Source: Oscillospiraceae bacterium
Lineage (GTDB): Bacteria > Bacillota > Clostridia > Oscillospirales > SIG627
Assembly: GCA_015063605.1 (NCBI GenBank)
Contig: SVTV01000026.1
Span: forward strand, 1 to 39,439
Length of the DNA: 39,439 nt
Reading direction: 5' to 3'
The notes under the pieces: model-generated
Seen by the model: the letters and a program-made list of their open reading frames with translations, nothing else
The model's database searches: none
What the model was told of the DNA's origin: nothing
In this document: positions 1 to 39,439 of the stretch, piece after piece
Layout of the letters: every line of letters starts with the position of its first letter
Position numbering within the stretch: position 1 is the first letter of the stretch
Made by a program: the position numbers and the translations under genes

Positions 1-57
1 CTTTTTAATCGCATTGACTTTTGAATTTTGAAAAAACGAGAAAAACGGAGAAAAACG

Positions 58-88
58 AAGAAAACTCGAGGAAACCTCGAGTTTTCTT
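58..88 (-). terminator. Intrinsic terminator of the tRNA operon
   Basis: A perfect 14-bp stem (58-71 with 75-88) closes an AAA loop. Read on the minus strand it is followed by T-rich sequence with three spaced runs of T. It lies just downstream of the initiator tRNA in the direction of transcription. Confidence 0.8.
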
Positions 89-115
89 GGCGGCATCTTT
101 TTAGGAACCGCTTCT

Positions 116-193
<78 letters not shown>

Positions 194-210
194 ATATTGA
201 TTTTTTAAAA

Positions 211-299
211 TGGTGCCGGAAACCGGGCTCGAACCGGTACGGGATTTAAGTCCCACGGGATTTTAAGTCCCGGGCGTCTGCCAATTCCGCCACTCCGGC
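211..299 (-). tRNA. tRNA-Leu (TAA)
   Basis: The minus strand begins GCCGGAGTGGCGGAATTGG and ends TTCCGGC-A-CCA. It has the long variable arm of a class II tRNA. The anticodon loop ACTTAAAAT gives anticodon TAA, which reads UUA/UUG. CCA is encoded. The variable arm (GGGA-CTTAAA-TCCC) almost copies the upper part of the anticodon hairpin. The gene is 17 nt upstream of tRNA-fMet, so both probably share one precursor RNA. Confidence 0.95.
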
Positions 300-350
300 A
301 CATATCGTTCCGAGCCTTCAAAAACATGACCATTCCGGAACTACCTTTAG

Positions 351-379
351 ATTATAGCATACAAAAGTCAGATTGTCAA
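351..379 (-). promoter_or_regulatory. Sigma-A promoter of the tRNA operon
   Basis: On the minus strand TTGACA (374-379) and TATAAT (351-356) are both perfect consensus hexamers separated by exactly 17 nt. They lie about 50 nt upstream of tRNA-Leu, as expected for a strong stable-RNA promoter. Confidence 0.92.
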
Positions 380-424
380 TACCAAATTTGAAATTTCTTT
401 TATTTTTCACATTTAATATTTTCT

Positions 425-457
425 TCCGGACCCGATCCTTTTAAAATCGGATCCGGA
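425..457 (-). terminator. Hairpin after the MGMT gene, possible terminator
   Basis: A 12-bp stem with one G-T pair and a 9-nt AT-rich loop lies 11 nt past the stop codon at 468. The sequence after it is A/T-rich but lacks a clean run of T, so termination is likely but not certain. Confidence 0.5.
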
Positions 458-467
458 AGTTCTATCA

Positions 468-770
468 TTATTCTGTCCACAGGCATTTTTCCATGTCTGC
501 TTTTTCGCCGTCAAACAAGACTCCTTCCGCTTGAAGAAGCTCCTTTTGTATACCGGGACCGCCGAAGGCAAAGCCGGGAGAAAGACTGCCGTCCTTCATC
601 ACGACTCTGTGACACGGGATGATACCCGGAGAAGGATTCACATGGAGAGCATATCCCACCACACGTGACCAGCGGGGATTCCCCGCCTTTGCGGCAATCA
701 TGCCGTAAGTGGCGACCTTCCCCCTCGGGATGCGCTTTACCTGCTCATAGATTTTTTCAAAGGTATTCAT
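468..770 (-). CDS. MGMT-family alkyltransferase, DNA-binding domain only
   Basis: This 100-residue protein is the C-terminal half of the O6-alkylguanine-DNA alkyltransferase family. It has the winged-helix start (residues 4-40, RGKVATYG, then SRVVGYAL with the intercalating Arg) and the active-site motif PCHRV with Cys53. Because the cysteine is present (alkyltransferase-like ATL proteins have Trp or Ala there), direct methyl transfer from damaged guanine is plausible. Full Ogt/Ada-type enzymes are about 160 residues; the N-terminal ribonuclease-like domain is absent, as in many short clostridial members. The ATG shares its first base with the TAA stop of the rhamnosidase gene, so translation is probably coupled and one mRNA carries both. 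The pairing has no obvious functional logic. Confidence 0.85.
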   Translation of the reverse strand: MNTFEKIYEQVKRIPRGKVATYGMIAAKAGNPRWSRVVGYALHVNPSPGIIPCHRVVMKDGSLSPGFAFGGPGIQKELLQAEGVLFDGEKADMEKCLWTE

Positions 771-3091
771 TACTCCACTATAAAGTTAATGTTGTCCTTA
801 CCTCTGTTTTCGAATACGATCTTGACGTTTTCGGGAACGCTTATCTTATAATCGATTCCCTCTTCGGTTCTGACAAAGGATGCCTTTACTCTTCCTCCCG
901 GAACGGGCATATCTATCGCCATATCGTTAAGAGACTTCGGAATTGCGGGAGCGCATTTTACCGTCTTCCATCCGTCGCCCATCGGCTTGACGCCCAATAT
1001 TTCATAAGCGTAGAAGTATATGGGAGAGCTGCTCCAGGGATGACACCAGCTCGTATTCCACTTATGGCTCGGATCCCATACCTCCATGCAGGTGGTAGCA
1101 CCGCACTTAAGCATATTGTACCATGAATACTGATCCTTACCGCTCAGAAGGTCATACGCAAGCTCATATTCACCGTTGGAATAAAGTCCCTTTATTATAA
1201 AGTACGCAAAGTAAACACCGCAGTGAAGTCTTCTTTCCCTTATAACATTGACTATAGGCTCATAGCCCTTGGGAGCATTTATACCGTAGAAGAGTGCAAG
1301 AGCGTTTCCGTGGAGACCGCAATGATCGGAATCGGGGCAATCTTTATAAAGACCTCTTTTCTCATCGTAAAGAAGCTTTATCATAGCCTTTTCCATGGCA
1401 AGATACTTTTCCGTGTACTCGTCAGCCTTTTCGCTGTCTCCTGCTATATTATACAGCTTTGCTGCTGTTTTTATACATCCGCAGGTAAACATATTTGCGG
1501 GAGTGCAGATGCCGTTATCCGCTTTTTCAAAATCGTATCCGTCACGAAGCTCCGGAGGCCAATCCACGAGAACAGCGGGATTCTTCGTTTCTCCCTTTAT
1601 GGGCTGTACGATCTTTTCAAGGAGACCGCTGCTGTTTTCAAAGGAGGAAAGGTAATAATCTATTATACCGTCCAATACGGGAAGCATTCCCTTTATAAAT
1701 TCAATATCGCCCGTGTAATTGTAATAATCCTCAAGGAAAAGCGGGAAGAGCATGGAATAATCCACGAGAGTGGATATTACATTTGTGGGAACGTGAGCCA
1801 CTATTCCCGCATAGCATCTTGCGGAATTAGCACAATCGATGATGAACTTTTTATACACTCTCGTATCGCCCGTTGCAATAAGGTGTGTCAGACCCGTGAT
1901 AAGCGCATCGCCCAAGAATCCGCCCTTCTCTCTTGTGGGGCAATCGAAATATGTGTCTTGAGTTCCAACCTTTACGCCCTGAACGCATATCTTCCATACA
2001 TCCTCAAGAAGCTTTTCGGAGGAGGTAAATACAGCAGGCTCATCCGGGAAAGGATAGTGGCGGTTGAATGTCCATACATCCTTTTCCGAAAGATCATCCG
2101 TAACATTGAGTATCTCCGCATATCTGTAGCCCTTGTATTCGTAAAAATCAACAGTATCCTCTTCGCCCGTCAGAGTTACGAATTCCTGATACTTGCAGTT
2201 TGCACGAATGGCAAAACGCACTCTGCCGTTTTCATCAAGCTCTTCGCCGCAACGCACCTCGATCACATCACCTTTATTCTGCTTTAAGAATATTCCCAAT
2301 GTACCCGTGATCTCTTTTCCGAAGTCGATAAAGTATCCGCCATCGATCTTTTCGATTTTTTCGGGATATACCTTTTCGTGCTTGACTGTGGGTGTTATCT
2401 GAGGAACGAGTGTATAATACTCGGGGTAAGGAGTGGAGGGTACCCAAACCTTTTCCCAATCGGAGATATCGTAAGAAAGATCATACCAGCCCTTTTCCCA
2501 CTTGTTCAGATCTATATCCTCGGAAAACTGTGTCTGATATCCGAAAACATAACGGAAGCTTCTTGCCTCGGAGTTTTTGCATCTCCATGATCTGTCACTC
2601 TTTACAAGCTCTTTCGAGCCGTCCTCATATGTGACCTCTATCTGAGCGATCATGCCGTGAAGGTTGTCGGCACTCACGAGATATATATTGTAAAGTCCCT
2701 GATAATATACGTGAACACCGATGGCGTTCTCTTCGTTCACCTTTATAAGATCGGTAACGTCAAAGCAATTGTAATTATATGCAAAGGGATATGACTGTGA
2801 AGGACCTTCGCCGACAAATTCGGAATTGATATACACCTTGTATATATCGTCGCCCGTTATATATAAAAGCGCCTTCGCTATCTTCTTCGTTCCCTTAAGG
2901 GTAAAGTTTTTACGGAACAATGTATGTACATTCTGCGTTTCCGTTGCGAATTTGGGCATACGGTTATAGCCGTGAAGGGGACGGTAACCGAGCCAGCGGA
3001 AATGCTCCGTTGTCAACCAATATGCCTTCCAATCTATAGGCTCGCATACAACGCTTCTGTACCTGTAATTATCAAACGGTGTATTCTTCAT
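770..3091 (-). CDS. GH78 family alpha-L-rhamnosidase
   Basis: The 773-residue protein matches the GH78 layout: N-terminal beta-sandwich regions (about 50-340), an (alpha/alpha)6 catalytic barrel (about 350-690) and a C-terminal beta domain ending in PVPGGRVKA. The barrel has the family motif DCPTREKGGFLGD, with Asp383, Glu388 and Asp395 spaced as the catalytic acidic residues of Bacillus RhaB. It also has MEVW with Glu670 at the place of the second catalytic glutamate. The family inverts terminal alpha-L-rhamnosides of plant glycosides and pectin rhamnogalacturonan. No signal peptide is visible, so it should act in the cytoplasm on imported oligosaccharides. The ribosome binding site is AAAGGAG, 6 nt before ATG. 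The substrate is inferred from the family. Confidence 0.92.
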   Translation of the reverse strand: MKNTPFDNYRYRSVVCEPIDWKAYWLTTEHFRWLGYRPLHGYNRMPKFATETQNVHTLFRKNFTLKGTKKIAKALLYITGDDIYKVYINSEFVGEGPSQSYPFAYNYNCFDVTDLIKVNEENAIGVHVYYQGLYNIYLVSADNLHGMIAQIEVTYEDGSKELVKSDRSWRCKNSEARSFRYVFGYQTQFSEDIDLNKWEKGWYDLSYDISDWEKVWVPSTPYPEYYTLVPQITPTVKHEKVYPEKIEKIDGGYFIDFGKEITGTLGIFLKQNKGDVIEVRCGEELDENGRVRFAIRANCKYQEFVTLTGEEDTVDFYEYKGYRYAEILNVTDDLSEKDVWTFNRHYPFPDEPAVFTSSEKLLEDVWKICVQGVKVGTQDTYFDCPTREKGGFLGDALITGLTHLIATGDTRVYKKFIIDCANSARCYAGIVAHVPTNVISTLVDYSMLFPLFLEDYYNYTGDIEFIKGMLPVLDGIIDYYLSSFENSSGLLEKIVQPIKGETKNPAVLVDWPPELRDGYDFEKADNGICTPANMFTCGCIKTAAKLYNIAGDSEKADEYTEKYLAMEKAMIKLLYDEKRGLYKDCPDSDHCGLHGNALALFYGINAPKGYEPIVNVIRERRLHCGVYFAYFIIKGLYSNGEYELAYDLLSGKDQYSWYNMLKCGATTCMEVWDPSHKWNTSWCHPWSSSPIYFYAYEILGVKPMGDGWKTVKCAPAIPKSLNDMAIDMPVPGGRVKASFVRTEEGIDYKISVPENVKIVFENRGKDNINFIVE

Positions 3092-3151
3092 GATATTTCT
3101 CCTTTAATTTTCCAACCTGAAAGATTTGATAAAAAACAAATTCCGTGTACA

Positions 3152-3180
3152 TTATAGCACATATTTTTTGTCTCTTCAAT
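3152..3180 (-). promoter_or_regulatory. Promoter of the rhamnosidase-MGMT operon
   Basis: On the minus strand TTGAAG (3175-3180) and TATAAT (3152-3157) are 17 nt apart, about 60 nt before the rhamnosidase start. Confidence 0.8.
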
Positions 3181-3197
3181 ATTTTTTCACTTTAATC

Positions 3198-3226
3198 TTT
3201 ACTTTCCTCGCAAAATATTGTATAAT
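3198..3226 (+). promoter_or_regulatory. Probable promoter of the membrane-protein gene
   Basis: TATAAT (3221-3226) lies 17 nt after a weak TTTACT (3198-3203). It is divergent from the rhamnosidase promoter and about 100 nt before the GTG start at 3329. Confidence 0.55.
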
Positions 3227-3328
3227 CATCTCAGAGAAATATACCTTGTGCCGTTCACTTATGCGTAAAATATTCTTGAATATAATAACATATTGGCATA
3301 TATAATATAAAGGAAGGAAAAAATTGCC

Positions 3329-4762
3329 GTGAAAAGATCATCAATCAATATGACCGACAAGCTTTACAGATTCACTATGGTAGTCTGCGCCGCACTCTTA
3401 CTGCATCCCGCCGCATATATCATATTGAATCAGATATCGGAAGCTCTTTCGTTCCTTTCTTTTCCCATTGCCTTCGTTTCCATCGGAACGGGATTTGTTT
3501 TTCAGGCTGTGTTTTCCTTTATCACGGGAAACCGTCCCGCCCTTTACGAATCGAGAAAAAGCCTGCAATACGATCATACGGGCTTTTCCGTGGGAAAAGC
3601 GCTTATCCCCATAGCTCTGAGCATTTCCGCCGCCACGGTAATATATATGATCTTGTCCGATATTCTTGAAAAAATGTACGAAGCTGGCGAATTGGAAATG
3701 TACCGCGGATATGCGGCTTACCCTTCATACGCCGCTGCGTTCTTCTTCGGATTTGCACTTGCGGGAATCTTCCTGTGGTTCGTTTCCTTCGAGGATGCCA
3801 CGGAGCAAAATATGATCTCCGCTTATTTCATTATATTCTTCCTGCAGTACACAGTCTCCTTTTTCATTGAAAAGATACCCGAGGAGATAATGGGTATATC
3901 GGCGCTGATCTTCTTCTCCGCATTTCTCTTCCTTTCGAATAAGAATCTCCTTGATAAACGAAATCAGACAAAGGGCGTTTCGGTAATATCGAAGAATGCT
4001 CATACGGTAAACCGTTCTCTTACAGTCCTCTGCATCGGCGCCGTGATCTCCATGATCGCTCTTATGAAAACACTTCTCAATATTTTGAAGGGCTTCATAG
4101 TTATCTTTTTCGGCAAGCTTGCGGACATGCTTTTCAGAGAATCGGATGCACCGAACACTCTCGATTTTTCCACCGCACCGGGAAGCGGAAAGGGCTATCT
4201 TCCCATCGTATTTTCCGACCGTTCCCTCGATATCATAGCTCCCATAATCACGCTCCTTCTCGTTATCCTCGGAGCAGTTCTTATTATCCTTTACAGAAAG
4301 AAGCTTCTTGAGCCTCTTATCATGAAGCTTTCGGAAATATTAAAAGCATTCTTAGCATTTCTTAAAAATCCGTACAAAAAGAAAACGGCGGTAATGCCCG
4401 CAGAGCTTAAAAGCTTCCGCGACGAGATGACGTTTCTCGGCTCGGACGGTGAAAACGGCTTTGTGATGCCCAATGAGTTCAATTCCTTCATGCGTAAGCT
4501 CTCCTCTCTTTCAACGTACGATGAGAAGCTCAGGTTTTCTTATGCGGTATTCATACGCCTTCTGCGGAAAAAGGATGACCGTATAACAATTTCGGACACC
4601 CCGAGAAGAATAGCCGCAATGGCTCACAATAAAAGCTTCACGGAATTAAAGGAATTGTGCGAAATATTTGAGCTTGAGGAATATGCGCTCATACCACAGA
4701 ATGAGACACGAAGAGAAAAAGCTCTCGAGTCTCTCGTGAAGCTCGTAAAGCTTTATATATAA
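3329..4762 (+). CDS. Polytopic membrane protein with DUF4129-like C-terminus
   Basis: The 477-residue protein has about eight hydrophobic segments within residues 14-325, then a charged, probably cytoplasmic C-terminal part of about 150 residues. The segment KLRFSYAVFIRLLRKK followed by ISDTPRRIAAMA resembles the C-terminal DUF4129 pattern found in membrane proteins near transglutaminase and MoxR loci; that likeness is by eye only. The start is GTG, chosen because AGGAAGG lies 11 nt upstream and no in-frame ATG is better placed. No neighbour suggests a role: the rhamnosidase is divergent, and the next gene has its own strong promoter. The function is unknown. Confidence 0.7.
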   Translation: MKRSSINMTDKLYRFTMVVCAALLLHPAAYIILNQISEALSFLSFPIAFVSIGTGFVFQAVFSFITGNRPALYESRKSLQYDHTGFSVGKALIPIALSISAATVIYMILSDILEKMYEAGELEMYRGYAAYPSYAAAFFFGFALAGIFLWFVSFEDATEQNMISAYFIIFFLQYTVSFFIEKIPEEIMGISALIFFSAFLFLSNKNLLDKRNQTKGVSVISKNAHTVNRSLTVLCIGAVISMIALMKTLLNILKGFIVIFFGKLADMLFRESDAPNTLDFSTAPGSGKGYLPIVFSDRSLDIIAPIITLLLVILGAVLIILYRKKLLEPLIMKLSEILKAFLAFLKNPYKKKTAVMPAELKSFRDEMTFLGSDGENGFVMPNEFNSFMRKLSSLSTYDEKLRFSYAVFIRLLRKKDDRITISDTPRRIAAMAHNKSFTELKELCEIFELEEYALIPQNETRREKALESLVKLVKLYI

Positions 4763-4842
4763 AAAATATGAAAAGATCCTGACAATTTATCATAATAACA
4801 GATAAAAAGCTTATAAAGATATAAAAACAATGCGAAACGATA

Positions 4843-4871
4843 TTGACTTTTTTATAAAAGCATTGTATAAT
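4843..4871 (+). promoter_or_regulatory. Promoter of the aminotransferase-oxidoreductase operon
   Basis: TTGACT (4843-4848) and TATAAT (4866-4871) are 17 nt apart. Transcription should start near 4878, giving a leader of about 70 nt. Confidence 0.88.
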
Positions 4872-4888
4872 TGTATACGATATTAAAA

Positions 4889-4955
4889 TGTGTCCCGCAG
4901 GTACGTGCGGGGGAAAGGATCCCGTGTTTACACGGTATAGAAATTACAATGGCTG
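4889..4955 (+). promoter_or_regulatory. Structured leader with two hairpins and a possible short upstream ORF
   Basis: The leader contains CCCGCA-GGTACG-TGCGGG (4894-4911) and CCGTGT-TT-ACACGG (4922-4935), immediately before a start codon that has no good Shine-Dalgarno sequence. An ATG at 4889 opens a 22-codon frame whose TGA (4953-4955) overlaps the aminotransferase start at 4949. The hairpins are seen directly. A role in translation control or coupling is inferred. It matches no riboswitch class I can name. Confidence 0.45.
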
Positions 4956-6232
4956 AAATGAACAAAAAAGAAGATCTTGCAATGAACGGTGCCGGAATCG
5001 AAGAGATCGGTTTTCCCATGTGGCCCCAGTTCGCTCCCGAGACGGTTGAAGACGTAACAGAGCCCATCAAGAACGGTAAGGTAAATTACTGGACAGGTAA
5101 GAAGGGTATGGAATTCGAAGAAAAGTGGGCTGAATGGATAGGCGCTAAGATGGCTATCTCCTGCACCAACGGTACAGCAGCGCTCCACATCGCTATCTCC
5201 TCCCTCGGCATAGGCCCCGGCGACGAAGTTATCGTTCCCTCCTATTCCTTCATAGCTTCCTCCTTTGCAATAGTACAGGCAGGTGCTATTCCTGTATTCT
5301 GTGACGTAACAGAAGATCACACCATTGATCCCGCTTGCATCGAAAAGCTCATCACAAAGAGAACAAAGGGTATCGTTGTTGTTCACCTTTACGGTACAGT
5401 TGCCGATATGGGTCCCATCCTTGATATCGCAAAGAAGAATAACCTCTACGTTATCGAAGACTGTGCACAGTGCTTCGGCGGCGAATACAACGGAATCAAG
5501 ACAGGTATGATAGGCGATGTAGGATGCTTCTCCTTCTGTCAGTCCAAGCACTTCACCACAGGCGGCGAAGGCGGTATGGTAGTTACAAACAACGAAGACC
5601 TCGGTTGGGAATGCCGCAGCTTCCGTGACCACGGCTACGATGTAAAGACAAGAATGAACATGCTCGCTCTCGAAGAAAAGCTTCCTTACATTCATACAAG
5701 AGTAGGCTTCAACTATCGTATGACCGAGATTCAGTCCATAATCGGTATCAACGAATTGAAGCGTTTCGACTCCTGGAACCTTGCACGCCGTTATAAGTAC
5801 GCCGCAATGTACGATGAAGCGTTCACAGGTCTTGCGGGAATCAAGAAGCTCCCCGTTAACACAGCAGAGCGCAAGAACTCCTACTGGTGGTATCCCATCC
5901 TTATTGATGTTGACAAGCTCGATTGCAAAGCTGATGTTATATTGAAGGATCTTCTCGCTATGAAGATACCCTGCTATGGTATCCAGTGGCCCGAAGCATA
6001 CGAAGAAAAGGCATATAAGGAAAAGGTCGGCTTCGGTTCAGCAAACTTCCCCTTCAACTCCAAGGAATACACAGATGTTGAGAACCTTGATTACTCCAAG
6101 GTAAAGTGCCCCGTTGCACATAAGCTCCGCTTCGAAACAGTATGTCTCTTCCTCCACCCCTCTTGGGAAGTTGAACACATTGAGCGCTGCATCTACGGCT
6201 TGAAGACAGTTCTTGCAAAGCATCTTAAGTAA
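4949..6232 (+). CDS. DegT/DnrJ/EryC1/StrS-family PLP aminotransferase
   Basis: The 427-residue protein is a fold-type I sugar or cyclitol aminotransferase. It has the substrate-entry motif YWTGKKG, the CTNGTAALH phosphate-binding region, VIEDCAQCFGGEY with the cofactor-pairing Asp, and SKHFTTGGEGG, where Lys200 is the Schiff-base lysine. The family transaminates keto-sugars or keto-inositols. Codon choice is strongly biased (CTC, ATC, AAG, GTT), suggesting high expression. An upstream in-frame TTG at 4871 overlaps the -10 box, so the first usable start is ATG 4949; ATG 4958 or 4982 remain possible because the Shine-Dalgarno sequence is poor. It is followed after 88 nt by a Gfo/Idh/MocA dehydrogenase, the usual oxidation-then-amination pair. 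The substrate is unknown. Confidence 0.88.
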   Translation: MAEMNKKEDLAMNGAGIEEIGFPMWPQFAPETVEDVTEPIKNGKVNYWTGKKGMEFEEKWAEWIGAKMAISCTNGTAALHIAISSLGIGPGDEVIVPSYSFIASSFAIVQAGAIPVFCDVTEDHTIDPACIEKLITKRTKGIVVVHLYGTVADMGPILDIAKKNNLYVIEDCAQCFGGEYNGIKTGMIGDVGCFSFCQSKHFTTGGEGGMVVTNNEDLGWECRSFRDHGYDVKTRMNMLALEEKLPYIHTRVGFNYRMTEIQSIIGINELKRFDSWNLARRYKYAAMYDEAFTGLAGIKKLPVNTAERKNSYWWYPILIDVDKLDCKADVILKDLLAMKIPCYGIQWPEAYEEKAYKEKVGFGSANFPFNSKEYTDVENLDYSKVKCPVAHKLRFETVCLFLHPSWEVEHIERCIYGLKTVLAKHLK

Positions 6233-6272
6233 TAATAAGATATAATTCTTACAGAATCAATACTGAGGAAAT

Positions 6273-6291
6273 CGGAGAGCCCCGCTCTCCG
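6273..6291 (+). other. Intercistronic hairpin in the aminotransferase operon
   Basis: CGGAGAGC-CCC-GCTCTCCG is a perfect 8-bp stem, extended by outer GGAA/TTCC pairing. There is no T-run after it, so it is more likely an mRNA stability or processing element than a full terminator between the two genes. Confidence 0.5.
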
Positions 6292-6320
6292 GCTTCCCAT
6301 ATATGAAAGGAAACTTTGAA

Positions 6321-7364
6321 ATGAAAAAAGTAAAGTGGGGCGTCCTCGGCGCCGGCGGTATCGCTGACAGAAGAACTCTTCCCGGAATGATGCTTGCTGA
6401 AAATGCAGAGCTCGTTGCCGTTATGGAAGTTAACATGGAGCTTGCAGAAAAGCTCAGAGCTAAATACAATGCAAAGAGAGCATATGACAATACAGAGGCT
6501 CTCGTAAACGATCCCGAGGTCGAAGCAGTTTATATCGCTTCCCCCGTTCTCTACCACAAGGATCAGGTCATCGCTTGTGCAAAGGCTAAGAAGCACATCC
6601 TCGTTGAAAAGCCCATCGCCATGACTCTTGAAGATTGTGCAGAGCTCGTGAAGATCTGCGAGGACGCAGGCGTTCTTACAGCTACAGGTCTTATGATGCG
6701 TTACGGTGCATACAACATGGCTATGAAGAAGCTCATCGCTGAAGGCGCTATCGGTCAGGTAGTTTCCTGCCGTGCTCAGCTCACATGCTGGTATCCCGAA
6801 ATTCCCGGCGCATGGAGACAGGATAAGAAGCTCTCCGGCGGCGGCGCTCTCATGGACATGGGCGTTCACTGCATCGACCTTATCGAGCACATCACAGGCT
6901 CCAAGACAGAAGCTGTTTTCGGTATCAATGAAACAAAGTCCTTCTCCTACAATGTTGATGACTCCTCCAACATACTCCTCAAGCTCTCCAACGGTGCTAC
7001 AGCTTATGTTGATTCCAACTTCAACATTCCCGATGCGGCTGCAGAATGCCGTCTCGAATTCTACGGCACAAGAGGATCCATCCTTGCTTCCGGAACTATC
7101 GGTCAGGTAGACGGCGGAAACGTTAAGGTAGTTATCGCTAAGGAAGGCGGCTATGACGCAAGCCAGGCGAGAAACGAAGTTGCTCCTCTCGAGCTCAACG
7201 TTGAACTCGGAAACATGTACACAAGAGAGATCGAATCCTTCTCCGACTCCATCCTCAACGGTTCTCCCGTTCAGGTTCCCATGACAGACGCTGTTTGGGT
7301 ACAGAAGGTAATCAACGCCGCATACGAATCCGGCGAAAAGGGTATCCTTGTTAAGGTTGACTAA
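6321..7364 (+). CDS. Gfo/Idh/MocA-family oxidoreductase
   Basis: The 347-residue protein has an N-terminal NAD(P)-binding Rossmann fold (GVLGAGGIADRRTLPGM), the family EKPIAM motif near residue 100 whose Lys is catalytic, and the C-terminal GGGALMDMGVHCIDL segment with the catalytic Asp and His. Such enzymes oxidise or reduce a hydroxyl group of sugars, sugar nucleotides or inositols. The start at 6321 is chosen over ATG 6303 because AAAGGA at 6305-6310 is the natural ribosome binding site for it. Codon bias matches the upstream aminotransferase. Together they probably convert a hydroxyl to a keto group and then an amine, or act in reverse in catabolism. The substrate cannot be told from sequence. 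Confidence 0.9.
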   Translation: MKKVKWGVLGAGGIADRRTLPGMMLAENAELVAVMEVNMELAEKLRAKYNAKRAYDNTEALVNDPEVEAVYIASPVLYHKDQVIACAKAKKHILVEKPIAMTLEDCAELVKICEDAGVLTATGLMMRYGAYNMAMKKLIAEGAIGQVVSCRAQLTCWYPEIPGAWRQDKKLSGGGALMDMGVHCIDLIEHITGSKTEAVFGINETKSFSYNVDDSSNILLKLSNGATAYVDSNFNIPDAAAECRLEFYGTRGSILASGTIGQVDGGNVKVVIAKEGGYDASQARNEVAPLELNVELGNMYTREIESFSDSILNGSPVQVPMTDAVWVQKVINAAYESGEKGILVKVD

Positions 7365-7385
7365 GGAACCGTAATACAGTCGAAT

Positions 7386-7412
7386 AAGGCGCACTTCCAA
7401 AGGGGTGCGCTT
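7386..7412 (+). terminator. Probable terminator after the oxidoreductase gene
   Basis: GCGCAC and GTGCGC (7389-7394 with 7405-7410) form the base of a hairpin extended by T-G and C-G pairs around a short loop. It sits 25 nt after the stop. The T-rich tail is weak, so it may be a partial terminator. Confidence 0.5.
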
Positions 7413-7426
7413 AAGAATACTACGCA

Positions 7427-7610
7427 TCGATATAGCTCCCCGACGGGATCTTCGATATGTTGCTAACGCAGCTCGATATGCTGTGCTCGATATGTTTGCT
7501 TCGCAAACGATGGAGCTGTATCATATCGAGACCGAACTCAAGAGCGGTCATATCGAATTTGCCGTAAGGCAAATATATCGAGCCTAGCACGACAGAGCGA
7601 GGCATATCGA
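7427..7610. repeat. Multi-hairpin element with four CGATAT and four ATATCG motifs
   Basis: CGATAT occurs at 7428, 7453, 7474 and 7488. Its reverse complement ATATCG occurs at 7533, 7550, 7575 and 7604. The four direct copies followed by four inverted copies form one large imperfect inverted repeat. Most segments between motifs are small hairpins themselves, for example TTTGC-TTC-GCAAA (centre) and ATTTGCC-GTAA-GGCAAAT. As RNA or single-stranded DNA it could fold as a multi-branched structure. There is no coding evidence. Similar tetranucleotide-spaced elements occur in clostridial genomes, but I cannot assign a named family. Confidence 0.75.
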
Positions 7611-7615
7611 CAAAT

Positions 7616-7670
7616 TGTCAAAAAGAGGACATAGAACGCAAAACCGCTCTATGTCCTTTTCCTTTTGACA
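7616..7670. repeat. 55-bp imperfect inverted repeat
   Basis: TGTCAAAA at the left edge pairs with TTTTGACA at the right edge, and GGACATAGA with TCTATGTCC inside. A CTTTTCCTTTT tract follows the inner stem, so it could act as a plus-strand terminator. It directly adjoins the CGATAT element. Confidence 0.65.
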
Positions 7671-7677
7671 TTTCATC

Positions 7678-7737
7678 GCCCTCTCAGTCACGCTGTAAGC
7701 GCGACAGCTCTCCCATAGGGAGAGCCTCAAGGTTGTG
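7678..7737. repeat. REP-like hairpin repeat, full unit
   Basis: This copy contains GCCCTCTCAGTCACG, then GCTCTCCC-ATA-GGGAGAGC (7707-7725), then CCTCAAGGTTGT. Close copies occur at 7992-8069, 14984-15050, 15568-15630 and 15735-15785. It immediately precedes the remnant toxin-antitoxin copy. Confidence 0.85.
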
Positions 7738-7774
7738 TTTGTTAAAATTGTTCATGTATCAGGCAAGTTTCCTA

Positions 7775-7803
7775 TTGACATTTCCCGATATTGATAGTAT
7801 AAT
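7775..7803 (+). promoter_or_regulatory. Promoter of antitoxin-like RNA, copy A
   Basis: TTGACA (7775-7780) and TATAAT (7798-7803) are both perfect, with a 17-nt spacer. The hexamers match the promoters of copies B and C. Confidence 0.85.
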
Positions 7804-7809
7804 ATAAAT

Positions 7810-7897
7810 GGAAACAAGGCAACCGTAGACGGTGAGCCCTAAATTTTGGTTAAAGAATAACCGCTACCTTTGGGCGAGGGCGGTTATTTCTTTTTTG
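7810..7897 (+). ncRNA. Antitoxin-like small RNA, orphan copy A
   Basis: The RNA of about 88 nt begins near 7810. It carries the same 5' hairpin as copies B and C (GGC-AACCGTAGACGGTGA-GCC) and ends in a terminator whose stem pairs 7855-7864 with 7880-7890, followed by six T. The middle has diverged, but the ends are conserved. Opposite its 3' end only about 10 codons of the toxin frame remain. The ends are inferred from the promoter and terminator. Confidence 0.7.
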
Positions 7898-7913
7898 TTA
7901 TGGTAATAACAAG
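7884..7913 (-). pseudogene. 3' remnant of the type I toxin gene, copy A
   Basis: The minus strand encodes LVITITKKK and a stop, matching the C-terminus LVINITKKK of the intact toxins in copies B and C. Upstream codons, the ribosome binding site and the promoter are replaced by a REP-like repeat that begins at 7913. The toxin is therefore lost while its antitoxin promoter and terminator survive. Confidence 0.75.
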
Positions 7914-8110
7914 CCTCTCCACGTGGGAGAGGTGGTCAATCATGACGGAGAGGGTCATGCTAACAAGGTCGGGGACGCCTCCTGCCGTTTTTGCCCTCTC
8001 AGTCACGCTGTAAGCGCGACAGCTCTCCCGCAGGGAGAGCCTCAAGGTTGTTTTATGCTCAAAAGAACTTAAAGCCTCTCCCCGCGGGAGAGGTGTCATG
8101 AGGGCATTTC
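7913..8110. repeat. REP-like repeat array, left cluster
   Basis: The array contains GCCTCTCC-ACGT-GGGAGAGG with a following GACGGAGAGGG segment (7913-7991), then the GCCCTCTCAG unit with its GCTCTCCCGCAGGGAGAGC hairpin (7992-8069), then a second, shorter CCTCTCCCCGCGGGAGAGG unit (from 8074) that fades near 8110. The same order of modules recurs at 14984-15178 and 15568-15915. I see no gene in 8110-8300, only AT-rich sequence. Confidence 0.85.
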
Positions 8111-8266
8111 GTCGCAGACGTTTGCGGGAACTCCGGCACAAATCCACCGAAAGAGTTTGCAAATTCACATTTTATTCATATTTACAGTTTAAAACAACGT
8201 CCCTCACGGAAAATATTTTTTAACGGAAGTCAAAATTCGAAAATTACGTCATTTTATAATGCAATA

Positions 8267-8296
8267 TGCACAAATAAATCGCATCCGATTTGTGCA
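8267..8296. promoter_or_regulatory. Inverted repeat upstream of surface protein 1, candidate operator
   Basis: TGCACAAAT (8267-8275) and ATTTGTGCA (8288-8296) are perfect 9-bp inverted repeats. They lie 10 nt before the -35 box of the surface protein gene. A regulator, perhaps one of the nearby AraC proteins, may bind here; this is inference. Confidence 0.5.
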
Positions 8297-8305
8297 AAAT
8301 GCATA

Positions 8306-8334
8306 TTGAAAAAAGTTTACAAAAATGTTACAAT
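8306..8334 (+). promoter_or_regulatory. Promoter of surface protein 1
   Basis: TTGAAA (8306-8311) and TACAAT (8329-8334) are 17 nt apart, about 30 nt before the start codon. Confidence 0.7.
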
Positions 8335-8364
8335 TATTCCACTAAAACTTACAGGAGGAATATT

Positions 8365-10047
8365 ATGAAAAAGTTTTTAGCAACTCTTCTCGTAGCTATG
8401 ATGCTCGTTTCTCTTTGCGCTTTTCAGGTAAGTGCTGACAGCAAAGTTGTATACGTAGGCGCAGGCGACACATGGGAAGAAAAGGGTACAGGTACAAAAG
8501 CTGATCCGTACTCCAAAATCTCTATGGCTTTTAAGGCCCTTGCTGCTACAGGCGGCGAAATCATCATCGTTGAAGACATCAACTTGGTATACGAGTACAC
8601 AAACGACGTAAGTGAAGGCGAACCCAATATCCCCGATATCGGTTCTTCCGCTGAAATGGCATTCCATTTCCTTAACCCTCACCATGCGTACCCCATCACA
8701 GTCAGATCCGAAAGTGCTGATGACATAAAGAAGATCACCTTCGCAGGTCACAGAAACAACACTTCTTGGTCTATGAATGGTCCCACAACTTTCAAGAACA
8801 TCACTCTTGATTTCTCCAACGGTACTTACAGAAGATTCTACTCCAACGGATACGATCTCGTTTTCGATGAAGGCTCTTCTTCCCCCGGAACATACCTTTA
8901 CCCCGGTATATCCAACTATGCTACAGCAGAAGATAAGATCGCAAGAAAAGTTACCAACTCTTCTATCGTTTTGAAGGACGGTTCCTACGGTTATCTCTTC
9001 GGCACACAGGTTAATAACGTTGGCGACGAGCTCGTTACAAACTACTATGTTATCGGTAAGGCAACTGTTACAGGTTACGCTTCCCCCGGTCCCATGAACA
9101 ATCTTACATTCAAAGAAGCTAACCTCTATATCGACACAACCGGTTCCGTTACAAATGTTTACTATGGTCACGGATTGAAGAACGGTACTGTAAACGTATA
9201 TCAGAAGAGCGGTGCTGTTACTAACTATCAGCTTCAGCCGTCTACTACAAAAGAGCCCGATGCAGTAGACATCAAGGCAAACATCAATGTTTACGGCGGT
9301 ACAGTAGGCAATGTTAACGCTCCTTTTGCATCTGCTCTTGAATTCACTACGATCAATGTTGCTTCCGGTGTAACAGTTCCTGCGGTTTCCGGTCTCACAT
9401 TCGGCACAGCTTCTGCAGCTCCCGATTTCACACCCAAGTCATATGTAGGCTTCGCTCCCAATGCTGATGCTAAGGCTACTCTTAAGACAACAGCTGAAAT
9501 CAAGCCCAACACAGACGTAGTATTCACAGTTGAAGGCGCTAAAGAAGGCGGTATAGCAATATTCAAGAAGGGTTATGACCTCTCCTTCACAGATACTAAG
9601 ATCGACGTTGAAAACGGCGACGAAACAACTGACTATGACCCCGCATTCAAGTATCCTAAGCTTGACGAAGAAGGCAACATCAAGGTTAACGACAAGGGTG
9701 AAGAACAGTATCAGCAGTACGTATACGGCTCTCCTCTTATGAAGGGCTTCGTAGTAGACGGTAAGGCTACTCTCAACAAGGACTCCGAAGGCGTTATCAA
9801 GTCCATCAACGACGGCGAATATGCTGCTCTCGAAGGTCTCGCAGTTGGCGAATACGTAGCATACTTCTATGCTCCCGGCGCTTCCGCTGCTACAGCTTCC
9901 GTAGAATTCCTCGTAACAGAGAATCCCAAGGTTGTAGAGCCCTCCAAGCCCTCTGTTGACACAGGCGACGAAATCGTTTGGATCGTTCTCGCTACTCTCG
10001 TTTCTGCAATGGCAGCAGCTGTTGTATACAACAAGAAGAGAATATAA
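8365..10047 (+). CDS. Secreted surface protein with beta-helix-like start and sorting-type tail
   Basis: The 560-residue protein starts at ATG 8365, after AGGAGGAA. It begins with a signal peptide (MKKFLATLL, hydrophobic core, cleavage near VSADS). The mature start (GTGTKADPYSKI, GGEIIIVEDI) resembles the first coil of pectate-lyase-like right-handed beta-helix surface proteins, where such a repeat is followed by stacked strands. The C-terminus is DTGDE, a hydrophobic stretch of about 20 residues and NKKRI, which looks like a variant LPXTG-type wall-sorting signal. It shares the NKKR tail with the protein at 12437. Codon bias is strong. No catalytic residues are recognisable; adhesion or glycan binding is a guess. 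A terminator follows at 10083. Confidence 0.82.
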   Translation: MKKFLATLLVAMMLVSLCAFQVSADSKVVYVGAGDTWEEKGTGTKADPYSKISMAFKALAATGGEIIIVEDINLVYEYTNDVSEGEPNIPDIGSSAEMAFHFLNPHHAYPITVRSESADDIKKITFAGHRNNTSWSMNGPTTFKNITLDFSNGTYRRFYSNGYDLVFDEGSSSPGTYLYPGISNYATAEDKIARKVTNSSIVLKDGSYGYLFGTQVNNVGDELVTNYYVIGKATVTGYASPGPMNNLTFKEANLYIDTTGSVTNVYYGHGLKNGTVNVYQKSGAVTNYQLQPSTTKEPDAVDIKANINVYGGTVGNVNAPFASALEFTTINVASGVTVPAVSGLTFGTASAAPDFTPKSYVGFAPNADAKATLKTTAEIKPNTDVVFTVEGAKEGGIAIFKKGYDLSFTDTKIDVENGDETTDYDPAFKYPKLDEEGNIKVNDKGEEQYQQYVYGSPLMKGFVVDGKATLNKDSEGVIKSINDGEYAALEGLAVGEYVAYFYAPGASAATASVEFLVTENPKVVEPSKPSVDTGDEIVWIVLATLVSAMAAAVVYNKKRI

Positions 10048-10082
10048 GTTCAACCACTTGATGTGATCTATTGATCATATTC

Positions 10083-10115
10083 GGGCGCTGCTCCGCACGG
10101 GGCGGCGCCCTTTTT
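10083..10115 (+). terminator. Intrinsic terminator after surface protein 1
   Basis: GGGCGCTGCTCC-GCAC-GGGGCGGCGCCC is followed by five T. The T-run ends only 14 nt before the next start codon (10130). Confidence 0.9.
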
Positions 10116-10129
10116 CGAAATGAGACAAT

Positions 10130-11011
10130 ATGGACAAGCAAAGCTTTCTCACCGCGGCGAAAAGGATGAGCCGCTACAAATCATTCATAGACAATTCCAT
10201 TCTCAATGCAGATCTCTTCTGGTGCCGTATTTACACAATAAACGATGTCAGGAAGAATGCGGGAGCTCACACTCACAAGTATTACGAGCTTCATTACGTT
10301 CTCAACGGAGAAATGGGAATACAATTCAACAACGATCAACCCATTTCCGTAAGCAGCGGTCAATTCATTCTTGTACCCCCCTCTCTCTCCCACGATTCCA
10401 TTGCCATCGGAGATGATTTTCTTAAGATGGTCTGCCGTTTCTCTGTTCAGCACGCATCGGATTTTACTGCCGCAGCTATCGAATCTACCTCCGACACGGT
10501 CATAGTATTCGAATCTGCGGATTCCATGAGACCCCTTGTGGATCTGATGCTGGAATGCGCACTTTGCGCAAGACCCGATGTATACACCATGATATCCAAT
10601 TACCTTGAATGCTTCCTTATGGATTCTTTGTACAAGATAGCATCGGACAAAGAGCTTGCCGCCTCCGAAAAGATCAGCGGTGCCGCTTCAAAGCAACGTG
10701 TGATCGAAATAGAAGAGTTTATAAAAAGCAATATCGGTTCTCTCATCACCTGCGAAGACGTTGCCGATTATTTCAATATGACTCTCCGCCATCTTAACAG
10801 ATTGACAAACGAACACCTTGGTGTCCCCGTTTCTAAGCTTGTTGCAAAGCATAAGATCAATTTCATCAAAGAGCTTCTCGGCACAACAGAACTGACACCC
10901 CGCGACATATCGGAGATGACGGGATTTAAATCCGAATATGCTTTAAGCCGCTTTTTTAAGCAAAACGAAGGCGTATCATTAAGCATATATAAAAAGAATA
11001 TAGATAAATAA
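10130..11011 (+). CDS. AraC-family transcriptional regulator 1
   Basis: The 293-residue protein has an N-terminal cupin-like ligand-sensing domain (GAHTHKYYELHYVLNGEM, then SSGQFILVPPSLSHDS) and a C-terminal double helix-turn-helix domain (about 195-290), including CEDVADYFNMTLRHLNRLT and the second helix pair ISEMTGFKSEYALSRFFKQ. An in-frame stop at 10121 rules out an earlier start. The ATG lacks a clear Shine-Dalgarno sequence and sits 14 nt past a strong terminator. No promoter is visible in between, so its expression may depend on read-through from the surface protein gene. It is a close paralogue of the next gene. Targets are probably the flanking surface protein genes, by position. Confidence 0.9.
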   Translation: MDKQSFLTAAKRMSRYKSFIDNSILNADLFWCRIYTINDVRKNAGAHTHKYYELHYVLNGEMGIQFNNDQPISVSSGQFILVPPSLSHDSIAIGDDFLKMVCRFSVQHASDFTAAAIESTSDTVIVFESADSMRPLVDLMLECALCARPDVYTMISNYLECFLMDSLYKIASDKELAASEKISGAASKQRVIEIEEFIKSNIGSLITCEDVADYFNMTLRHLNRLTNEHLGVPVSKLVAKHKINFIKELLGTTELTPRDISEMTGFKSEYALSRFFKQNEGVSLSIYKKNIDK

Positions 11012-11068
11012 AAGAAAGACATCCGGACTTAAGCCAATCGGTATTTACAGCTGCAGGATGTCTTTCTT
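11012..11068. terminator. Terminator between the AraC genes
   Basis: A perfect 13-bp stem, AAGAAAGACATCC with GGATGTCTTTCTT, closes a 31-nt loop right after the AraC 1 stop. The 3' arm is T-rich. Confidence 0.75.
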
Positions 11069-11104
11069 GTTAGATATCAAATTTGCATTTTAGAATTAAT
11101 ATGG

Positions 11105-11133
11105 TTGACATTACGTAATTATTACTGTATAAT
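11105..11133 (+). promoter_or_regulatory. Promoter of AraC regulator 2
   Basis: TTGACA (11105-11110) and TATAAT (11128-11133) have a 17-nt spacer. The spacer side overlaps the palindrome ATTACGTAAT (11110-11119), a possible operator. Confidence 0.88.
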
Positions 11134-11184
11134 TTAATCGGATCAAAGTTGTCCGTATCCTGTTTATATATTAATGAGGTCTAT

Positions 11185-12069
11185 ATGGAGAAGCAATACT
11201 TTCATACTGCTGCTAAAAGGATGAGCCGATACAAGTCTTCTATTGACAATCCTCTTTTAAAAGCAGATCTTTACTGGTGCCGTATCCGCACCGCCAACGT
11301 TGTTGACAAGATTATAGGAGTTCATACACATTCAAGCTTCGAGCTCCATTATGTACTCGACGGCGAGATGGTAATAATCTTTGAAAACGGCGACAGACAT
11401 ACCTTGGAAAAAGGACAATTCGCACTTATCCCTCCATTCAAGGCTCACGATACGATAGCATACGGCGATGACTTTTCCAAGATCGAATTCAGATTCACAG
11501 TTGACCACGCCATTGATTTTATTCATTCCGCGATCGAATCCATCACAAGCGGCGCAGCAGTATTCAATGGTACCGAATTTATGAGCACCATGGTGCAAAT
11601 GATGCTGGAAAGTGCTTTTTATGCAAGGCCCGATGTTTCCACGATGATGTCTAACTATTTTGAATGTTTCATAATGGATACAATGTACAAAGTAGCTTCC
11701 GAAAGAAAAAACTTGAAGTATTCAGGAAAAGCAACCGGAATGTATGATAATCGCCGTATTCTCGATATCAAAGAATTCATCAGGAGCAATATAGGCTCCA
11801 TGCTGACATGCGAGGACGTCGCAAACTACTCAAACATGACTTTGAGACATCTTAACAGACTCACGAACAAATGCCTCGGTATTCCCGTTTCGAAGCTTAT
11901 TGCACAATACAAAATAGATCTGATAAAAGAGCTGCTGGAAACCACAGATCTCTCGCTTCATGATATTTCCGAAATGGCAGGCTTTCAGTCCGAATATGCT
12001 TTAAGCCGTTTCTTCAAGCAAAATGAAGGGATCCCCATAAGCATCTACAAAAAGAATCTATTCAAATAG
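11185..12069 (+). CDS. AraC-family transcriptional regulator 2
   Basis: The 294-residue protein is clearly paralogous to the gene at 10130 along its whole length (same AAKRMSRYKS start, cupin-like part with GVHTHSSFELHYVLDGEM, and C-terminal helix-turn-helix pair with DISEMAGFQSEYALSRFFKQ). The start is ATG 11185, chosen over 11149 because ATGAGG lies just upstream and the homologous N-terminus aligns there. Unlike its paralogue it has a consensus promoter of its own. The cupin residues HTH and E are kept, so it may sense a small ligand such as a sugar. Its likely target is the surface protein gene downstream, by position only. Confidence 0.9.
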   Translation: MEKQYFHTAAKRMSRYKSSIDNPLLKADLYWCRIRTANVVDKIIGVHTHSSFELHYVLDGEMVIIFENGDRHTLEKGQFALIPPFKAHDTIAYGDDFSKIEFRFTVDHAIDFIHSAIESITSGAAVFNGTEFMSTMVQMMLESAFYARPDVSTMMSNYFECFIMDTMYKVASERKNLKYSGKATGMYDNRRILDIKEFIRSNIGSMLTCEDVANYSNMTLRHLNRLTNKCLGIPVSKLIAQYKIDLIKELLETTDLSLHDISEMAGFQSEYALSRFFKQNEGIPISIYKKNLFK

Positions 12070-12081
12070 CCTTACGTACAG

Positions 12082-12119
12082 CATCGCCGTTTCAAAAGCA
12101 TTCGGCGATGTCCTTTTTT
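12082..12119 (+). terminator. Intrinsic terminator after AraC 2
   Basis: CATCGCCG (12082-12089) pairs with CGGCGATG (12103-12110), followed by TCCTTTTTT. Confidence 0.88.
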
Positions 12120-12436
12120 GTTTTTTAATTTCTATTTCAGTAGTCAGCATTCCGTAATCAGCAAAAATCGCTTTTTATTGATTGCGTTTTATTTCGCTTA
12201 TTATCATTTTATAATGGTACAATTAAATTACAGAAATTCATATGTACCCGTTTTATATGTCCGTTTTGGTTCGAACGGCTTGTCTGATATCGGTATTGTG
12301 TTTTCAAACAAAATAAGTTAGAATAAAATCAAACGGAATACATCCGAGGTAAATCCAACAAAAACAGACAAATCGGAATGAATTCTTCCGTAATGTCACA
12401 AAGTAATGTCACAAAAACGAAAGGAACGGACTAATT
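12120..12436 (+). promoter_or_regulatory. Gene-free regulatory region of surface protein 2
   Basis: A probable promoter is TTGTGT (12296-12301) and TAGAAT (12319-12324), spacer 17. Downstream of it, inside the leader, GTAATGTCACAAA occurs twice in perfect tandem (12390-12402 and 12403-12415), just before the ribosome binding site. An isolated TATAAT at 12210 lacks a good -35. I see no supported gene here. Confidence 0.55.
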
Positions 12437-13294
12437 ATGAAAAGATTCATCATCGCAACACTCATTGTTAGTATACTTATTGCATCAATGTCTTTAAGTA
12501 TAGCTGCAGATAAGCCTTACACGGAATTTTTCCCTGCAAAAGATCTTAAGATCTCCGGCGGAGCGATCTCACAGGTAGAAGCCGAAGGCGCTATTCACGA
12601 CAAGGTACTTACACCTACTGTAAGACTTGAAGAAGCGGACAAAACAAAAGGTTTCGCTCTTACATTCACAGTTCCCGCTGACGGCAAGTACGTAGTTTGG
12701 GGACGTATATTCTACCCCACATATCAGAACAACTCAATGGTATACTCCGTTGACGGCGGCAAGTCCTTCATTTGGGATTTCCCGGATGAAGATCCCGAAG
12801 TTCCCTGCAATGCAAACTGGCATTATTTCTTCCTCACAGACCGTGTTAAGGGCGAATATTCCGATACTAAAAAATACGGCCCCTGGACAATAGAAAACGG
12901 TGATTTCCGTCACTACCCCAACGTTCTTGAGCTTAAGAAGGGTGAACATACAATATACTTCTCCGGACGTGAACAAGGTTGGTACGTAGATGAATTCGTT
13001 GTAACTTCTCTCGGAATCGATGAATACGATCCCAACGCTTGCGAAGGCAACGACAAGATATTCGACTGCAAATTCTGCGGAACAGAACATGAGCATTATT
13101 ATCAGGACTCTTATGCTACAAAGAAGATAACAGCAGAAGAATACTACAATACGGTCCTCTACCCTGAAAAGGAAGAGATCGAAAACAAAGAAGATACCGC
13201 TCCCACTACCGGTGATGTATCCGGTCTCATAGCTCTTGCAGCTCTCGTATCTGCTGCAGGTGCGGCTTTGATGTTCAACAAGAAGAGAGTTTAA
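12437..13294 (+). CDS. Secreted surface protein 2, CBM-like, with sorting-type tail
   Basis: The 285-residue protein starts after AAAGGAACGG. It has a signal peptide (MKRFIIATL to about SIAADK). The body resembles a carbohydrate-binding beta-sandwich of the CBM6/35 kind: GKYVVWGRIFYPTYQNN, SVDGGKSFIWDF, KGEHTIYFSGREQGWYVDEF; this is by eye. A CKFCGTEHEH segment (one CxxC) follows. The end is APTTGD, then a hydrophobic stretch and NKKRV, a wall-sorting-like signal (PTTG resembles the PxTG core). The tail closely matches surface protein 1, so the two are probably anchored by the same machinery. Position next to AraC 2 suggests joint regulation. No enzyme motif is seen. Confidence 0.78.
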   Translation: MKRFIIATLIVSILIASMSLSIAADKPYTEFFPAKDLKISGGAISQVEAEGAIHDKVLTPTVRLEEADKTKGFALTFTVPADGKYVVWGRIFYPTYQNNSMVYSVDGGKSFIWDFPDEDPEVPCNANWHYFFLTDRVKGEYSDTKKYGPWTIENGDFRHYPNVLELKKGEHTIYFSGREQGWYVDEFVVTSLGIDEYDPNACEGNDKIFDCKFCGTEHEHYYQDSYATKKITAEEYYNTVLYPEKEEIENKEDTAPTTGDVSGLIALAALVSAAGAALMFNKKRV

Positions 13295-13326
13295 GCGAAA
13301 GTTTTTTCATATCCTGAGTTTAGGTA

Positions 13327-13400
13327 AAACAAAGTAAGGTCGGACAGAGATTCGCGGGATGTATTTCCTGATGTTTTTTAGCCGGCCTTGCTTTGTTTTT
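13327..13400 (+). terminator. Intrinsic terminator after surface protein 2
   Basis: A 17-bp stem with two G-T pairs (13327-13343 with 13382-13398) is followed by a T-rich end. It directly abuts the next promoter. Confidence 0.85.
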
Positions 13401-13401
13401 G

Positions 13402-13431
13402 TTGACAAAAAACGATCGTCTATTGTATAAT
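13402..13431 (+). promoter_or_regulatory. Promoter of the cysteine-rich protein gene
   Basis: TTGACA (13402-13407) and TATAAT (13426-13431) are 18 nt apart, about 80 nt before the start codon. Confidence 0.82.
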
Positions 13432-13511
13432 ATATTCAGTTAAGAACAAACAAGCAGCTTATCCCCTCATAATATATAATTTTTACAGACAAATAAAGGA
13501 GGCAATCTTTC

Positions 13512-14501
13512 ATGAAAAGAGGCTTTGAAGGTTCAGACCTTTCCGAAAACATTATTGAAGCGCGTCCCGGTGAATTTTTCTGTGCATGCTGTAAAAACGG
13601 CGGTGCTGAATGTACAGCGGAAGACCCCGAAAAAGTAGATGCACTTCTAAAAAGAATAAAAGAAGATCAGAATGTACACGTAGTATTCAAAACAGCCTTT
13701 GACGATGCAGGGGCACGTACTGAGCTTTACGAAAAAACCACGGTAGCGCAAAGAAAAAGAGATCTCGATATTTTAAGAGATATGGGTACGATCCCCGAAT
13801 CCGTGCGCACAGCAAAAATATGGGCACAGCTTATGGAAGAATTTATCCCCAACTGCTCGAAAATATGCGCTCCTTTCAAGGAAGAGCATCCCGGTTATAA
13901 AAACTGCTCCAATGCAGATAAGGACTTTTACGCAGAGGGCTTGAAATCACTTTGCCCCGAAAGAGACAAATGTGAAAAAGCATGTGTCAAGGAAAGCTCC
14001 TGCAAGGCTTTAGCCGATGCCAAGGAATTTTCTATACGTGCGCATCATCTTATGTGCATTTTGTGCCACCGAGGAGGAAGCGCTCCCGATTCTCCCCTTA
14101 TAGAAGACAATCTCTACGAAGCATGGCTTAAGATAGTTGAGAACCACGATATTCCCGTTACGGTTATCGAGGGTCCCGGCAATTGTGTCATCTGTCCTCC
14201 ATGCTACGCCTTCAATAAGAATACGGGACTTTGCTTTGTATCCTGCTCTCTCCGCGACAGAAAGAGAGATACCGATGTATTCTCCATCCTCGGCATACAG
14301 CCCGGAGATACATTGCCCGCAAGAGAAATATACAGAAGAATATGCAAGCATATCAAGAATGTAAAAGGCATATGCCACTTTGAAGAACGCCGCGGCTTTG
14401 AATGGAAGAACTGCGGTCAGATAACGGATACTCGTTACATCCGCGGCAGAGAAGATGCTATAAAGACATTCGGATTCACCGAAGAAGAGATAGGAGACTG
14501 A
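13512..14501 (+). CDS. Cysteine-rich protein with DUF1284-like C-terminal part
   Basis: The 329-residue soluble protein starts after AAAGGAGG. It is unusually rich in Cys: CACCKNGGAEC near residue 25, several Cys at about 115-165, and CVICPPC plus further Cys later on. From about residue 172, SIRAHHLMCILCHRGG, then NCVICPPCYAFNKNTGLC and DRKRDTDVFSILGI follow the pattern of DUF1284 proteins (R-HHLLC, paired Cys, then D-x-x-VL-x-LG), which are presumed metal binding. That assignment is by eye. The N-terminal half has no family I recognise. It stands alone between a terminator and the repeat region. Metal or Fe-S binding is likely; the function is unknown. Confidence 0.75.
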   Translation: MKRGFEGSDLSENIIEARPGEFFCACCKNGGAECTAEDPEKVDALLKRIKEDQNVHVVFKTAFDDAGARTELYEKTTVAQRKRDLDILRDMGTIPESVRTAKIWAQLMEEFIPNCSKICAPFKEEHPGYKNCSNADKDFYAEGLKSLCPERDKCEKACVKESSCKALADAKEFSIRAHHLMCILCHRGGSAPDSPLIEDNLYEAWLKIVENHDIPVTVIEGPGNCVICPPCYAFNKNTGLCFVSCSLRDRKRDTDVFSILGIQPGDTLPAREIYRRICKHIKNVKGICHFEERRGFEWKNCGQITDTRYIRGREDAIKTFGFTEEEIGD

Positions 14502-14510
14502 ATCTACTTC

Positions 14511-14607
14511 GTGTCAATCATGACGGAGAGGGTCAGACTAACAAGGTCGGGGACGCCGTCTGCCGTTTCCGCCCTCTCAGTCACGTCGAAACGTGACCAA
14601 GGTTGTG
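14511..14607. repeat. REP-like repeat leading into toxin-antitoxin copy B
   Basis: A partial GTCAATCATGACGGAGAGGG module is followed by GCCCTCTCAGTCACG. Here the second hairpin is replaced by the compact GTCACG-TCGAAA-CGTGAC form, then CCAAGGTTGTG. The same compact form precedes copies C and D. Confidence 0.8.
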
Positions 14608-14644
14608 TTTGTTAAAATTGTTCATGTATCAGGCAAGTTTCCTA

Positions 14645-14673
14645 TTGACATTTCCGCAGATAGATAGTATAAT
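14645..14673 (+). promoter_or_regulatory. Promoter of antitoxin RNA, copy B
   Basis: TTGACA (14645-14650) and TATAAT (14668-14673) are both perfect, spacer 17. They are identical to copy C. Confidence 0.9.
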
Positions 14674-14679
14674 ATAAAT

Positions 14680-14767
14680 GAAAACAAGGCAACCGTAGAC
14701 GGTGAGCCCTTTAGAAGTTAATAAGAAATTAACCGCTTTGTTGGACGCTGGCGGTTATTTCTTTTTT
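14680..14767 (+). ncRNA. Type I antitoxin small RNA, copy B
   Basis: A transcript of about 88 nt is predicted from the promoter at 14645-14673 to a terminator with stem AACCGC (14731-14736) / GCGGTT (14751-14756) and a T-rich tail to 14767. A 5' hairpin forms from GGCAACCGTAGACGGTGAGCC. The RNA has no ribosome binding site. Its 3' end is antisense to the last codons and 3' untranslated region of the toxin mRNA. The arrangement resembles RatA-txpA and SR4-bsrG in Bacillus. Exact ends are inferred. The plus-strand ORF over this stretch is not convincing. Confidence 0.8.
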
Positions 14768-14841
14768 GTTATGTTAATAACAAGATTTATGACCGATATG
14801 ATCATTGTTATCATTAAAAACAATTGCTCATATGTAACCAT
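14755..14841 (-). CDS. Small hydrophobic holin-like toxin, copy B
   Basis: This is a 28-codon gene. The peptide starts MVTYEQLFLMITMII and ends LVINITKKK: a single membrane helix with a lysine tail, typical of type I toxins of the TxpA/BsrG or holin-like toxin class. It has a consensus promoter (14938-14966) and a very strong Shine-Dalgarno sequence GGAGGGG 5 nt before ATG. Compared with copy C, all differences are synonymous except one Ile-to-Val, showing selection on this frame and strand. The leader of about 90 nt folds the Shine-Dalgarno sequence into CCCTCC-GGAAA-GGAGGG. A convergent antisense RNA overlaps its 3' end. Toxicity is inferred from the family pattern. Confidence 0.85.
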   Translation of the reverse strand: MVTYEQLFLMITMIISVINLVINITKKK

Positions 14842-14847
14842 AATATC

Positions 14848-14881
14848 CCCTCCTTTCCGGAGGGAAAAGTGTTTACCCTCC
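14848..14881 (-). promoter_or_regulatory. Two-state Shine-Dalgarno hairpin, copy B
   Basis: In transcript order there is GGAGGG (14881-14876), CCCTCC (14864-14859) and GGAGGG (14853-14848, the Shine-Dalgarno sequence). CCCTCC can pair with either. The early pairing forms first during transcription; the later one blocks ribosome binding. This is inferred from complementarity only. Confidence 0.6.
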
Positions 14882-14937
14882 TTTTTTCAGAAAGAAGGGC
14901 TACCGCCTACCGTTTTTGTTTGCCTTGTTCGTATGGT

Positions 14938-14966
14938 ATTATAATATATTTGTAGGATTTTGTCAA
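14938..14966 (-). promoter_or_regulatory. Promoter of toxin mRNA, copy B
   Basis: On the minus strand TTGACA (14961-14966) and TATAAT (14938-14943) are perfect hexamers with a 17-nt spacer. Transcription should start near 14931 and end at the shared terminator near 14720. Confidence 0.9.
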
Positions 14967-14983
14967 TATGGGTTTGTGGTGTT

Positions 14984-15178
14984 GCCCTCTCAGTCACGTT
15001 GAAACGTAACAGTTCTCCCATAGTGAGAGCCTCAAGGTTGTTTTACGCTCAAAAGAACTTAAAGCCTCTCCCCGCGGGAGAGGTGGTCAATCATGACGGA
15101 GAGGGTCATACTAACGAAGTCGAGGACGCCGTCTACCGTTTTTGCCCTCTCAGTCACGTCGAAACGTGACCAAGGTTG
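14984..15178. repeat. REP-like repeat array between toxin-antitoxin copies B and C
   Basis: It contains GCCCTCTCAGTCACG, a degenerate hairpin of the GCTCTCCC type, CCTCAAGGTTGT, CTCAAAAGAACTTAAAG, then CCTCTCCCCGCGGGAGAGG with GACGGAGAGGG, and a final compact GTCACG-TCGAAA-CGTGAC unit that ends CCAAGGTTGTG. Confidence 0.85.
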
Positions 15179-15217
15179 TGATCGTTAAAATTGTTCTTAT
15201 ATCAGGCAAGTTTCCTA

Positions 15218-15246
15218 TTGACATTTCCGCAGATAGATAGTATAAT
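15218..15246 (+). promoter_or_regulatory. Promoter of antitoxin RNA, copy C
   Basis: TTGACA (15218-15223) and TATAAT (15241-15246), spacer 17. Confidence 0.9.
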
Positions 15247-15252
15247 ATAAAT

Positions 15253-15340
15253 GAAAACAAGGCAACCGTAGACGGTGAGCCCTTTAGAAGCTAATAAGAA
15301 ATTAACCGCTTTGTTGGACGCTGGCGGTTATTTCTTTTTT
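15253..15340 (+). ncRNA. Type I antitoxin small RNA, copy C
   Basis: The transcript of about 88 nt is nearly identical to copy B, with one substitution in the region between the 5' hairpin and the terminator. The terminator stem is AACCGC (15304-15309) / GCGGTT (15324-15329), with a T tail to 15340. It overlaps the 3' end of the toxin gene on the other strand. Because copies B and C differ so little here, cross-regulation of both toxin mRNAs by either RNA is likely. Confidence 0.8.
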
Positions 15341-15414
15341 GTTATGTTAATAACAAGATTTATGACAGATACGATCATTGTTATCATCAGAAACAACTGC
15401 TCATATGTAACCAT
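15328..15414 (-). CDS. Small hydrophobic holin-like toxin, copy C
   Basis: The 28-codon gene is the homologue of copy B, with MVTYEQLFLMITMIV at the start and the LVINITKKK end. Compared with copy B, the changes CAA/CAG, TTA/CTG and TCG/TCT are silent and only ATA/GTA changes a residue (Ile to Val). The Shine-Dalgarno sequence GGAGGGG, its blocking hairpin (15420-15436) and the upstream alternative GGAGGG (15448-15453) are all kept, as is the promoter. The locus therefore looks intact. Its targets and toxicity are inferred from the type I toxin pattern. Confidence 0.85.
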   Translation of the reverse strand: MVTYEQLFLMITMIVSVINLVINITKKK

Positions 15415-15419
15415 AAAAC

Positions 15420-15453
15420 CCCTCCTTTCCGGAGGGAAAAGTGTTTACCCTCC
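15420..15453 (-). promoter_or_regulatory. Two-state Shine-Dalgarno hairpin, copy C
   Basis: It has the same order as copy B: GGAGGG (15453-15448), CCCTCC (15436-15431), GGAGGG (15425-15420). The elements are unchanged although flanking bases differ from copy B. Confidence 0.6.
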
Positions 15454-15508
15454 TTTTTGAGAAAGAAGGGCTACCGCCTACCGTTTTTGTTTGCCTTGTT
15501 CGTATGGT

Positions 15509-15537
15509 ATTATAATATATTTGTCAGATTTTGTCAA
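15509..15537 (-). promoter_or_regulatory. Promoter of toxin mRNA, copy C
   Basis: On the minus strand TTGACA (15532-15537) and TATAAT (15509-15514), spacer 17. Confidence 0.9.
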
Positions 15538-15567
15538 TATGGGTTTGTGGTGTTCCGTCCCGTTTTC

Positions 15568-15920
15568 GCCCTCTCAGTCACGCTGTAAGCCCGACAGCTC
15601 TCCCACAGGGAGAGCCTCAAGGTTGTTTTACGCTCAAAAGAACTTAAAGCCTCTCCACGTGGGAGAGGTGGTCTATCATGACGGAGAGGGTCAGGATAAC
15701 AAGGTCGGGAATGCCGTCTGCCGTTTTTCTCCACCCTCTCAGTCACGCTGTAAGCGCGACAGCTCTCCCATAGGGAGAGCCTCATAATAGTATTACGCTC
15801 AAAAGAACTTAAAGCCTCTCCCCGCGGGAGAGGTGGTCAATCATGACGGAGAGGGTCAGGTTAACAAGGTCGAGGACGCCTCCTACCGTTTTCGCCCTCT
15901 CAGTCACGTCGAAACGTGAC
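15568..15920. repeat. REP-like repeat array, right cluster (about two units in tandem)
   Basis: There are two successive copies of the composite unit, with CCTCTCC hairpins at about 15648 and 15814 (period about 166 bp). Each has GCCCTCTCAGTCACG, a GCTCTCCC-NNN-GGGAGAGC hairpin, CTCAAAAGAACTTAAAG, CCTCTCC-NNNN-GGGAGAGG and GACGGAGAGGG. The array ends with the compact GTCACG-TCGAAA-CGTGAC hairpin at 15903-15920. Confidence 0.85.
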
Positions 15921-15968
15921 CAAAGTTGTGATCGTTAAAATTGTTCATGTATCAAGCAAGTTTCCTAT
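15921..15968. repeat. Left-flank relic of the toxin-antitoxin cassette, copy D
   Basis: The sequence from CAAAGTTGTGATCG to AAGTTTCCTAT matches the segment directly upstream of the antitoxin promoter in copies A, B and C. The match stops exactly where TTGACA would begin, so the promoter and both RNAs are missing. Confidence 0.75.
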
Positions 15969-15984
15969 ATAAACCCAAAAACAA

Positions 15985-16027
15985 CACCACCCGATGTGAA
16001 ATTTTCTCGTTTTCGCTTCGGGTGGTG
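15985..16027 (-). terminator. Terminator of the SPFH operon
   Basis: CACCACCCG (15985-15993) pairs with CGGGTGGTG (16019-16027), with further GTGAAA/TTTCGC pairing inside. On the minus strand it is followed by TTGTTTTTGGG. A small hairpin AAAAGTA/TACTTTT (16041-16060) lies between it and the gene. Confidence 0.75.
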
Positions 16028-16081
16028 CTTTTATGGAGGAAAAAGTAAAAACCTACTTTTGGGGTAAATTTTCCGAAAAGT

Positions 16082-16294
16082 TTATTCTTCCGCCGTATTC
16101 TTTATAACGTCGGGGATATGCCCGCCGTTTTTCTTATATTGCTTCAAGCATTCGGTCAAAAGATATTCTATCTGACCGTTTACGGAGCGGAACTCATTTT
16201 CCGCCCAGGCATTCAATCCGTTGTAAAGCTCCGCAGATATCCTCAAGGGTATCTGCTTTTTCTGATTGCTTCCCGCAGTCTTATTATCTGCCAT
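16082..16294 (-). CDS. Arc/ribbon-helix-helix-like small protein
   Basis: The 70-residue protein has the pattern of an Arc/MetJ-type ribbon-helix-helix domain: a short strand KQIPLRIS, then helix [14 protein letters not shown], a turn and helix [17 protein letters not shown]. Such proteins bind DNA as dimers. It starts 1 nt after the TGA of the SPFH gene, with AGGATCTC inside the upstream coding end as ribosome binding site, so the two are translationally coupled. The tight pairing suggests the small protein partners with, or controls, the SPFH gene. No toxin gene is adjacent on this strand. Confidence 0.78.
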
Positions 16295-16295
16295 A

Positions 16296-17297
16296 TCAAT
16301 AGAGAGATCCTGAGTTAACTATCGGCTGCGCATCACGGTTTCCGCAGAGAACCACAAGCAAATTAGATACCATAGCCGCCTTTCTTTCCTCGTCCAATTC
16401 AACGGTATTGTTTTCGCTGAGACGGTTGAGAGCCATTTCGACCATTCCGACAGCACCGTCAACTATCATCTTTCTCGCATCGATTATTGCCGATGCCTGC
16501 TGACGCTGAAGCATTACTGCCGCAATTTCGGTAGCATATGCAAGATAAGTTATACGAGCCTCGATTATTTCGATTCCCGCTTCGTCAACTCTCTTCTGAA
16601 TCTCCTCTCTTATTCTTCCCGCAACGATCTCGCTGGAGCCTCTGAGACTTCCGTCATCTGCTACTCCGTCTCCCGTAGTGTCCACATTGGGCGCCACATC
16701 GTAAGGATAAACACGGACGATGTTTCTCAATGCGCTGTCGCATTGAAGAGAAAGGAATTCCTTATAGTTATCAACGTTGAAAACTGCCTTTGCAGTATCG
16801 ACTATTCTCCAAGTTACCGCAATACCGATATCAACGGGATTGCCGAGACAGTCGTTGACCTTCTGTCTGTTATTGTTGAGAGTCATTATTTTGAGAGATA
16901 TCTTTTTGCTTACCATCTCGATGCTTTCACCGTTTTGTGCAGCTATCTTTTTTGTCGAAACGTCGCCGCTCTGATTGAGCTTAGTTGCCGCGGCGGGATT
17001 CACCGCACTGCAGAAGGGATTTACAAAATAGAAGCCGTCGCCCTTGAGTGTGCCGATATACTTACCGAAAAGCGTCAATACGAGAGCCTCCTGAGGCTTC
17101 AACACCTTCAAGCCGGGAATGAGTATCCATTCGCTGCAGAGGACAACAAGGCTGATAATAAAGAGCACGGGACTTTTTCCTTCATCAAGCATGATTCCGC
17201 CGAAAACAACTCCCACGACAGAAGCTATCGCCAATGCTATTATGAGAAGGAGCATTACAAGTCCGTTTTTTTTGCCCTTCAATATTTTTTCCGTCAT
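16296..17297 (-). CDS. SPFH/band-7 domain membrane protein
   Basis: The protein is 333 residues from ATG 17297; an upstream in-frame GTG (17309) is possible but less well spaced from AGCAGG. Two hydrophobic segments (about 10-28 and 36-56) are followed by the band-7 start [28 protein letters not shown]. The central region has [21 protein letters not shown], and [33 protein letters not shown] leads into a helical coiled-coil tail ([15 protein letters not shown]). SPFH proteins form oligomeric membrane microdomain scaffolds. The C-terminus ends with [14 protein letters not shown]. It has its own promoter and a coupled ribbon-helix-helix gene. The exact role is unknown. Confidence 0.88.
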
Positions 17298-17338
17298 TGA
17301 AACATACACCTGCTTTCACATTTCTTTTTGATATTATT

Positions 17339-17367
17339 ATGATATCATATTAATATTATTTTGTCAA
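17339..17367 (-). promoter_or_regulatory. Promoter of the SPFH operon
   Basis: On the minus strand TTGACA (17362-17367) and TATCAT (17339-17344), spacer 17. Confidence 0.8.
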
Positions 17368-17382
17368 GAGAGTTTTAAAAAA

Positions 17383-17412
17383 ATCGGCAGAGAAAACAAT
17401 ATCTCTGCCGAT
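17383..17412 (-). terminator. Intrinsic terminator of the DUF4838 gene
   Basis: ATCGGCAGAGA (17383-17393) pairs perfectly with TCTCTGCCGAT (17402-17412). On the minus strand a run of seven T follows. Confidence 0.88.
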
Positions 17413-17506
17413 ATTTGTATAGCGGCGGGAGCAAGCCCACGCCCTATGGGATAATAATTTCCTTATCAGAACCAATCTAATCGGAAAATCTTATCAGAAA
17501 ATGTAT

Positions 17507-19441
17507 TTAAAACGCGTGGCCGAATATTCTTCCCCATGAGCAATGTGCATTGAAATGGTCGTAGCAAAGCTCCATTTCCATTTCGTATTTACCGAATTCC
17601 TTTATGAAGCTGATATATTCGTTTCTTGCTTCGTCAACAAGTCCGCTTGCTTCGAGAATGAACGCTTTTACGATGGAACGGCAATAATCAAGGTATCTGA
17701 TAAGCATTCTGTAGGAAACAGTCTGCGCACGATAAGGCATATTCTTATGCTCTTTTATCATTGCTTCGTTTTCGTCGATAATGGAAATTATCTTCTTCAA
17801 GGAAGGAACAAGCTCGGGATTATAGAATATACCCTTTGATCTGTCCGAAGAGAGCTTACCGTGGAAATATCTGTAATCAACGGTCTTTGAAATACTTTCA
17901 AACATTTCAAGAACCTTTTCCCAAGCACTTCCGTACGCATGAGCAAAGTAATCCTTCTTCATCTCTTCAAAGTCAGCATTGTTATCAAAGAGAGTATTTC
18001 CGTATACATAGTAGCTGAAGCCGTTGGGGAAAAAGCTTCTCTGAGATCCGTCTTCGACAAGACCGTCGCACTCATGAGCCTTGTAGCCTCTTATATCATC
18101 ATACAAAAGCTTTACGGAATCCATGAGACCGAGATCTCTGTACTGAGGCCACCAATAATGGTATTCGTAAACGAATGTCTTTACTCCGCAATGCTTCATC
18201 CAGCGGTCGGCGTGAGCAACGTATTCATTCACCGTTCCGGGGAACTGACTCTTATTAAGATCAAACTTGGGAAGCTCAACCTTGCTTACATCGAGATCGG
18301 GGTCAACGGGATCGGTATAAGAACGTGTAATAGCCGCAAGCAGGAGTGAGAATCTGTCGGGATTCTTAAGCTGTACCTTTTCGGGTGCCCATGTTGTATC
18401 GGTGTAGCAAATAAATACTATTCTTGTATTAAGGTTTCTTGCGGTAAGCTCATCATCTATTTCATTCATGAGCATCATGTACCAATCGGAGGGTATCATC
18501 TTGCGGCATTCATCACATTCGCAATGGTTGTGAGAGCCGTCGGAAAGCCATATATGGAGGAAATCAACGTTTGTGGCAAGCTCTGCATAATCAGCTATGT
18601 ACTTGACCATCTTTGCACGAACCTCGGGATTGGACATGCAAACCTCTGTATTAAGGGGAACACCGCCCCAAAGCTCTCTCTTGCCGTTTACCATGGCAAG
18701 ATACTGCTTTGTTTCCTCGGGAAGCTCGACGCCGCTCTTTGTCCAGCCCGCATCGCTGCTTATTCCGAGAGGCTCTGCTGTCCAGCCATGTCCCATATCG
18801 TGGAACTGCAAGCCGCGCTTTGCTATTTCAACCTCGCAAAGTCTCTTCCATTGGAGAATGGTTTCCGCAGAAACGGGTTCGGGATCTCTTGCATATTGGT
18901 TGTATCTGTGCTCGTAATAGGAATCGTAATAGTATCTCGGATTTTCAAATTCTATCATGAAGATATTCATACCTATCTTGGGTGTGAAATCTATGGCTTC
19001 CATCATAAGATGCTGAGCTTCCGCACCCTCGTTACACTGACCGCGGAAACGGCAGTCTGCCATTTTATGATACTTTGTCGCTTCTATATTCTTTACGGGT
19101 ATAAATTCACCGTCGATACCCGGGAAAAGCCAACGGCATCCGTTTATCGTAAGGTATCTGTAAACCGCAAGAAGAACACTTCTCGGATTACTTCCGGCGA
19201 TAACACCGCCGTTTTCATCGGTGTCTATGTGAAGGATATCATCAAGCTCGGTATTCTCAGCCTCAGAGGTATCAAGACCAAAGTCACTCATCAGACCGAG
19301 GCGGAATCCGTCCTTTGCTTCGGGAGCGTACTTTATTGCTATTTCGCCGCATTTCGGCATCATCATACGCAGATACTTTTTTAATTCTTCTGCCGCAAAA
19401 TCCACAACGGGACTTGATGTGATCTTATTGATGTAATACAT
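17507..19441 (-). CDS. DUF4838 glycoside-hydrolase-like protein
   Basis: The 644-residue protein starts at ATG 19441 after GAAAGGAAA; the upstream in-frame ATG at 19456 would put that ribosome binding site inside the gene. The N-terminus (about 1-115, FAAEELKKYLRMMMP and GCRWLFPGIDGEFIP) is the beta/alpha domain seen before GH20 and GH67 catalytic barrels. The middle matches the DUF4838 pattern: LHIWLSDGSHNHCECDECRKM, VFICYTDTTWAPE and YEYHYWWPQYRDLG. The CxCxxC motif is usual in this group. No signal peptide is seen, so it is probably cytoplasmic. It most likely acts on an acidic or N-acetylated sugar oligomer, but no activity can be assigned from sequence. Confidence 0.82.
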   Translation of the reverse strand: MYYINKITSSPVVDFAAEELKKYLRMMMPKCGEIAIKYAPEAKDGFRLGLMSDFGLDTSEAENTELDDILHIDTDENGGVIAGSNPRSVLLAVYRYLTINGCRWLFPGIDGEFIPVKNIEATKYHKMADCRFRGQCNEGAEAQHLMMEAIDFTPKIGMNIFMIEFENPRYYYDSYYEHRYNQYARDPEPVSAETILQWKRLCEVEIAKRGLQFHDMGHGWTAEPLGISSDAGWTKSGVELPEETKQYLAMVNGKRELWGGVPLNTEVCMSNPEVRAKMVKYIADYAELATNVDFLHIWLSDGSHNHCECDECRKMIPSDWYMMLMNEIDDELTARNLNTRIVFICYTDTTWAPEKVQLKNPDRFSLLLAAITRSYTDPVDPDLDVSKVELPKFDLNKSQFPGTVNEYVAHADRWMKHCGVKTFVYEYHYWWPQYRDLGLMDSVKLLYDDIRGYKAHECDGLVEDGSQRSFFPNGFSYYVYGNTLFDNNADFEEMKKDYFAHAYGSAWEKVLEMFESISKTVDYRYFHGKLSSDRSKGIFYNPELVPSLKKIISIIDENEAMIKEHKNMPYRAQTVSYRMLIRYLDYCRSIVKAFILEASGLVDEARNEYISFIKEFGKYEMEMELCYDHFNAHCSWGRIFGHAF

Positions 19442-19518
19442 GTTATTTCCTTTCATTTACCTATTTATTTTATTATAAATTTTAATTTCGCAAAAATATA
19501 TCGAACGCAAGATAACTT

Positions 19519-19544
19519 GTGTGATAAGTATATCATAATCACAC
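19519..19544. promoter_or_regulatory. Inverted repeat over the -10 box, candidate operator
   Basis: GTGTGAT (19519-19525) and ATCACAC (19538-19544) are perfect 7-bp inverted repeats, 12 nt apart. They enclose the -10 hexamer of the DUF4838 gene. The position suggests a repressor site. The TGTGA/TCACA cores resemble CRP half-sites, but the spacing is too long. Confidence 0.5.
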
Positions 19545-19555
19545 GGAAATATCAA
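19527..19555 (-). promoter_or_regulatory. Promoter of the DUF4838 gene
   Basis: On the minus strand TTGATA (19550-19555) and TATACT (19527-19532), spacer 17. Confidence 0.75.
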
Positions 19556-19633
19556 TACCATTTTCATCGAAAAATTCAATAAAGCGACTTTACAAAACGC
19601 CAAAAAAGGTGTAAAATATAATATAGTTAACTT

Positions 19634-20296
19634 TTAACCGAGAAGCGTGAAACGCTTCTTGTCGCTTTCTATTATTCCCTCTGCCCGAAGCTTACTGATT
19701 TCAGCCGACAGACCGCTTCTGTCCACCTCAAGATAATCAGCAAGCTCCTGACGGTCAAATGGTATATCGAAGCTTGCTTTATCTGATTTCTTCGCTTCCA
19801 TGGCAAGATAAGCCATCAGCTTTTCCCGTGTTGTCCTTTTGGAGGTTATCTCTATCCTCTGATGGAAAGCGATATTCTTTCCCGCAAGAGACTTCATAAG
19901 ATTGAATATAAGCTTCTGATGGAAGCTGCAGACATTCTTGCAGGTATGCAGAACATGGGAGCAATCAATAAGCATTACTACGCTGGGCTCATTGGCAATT
20001 GCCGTTATGGGAAGCGAGCTTGTTTCGGCACAGGCAAACGCCTCGGCAAACATCTCCGATTCTCCCGCAACGGAAATAATGCTTCTGTTTCCGTAAAAAT
20101 CAACTCTCATCATCTGAACCGAACCCGATAATACTATTCCGATATACCGAGCACGGCTTCCTTCCGCGAAGACAGTATATTTTTTATCAAATTCCACTAC
20201 CTTTGCATCGAGACATCCCAGCATTATCATAATGTCATTATCGCTTATATCGAAAAAAAGGGGACATTTTTTTAAAATTTCCAAATATTTTTTCAT
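19634..20296 (-). CDS. Crp/Fnr-family transcriptional regulator
   Basis: The 220-residue protein has an N-terminal cyclic-nucleotide-binding-like beta-barrel (about 10-125: CPLFFDISDND, FAEGSRARYIGIVLSGSVQM) and a C-terminal winged helix (about 150-220: FDRQELADYLEVDRSGLSAEISKLRAEGII). ATG 20296 has GAGG 6 nt upstream; the earlier in-frame ATG 20326 overlaps a palindrome and lacks a ribosome binding site. The N-terminal Cys pattern of oxygen-sensing FNR is absent; a single Cys in KKCPLF is usual for this clostridial subgroup. It is divergent from the ferredoxin-flavodiiron operon and probably controls it and itself. The inducing signal (NO, peroxide, metal) is unknown. Confidence 0.87.
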   Translation of the reverse strand: MKKYLEILKKCPLFFDISDNDIMIMLGCLDAKVVEFDKKYTVFAEGSRARYIGIVLSGSVQMMRVDFYGNRSIISVAGESEMFAEAFACAETSSLPITAIANEPSVVMLIDCSHVLHTCKNVCSFHQKLIFNLMKSLAGKNIAFHQRIEITSKRTTREKLMAYLAMEAKKSDKASFDIPFDRQELADYLEVDRSGLSAEISKLRAEGIIESDKKRFTLLG

Positions 20297-20309
20297 AAAA
20301 ACCTCGTTT

Positions 20310-20325
20310 TGTTGAAAATTCAACA
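20310..20325. promoter_or_regulatory. Palindromic operator between the divergent genes
   Basis: TGTTGAA-AA-TTCAACA is a perfect 7-bp inverted repeat with a 2-nt centre, of the size and symmetry of Crp/Fnr-family sites. It lies just downstream of the regulator's predicted transcription start and at about -36 of the opposite promoter. Confidence 0.65.
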
Positions 20326-20339
20326 TACTATTTAATTCT

Positions 20340-20368
20340 ATTATACTATAATAATGCCATCAAATCAA
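20340..20368 (-). promoter_or_regulatory. Promoter of the Crp/Fnr regulator
   Basis: On the minus strand TTGATT (20363-20368) and TATAAT (20340-20345), spacer 17. The opposite-strand promoter is probably TTCAAC (20319-20324) and TATACT (20342-20347), so the two promoters overlap. Confidence 0.72.
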
Positions 20369-20402
20369 GAGGTGGATGAACTTCCCCGAAAAAAGGATGG
20401 AA

Positions 20403-21122
20403 ATGATAATGATAAGAAAGATAATTAAGATAGATGAAGATAAATGTAACGGATGCGGAGCGTGTGCCGCATCATGCCACGAGGGCGCCATTGAAATGGT
20501 AAACGGAAAAGCAAAGCTCACAAGAGAAGATTACTGTGACGGCTTGGGCGACTGCCTTCCCGCTTGCCCTGCCAATGCAATAACATTCGAAGAACGTGAA
20601 GCCCCGGCATACGATGAGCTTGCGGTGCTCAGAGCAAAGATGAAAAAGGCAGGTGCAAAACAGACCTGTACGGGCTCGGGAGGATGTCCCGGAAGCAGAA
20701 CAAAAATGCTGAAGCCCGAAAGCGAATCTTCCCCCTCGCTCAAATCCTGCTCGGTGTCCGGTCAGCTTATGCAATGGCCCTGTCAGATAAAGCTCGTTCC
20801 CGTAAACGCACCTTATTTTGAAAATGCCAATCTGCTCATAGCGGCAGACTGCACGGCTTATGCATACGGAAGCTTTCACAACGATTTCATGAGAAATCAC
20901 ATCACACTTATCGGCTGCCCCAAGCTTGACGAGGGCGATTATGCCGAAAAGCTTACACATATAATAGCAAATAATAATATAAAAAGCGTAAAAGTCGTCC
21001 GAATGGAGGTTCCCTGCTGCGGCGGGATAGAAAATGCAGTAAAGCGAGCCCTTCAGGCAAGCGGAAAATTCATTCCATGGCAGGTAATAACCATTTCCAC
21101 AGACGGAAAGATTTTGGACTGA
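20403..21122 (+). CDS. [4Fe-4S] ferredoxin-like protein with Cys-rich C-terminal domain
   Basis: About 239 residues. The N-terminus has two ferredoxin-type cluster motifs: CNGCGACAASC and CDGLGDCLPACP. The second lacks the usual middle cysteine, as is common in this family. A second domain follows, with further Cys (GGCPGSR, SCSVSGQLMQWPCQ, ADCTAY, GCPKL, VPCCGG), probably binding another cluster or metal. The start is set at ATG 20403, five bases after AAAAGGA; the in-frame ATG 20376 is possible but has its GAGGTGG too close. It lies 28 nt before the flavodiiron gene in the same operon, so it likely feeds electrons to it or senses redox state. Its exact partner is unknown. Confidence 0.82.
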   Translation: MIMIRKIIKIDEDKCNGCGACAASCHEGAIEMVNGKAKLTREDYCDGLGDCLPACPANAITFEEREAPAYDELAVLRAKMKKAGAKQTCTGSGGCPGSRTKMLKPESESSPSLKSCSVSGQLMQWPCQIKLVPVNAPYFENANLLIAADCTAYAYGSFHNDFMRNHITLIGCPKLDEGDYAEKLTHIIANNNIKSVKVVRMEVPCCGGIENAVKRALQASGKFIPWQVITISTDGKILD

Positions 21123-21150
21123 CGAACACAAGAAAGGCACGGTCAAAATT

Positions 21151-22941
21151 ATGTACATTACCGATGATATCAAATACATTGGAGTAAACGATCACAAAAC
21201 AGACCTTTTCGAGGGTCAGTACCGTATACCCAACGGAATCTCTTACAATTCATACGCTATAATAGATGAAAAGATTGCGATAATGGATACGGTGGATGCT
21301 TCCTTCACCCATGAATGGATGGACAAGATGCAGAGCACTCTCGGCACCGGAACTCCCGATTATCTCATAGTTCAACACATGGAGCCGGACCACTCAGCAA
21401 ATATAACCACCTTCGTAAATAGCTACCCCGATGCGAAGATAGTGTCATCCTCCAAGGCATTCGCCATGATGAAGAATTTCTTCGGTACGGATTTTCCCGA
21501 AAAGCAGATAGTTGTGGGAGAGGGCGACACACTTTCTCTCGGCAAGCACACACTTGCTTTCGTTGCGGCTCCCATGGTACATTGGCCGGAGGTAATAGTC
21601 ACATATGACACCACCGACAAGGTGCTTTTCTCTGCAGACGGCTTCGGTAAGTTCGGTGCGCTCGATGCAGACGAGCCCTGGGCAAACGAAGCAAGAAGAT
21701 ATTATATAGGTATCGTTGGAAAATACGGTGCTCAAGTACAGAATCTTCTCAAAAAGGCTTCTTCCCTTGATATCGAAAAGATATGTCCTCTCCACGGTCC
21801 CGTGCTCAGCGAAAACCTCGGATATTATCTCAACCTTTACAATACATGGTCAAGCTACCAGCCCGAGGAGGAGGGTATCGTTATAGCCTACACCTCTGTA
21901 TACGGCAATACAAAAAAGGCGGTATTTGCCCTTGAAGAGCTTCTTAAAGCAAACGGATGCCCCAAGGTAATAGTATACGATCTTGCAAGGTGCGATATGG
22001 CTCAGGCTGTGGGCGACGCCTTCAGATACAGTAAGCTCGTTCTTGCCACCACCACATATAATGCGGATATATTCCCCTTCATGCGTGAATTCATAGATCA
22101 TCTCACAGAGAGAAACTTCTCCAACCGCACGGTAGCGCTTATCGAAAACGGAAGCTGGGCTCCTCTTGCCGCAAAGGTAATGAAGGAAATGCTTTCCAAG
22201 TGCAAGAATATCACCTATACGGATAACAGCGTAAAGATACTTTCTTCTCTTAATGATGAAAGCACCGAAAAGCTCAATTCTCTTGCAGCAGAGCTATGCC
22301 GTGAGTATCTGGCAATGGGAGAAGCTACCGCAAATAAGAACGATATGACAGCTCTCTTCAATATCGGATACGGTCTCTATGTAGTCACCTCCAATGACGG
22401 CAAGAAGGACAACGGTCTTATCGTAAACACGGTAACTCAGGTCACAAATACACCCAACAGAATAGCGGTAACGATAAACAAGCAGAATTATTCCCACCAC
22501 ATAATAAAGCAGACCGGCTTAATGAACATCAACTGCCTTACGGTGGAAGCTCCCTTCAAGGTATTTGAAGCGTTCGGCTTCAGAAGCGGCAGAAACGTAA
22601 ATAAGTTCGAAAACTGCGAGCCTCTCCGCTCAGACAACGGTCTTGTATTCCTTCCCAGATATATAAATTCCTTCATGTCCCTTAAGGTAGAGCAGTATAT
22701 CGACCTTGACACCCACGGAATGTTTATCTGCTCCGTAACGGAAGCAAGAGTTATTTCCGATAAGGAAAGTGTAACCTACACATACTATCAGAACCACATC
22801 AAGCCCAAGCCCGAAACGGAGGGCAAGAAGGGATTCGTATGCAAGGTATGCGGATATATACATGAGGGCGACACCCTTCCCGATGATATAGTCTGCCCCC
22901 TCTGCAAGCACGGTGCGGCTGATTTCGAGCCCATAGGTTAA
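21151..22941 (+). CDS. Flavodiiron protein fused to flavin reductase and rubredoxin
   Basis: A 596-residue multidomain protein. Residues 1-240 are a metallo-beta-lactamase-like diiron domain with the full ligand set His76, Glu78, Asp80, His144, Asp163 and His215 (HMEPDH motif). Residues 243-385 are a flavodoxin (AYTSVYGNT binds FMN). Residues about 400-545 are a flavin reductase-like domain. Residues 560-596 are a rubredoxin with Cys564, 567, 582 and 585. Flavodiiron proteins reduce O2 to water and/or NO to N2O. Carrying both the flavin reductase and rubredoxin modules puts much of the electron path in one chain, possibly from NAD(P)H. It is soluble and cytoplasmic. The operon context (ferredoxin-like protein, ferritin, rubredoxin) supports oxygen or NO defence. 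Confidence 0.93.
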   Translation: MYITDDIKYIGVNDHKTDLFEGQYRIPNGISYNSYAIIDEKIAIMDTVDASFTHEWMDKMQSTLGTGTPDYLIVQHMEPDHSANITTFVNSYPDAKIVSSSKAFAMMKNFFGTDFPEKQIVVGEGDTLSLGKHTLAFVAAPMVHWPEVIVTYDTTDKVLFSADGFGKFGALDADEPWANEARRYYIGIVGKYGAQVQNLLKKASSLDIEKICPLHGPVLSENLGYYLNLYNTWSSYQPEEEGIVIAYTSVYGNTKKAVFALEELLKANGCPKVIVYDLARCDMAQAVGDAFRYSKLVLATTTYNADIFPFMREFIDHLTERNFSNRTVALIENGSWAPLAAKVMKEMLSKCKNITYTDNSVKILSSLNDESTEKLNSLAAELCREYLAMGEATANKNDMTALFNIGYGLYVVTSNDGKKDNGLIVNTVTQVTNTPNRIAVTINKQNYSHHIIKQTGLMNINCLTVEAPFKVFEAFGFRSGRNVNKFENCEPLRSDNGLVFLPRYINSFMSLKVEQYIDLDTHGMFICSVTEARVISDKESVTYTYYQNHIKPKPETEGKKGFVCKVCGYIHEGDTLPDDIVCPLCKHGAADFEPIG

Positions 22942-22982
22942 TACAATAATATAAAAATTCATATATACAAGGAGAAAAAGAA

Positions 22983-23495
22983 ATGGTAAACGCAAAAGTT
23001 CACGAATTATTGAATCAACAGATCAACAAGGAATTTTATTCCGCTTATCTCTACCTCGACATATCCAATTACTTCAAGGCAAGAAGCCTCGACGGATTTG
23101 CAAATTGGTATATGGTTCAGGCGCAAGAGGAGAGAGACCACGCTATGCTCTTCTACACATATCTCCAGAACGAAAATATGCCTGTTACTCTCGAGGCTAT
23201 AGCAAAGCCCGAGGTAACCATCAATTGCGATATGGACGCACTCGTTGCTTCCTTGAATCATGAACAGTATGTCACATCTCTTATCAACGATATATACGGT
23301 GCGGCTTACGATGTAAAGGACTTCCGTACGATGCAGTTCCTCGACTGGTTCGTAAAGGAGCAGGGCGAAGAAGAAACAAACGCTCACGATATGATATCCA
23401 AGATGGAGCTTTTCGGCTCCGACCCCAAGAGCCTTTACATGCTCAATCAGGAGCTTGCGGCAAGAGTTTACGCCGCTCCCTCTCTTGTTCTTTAA
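22983..23495 (+). CDS. Ferritin
   Basis: The 170-residue protein has the ferritin four-helix bundle with the ferroxidase residues in NKEFYSAYLYLDISNYF and AQEERDHAMLFYTYL, and later WFVKEQGEEETNAHDM. It resembles the non-haem FtnA type. It oxidises Fe2+ and stores Fe3+ in a 24-subunit shell, limiting Fenton chemistry. The ribosome binding site AAGGAG sits 8 nt upstream, 41 nt after the flavodiiron gene, so it is probably in the same operon. Confidence 0.94.
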   Translation: MVNAKVHELLNQQINKEFYSAYLYLDISNYFKARSLDGFANWYMVQAQEERDHAMLFYTYLQNENMPVTLEAIAKPEVTINCDMDALVASLNHEQYVTSLINDIYGAAYDVKDFRTMQFLDWFVKEQGEEETNAHDMISKMELFGSDPKSLYMLNQELAARVYAAPSLVL

Positions 23496-23545
23496 AAAGT
23501 TAAAAACAAAATAAAAATAATAAAACAATTAAAGGAGACAAAAAA

Positions 23546-23707
23546 ATGAAAAAGTACGTATGTGATGTATGCGGATGGGAATATGATGAAGAAAAGGGCG
23601 ATCCCGAAAACGGTATAGCTCCCGGCACAAAGTTTGAGGATCTTCCCGACAACTTCGAATGCCCTCTCTGCGGCGTTCCCAAGAGCGATTTTTCCGAAAA
23701 GGAATAA
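23546..23707 (+). CDS. Rubredoxin
   Basis: A 53-residue protein with two CxxC pairs: Cys6/Cys9 in VCDVCGW and Cys39/Cys42 in CPLCGVPK, plus the family [15 protein letters not shown] segment. It carries one Fe(Cys)4 centre and passes single electrons, here probably to the flavodiiron protein or a peroxidase. The ribosome binding site AAAGGAG is well placed before ATG 23546. The gene lies 50 nt after ferritin in the same direction and is too short for many gene callers. Confidence 0.95.
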
Positions 23708-23734
23708 TTCTGTTATAACAATATAATGATCCGG

Positions 23735-23778
23735 GCACTTATCACACCTTGATCGAAAGGATCGGGCGGGGTAAGTGC
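23735..23778 (+). other. Stem-loop in the leader of the ZIP transporter gene
   Basis: GCACTTA (23735-23741) pairs with TAAGTGC (23772-23778), enclosing a second stem CTTGATC-GAAAG-GATCGGG. No T-run follows, so it is not a plain terminator. A metal-responsive or processing role would fit the transporter, but it matches no riboswitch consensus I know. Confidence 0.5.
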
Positions 23779-23830
23779 ACGCTTTGTATAAACGACTGCA
23801 ATCAAGATAAGCTGCGGTCATGGAGGTCTT

Positions 23831-24583
23831 ATGGAGCTTGTATTATTAACAGCCTTAGGTGTGGGCGGTGCCACCATCGCAGGTTCACTTATAGGATTTA
23901 TTTTCAAAAACATATCCCATAAATTTTCCGATATAGTTCTTTCCTTTGCCGCAGGTGTCATGCTTTCGGCAGCTGTATTGGGACTTATCCTTCCCTCTCT
24001 TGAACACGGCGGAAGCTTTTCCCTCGTAATAACGATAGCGGGAATATTTGCGGGAGCCTTATGTCTTAACGTCATTGATAAGATAGTTCCCCACCTTCAT
24101 AAGCTTATGGGTGCGGAATCGGAGGATCACAAAAACGCAAATTTAAGCAAGGTACTGCTTTTTGTAACGGCGATCGCCATACATAATCTTCCCGAGGGCA
24201 TTGCGGCAGGTGTGGGCTTCGGCTCGGGAAACACCTCTCAGGCTCTCATGATAGCCGGCGGTATCGCTCTTCAGAATATTCCCGAGGGAATGGTCATAAT
24301 CGGTCCGATGCTCGCCGCAGGCGTTTCTCCCAAAAAGACATTCATATGCGCAATGATAACGGGACTCGTTGAGGTTGCGGGAACGCTTATCGGATATCTT
24401 GCGGTAAGTGTTGCTTCCGCTATCCTTCCCTTTGCCCTTGCATTTGCGGGCGGAACCATGCTTTATGTCATCAGCGATGAGATGATACCCGAAACTCATG
24501 CTCACGGAAGCCAGCGGGGTGCCACATATGCCCTCCTTGTGGGCTTCTGCGTGATGCTTGTTACGGATGTGCTTTTGGGATAA
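23831..24583 (+). CDS. ZIP-family divalent metal transporter
   Basis: The 250-residue integral membrane protein has about eight transmembrane helices. The hallmark motif is AIHNLPEGIAAGVGFG in helix IV, with the metal-binding His, Asn and Glu, paired with ALQNIPEGM in helix V. The length and motifs fit the ZupT/GufA group, which imports Zn2+, Fe2+ or Mn2+. The ribosome binding site GGAGG is 4 nt before ATG. Its position after ferritin and rubredoxin points to iron or manganese supply in oxidative stress; the metal itself cannot be told from sequence. Confidence 0.92.
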   Translation: MELVLLTALGVGGATIAGSLIGFIFKNISHKFSDIVLSFAAGVMLSAAVLGLILPSLEHGGSFSLVITIAGIFAGALCLNVIDKIVPHLHKLMGAESEDHKNANLSKVLLFVTAIAIHNLPEGIAAGVGFGSGNTSQALMIAGGIALQNIPEGMVIIGPMLAAGVSPKKTFICAMITGLVEVAGTLIGYLAVSVASAILPFALAFAGGTMLYVISDEMIPETHAHGSQRGATYALLVGFCVMLVTDVLLG

Positions 24584-24598
24584 AAGTAAATAAAAAGA

Positions 24599-24640
24599 AA
24601 ACCGCTGTCGCAGCGTACGAGATACGCTTGACAGCGGTTT
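24599..24640 (+). terminator. Terminator of the redox operon
   Basis: AAACCGCTGTC (24599-24609) pairs with GACAGCGGTTT (24630-24640), with an inner GCGTA/TACGC stem, followed by GTGTTTTGTTT. Confidence 0.85.
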
Positions 24641-24681
24641 GTGTTTTGTTTATAAATTCCTCAAATATTGACCTGTCGTTA

Positions 24682-24710
24682 TTGCCAACTTGTTTCGAAT
24701 GTGCTATAAT
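24682..24710 (+). promoter_or_regulatory. Promoter of the ABC importer operon
   Basis: TTGCCA (24682-24687) and TATAAT (24705-24710), spacer 17. Confidence 0.82.
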
Positions 24711-24771
24711 AGTAAAGTAAAATCGGATAAATACAAAATTAATATAAAGAACAAAAGGATACTCTTGCGCT

Positions 24772-25872
24772 ATGAAAGTTGTATTACAGAATCTTACAAA
24801 AAAATTTCCCAACAGAAATAAAAAGATAAAGGAAGATGTAGTTGCGGTAAACGATTTTTCCTTCGAGATACCGGACGGTAAGCTCATCGGATTGCTCGGT
24901 CCTTCGGGATGCGGAAAAAGCACCACTCTCAATCTTATAAGCGGGCTTCAGAAGCCCACAAGCGGAAGGATATTTTTCGGTGACGATGACGTTACCGATC
25001 TGCCTGCGGAAAACAGAGGTGTAGGTCTCGTATTTCAGAACTATGCTCTTTATCCTCATCTTACTGTGAGAGAAAATATCACATTCCCTCTCGGAAATCT
25101 TAAGGGCAAGGACAAGCTTACAAAGGAGCAGATGAACGAAAAGGCTCTTGAAGCCGCAAAGCTTGTACAGATAGACGGCCTTATGGACAGAAAGCCCAAT
25201 GAGCTTTCCGGCGGCCAGCAGCAGAGAGTTGCCATCGCCCGTGCTCTCGTTAAAATGCCGCGCGTTCTTCTCCTTGACGAGCCTCTTTCAAATCTTGATG
25301 CAAGACTCAGACTTCAGACACGTGAGGAGCTTAAAAGAATACAGACCGAAACAAAAATAACCACCGTATTCGTAACCCACGATCAGGAGGAAGCGATGAG
25401 TATTTCCGACATGATCGTTGTCATGAAGGACGGCGTTATACAGCAGATAGGTGCTCCTCAGGACGTTTATGACGATCCGGTAAATCTTTTCGTTGCAAAG
25501 TTTTTGGGTACACCTCCCATAACCGTTTTTGACGGTAAGGTTGAAAAGGGCGCTCTTTATATAGGCAGTGACAAGATCTTCGACACGGACGCTCCCGACG
25601 GAGAGGTGTATGCTGCAGTCCGTCCCGAGGGCTTTATCCTCGACGATAACGGCACACTTTCCTGCGATCTCAAGAGAGTTGAGGTAATGGGCAGAGATGT
25701 CACCATCGTATCCGCAAACACTTATTCCCATAATCCTTCCATCCGTTCCATAGTCAGTGCGGAAAACAAGATAGACATAGCGTCAGCCTCTGTGCGCTTC
25801 TCCCTGAAGCCTTACAAAACTCATCTTTTCTCCAAAGCCGACGAAAGCAGAATTTATTACAACGTCAGATAA
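24772..25872 (+). CDS. Carbohydrate ABC transporter ATPase (MsmK/UgpC-like)
   Basis: The 366-residue protein has all ABC ATPase motifs: Walker A GPSGCGKST (about 44-52), Q-loop VFQNYALYPHLTV, signature LSGGQQQR (145-152), Walker B VLLLDEP (165-171) and the switch histidine in VFVTHDQEEAM. A C-terminal TOBE-like domain (about 240-366) is typical of the sugar-importer ATPases MsmK, MalK and UgpC. It powers uptake through the two permeases encoded next. As in other clostridia, it might also serve several importers, but here it sits within a complete operon. Confidence 0.93.
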   Translation: MKVVLQNLTKKFPNRNKKIKEDVVAVNDFSFEIPDGKLIGLLGPSGCGKSTTLNLISGLQKPTSGRIFFGDDDVTDLPAENRGVGLVFQNYALYPHLTVRENITFPLGNLKGKDKLTKEQMNEKALEAAKLVQIDGLMDRKPNELSGGQQQRVAIARALVKMPRVLLLDEPLSNLDARLRLQTREELKRIQTETKITTVFVTHDQEEAMSISDMIVVMKDGVIQQIGAPQDVYDDPVNLFVAKFLGTPPITVFDGKVEKGALYIGSDKIFDTDAPDGEVYAAVRPEGFILDDNGTLSCDLKRVEVMGRDVTIVSANTYSHNPSIRSIVSAENKIDIASASVRFSLKPYKTHLFSKADESRIYYNVR

Positions 25873-25909
25873 TGACGTGTAAAGCGTTTGCGAAAGGAAT
25901 GATTATAAT

Positions 25910-26800
25910 ATGGATAATAAAAATAATAAAGCATGGCTGTACCTTTTGCCCGCCATACTCTTTCTGACGGCATTTCTGGTATATCCTCTCATAGACGTTT
26001 TCGTGTATTCCTTTGAGGAAGGCTACAATTCCGCTTCTCAGACCTTCTTCGGCGTGGGAACGTACAATTACTCCTACGTGCTTCACGATCCCTATTTTCT
26101 CCGGGCTGTGCAGAACACCCTGATCCTGGTATTCATTACTGTTCCCCTTTCCACGGGAATCGCCCTTCTCATATCCGTGGGACTCAATTCCATAACGAAA
26201 TTGAAGGAGCTTTTTCAGACCGTTTATTTTCTCCCCTATGTGACCAACACATTGGCGGTAGGACTTGTTTTCATGATACTTTTTAAGAAAACACCTTATA
26301 CCGACGGTCTTGTCAATCTTATAATCAATTTCTTCGGAGGCTCCTCCGTTGACTTTATAGACGGACCATATTGGGCGAAAATGTTCGTTCTCTGCTTCTA
26401 TACCATCTGGGTCGTAATGCCCTTCAAGATACTTATATTCACAAGCGCATTGGCTTCCGTAAACAAGGATTATTACAATGCGGCAAAGGTTGACGGCACA
26501 AGCAGATTCAGAACCTTCATGAAGATAACTCTTCCCATGATATCTCCCACGGTATTTTATCTTGTTATCACGGGATTCATAGGCGCTTTCAAGGCGTACA
26601 GCGATGCGGTAGCTCTTTTCGGCACGAACCTCAATGCCGCCGAAATGAATACCATTGTAGGATACGTTTACGATATGCTTTACGGAGACAGCGGCGGATA
26701 TCCCTCCTACGCTTCTGCGGCGGCGATCATACTCTTTGTTATCGTCCTTACAATAACATGTATAAACCTTCTCGTAAGCAAGAAGCATGTTCATTATTGA
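25910..26800 (+). CDS. Carbohydrate ABC transporter permease 1 (MalF/UgpA-like)
   Basis: The 296-residue protein has six predicted transmembrane helices and the EAA-type coupling loop in NKDYYNAAKVDGTSRFRTFMKITLP, which contacts the ATPase. The N-terminal helix LYLLPAILFLTAFLVYPL is standard for this family. The gene is 37 nt after the ATPase and 18 nt before permease 2, both on the same strand. Confidence 0.92.
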   Translation: MDNKNNKAWLYLLPAILFLTAFLVYPLIDVFVYSFEEGYNSASQTFFGVGTYNYSYVLHDPYFLRAVQNTLILVFITVPLSTGIALLISVGLNSITKLKELFQTVYFLPYVTNTLAVGLVFMILFKKTPYTDGLVNLIINFFGGSSVDFIDGPYWAKMFVLCFYTIWVVMPFKILIFTSALASVNKDYYNAAKVDGTSRFRTFMKITLPMISPTVFYLVITGFIGAFKAYSDAVALFGTNLNAAEMNTIVGYVYDMLYGDSGGYPSYASAAAIILFVIVLTITCINLLVSKKHVHY

Positions 26801-26818
26801 TGAAAGGAGGAAGGCATT

Positions 26819-27688
26819 TTGGTAAACGATTACGAAAAAATTGAACGCTCTGCCGCCCTGCGGTCAAGAGTGATAAAGGTCATTGTATATTCACTTCTCA
26901 TTTTTTGGGGCTTGATGGTGCTTTTCCCCTTTTATTGGATGATACTCACCTCAATAAAAAGCTACGCTTCCTATAACTCGGAATACATTCCTCAATTTCT
27001 TACTCTTTCTCCCACGCTTCAGAACTATGCCGATGCTTTTACGGCGGTGCCTCTGGCAAAGTATTTTCTGAACACACTTATTTTCACCGTTATAACGACG
27101 GCTGTTATGATGATAGTCATCATTCCTGCTGCGTTCGCCTTTGCAAGACTTGAATTTGCGGGAAAGAATCTTCTTTTCACGCTTTTCCTTTCTCTTATGA
27201 TGATACCCAACGAGCTTGTCGTCATAACAAATTACGTTACCATTACGAATCTCGATCTGAGAAACACGTTCACGGGTCTTATCCTTCCCTCCGTCACATC
27301 TGTATTCTACATCTACCTTCTCAAGGAGAATTTTTCACAGATACCCAACGAGCTTTATTTTGCCGCCAAGGTAGACGGAACGAGCGATATGAAGTATCTT
27401 CTCAGGGTAATGATGCCCATATGCAGACCTACTCTGGTAACTATTGCCATATTGAAGATAATCGAGTGCTGGAACTCATACATCTGGCCCCGTCTTATCA
27501 CAGACAACGAGGCTTACTATCTTGTTTCCAACGGTATCCAGGAGATAAGAGAAAACGGCTTCGGACGTGAGAACATTCCCGCCATGATGGCGGCTGTCGT
27601 CGTTATTTCCGTGCCCCTTGTAATTCTCTTTCTGATATTCAGAAAGAAGATAATGGCGGGCGTTGCAAGAGGAGGTACAAAGGGATGA
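26819..27688 (+). CDS. Carbohydrate ABC transporter permease 2 (MalG/UgpE-like)
   Basis: The 289-residue protein has six predicted helices and the EAA loop in PNELYFAAKVDGTSDMKYLLRVMMP. The start is TTG 26819, supported by AAAGGAGG 8 nt upstream; no better in-frame ATG exists nearby. Its TGA overlaps the ATG of the binding-protein gene by 4 nt (ATGA), so the two are translated together. It forms a heterodimeric membrane pore with permease 1. Confidence 0.91.
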   Translation: MVNDYEKIERSAALRSRVIKVIVYSLLIFWGLMVLFPFYWMILTSIKSYASYNSEYIPQFLTLSPTLQNYADAFTAVPLAKYFLNTLIFTVITTAVMMIVIIPAAFAFARLEFAGKNLLFTLFLSLMMIPNELVVITNYVTITNLDLRNTFTGLILPSVTSVFYIYLLKENFSQIPNELYFAAKVDGTSDMKYLLRVMMPICRPTLVTIAILKIIECWNSYIWPRLITDNEAYYLVSNGIQEIRENGFGRENIPAMMAAVVVISVPLVILFLIFRKKIMAGVARGGTKG

Positions 27689-29286
27689 TTAATTACACAA
27701 AGCGCTTTTTATGCCTTATCCTCACTGTTATTATGCTCGTTCCCTGTCTTTACGGATGCCACGGCTCAAAGGGTCTTGAAAAGTTCGTTATACCCGAAAG
27801 CTTTGACGAAACAAAGACATATGAGATAACATTCTGGGCGAAAAACGATACAAATAAGGCTCAGACAAAGATATATCAGAAGGCGATAACAGATTTTGAG
27901 GCTCTTTATCCCAACGTAAAGGTAAATCTTCGCCTTTATACCGATTACGGCAGGATCTATAACGATGTTATAACCAATATCGCCACGCAAACAACACCCA
28001 ATGTGTGCATAACGTATCCCGATCATATAGCCACATATCTTACGGGTACAAATATCGTCGTTCCCCTGGACGAGCTTTTCGATAACGAAAAATACGGACT
28101 CGGCGGAAGCGAAGTGAGATTCGATTCCCCTCTCCGTGAGGAGATAACGGAACGATTCCTTAACGAATGCCGATTCGACGATCATTACTATGCTCTGCCC
28201 TTTATGCGCTCTACGGAAGCCTGCTATATAAACAAGACATACGTCGAGGCTCTCGGATACGAGATACCCGACGAGCTTACATGGGATTTTGTATGGGAAG
28301 TATCCGAGGCGGCTGCTGAAAAAGATGAAAACGGTGTGTTCAAGGTAAACGGACAGAAGGTACTGCGCCCGTTCATTTACAAATCCACCGATAATATGAT
28401 GATATCCATGTTAAAGCAGCTTGATGCGGGCTACTCCACTCCCGAGGGCGAGATACTTATATTCAACGATACCACGGAGGAGCTTTTGTTCGATATATCC
28501 GATCACGTTAAGAAGGAAGCCTTCTCCACCTTCAAGATAGACGGATATCCCGCAAACTTCCTCAACGCAGGTCAGTGCATCTTCGCCATTGACTCCACGG
28601 CGGGAGCCACATGGATGGGCTCCAATGCGCCCCTTATGGACATAGACGAGGATAATATCGTTAAGTTTGAAACGGTTGTAAGAACTATCCCCCAATTCGA
28701 TCCCGATAATAAGAAGATGATATCCCAGGGTCCTTCTGTCTGCGTTTTCAATAAGGCAGACCCGGACGAGGTTCTTGCTTCCTGGCTCTTCACTCAATTT
28801 CTTTTGACAAACGATGTTCAGATACCTTATTCACAAACGGAAGGATACATTCCCGTTACGGAAAAGGCGAGAAACAGCGATGTTTACAAGGAATACCTTT
28901 CCCGTGCGGGAGAGGACGACGACACCTATTATCAGGTAAAGATGGATGCGGTAAACCTTTTCCTCGATAATCTTGACAATACCTTTGTAACTCCCGTTTT
29001 CAACGGCTCCGCTTCCTTGAGAGATGCGGCAGGTCAGCTTATCGAGCATGTTACAAAGTCCATCAGACGAAAGGAGACGGTTGACGAAGAATACATGACT
29101 GCTCTTTACGAAAAGATCAATTCTCTGTACAGACTCGATCAAAAGGGCAACTCCACATCCTCCGAAAGAGTGGATCTCGGTCCCCTTCCTCCCACGGCTG
29201 TATTTCTTCTTTCCGCAATAGGTTTTGTATGGCTCGGTATTTTATTGTATATCGGTTTGAATATGATAAAAAAATCAAAAAAATGA
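27685..29286 (+). CDS. Extracellular solute-binding lipoprotein with C-terminal membrane anchor
   Basis: The 533-residue protein begins with a lipoprotein signal ending LYGC (lipidated Cys25). The body (about 45-470) is a type I carbohydrate-binding protein of the SBP_bac_1/8 kind (YEITFWAKNDTNKAQ, then NVCITYPDHIATYL and RPFIYKSTDNMMISML). It delivers a sugar to the permease pair. Unusually, residues about 505-530 form a hydrophobic helix (PPTAVFLLSAIGFVWLGILL) followed by KKSKK. The protein would thus be held by lipid at one end and a transmembrane helix at the other. It is about 100 residues longer than typical members. The ligand is unknown. Confidence 0.9.
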   Translation: MINYTKRFLCLILTVIMLVPCLYGCHGSKGLEKFVIPESFDETKTYEITFWAKNDTNKAQTKIYQKAITDFEALYPNVKVNLRLYTDYGRIYNDVITNIATQTTPNVCITYPDHIATYLTGTNIVVPLDELFDNEKYGLGGSEVRFDSPLREEITERFLNECRFDDHYYALPFMRSTEACYINKTYVEALGYEIPDELTWDFVWEVSEAAAEKDENGVFKVNGQKVLRPFIYKSTDNMMISMLKQLDAGYSTPEGEILIFNDTTEELLFDISDHVKKEAFSTFKIDGYPANFLNAGQCIFAIDSTAGATWMGSNAPLMDIDEDNIVKFETVVRTIPQFDPDNKKMISQGPSVCVFNKADPDEVLASWLFTQFLLTNDVQIPYSQTEGYIPVTEKARNSDVYKEYLSRAGEDDDTYYQVKMDAVNLFLDNLDNTFVTPVFNGSASLRDAAGQLIEHVTKSIRRKETVDEEYMTALYEKINSLYRLDQKGNSTSSERVDLGPLPPTAVFLLSAIGFVWLGILLYIGLNMIKKSKK

Positions 29287-29296
29287 ACACCCGCTA

Positions 29297-29324
29297 TTGA
29301 CTTATTGAAAATTTGATGTATAAT
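29297..29324 (+). promoter_or_regulatory. Promoter of the OB-fold lipoprotein gene
   Basis: TTGACT (29297-29302) and TATAAT (29319-29324), spacer 16. No terminator separates this gene from the ABC operon, so read-through is possible. Confidence 0.72.
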
Positions 29325-29381
29325 AGATAATGTAAAATAATATTACCACCATAGGTGGCACATTACAAAAGGAGATTAAAA

Positions 29382-30122
29382 ATGAAAAAGTTTTTAGCTT
29401 TGTTCCTTGCTCTCATGCTTACAATGGTATTCGTAAGCTGCGGCGAAAAGGAAGACATCAACGCTAAGTCCGAAGGCTCCATGACATATGCTGAATATGT
29501 TGCAGCCGAAGTAGACAGCGCGGTAGTAGTTGAAGGTTACGTTCAGGCGAAGAGATCCTGGTGGCAGGATGAGGTTACATTCTTCATTCAGGACGGCGAC
29601 GGCGCATACTTCATTTACAATGCGGCTTGCTCCGAAGAAGACTACAACTCTAAGCTCACAGTAGGCACAAAGGTTAAGGTTACCGGCGTTAAGACTGCTT
29701 GGGAAGGCGAAGTTGAAGTTATCGAAGGAACTATCGAGTACCTCGACGGCAAGTACACAGCAGAAGCAGAAGATGTAACAGCTCTCCTCGCTGATACAGA
29801 TAACCTCATCAAGAAGCAGAACAAGTTCGTATCCTTCAAGGGTATGACAGTTGAAGCTTCCAAGGATGCTGACGGCAACGAAGCTGCTTTCCTTTACAGC
29901 TGGGACGGCTCCGGAACAGAAGGCGATGACATTTATTTCAACGTTTCCGTAAACGGCGCTACATACACATTCACTCTCGAATCTTACCTCACAGATAAGA
30001 CTACAGAAGTTTACAAGGCAGCTCAGGCTCTCAAGGTTGGCGACAAGATCGACCTCGAAGGCTTCCTTTACTGGTATCAGGGACCTCAGCCCCACATCAC
30101 ATCCATCGCAGCTGCTAAATAA
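29382..30122 (+). CDS. OB-fold-like lipoprotein
   Basis: The 246-residue protein starts at ATG 29382, after AAGGAG; an upstream in-frame ATG (29355) lacks a ribosome binding site. The signal peptide ends VFVSC, giving lipidated Cys20. The body reads as one or two OB-fold-like beta-barrels: AVVVEGYVQAKRSWWQDEVTFFIQDGDG, then TKVKVTGVKTAW, and a second similar stretch ending LKVGDKIDLEGFLYWYQG. This resembles extracellular OB-fold modules. The strong codon bias (AAG, CTC, ATC) differs from the preceding ABC genes and indicates high expression. The role could be nucleic acid, sugar or metal binding; none can be chosen. Confidence 0.78.
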   Translation: MKKFLALFLALMLTMVFVSCGEKEDINAKSEGSMTYAEYVAAEVDSAVVVEGYVQAKRSWWQDEVTFFIQDGDGAYFIYNAACSEEDYNSKLTVGTKVKVTGVKTAWEGEVEVIEGTIEYLDGKYTAEAEDVTALLADTDNLIKKQNKFVSFKGMTVEASKDADGNEAAFLYSWDGSGTEGDDIYFNVSVNGATYTFTLESYLTDKTTEVYKAAQALKVGDKIDLEGFLYWYQGPQPHITSIAAAK

Positions 30123-30150
30123 TTTACGTTTTACAATGTAATTATTTCAA

Positions 30151-30186
30151 GGGCTTGCCTCGCACAGCGTGGCAAGTCCGTTTTTT
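30151..30186 (+). terminator. Terminator of the OB-fold lipoprotein gene
   Basis: GGGCTTGCC (30151-30159) pairs with GGCAAGTCC (30171-30179), followed by G and six T. Confidence 0.9.
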
Positions 30187-30199
30187 ATGGTACTATCCG

Positions 30200-30237
30200 A
30201 AAAAACGAACGGATCCGTGCATTTTTACGGATCCGTT
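30200..30237 (-). terminator. Terminator of the Nudix gene
   Basis: AACGGATCCGT (30208-30218) pairs with ACGGATCCGTT (30227-30237). On the minus strand it is followed by CGTTTTTTCGG. It lies 8 nt past the Nudix stop. Confidence 0.85.
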
Positions 30238-30244
30238 TATCGAA

Positions 30245-31162
30245 TCAATTCAATATGTCCAAGAGCTGCGAAAGGTATGAATACGGAACGAATTCTCCGT
30301 TATCAAAAAGTTCCTTTATCTTATCAATGCTTGCGTACATCTTGTCGCAGGTCTCGCCCTCTTGAAGAATCACATCATCTAAATTGAAATCTTGCCGAAA
30401 CAGCCAGACATCGACAAAATTATCATCGCGTCTGAAGCTGATAACGCATTCTCCCAAGGCAGGATCTGCAGTCAGTCCCGTTTCTTCTTTAACTTCCCGC
30501 AATGCTGCTGTAATACTATCGTCTCCTGCAAGGGCAGAGCCGCCGGTGGACTCCCACATATTCGGAAAGCCTTTGTTCGGAGAACGCTTTGTCAGCAGAA
30601 ATTCGCCGCTGCTGTTCAGCAGCCACACATGAACTGCCAAGTGATATTCTCCGTCCTTCAGGAAGTCACCTCTGCGGTGAAGCTTTCCTGTAAGGTTGCG
30701 ATGCTCGTCATACACATCCCACATTTCATCGGCATTGCTCTGAATATTAAGCCATCCCTGGATGTTCACAAATAGCTTTTTATACAACTCAGGATATGTA
30801 AGATCTTTCGGTAAATAGTCGAAGAACATGATCTCCGCCATTTCACTCTCAGATGGGATATTTTCAAACTGCTTGATCTCTGCAAAATAAATCATTCCGC
30901 AATACTTATCGTCACGGCAAGCAAAAATCGGCTGTATATTAAATTCCAAAGCACCCGTTTCTTCCCACAACTCACGATTTGCGGCTTCATCAATGCTTTC
31001 TCCTTGTTCTCTGTGACCTCCCGGCATTTCCCAAGTATCCCGCTGCTTATGACGGCAAAACACCCATTTATCTTTATAGCGAGAAGCAATTATAACAACT
31101 TCAAGATAGGCGTCCGCTATTTCATTCGGTTTGTAAATAAAAAGGTTATCCATATTTTTCAA
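30245..31162 (-). CDS. Tandem Nudix hydrolase
   Basis: The 305-residue protein contains two Nudix domains. The first (about 8-130) has a complete Nudix box, GX5E-X7-REUXEEXGU, at 49-71 (Gly49, Glu55, Arg63-Glu64, Glu67-Glu68). The second (about 145-300) resembles isopentenyl-diphosphate isomerase-like Nudix proteins (WDVYDEHRNLTGKLHRRGD). Its box at 208-230 has Asp214 in place of the first Glu, with the REVKEETGL part kept. Either may hydrolyse nucleoside diphosphates linked to other groups. The start is TTG 31162, with AGGAG 6 nt upstream; ATG 31153 is an alternative. Less biased codons than its neighbours may point to a different origin. Confidence 0.87.
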   Translation of the reverse strand: MKNMDNLFIYKPNEIADAYLEVVIIASRYKDKWVFCRHKQRDTWEMPGGHREQGESIDEAANRELWEETGALEFNIQPIFACRDDKYCGMIYFAEIKQFENIPSESEMAEIMFFDYLPKDLTYPELYKKLFVNIQGWLNIQSNADEMWDVYDEHRNLTGKLHRRGDFLKDGEYHLAVHVWLLNSSGEFLLTKRSPNKGFPNMWESTGGSALAGDDSITAALREVKEETGLTADPALGECVISFRRDDNFVDVWLFRQDFNLDDVILQEGETCDKMYASIDKIKELFDNGEFVPYSYLSQLLDILN

Positions 31163-31479
31163 TTTATTCTCCTGTCTTCAACTATTTCTTATTATATATA
31201 CAGCAGCCGGAAAATTGGGCGCGCAGACGCACAATTTTGTTAAGCGCATGTTTTTGTTCGCACAAAAGCTGTTTGCGCTTATTATATCATAAAATGTATT
31301 TTTGAACAATGGAGATCAACAAAAAGACGCACCACTTTTTGTTAAAGCAAAACCGATAAACCGTATGGTCGTTTCGTTCCTGCGAAGCGGCCCTTTTTAT
31401 ATTCTCCCCAATGTTTATTTTTTCAAAAAAAGGAAATGATATATAAAAACCTTAATGAAACGAAAGGACAGATGCAAAC
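31163..31479. promoter_or_regulatory. Divergent intergenic region with Nudix promoter and hairpins
   Basis: On the minus strand TTGTTC (31304-31309) and TATAAT (31281-31286), spacer 17, are a probable Nudix promoter. The leader contains AAAATTG/CAATTTT (31211-31217 with 31232-31238). On the plus strand a terminator-like hairpin, GGTCGTTTCG/CGAAGCGGCC (31367-31392) followed by CTTTTTAT, precedes the giant gene. No clear promoter for that gene is visible between hairpin and start. Confidence 0.55.
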
Positions 31480-34400
31480 ATGATGCAAGATGCATTGAAG
31501 GAATATATCATTGAAAAAAAGAGGCTTTGGGAAACGGAAGGAAAAAGGCTCTCTTATTCTGTATCGGAATACAAAAAATGTCTTTTCGAGCTGAAAAGGA
31601 AGGTGGGAAGCGACAGAAAAAACGATCCCGAAAACATATCACCCGACACAAAAAGAGAGCTTGACCAAAAATTATATATTTTTGAGGAATCATTCGCCTC
31701 TGTAAGATCACAAGGTACATTTCCGGATAAAAAAACGCTTTATATATGCGGAAGCATCCTGAGGGATCATATCTCCTTTTTTCTCGATGAAGCATCATTG
31801 AAGGAAGCTGTGCGCCTTATATACGAGATATGCTTTTCCGACGGCTTTTTCGGAGACGAAAACGGAAGGGATATTCCTTTCGCCTTTTACCTTGAAGCCA
31901 TTCGTCTGGCTTCCCTCTCAATAAGCGGGGATCACGGCTCCAAGAAACACATTTCGATAGGGCAATTATCCGATGCGGTAAGGCTCATATCGGAGTTTGA
32001 CTTTTCACCCTTTATCACGGCTTTCTCTCCGATAGAACGTCTGTGGCGTAACATGAATTGGAAGGGAGAGGATATATACAAAATATCCGACCCGAAAACG
32101 AAAGCACTGATGCGCAGCAAGGTGAGAAAGGAAGCTCTGCGAAGGAAAAAAAGCGAGGAAGAATTTTTAAAAGAGATATCTCTTTCGGAGGATCCCGACG
32201 AAGCGGTAAGGAAGCTTTGTATGAAAAGCTCCTCGGGTATCCCCTATTTTTCATGTATTGCAATTCTTTTTCTTTTGTTTTCCGCTTCCTTGCTTTGCAT
32301 TTTGACATACAGCGGAATAAAAACCGTTTTTTCCCTTCTCTTTGTTCTCATTACCGCTGTCCCTCTTTATTCGTCGGCAAAATTCTTGACCGATAATATT
32401 TTTTCAAGACTTATCCCCGCAGAGGTAATACCCAAGCTTTCGGAAAGCGCCTTTTTGCAGGTAAGAGAAAAATATCCCACTCTTGTGGTGATAACCTCTC
32501 TATTCGCAAGTGAAAAGGATGTAATAAGCACATTCCGCTCCCTTGAAAAAAGATACCTTTCATCCGAAGCCGTGGAGGAAAGCCACACCGATAGGACTCT
32601 CTTTTTCTCCGTTCTTGCGGACTTACCCGAAAAAAGCGGAGATAAGGAAGAAAACAAAAGCTTTACGGCAGAGGAAATATCGCTTCTTGAAAAAGCGGAA
32701 AGGGAGCTATCCGCACTGAATAAGAAATACGGAAATAATTTCTTCCTTTTCACGAGAGAAAGAAGCCTCTCCCCCGATGGAGTTTACAGAGGATGGGAAA
32801 GAAAGAGAGGTGCTCTTCTCAGCCTTTCCTCTTTTTTATTGAAAAAGAAAAGCGAGATTATTTGTTCGGGAAGCACGCTGCTTCCCCGTGAGCTTGAAGG
32901 CATAAAATACGTTCTCACCCTTGACAGCGACACGGAAAACACCTTCTGCGGGATCTATCCTCTCATTGCCGCAATGGTTCATCCCTTCAATACGCCGAAG
33001 GTGTCAAAAACGGGTGTAAAGCACGTATACGAAGGCTGCGCCATCCTTCAGCCCGCCATGAGGACGCTTCTCTCCTCCTCCCGAAAAACGCCCTTTTCCC
33101 TTATAAGCTCCGGATCGGGTCTCGATGTGTATAACGGTCCGTTTTACGACACGTATCAGACTGTATTTAAAAAAGGTATCTTCTGCGGAAAAGGTATCTT
33201 CGAACTTCACGCCTTCAATGAGGTATTGGAGGACGCCTTTCCCGAAAATATAGTATTGAGCCACGATCTCCTTGAGGGTGCACGACTTTCAGCAAGCTTC
33301 ATAAGCGAGGTGTCACTGTTCGACGGCACTCCCGCATCGGCTGTATCGTATATGAAAAGAGCCTCACGATGGATAAGAGGAGATATTCAGGCGCTCAGGT
33401 TTGCAGGGAAATACGTTCCCACTCCATCCGGCGAAAAGAAAAGGAATCCCATACGCGGAATATACCGCTTCGCACTTTTTGACAACGGATTACGTGCCGT
33501 TCTCCCCGTATCGGTCTTATCCGCTCTGCTTTTGTCGTCATTCATTCCCTCGCCGCAAGCTTCGGCGGTTCTTTCTCTTTTTGCGCTCTCCTTCTATATT
33601 CTCCCGCCCCTTGTGTCATTTTTCACACTTCTCCTTTCGAAAAACAGAAATCCCCTTCTCAGGCGTTTTCTCGTTAATACCTTAAGCTCAGTTTACAGAA
33701 GCTTTCTTGTATGCGCTTACAGGATATCATCATTGGCGGAAAACGCATATATATCCGCAGATGCCGTCATCCGCTCTCTTTACAGAATGAATATTTCAAA
33801 GAAGCGCCTTCTCGATTGGCAGACCTTTGCCCACACGGAGTCGGGAGGAAAAAATAAGGGTGTACTGTCATATTGTAAAACACATCCTTTCTCCTTGATT
33901 GCGGGCTTATCTCTAATTCTTCTTTCAAATAACCCTGTAACTTTATTATCGGGGCTTTTTATGATACTTTTTCCCGTTGTATCATACGCTTCCTCGATCC
34001 CATATTCGGACAAACGGTCAAAAAAGCTTACCGATAAACAAAGAAAGACGATATTGGAATATGCAAGGGATTCATGGAGGTATTTCGAAGAAAACGTAAC
34101 GAAAAAAACGAACTTTCTCCCTCCCGACAATGTAGCCGTCTCTCCCCGTGAAGTCACCGCCATGCGTACCTCTCCCACAAATATAGGTCTCTTTCTCACC
34201 TCTGCCGTCGCCGCCTTCGACATGGGCTTTACCGATCCGGAAAAGCTGTTCTTAATGCTTCACAGGACTCTTTCGTCCATAGAGGACATGAAAAAATATA
34301 AGGGACACCTTTATAATTGGTATGATATTTCGTCCCTTTCGCCTCTCGGTGATTTTGTTTCAAGCGTTGACAGCGGTAATTACTGCGCCTGTCTCATAAT

Positions 34401-37400
34401 CCTTGAACGGTTTTTGAAGGAATATAAGTCAGATATTCCCTTCGACCTTATCAAAAGAACGGAAGCTCTCAGAAATATGTGCGACTTCACCGTTTTTTAC
34501 GATAAAAAGAGAGGCTTTCTTTCAATAGGAATAAACGCTTCAACGGACGAACGGGATAAGATCTGCTATGACAGATATATGAGCGAATCGAGAATAACGT
34601 CATATATCGCATGTGCAGAGCGTCATACTCCCGTGTCAATGTGGTTTTCATTGGGAAGAACGCTTCTGGAAAGCTCCTTCTTCTTGGGATGTGCATCATG
34701 GAGCGGAACCTGCTTTGAATATTTCATGCCATGTCTTTTCTTACCCACTCCATCGGAAAGCTTCAATGAGGAATCATTGAAATACGCTTTCTCTCATCAG
34801 AAAAGGTATTCCTTCCCCTTTCCCGACAGCAAGGGAAAAAATGTATACGGTATAAGCGAAAGCTGTTATTATTCCTTTGACGGGGATATGAATTACAGAT
34901 ACAAGGCATTCGGTATCCCCGATCTTGCGCTTGATGAGGAAGCAGTAAGGGAAAAGCATCATATCATTTCGCCGTATTCGTCATTTCTCATGATGAGAAT
35001 GGCGCCCGATCAGATCCTGAACAATCTTTCCATATTGAAGGATGGAGGAATGTACGGAAAATACGGATTTTACGAAGCCGCCGATATAGGCTCTGTCCGC
35101 TCCCGTATCGTAAAATGCTTCATGGCGCACCACATCGGAATGTCACTTATGGCTTGCGATGATATACTCAATGAGGATATATTTCCGAAAAGATTCATGA
35201 GTGACGAAAAAATGGCGGGAGCGGAAAGCATTCTCGGGGAAAGTGTGCCTGCGGACGCTCCCGTTCACACATGGTCGAAGATGTTGAGAGATGATTCTCC
35301 GTATTCAAAGAGAAATTACCCCTCACGAAGATCGGATCATATGTCAAGAGTAATATACGGTAATGAAAAGCTTGTCACCTTAAGCGGTCACAATATAAAC
35401 GCCGTTGTGTCCGATAACGGTACTTTCTTCCTTTCCACCCGTTCAAGGGAATTGACGGATATCACAAAGCGTCCTTTATCTCCGAATTCCCACGGAGGCA
35501 TCGTTCTTTACGGTAAATGTAAAAATGAGGTCATATCCTCCTTCATGACGGAAAACAGCAGACGGACATTTTCTCATACGGAAAATTCCTGCACGCTCAT
35601 CTGCTCCTTGGGAAGCGACAAGCATTCCTCGGTCACCTTCGAAAGTATCCTTTCAAGGGAAACCCGCACCTCACTGTTTTCCGTATCCTCCACCGCTTCC
35701 CTCGGCTTACAAAAGGCGGGGATATATATAGATGTTTGTGCGGACACATATGAAGCCTTCCGCTCTCATCCCGCATTTTCATCCATGTTCGTTTTCTGCG
35801 AAAAATTCTCCGACAAAGGGATATACCTTTTTGAGAGACGTCAAAGAGAGCGTGAAAGATCTCCGTTTTTCATGGCTGTGGGAGCGGTGATCCCCGATCT
35901 GAACGGGAAAAGAGCAGAGATCGGATACGAAAGCTTTTTGCGAAACGATCTTGCAACTCTTTCCTCTTATCCCGATACCTCATCAAGACTCATTATGTCG
36001 GAGAAGGAAAAAGAAAACCGTAAGGAGAAGCAAGGATCGTTTCCCATGCTCTCACCGGAATTTCTTCTTACAGCCTCGGTGAAAAACGATAAATTCAAGG
36101 AGTGTGATCCCGTAAAGAAGATCGTATTCATCATCTCCTGCGGAAGCACAGCAAGTGAAGCCGTAAGCGCGTTTGAAAAGACTGCGGAAAGGATAAAAAC
36201 GCCCTTTGTGACAGATATCACCATTCATCCGTCGGAGATGTCTGCGGAGGATCTGTCCTTCGGCTCGCTCTTGCTGAAGAATACCTTTTATAAGGTATTC
36301 CCGCCCAAAATTTCTGAAGAACGCTCTGTCATATCCCGCGGATTTTCAAAAAACGATCTGTGGTCTCTCGGTATATCGGGAGATGTGCCCATAATAACAA
36401 TGCGTGTCACCGACAGAACCCCGAAGAAGGATATACTTTCCATTCTCCGTCTTCACTCCGCACACCGAAGTGCGGGCAATATATACGATCTTGTATTTTC
36501 CGTAAACGAGCCGGGAGGATATTATACCGCCGCTTCCTCAACTCTTCGGGGAATGATAGAAAGAGAAGGCTTTTCGTATATGATGAATTCGAAGGGCGGA
36601 ATTTTTATCATAATAAACGAAAACGGCTCGTCGGAGATCCTTTTCAGATGCTGTTCAAGGCTTTTTTTCAACGAGCTTTCAGAAATACCGAAGCTTTTGA
36701 GTGCAGATTCTGCCTCTGTGCGAACAATTGCTCCCTGCGGAATTGCCGAAAAGTCTACTTTCTTATGTGATGCCTTTCCCAAGGTGTTGCCCGATACGGG
36801 ATTCTCCGATTGCGGATACACCTTCGAAAGAGACAAAAAGCCGCCTGTTCCTTACGCATTTCCCATTGCTTCTCCGAAATTCGGATGTATCGTTACGGAT
36901 TCAAGCCTCGGATTTACCTGGTGGAAAAATTCACAGCAAAGCCGCCTCACCTTCTGGGACGGCGGTATCTATTCTGATTCTCTTTTGTCGGAATCTCTTT
37001 TCATTGAGATCAATGATGCAACGGGAGTGAGAAAAACAAGCTGTGATCTTGTAAAGAACTCAAAGCGCATATCGTATTCCATGGGCAGAGCCGATTATTA
37101 CGGCATGGTCAAGGATACGGGATACAGAATATCCGTTGCCGCACACCCGAAGCTCGCAGTAAAAGCCGTAAGTCTGACCGTCTTTCCTCCCATATCGGAG
37201 GAAGCACGCAGTATAAGAGCCGTATACACCCTCACAAAGATACCCGGAAATATTCCCGCAGGAGCTTGTGTTCTGACTGCGGAGCGCAAAGAGCCATCCG
37301 CCGTAATCCTGAGAAACGTTCCTTACGAAGAAAATACTCCCGATATTTTCATTAAGGGAAAGGGCGGAAGATTTGATATTATTCCTTGCAAAAACGGAAA

Positions 37401-38922
37401 TACCGCTGTGAGTCTGGAGACAAAGATATCAAAAGAGTCGGAAATGACATTTTTCATCGGCGTTTCCTCCTCTCCCGAGCAGGAAAAATATCTTTCCGCT
37501 TATACCTCCCTTTACGGTATCGATAAAATTTGCGGTGAATACAAAAATAAGATATCCAAGCTTCTTCCGCCAATGGAAAAGAACATCAATATGACGGAAG
37601 AACGTCATTCCTTTTTCAATTTCTGGCTTCCCTATCAATCCGTGGTTTGCAGAATGCTTGCAAGATCGGGGCTGTACCAATCGGGAGGCGCATACGGCTT
37701 CCGAGATCAGCTGCAGGATTGCCTTGTATATCTTGACACCTCGCCCGAATACGCAAAGCGAATGATATTGAAAATGGCTTCTCGTCAGTTTGAGGAGGGA
37801 GACGTTCTTCATTGGTTTCATATTTTCACGAAGGACGGAAGAGCGGTGACCTCGGGAATACGTTCGACCTGCTCGGACGATTATCTGTGGCTCATTTTCG
37901 TAGTATGTGAGTATGTCGATAAAACAAGAGACAGGGACATTCTCGATATACGTGTCCCCTTTCTTTCGGCTCCCGAGCTTTCAAGGGATGAAAGAGAACG
38001 TTATATCAATGATGCACGTAATGGATCAAGCGGTACCGTAAGAGAGCATCTTTTCAGAGCGGTATCTCTGTTTCTCAAGAGAGGTACGGGCAAGCATTCT
38101 CTTGCATTGATGCTGGGCGGAGATTGGAATGACGGAATGGGAAAAATAGGCGACAACGGTGGCGAAAGCGTGTGGCTTACAATGTTTGCCATGATATGCT
38201 TTTATTCTCTTTCCGTCTGCATCAAGCATGAGGATCCCGATAAAGCTAAAAGGCTCTGCTCCGTCGTTTCCGAAATGGCTGAGGCGGTCAACAAATACGG
38301 CAGGGGAGAAAAATGGTTCGGGAGAGCATATTACGGCGACGGCACTCCCGTAGGCTTCGACACCTCGATCAAAAGCGAATGCTCCATTGATGCCATCTCC
38401 CAAAGCTTTGCCATGTATATGTATCATAAGATACCGTTTCTGCAAAGCGAGGAATTGCTGAGCTTTATAAAGCTTTCTCTGAACTGTGCCTACAACGAGC
38501 TTTTCGATGAGGAAAAGGGGATAATAAAGCTGTTTAATCCTCCCTTCTCCGATACGCACCATATCAAAGATCATGACCCCGGTTATATAAAGTGCTACCC
38601 CGAGGGAATGAGAGAAAACGGCGGTCAGTACACCCACGGCGCATTATGGCTTGCGGATGCCTTTCTTCTTTGTGCGGAGCATGATAAGAGTCGGGAAAGA
38701 CTTATTCTTCTCGAAAGAGGAAGAAAGCTCTTCAATGCTCTTATTCCGTACAAAAAGGCGCAAAGCGATGCGTATATGCGTGAGCCTTATGTGCTCTGTG
38801 CCGATATTTACTCCAACAAGGAATACAACGGTCAGGGCGGATGGAGCTGGTACACGGGTTCTGCGGGATGGATGTACAGAATTTATCGCTATCATATTGA
38901 CAAATTGAAGGATTTTATGTAA
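31480..38922 (+). CDS. Cyclic beta-1,2-glucan synthase-like giant membrane enzyme
   Basis: A 2480-residue protein with the order of NdvB/ChvB enzymes: an N-terminal region, transmembrane helices (about 250-310), a GT84-type glycosyltransferase (about 330-640; LTLDSDTENT near 480, SHDLLEGARL near 593, RWIRGDIQALRF near 630), more helices (about 665-835), a glucoamylase-like domain (about 850-1230), beta-sandwich regions (about 1290-2000) and a GH94-type barrel (about 2045-2480) with GGDWNDGMG, Asp2215 and Asp2218 marking the catalytic acid site. In proteobacteria these make osmoprotective cyclic glucans. It is shorter than the 2800-plus residues usual there. AAAGGA lies 13 nt before ATG 31480, and ATG 31483 is equally possible. 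The product is inferred. Confidence 0.87.
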   Translation: MMQDALKEYIIEKKRLWETEGKRLSYSVSEYKKCLFELKRKVGSDRKNDPENISPDTKRELDQKLYIFEESFASVRSQGTFPDKKTLYICGSILRDHISFFLDEASLKEAVRLIYEICFSDGFFGDENGRDIPFAFYLEAIRLASLSISGDHGSKKHISIGQLSDAVRLISEFDFSPFITAFSPIERLWRNMNWKGEDIYKISDPKTKALMRSKVRKEALRRKKSEEEFLKEISLSEDPDEAVRKLCMKSSSGIPYFSCIAILFLLFSASLLCILTYSGIKTVFSLLFVLITAVPLYSSAKFLTDNIFSRLIPAEVIPKLSESAFLQVREKYPTLVVITSLFASEKDVISTFRSLEKRYLSSEAVEESHTDRTLFFSVLADLPEKSGDKEENKSFTAEEISLLEKAERELSALNKKYGNNFFLFTRERSLSPDGVYRGWERKRGALLSLSSFLLKKKSEIICSGSTLLPRELEGIKYVLTLDSDTENTFCGIYPLIAAMVHPFNTPKVSKTGVKHVYEGCAILQPAMRTLLSSSRKTPFSLISSGSGLDVYNGPFYDTYQTVFKKGIFCGKGIFELHAFNEVLEDAFPENIVLSHDLLEGARLSASFISEVSLFDGTPASAVSYMKRASRWIRGDIQALRFAGKYVPTPSGEKKRNPIRGIYRFALFDNGLRAVLPVSVLSALLLSSFIPSPQASAVLSLFALSFYILPPLVSFFTLLLSKNRNPLLRRFLVNTLSSVYRSFLVCAYRISSLAENAYISADAVIRSLYRMNISKKRLLDWQTFAHTESGGKNKGVLSYCKTHPFSLIAGLSLILLSNNPVTLLSGLFMILFPVVSYASSIPYSDKRSKKLTDKQRKTILEYARDSWRYFEENVTKKTNFLPPDNVAVSPREVTAMRTSPTNIGLFLTSAVAAFDMGFTDPEKLFLMLHRTLSSIEDMKKYKGHLYNWYDISSLSPLGDFVSSVDSGNYCACLIILERFLKEYKSDIPFDLIKRTEALRNMCDFTVFYDKKRGFLSIGINASTDERDKICYDRYMSESRITSYIACAERHTPVSMWFSLGRTLLESSFFLGCASWSGTCFEYFMPCLFLPTPSESFNEESLKYAFSHQKRYSFPFPDSKGKNVYGISESCYYSFDGDMNYRYKAFGIPDLALDEEAVREKHHIISPYSSFLMMRMAPDQILNNLSILKDGGMYGKYGFYEAADIGSVRSRIVKCFMAHHIGMSLMACDDILNEDIFPKRFMSDEKMAGAESILGESVPADAPVHTWSKMLRDDSPYSKRNYPSRRSDHMSRVIYGNEKLVTLSGHNINAVVSDNGTFFLSTRSRELTDITKRPLSPNSHGGIVLYGKCKNEVISSFMTENSRRTFSHTENSCTLICSLGSDKHSSVTFESILSRETRTSLFSVSSTASLGLQKAGIYIDVCADTYEAFRSHPAFSSMFVFCEKFSDKGIYLFERRQRERERSPFFMAVGAVIPDLNGKRAEIGYESFLRNDLATLSSYPDTSSRLIMSEKEKENRKEKQGSFPMLSPEFLLTASVKNDKFKECDPVKKIVFIISCGSTASEAVSAFEKTAERIKTPFVTDITIHPSEMSAEDLSFGSLLLKNTFYKVFPPKISEERSVISRGFSKNDLWSLGISGDVPIITMRVTDRTPKKDILSILRLHSAHRSAGNIYDLVFSVNEPGGYYTAASSTLRGMIEREGFSYMMNSKGGIFIIINENGSSEILFRCCSRLFFNELSEIPKLLSADSASVRTIAPCGIAEKSTFLCDAFPKVLPDTGFSDCGYTFERDKKPPVPYAFPIASPKFGCIVTDSSLGFTWWKNSQQSRLTFWDGGIYSDSLLSESLFIEINDATGVRKTSCDLVKNSKRISYSMGRADYYGMVKDTGYRISVAAHPKLAVKAVSLTVFPPISEEARSIRAVYTLTKIPGNIPAGACVLTAERKEPSAVILRNVPYEENTPDIFIKGKGGRFDIIPCKNGNTAVSLETKISKESEMTFFIGVSSSPEQEKYLSAYTSLYGIDKICGEYKNKISKLLPPMEKNINMTEERHSFFNFWLPYQSVVCRMLARSGLYQSGGAYGFRDQLQDCLVYLDTSPEYAKRMILKMASRQFEEGDVLHWFHIFTKDGRAVTSGIRSTCSDDYLWLIFVVCEYVDKTRDRDILDIRVPFLSAPELSRDERERYINDARNGSSGTVREHLFRAVSLFLKRGTGKHSLALMLGGDWNDGMGKIGDNGGESVWLTMFAMICFYSLSVCIKHEDPDKAKRLCSVVSEMAEAVNKYGRGEKWFGRAYYGDGTPVGFDTSIKSECSIDAISQSFAMYMYHKIPFLQSEELLSFIKLSLNCAYNELFDEEKGIIKLFNPPFSDTHHIKDHDPGYIKCYPEGMRENGGQYTHGALWLADAFLLCAEHDKSRERLILLERGRKLFNALIPYKKAQSDAYMREPYVLCADIYSNKEYNGQGGWSWYTGSAGWMYRIYRYHIDKLKDFM

Positions 38923-38930
38923 AATTGTAT

Positions 38931-38963
38931 ACGGGATGTCATGTAATAATACGGGCATCCCGT
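38931..38963 (+). terminator. Hairpin after the giant gene, possible terminator
   Basis: ACGGGATGTC (38931-38940) pairs with GGCATCCCGT (38954-38963) with one G-T pair. The following sequence is AT-rich without a clean T-run. Confidence 0.55.
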
Positions 38964-39007
38964 AATCATATCATTCAACCTGCAGAAAAGCTTGAAAGGA
39001 TAGTACA

Positions 39008-39439
39008 ATGTTACGTAAAAACACAAGTACCTTGCACCGTATGATCTCACTTGCGGTATCGCTTCTTATGATATTTGCACCCTGCGCCGCAGTATTATCA
39101 TATCCCGTCAGCGGTGCGGCATCAGATGAGAAGCCCCTTAAAACAAGGGTAACATATTATACGGATGAGGAAAGAGCCATTATCAAAGAAAATGCCGAAG
39201 GCTACTATGCGGGCACAAAGACCTCATATATAAATGCCGCAGAAAAATATCTTAACTATACATATGAAGATCTTTGGTCCGTACTGCCTTCTCAGCTTGT
39301 ACCGAGATCAGCCGCCGTCAATCAGCCCAAGGGCTGTCTCAACTGCGGAAAGGCTATCGACGCATACGGAAACTATCCGTACACCTTCAATACGGATTCC
39401 GCTCCGTGGAAATTGACCTGCCCCTCATGTAAGATGCAG
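39008..39439 (+). CDS. Heparinase II/III-like secreted protein, partial
   Basis: 144 codons to the window edge, frame open. ATG 39008 follows GAAAGGA. A signal peptide is clear (positive start LRKNTSTLHR, hydrophobic ISLAVSLLMIFAPCAAVL, cleavage near SGAAS). The mature start has TYYTDEERAIIKENAEGYYAG, then a CxxC (CLNCGKAIDAYGNYPYTF) and another (PWKLTCPSCK). Paired CxxC motifs with this GNYPY/PWKLTCP wording are typical of the N-terminus of secreted heparinase II/III-like enzymes, polysaccharide lyases for uronic-acid glycans. That family call is from memory of the pattern. The rest, including the catalytic region, lies beyond the window. Confidence 0.72.
   Translation, partial: MLRKNTSTLHRMISLAVSLLMIFAPCAAVLSYPVSGAASDEKPLKTRVTYYTDEERAIIKENAEGYYAGTKTSYINAAEKYLNYTYEDLWSVLPSQLVPRSAAVNQPKGCLNCGKAIDAYGNYPYTFNTDSAPWKLTCPSCKMQ

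Follow-up and report, generated by a model that had tools for sequence, protein, structure and literature searches.

Most of what is known about cyclic beta-1,2-glucans comes from Rhizobiales, where these sugars are periplasmic and act in host interaction.

For the cyclic beta-1,2-glucan synthase (CGS) of Agrobacterium tumefaciens (Cgs or ChvB; PDB 8rf0, 8rf9), roles have been assigned to residues of the GT84 domain and to a primer tyrosine, and a four-helix motif forms the dimer contact (PMC10901819). According to the parts of the literature consulted, the first CGS cyclisation (CY) domain to be crystallised was that of Thermoanaerobacter italicus (TiCGS, PDB 8wy1), the founder of GH189. This organism is called Gram-negative in the consulted part of a review; NCBI taxonomy places it in Bacillota, Clostridia. 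Extra helices between alpha4 and alpha5 are described, in the part of PMC12102758 consulted, as conserved within GH189 only and as separating GH189 from Group 2. Two further CGSs are annotated in monoderm anaerobes, and their likeness to the enzyme studied here is one of annotation. Extracts of the respective papers, which mention no activity for either, report that Cthe_1221 of Clostridium thermocellum is present at a low level in exponential cells and responds to the carbon source, and that C. tetani has a lysA-CGS operon. We also drew on parts of PMC10834661, PMC11842490, PMC3492117, PMC6362236, PMC3990059, PMC8303734, PMC7229112 and PMC5584792.

Domain structure of the window CGS

The window is the whole stretch of DNA analysed, 39,439 nucleotides, and is one entire contig (G000:C20) of an Oscillospiraceae genome (2.67 Mb in 61 contigs, 96% complete). 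A search of this genome gave a single CGS match, the ORF in the window. Its features are listed below, with TM-like stretches taken from hydropathy and Pfam matches from a search at E <= 0.001.

31480..38922, + strand: CGS ORF, 2480 aa, ATG start, free of internal stops
32230..32394, + strand: TM-like stretches 1-2 (aa 251-305)
32467..33399, + strand: GT84 domain (aa ~330-640)
33130..33132, + strand: codon of Y551, the counterpart by alignment of A. tumefaciens primer Y694
33487..33642, + strand: TM-like stretches 3-4 (aa 670-721)
33913..34002, + strand: TM-like stretches 5-6 (aa 812-841)
34027..35274, + strand: compact GH189-type CY domain (aa ~850-1265)
34369..34587, + strand: stretch D964-E1036, 72 residues, extra-helix insertion absent
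34585-34587, + strand: codon of the putative acid/base E1036
34858-34860, + strand: codon of the putative nucleophile E1127
35332..36789, + strand: GP1 and Rossmann-like part (aa ~1285-1770), with helix/strand alternation at aa ~1558-1730
36826..38895, + strand: GH94 supersandwich and catalytic parts (aa 1783-2472), with D2076 and the putative catalytic acid D2218
aa 1073-1241: Pfam Glycoamylase PF10091 (1.2e-11)
aa 1789-1901: Pfam GH94 supersandwich (4.9e-8)
aa 2043-2472: Pfam GH94 catalytic domain (1.1e-66)

A preliminary description of this DNA had taken the gene for a CGS-like enzyme that retains a GT84 part, a glucoamylase-like part (today GH189) and a GH94-like part, and the Pfam and PDB matches agree with it. 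A PDB sequence search aligned most of the protein with A. tumefaciens Cgs (8rf9/8rf0, E 1.7e-229); it also retrieved 8wy1, the cyclisation domain of T. italicus, at E 1.7e-82. The GT84 part is covered by no Pfam family; searched alone, it retrieved 8rf0 at 1.9e-48. DUF3131 scored 5.6e-4, under that family's cut-off, and NCBIfam gave 0 matches on the CGS. The domain order is that of A. tumefaciens Cgs. The six TM-like stretches have a 2+2+2 layout, and a seventh hydropathy peak lies within the GH94 domain. The protein is divergent, with about 36% identity even to its best matches within its own family.

Functional residues and proposed mechanism

Residue numbers were taken from two publications and transferred through PDB sequence alignments. 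In the GT84 domain, D381, R443, D482, D484, D596, R630 and R633 correspond to A. tumefaciens D527, R586, D624, D626, D739, R773 and R776, and Y551 aligns with Y694, the autoglucosylated primer tyrosine. In the CY domain, D964 corresponds to A. tumefaciens D1104, while E1036, E1080, E1127, H1217 and H1218 correspond to T. italicus E1356, E1400, E1442, H1536 and H1537; all five residues named for the retaining mechanism in the TiCGS publication are thus present. D2076 and D2218 of the GH94 domain match A. tumefaciens D2393 and D2528. The reading as a CGS therefore holds at residue level too, with 16/16 functional residues kept in the alignments with ChvB and TiCGS.

The same 16 residues are identical in 20/20 sequences from the order, the window CGS counted and the stop-split locus L034 excluded. 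We also compared a set of 137 rows covering GT84 and CY in several phyla, with partial, duplicate and split loci left out; these rows represent 134 loci, the genes of G268, G149 and G239 each being present twice. Among the matches listed, D482, D484, D596, R630, D964, E1036 and E1080 are kept in 137/137 rows. Position 551 is Y in 136/137 (X in one), D381 is kept in 136/137 (A in one), E1127 in 135/137 (two gaps), and H1217 and H1218 in 127/137 (ten gaps), again among the matches listed.

The window CGS probably works as the published A. tumefaciens and T. italicus enzymes do, giving ring-shaped beta-1,2-glucan, and the activity, linkage, ring size and topology given below are modelled on those enzymes. 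At the cytoplasmic face of the membrane, the GT84 domain would glucosylate Y551 and then, with UDP-glucose as donor, build a beta-1,2-glucan onto this residue. The C-terminal GH94 domain would shorten the chain by phosphorolysis, and the GH189-type domain would cut and close it by retaining transglycosylation, with E1127 as the nucleophile and E1036 as the acid/base; the released ring would contain ~17-25 glucoses. The missing CY insertion, the divergence of the protein, the hydropathy peak within GH94 and the moderate confidence of the C-terminal model speak against this reading.

Host genome, gene surroundings and occurrence in Clostridia

Omp85 (PF01103) had 0 matches in the host genome and was found in 7/14 control genomes; the monoderm call is made from this one outer-membrane marker (Omp85/BamA) in a 96% complete genome. 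The sporulation markers SipL, SpoIVA and SpoIIIAE were all found. Because it lacks an Omp85 match and carries these three markers, the host is probably a monoderm endospore former, and, in contrast to A. tumefaciens, it is not expected to have a periplasm. It had been described as an apparent monoderm anaerobe; the Omp85 result bears out the monoderm part, and anaerobic life is likely, judged by the class of the host, Clostridia, which it shares with T. italicus.

The preliminary description had also presented a CGS in such a cell as surprising, which does not stand. A search of relatives gave a CGS match in 26/38 genomes, the host included (in G027 in the GH94 part only), and the GT84 and CY part was found in 113/293 genomes of the class, again with the host. 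Since so many class genomes are positive and CGSs of Clostridia have been published, there is nothing new or unusual about a CGS in a monoderm anaerobe. Named carriers among the matches listed are Acetanaerobacterium elongatum, Clostridium methylpentosum, Geosporobacter subterraneus, Paenibacillus, Bacillus, Xanthomonas and Collimonas.

Genes for export or breakdown of the glucan had been suggested as neighbours to look for, and the window ORFs covered by the scan included no recognisable beta-1,2-glucan exporter or beta-1,2-glucanase. Among these ORFs are genes for an alpha-L-rhamnosidase, a DegT aminotransferase, two AraC-type regulators, a flavodiiron-type protein, a ferritin-like protein and a ZIP transporter, and the gene of a two-domain NUDIX protein is divergently oriented to the CGS. 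ABC_membrane had ten matches in the host genome, none of them assigned as an exporter of the glucan, and 0 on the CGS contig, and an Rfam scan of the window gave two tRNAs and nothing else. Two further features of the window are:

24772-29286: binding-protein-dependent ABC importer
31367..31392, + strand: terminator-like hairpin with a T-run, 88 bp 5' of the CGS start codon

The hairpin could be a candidate leader or attenuator; one was found against 0.5 expected in shuffles, which alone is not significant. No + strand gene was called directly 5' of it. Downstream of the CGS, an ORF at 39008-39439 begins like a signal peptide, contains two CxxC motifs and is cut off by the contig end after 144 aa; Pfam and NCBIfam gave 0 matches on it.

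Co-occurrence with sporulation genes

In the class sample, SpoIIIAE was found in 111/113 genomes with a CGS and in 110/180 without (Fisher p 1.9e-15). For SpoIVA alone, the counts are 106/113 and 112/180 (p 1.9e-10), a weak match in G117 having been removed before counting, and SpoIIIAE is present in 5 of the 7 SpoIVA-negative CGS genomes. Either marker occurs in 111/113 CGS genomes, compared with 114/180 others. CGS thus occurs in the class almost only with sporulation genes, which hints at a candidate role in spore formation. Only two genomes of the class sample, G096 and G326, carry a CGS but lack both SpoIVA and SpoIIIAE; the CGS genes in question (L230 and L232) have long, open frames of 2935 and 2728 aa.

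Shared descent was partly corrected for by family codes, used in place of a species tree. In a table compiled by hand for either marker, seven families include both spore formers and others; CGS occurs in four of the seven, in spore formers only (stratified z 3.56). The CGS counts in spore formers and others are 3/3 and 0/3 in f31, 1/5 and 0/7 in f42, 1/1 and 0/3 in f57, and 1/1 and 0/4 in f64. By SpoIVA alone, 13 families are mixed (z 3.73), four of them each with one SpoIVA-negative CGS genome. Counted by family, the association is weak: CGS occurs in 36/55 mostly sporulating families and 7/20 others (p 0.033). Standalone GH94, used as a control, showed no sporulation bias (28/112 against 18/68, p 0.86). 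Among genomes <=2.0 Mb, listed by hand, 26/70 spore formers and 1/24 others carry a CGS (p 0.0014).

In 5/20 order loci the CGS adjoins SipL, which is the sole SipL copy of the genome; in four of these loci SipL follows the CGS on the same strand, and in the fifth the two genes converge. The five loci are limited to two related genera and may go back to a single event, and the window genome has both SipL and SpoIVA on contigs other than the CGS contig. Apart from the CGS itself, no family occurs in more than 5/20 order loci or 4/20 class loci. Among the neighbours recognised by eye are CwlD-like genes (L108, L114) and a SpoIIE-like gene (L121). Sporulation genes make up a few per cent of a genome, and the CwlD- and SpoIIE-like neighbours were set aside as sporulation evidence because they show no excess over this share. 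At L118, L119 and L122, a fused nucleotidyltransferase/phosphomutase-type gene (Pfam scan: L118) lies directly upstream of the CGS on the same strand, and possibly supplies the sugar nucleotide.

Upstream regions were scored for sigma-E promoters with a consensus, and with some start codons miscalled. The spoIVA gene of the window genome has a sigma-E-like promoter, TTATATA-14-CATATAAT, with 0/100 shuffles scoring as high. Upstream of the window CGS none stood out (94/100 shuffles as high). At a threshold of <=5/100 shuffles, 1/20 CGS genes were positive, and also only 5/19 spoIVA controls; the spoIVA promoters of class genomes look too diverse for training. Four f65 loci have a CATA-containing upstream motif, seen by eye, which fits sigma-A and sigma-E equally.

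Possible roles of the glucan

We give about an even chance to a vegetative role, in which the glucan would depend on the carbon supply and serve as an osmolyte or reserve, in the cytoplasm or at the cell surface, while the sporulation link would be a by-product of shared ancestry and of genome streamlining where sporulation has been lost. In the parts of the papers known to us, Cthe_1221 is expressed during growth and responds to the carbon source, and C. tetani has a lysA-CGS operon; these reports and the fused nucleotidyltransferase/phosphomutase-type gene upstream of three CGSs are consistent with such a role. The sporulation bias, however, is explained neither by standalone GH94 nor by small genome size.

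The forespore has two membranes during engulfment. The space between them, or later the coat, could replace the periplasm of Rhizobiales, and it is possible, though doubtful, that the CGS of monoderm spore formers has a function in the spore, a role that would add to the enzyme chemistry proposed above. The marker counts point this way, both for SpoIIIAE and for either marker, as do the confinement of CGS to spore formers in the four mixed families that hold it, the unbiased GH94 control, the persistence of the trend in small genomes and the five SipL-CGS loci. Against it, 114/225 genomes with either marker are without a CGS, the family-level link is weak, and with SpoIVA alone four families have a CGS genome negative for the marker. 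The SipL loci fall in two related genera, with SipL and SpoIVA both off the CGS contig in the window genome, and the CGS neighbourhood is mostly unconserved. The sigma-E test found nothing standing out before the window CGS, although it also missed most spoIVA controls. The extracts on C. thermocellum describe a low CGS level in exponential cells and a response to the carbon source, and among the matches listed CGS also occurs in phyla without endospores. We keep our estimate low because common descent and coupled gene loss are a sufficient explanation. For the same reason we consider the boldest form unlikely, namely that the ring glucan is a spore molecule of the forespore intermembrane space or coat, with the CGS kept for a temporary two-membrane cell.

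If the co-occurrence is functional, a sugar of plant symbionts and Brucella would take part in spore making. The tie to sporulation is a lead worth following. No link between CGS and sporulation was found in the parts of the literature consulted, a search with most subscription journals outside it, and the link may have been published elsewhere.

A compact cyclisation domain

As the preliminary description stated, the window CGS is shorter than ChvB, at 2480 compared with 2818 residues, because an insertion in the CY domain is missing and the N-terminal part is reduced. Alignment with A. tumefaciens Cgs begins at aa 265 of the window CGS and aa 417 of Cgs, so that the N-terminal part is ~150 residues shorter. 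D964 and E1036 are 72 residues apart, whereas the corresponding span is 196 residues in A. tumefaciens Cgs and 229 in TiCGS (D1127 to E1356). In 20/20 order sequences this span is 69-74 residues, all of them compact.

The missing residues are the counterpart of the four-helix motif of A. tumefaciens Cgs and of the extra helices of GH189. Since the dimer-contact insertion is absent, the compact type probably does not form the back-to-back dimer seen in A. tumefaciens. Since the extra helices are missing, we name the window domain GH189-type and compact, as distinct from a typical member of that family.

The predicted CY model (pLDDT 94.3) has the fold of TiCGS (8wy1_A: Z 61.0, rmsd 1.4, 405 residues aligned, 39% identity), and its scores against beta-1,2-glucanase structures are Z 42.6 or less. 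TiCGS is its best PDB match, in a comparison set without a solved GH193 (Group 2) structure or sequence. That the compact domain became a beta-1,2-glucanase, so that the enzyme releases linear glucan, is improbable: the helices that set GH189 apart from Group 2/GH193 in the consulted part of PMC12102758 are absent and the CY fold is common to beta-1,2-glucanases, but the domain retains the nucleophile and the acid/base of TiCGS as well as counterparts of E1400 and of the two histidines, the sequence match is 2.2e-86 to TiCGS and 6.1e-9 to the GH192 glucanase 8xuj, and the structural scores favour TiCGS by Z 61 to 42.6 or less.

We divided the 137 rows by the D964-E1036 span into compact (<100 residues), intermediate (111-133) and long (>=165). 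Among the matches listed, 92/137 rows are compact, 5 intermediate and 40 long, or 91/134 compact per locus, counts that favour relatives of the window CGS since the wide search listed 80 of 592 confirmed loci. Four of the five intermediate rows belong to Bacillaceae or Paenibacillaceae. On a tree of the matches listed, the compact label requires 5 changes, compared with 37.8 in shuffles. The compact rows listed are from Bacillota or the same class as the host, except for two Bacteroidota-labelled MAG contigs and three unranked rows. The two contigs (L137, L138) carry near-identical compact CGSs nested among Bacillota in the tree, a placement due to gene transfer or misbinning. We conclude that the compact form is a real CGS type, and that many natural CGSs can do without the extra helices that have been described as a GH189 feature and as the dimer contact.

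C-terminal half and split CGSs

The model of the C-terminal half is of moderate confidence (pLDDT 69.3). It aligns end to end with the GP part of A. tumefaciens Cgs (8rf0_A 1547-2784: Z 32.9, rmsd 3.3, 1076 residues aligned), and in this model the subdomain order, including the Rossmann-like insert, appears to be kept. The half also resembles the 1,2-beta-oligoglucan phosphorylase of Lachnoclostridium phytofermentans (5h3z: Z 30.8 over 890 residues), which, unlike the window CGS, lacks GT84, cyclisation and TM parts.

In six genomes the CGS is split into two ORFs (L223-L227 in G226, G067, G184, G287 and G317, and L115 in G239). ORF 1 contains GT84, the cyclisation domain and the first phosphorylase parts, and ORF 2 contains GH94; the two are on the same strand and overlap or lie <=6 bp apart. 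The breakpoint runs from ~aa 1650-1736 to 1774-1787 in window numbering. These two-gene CGSs offer natural separate halves for enzymology.
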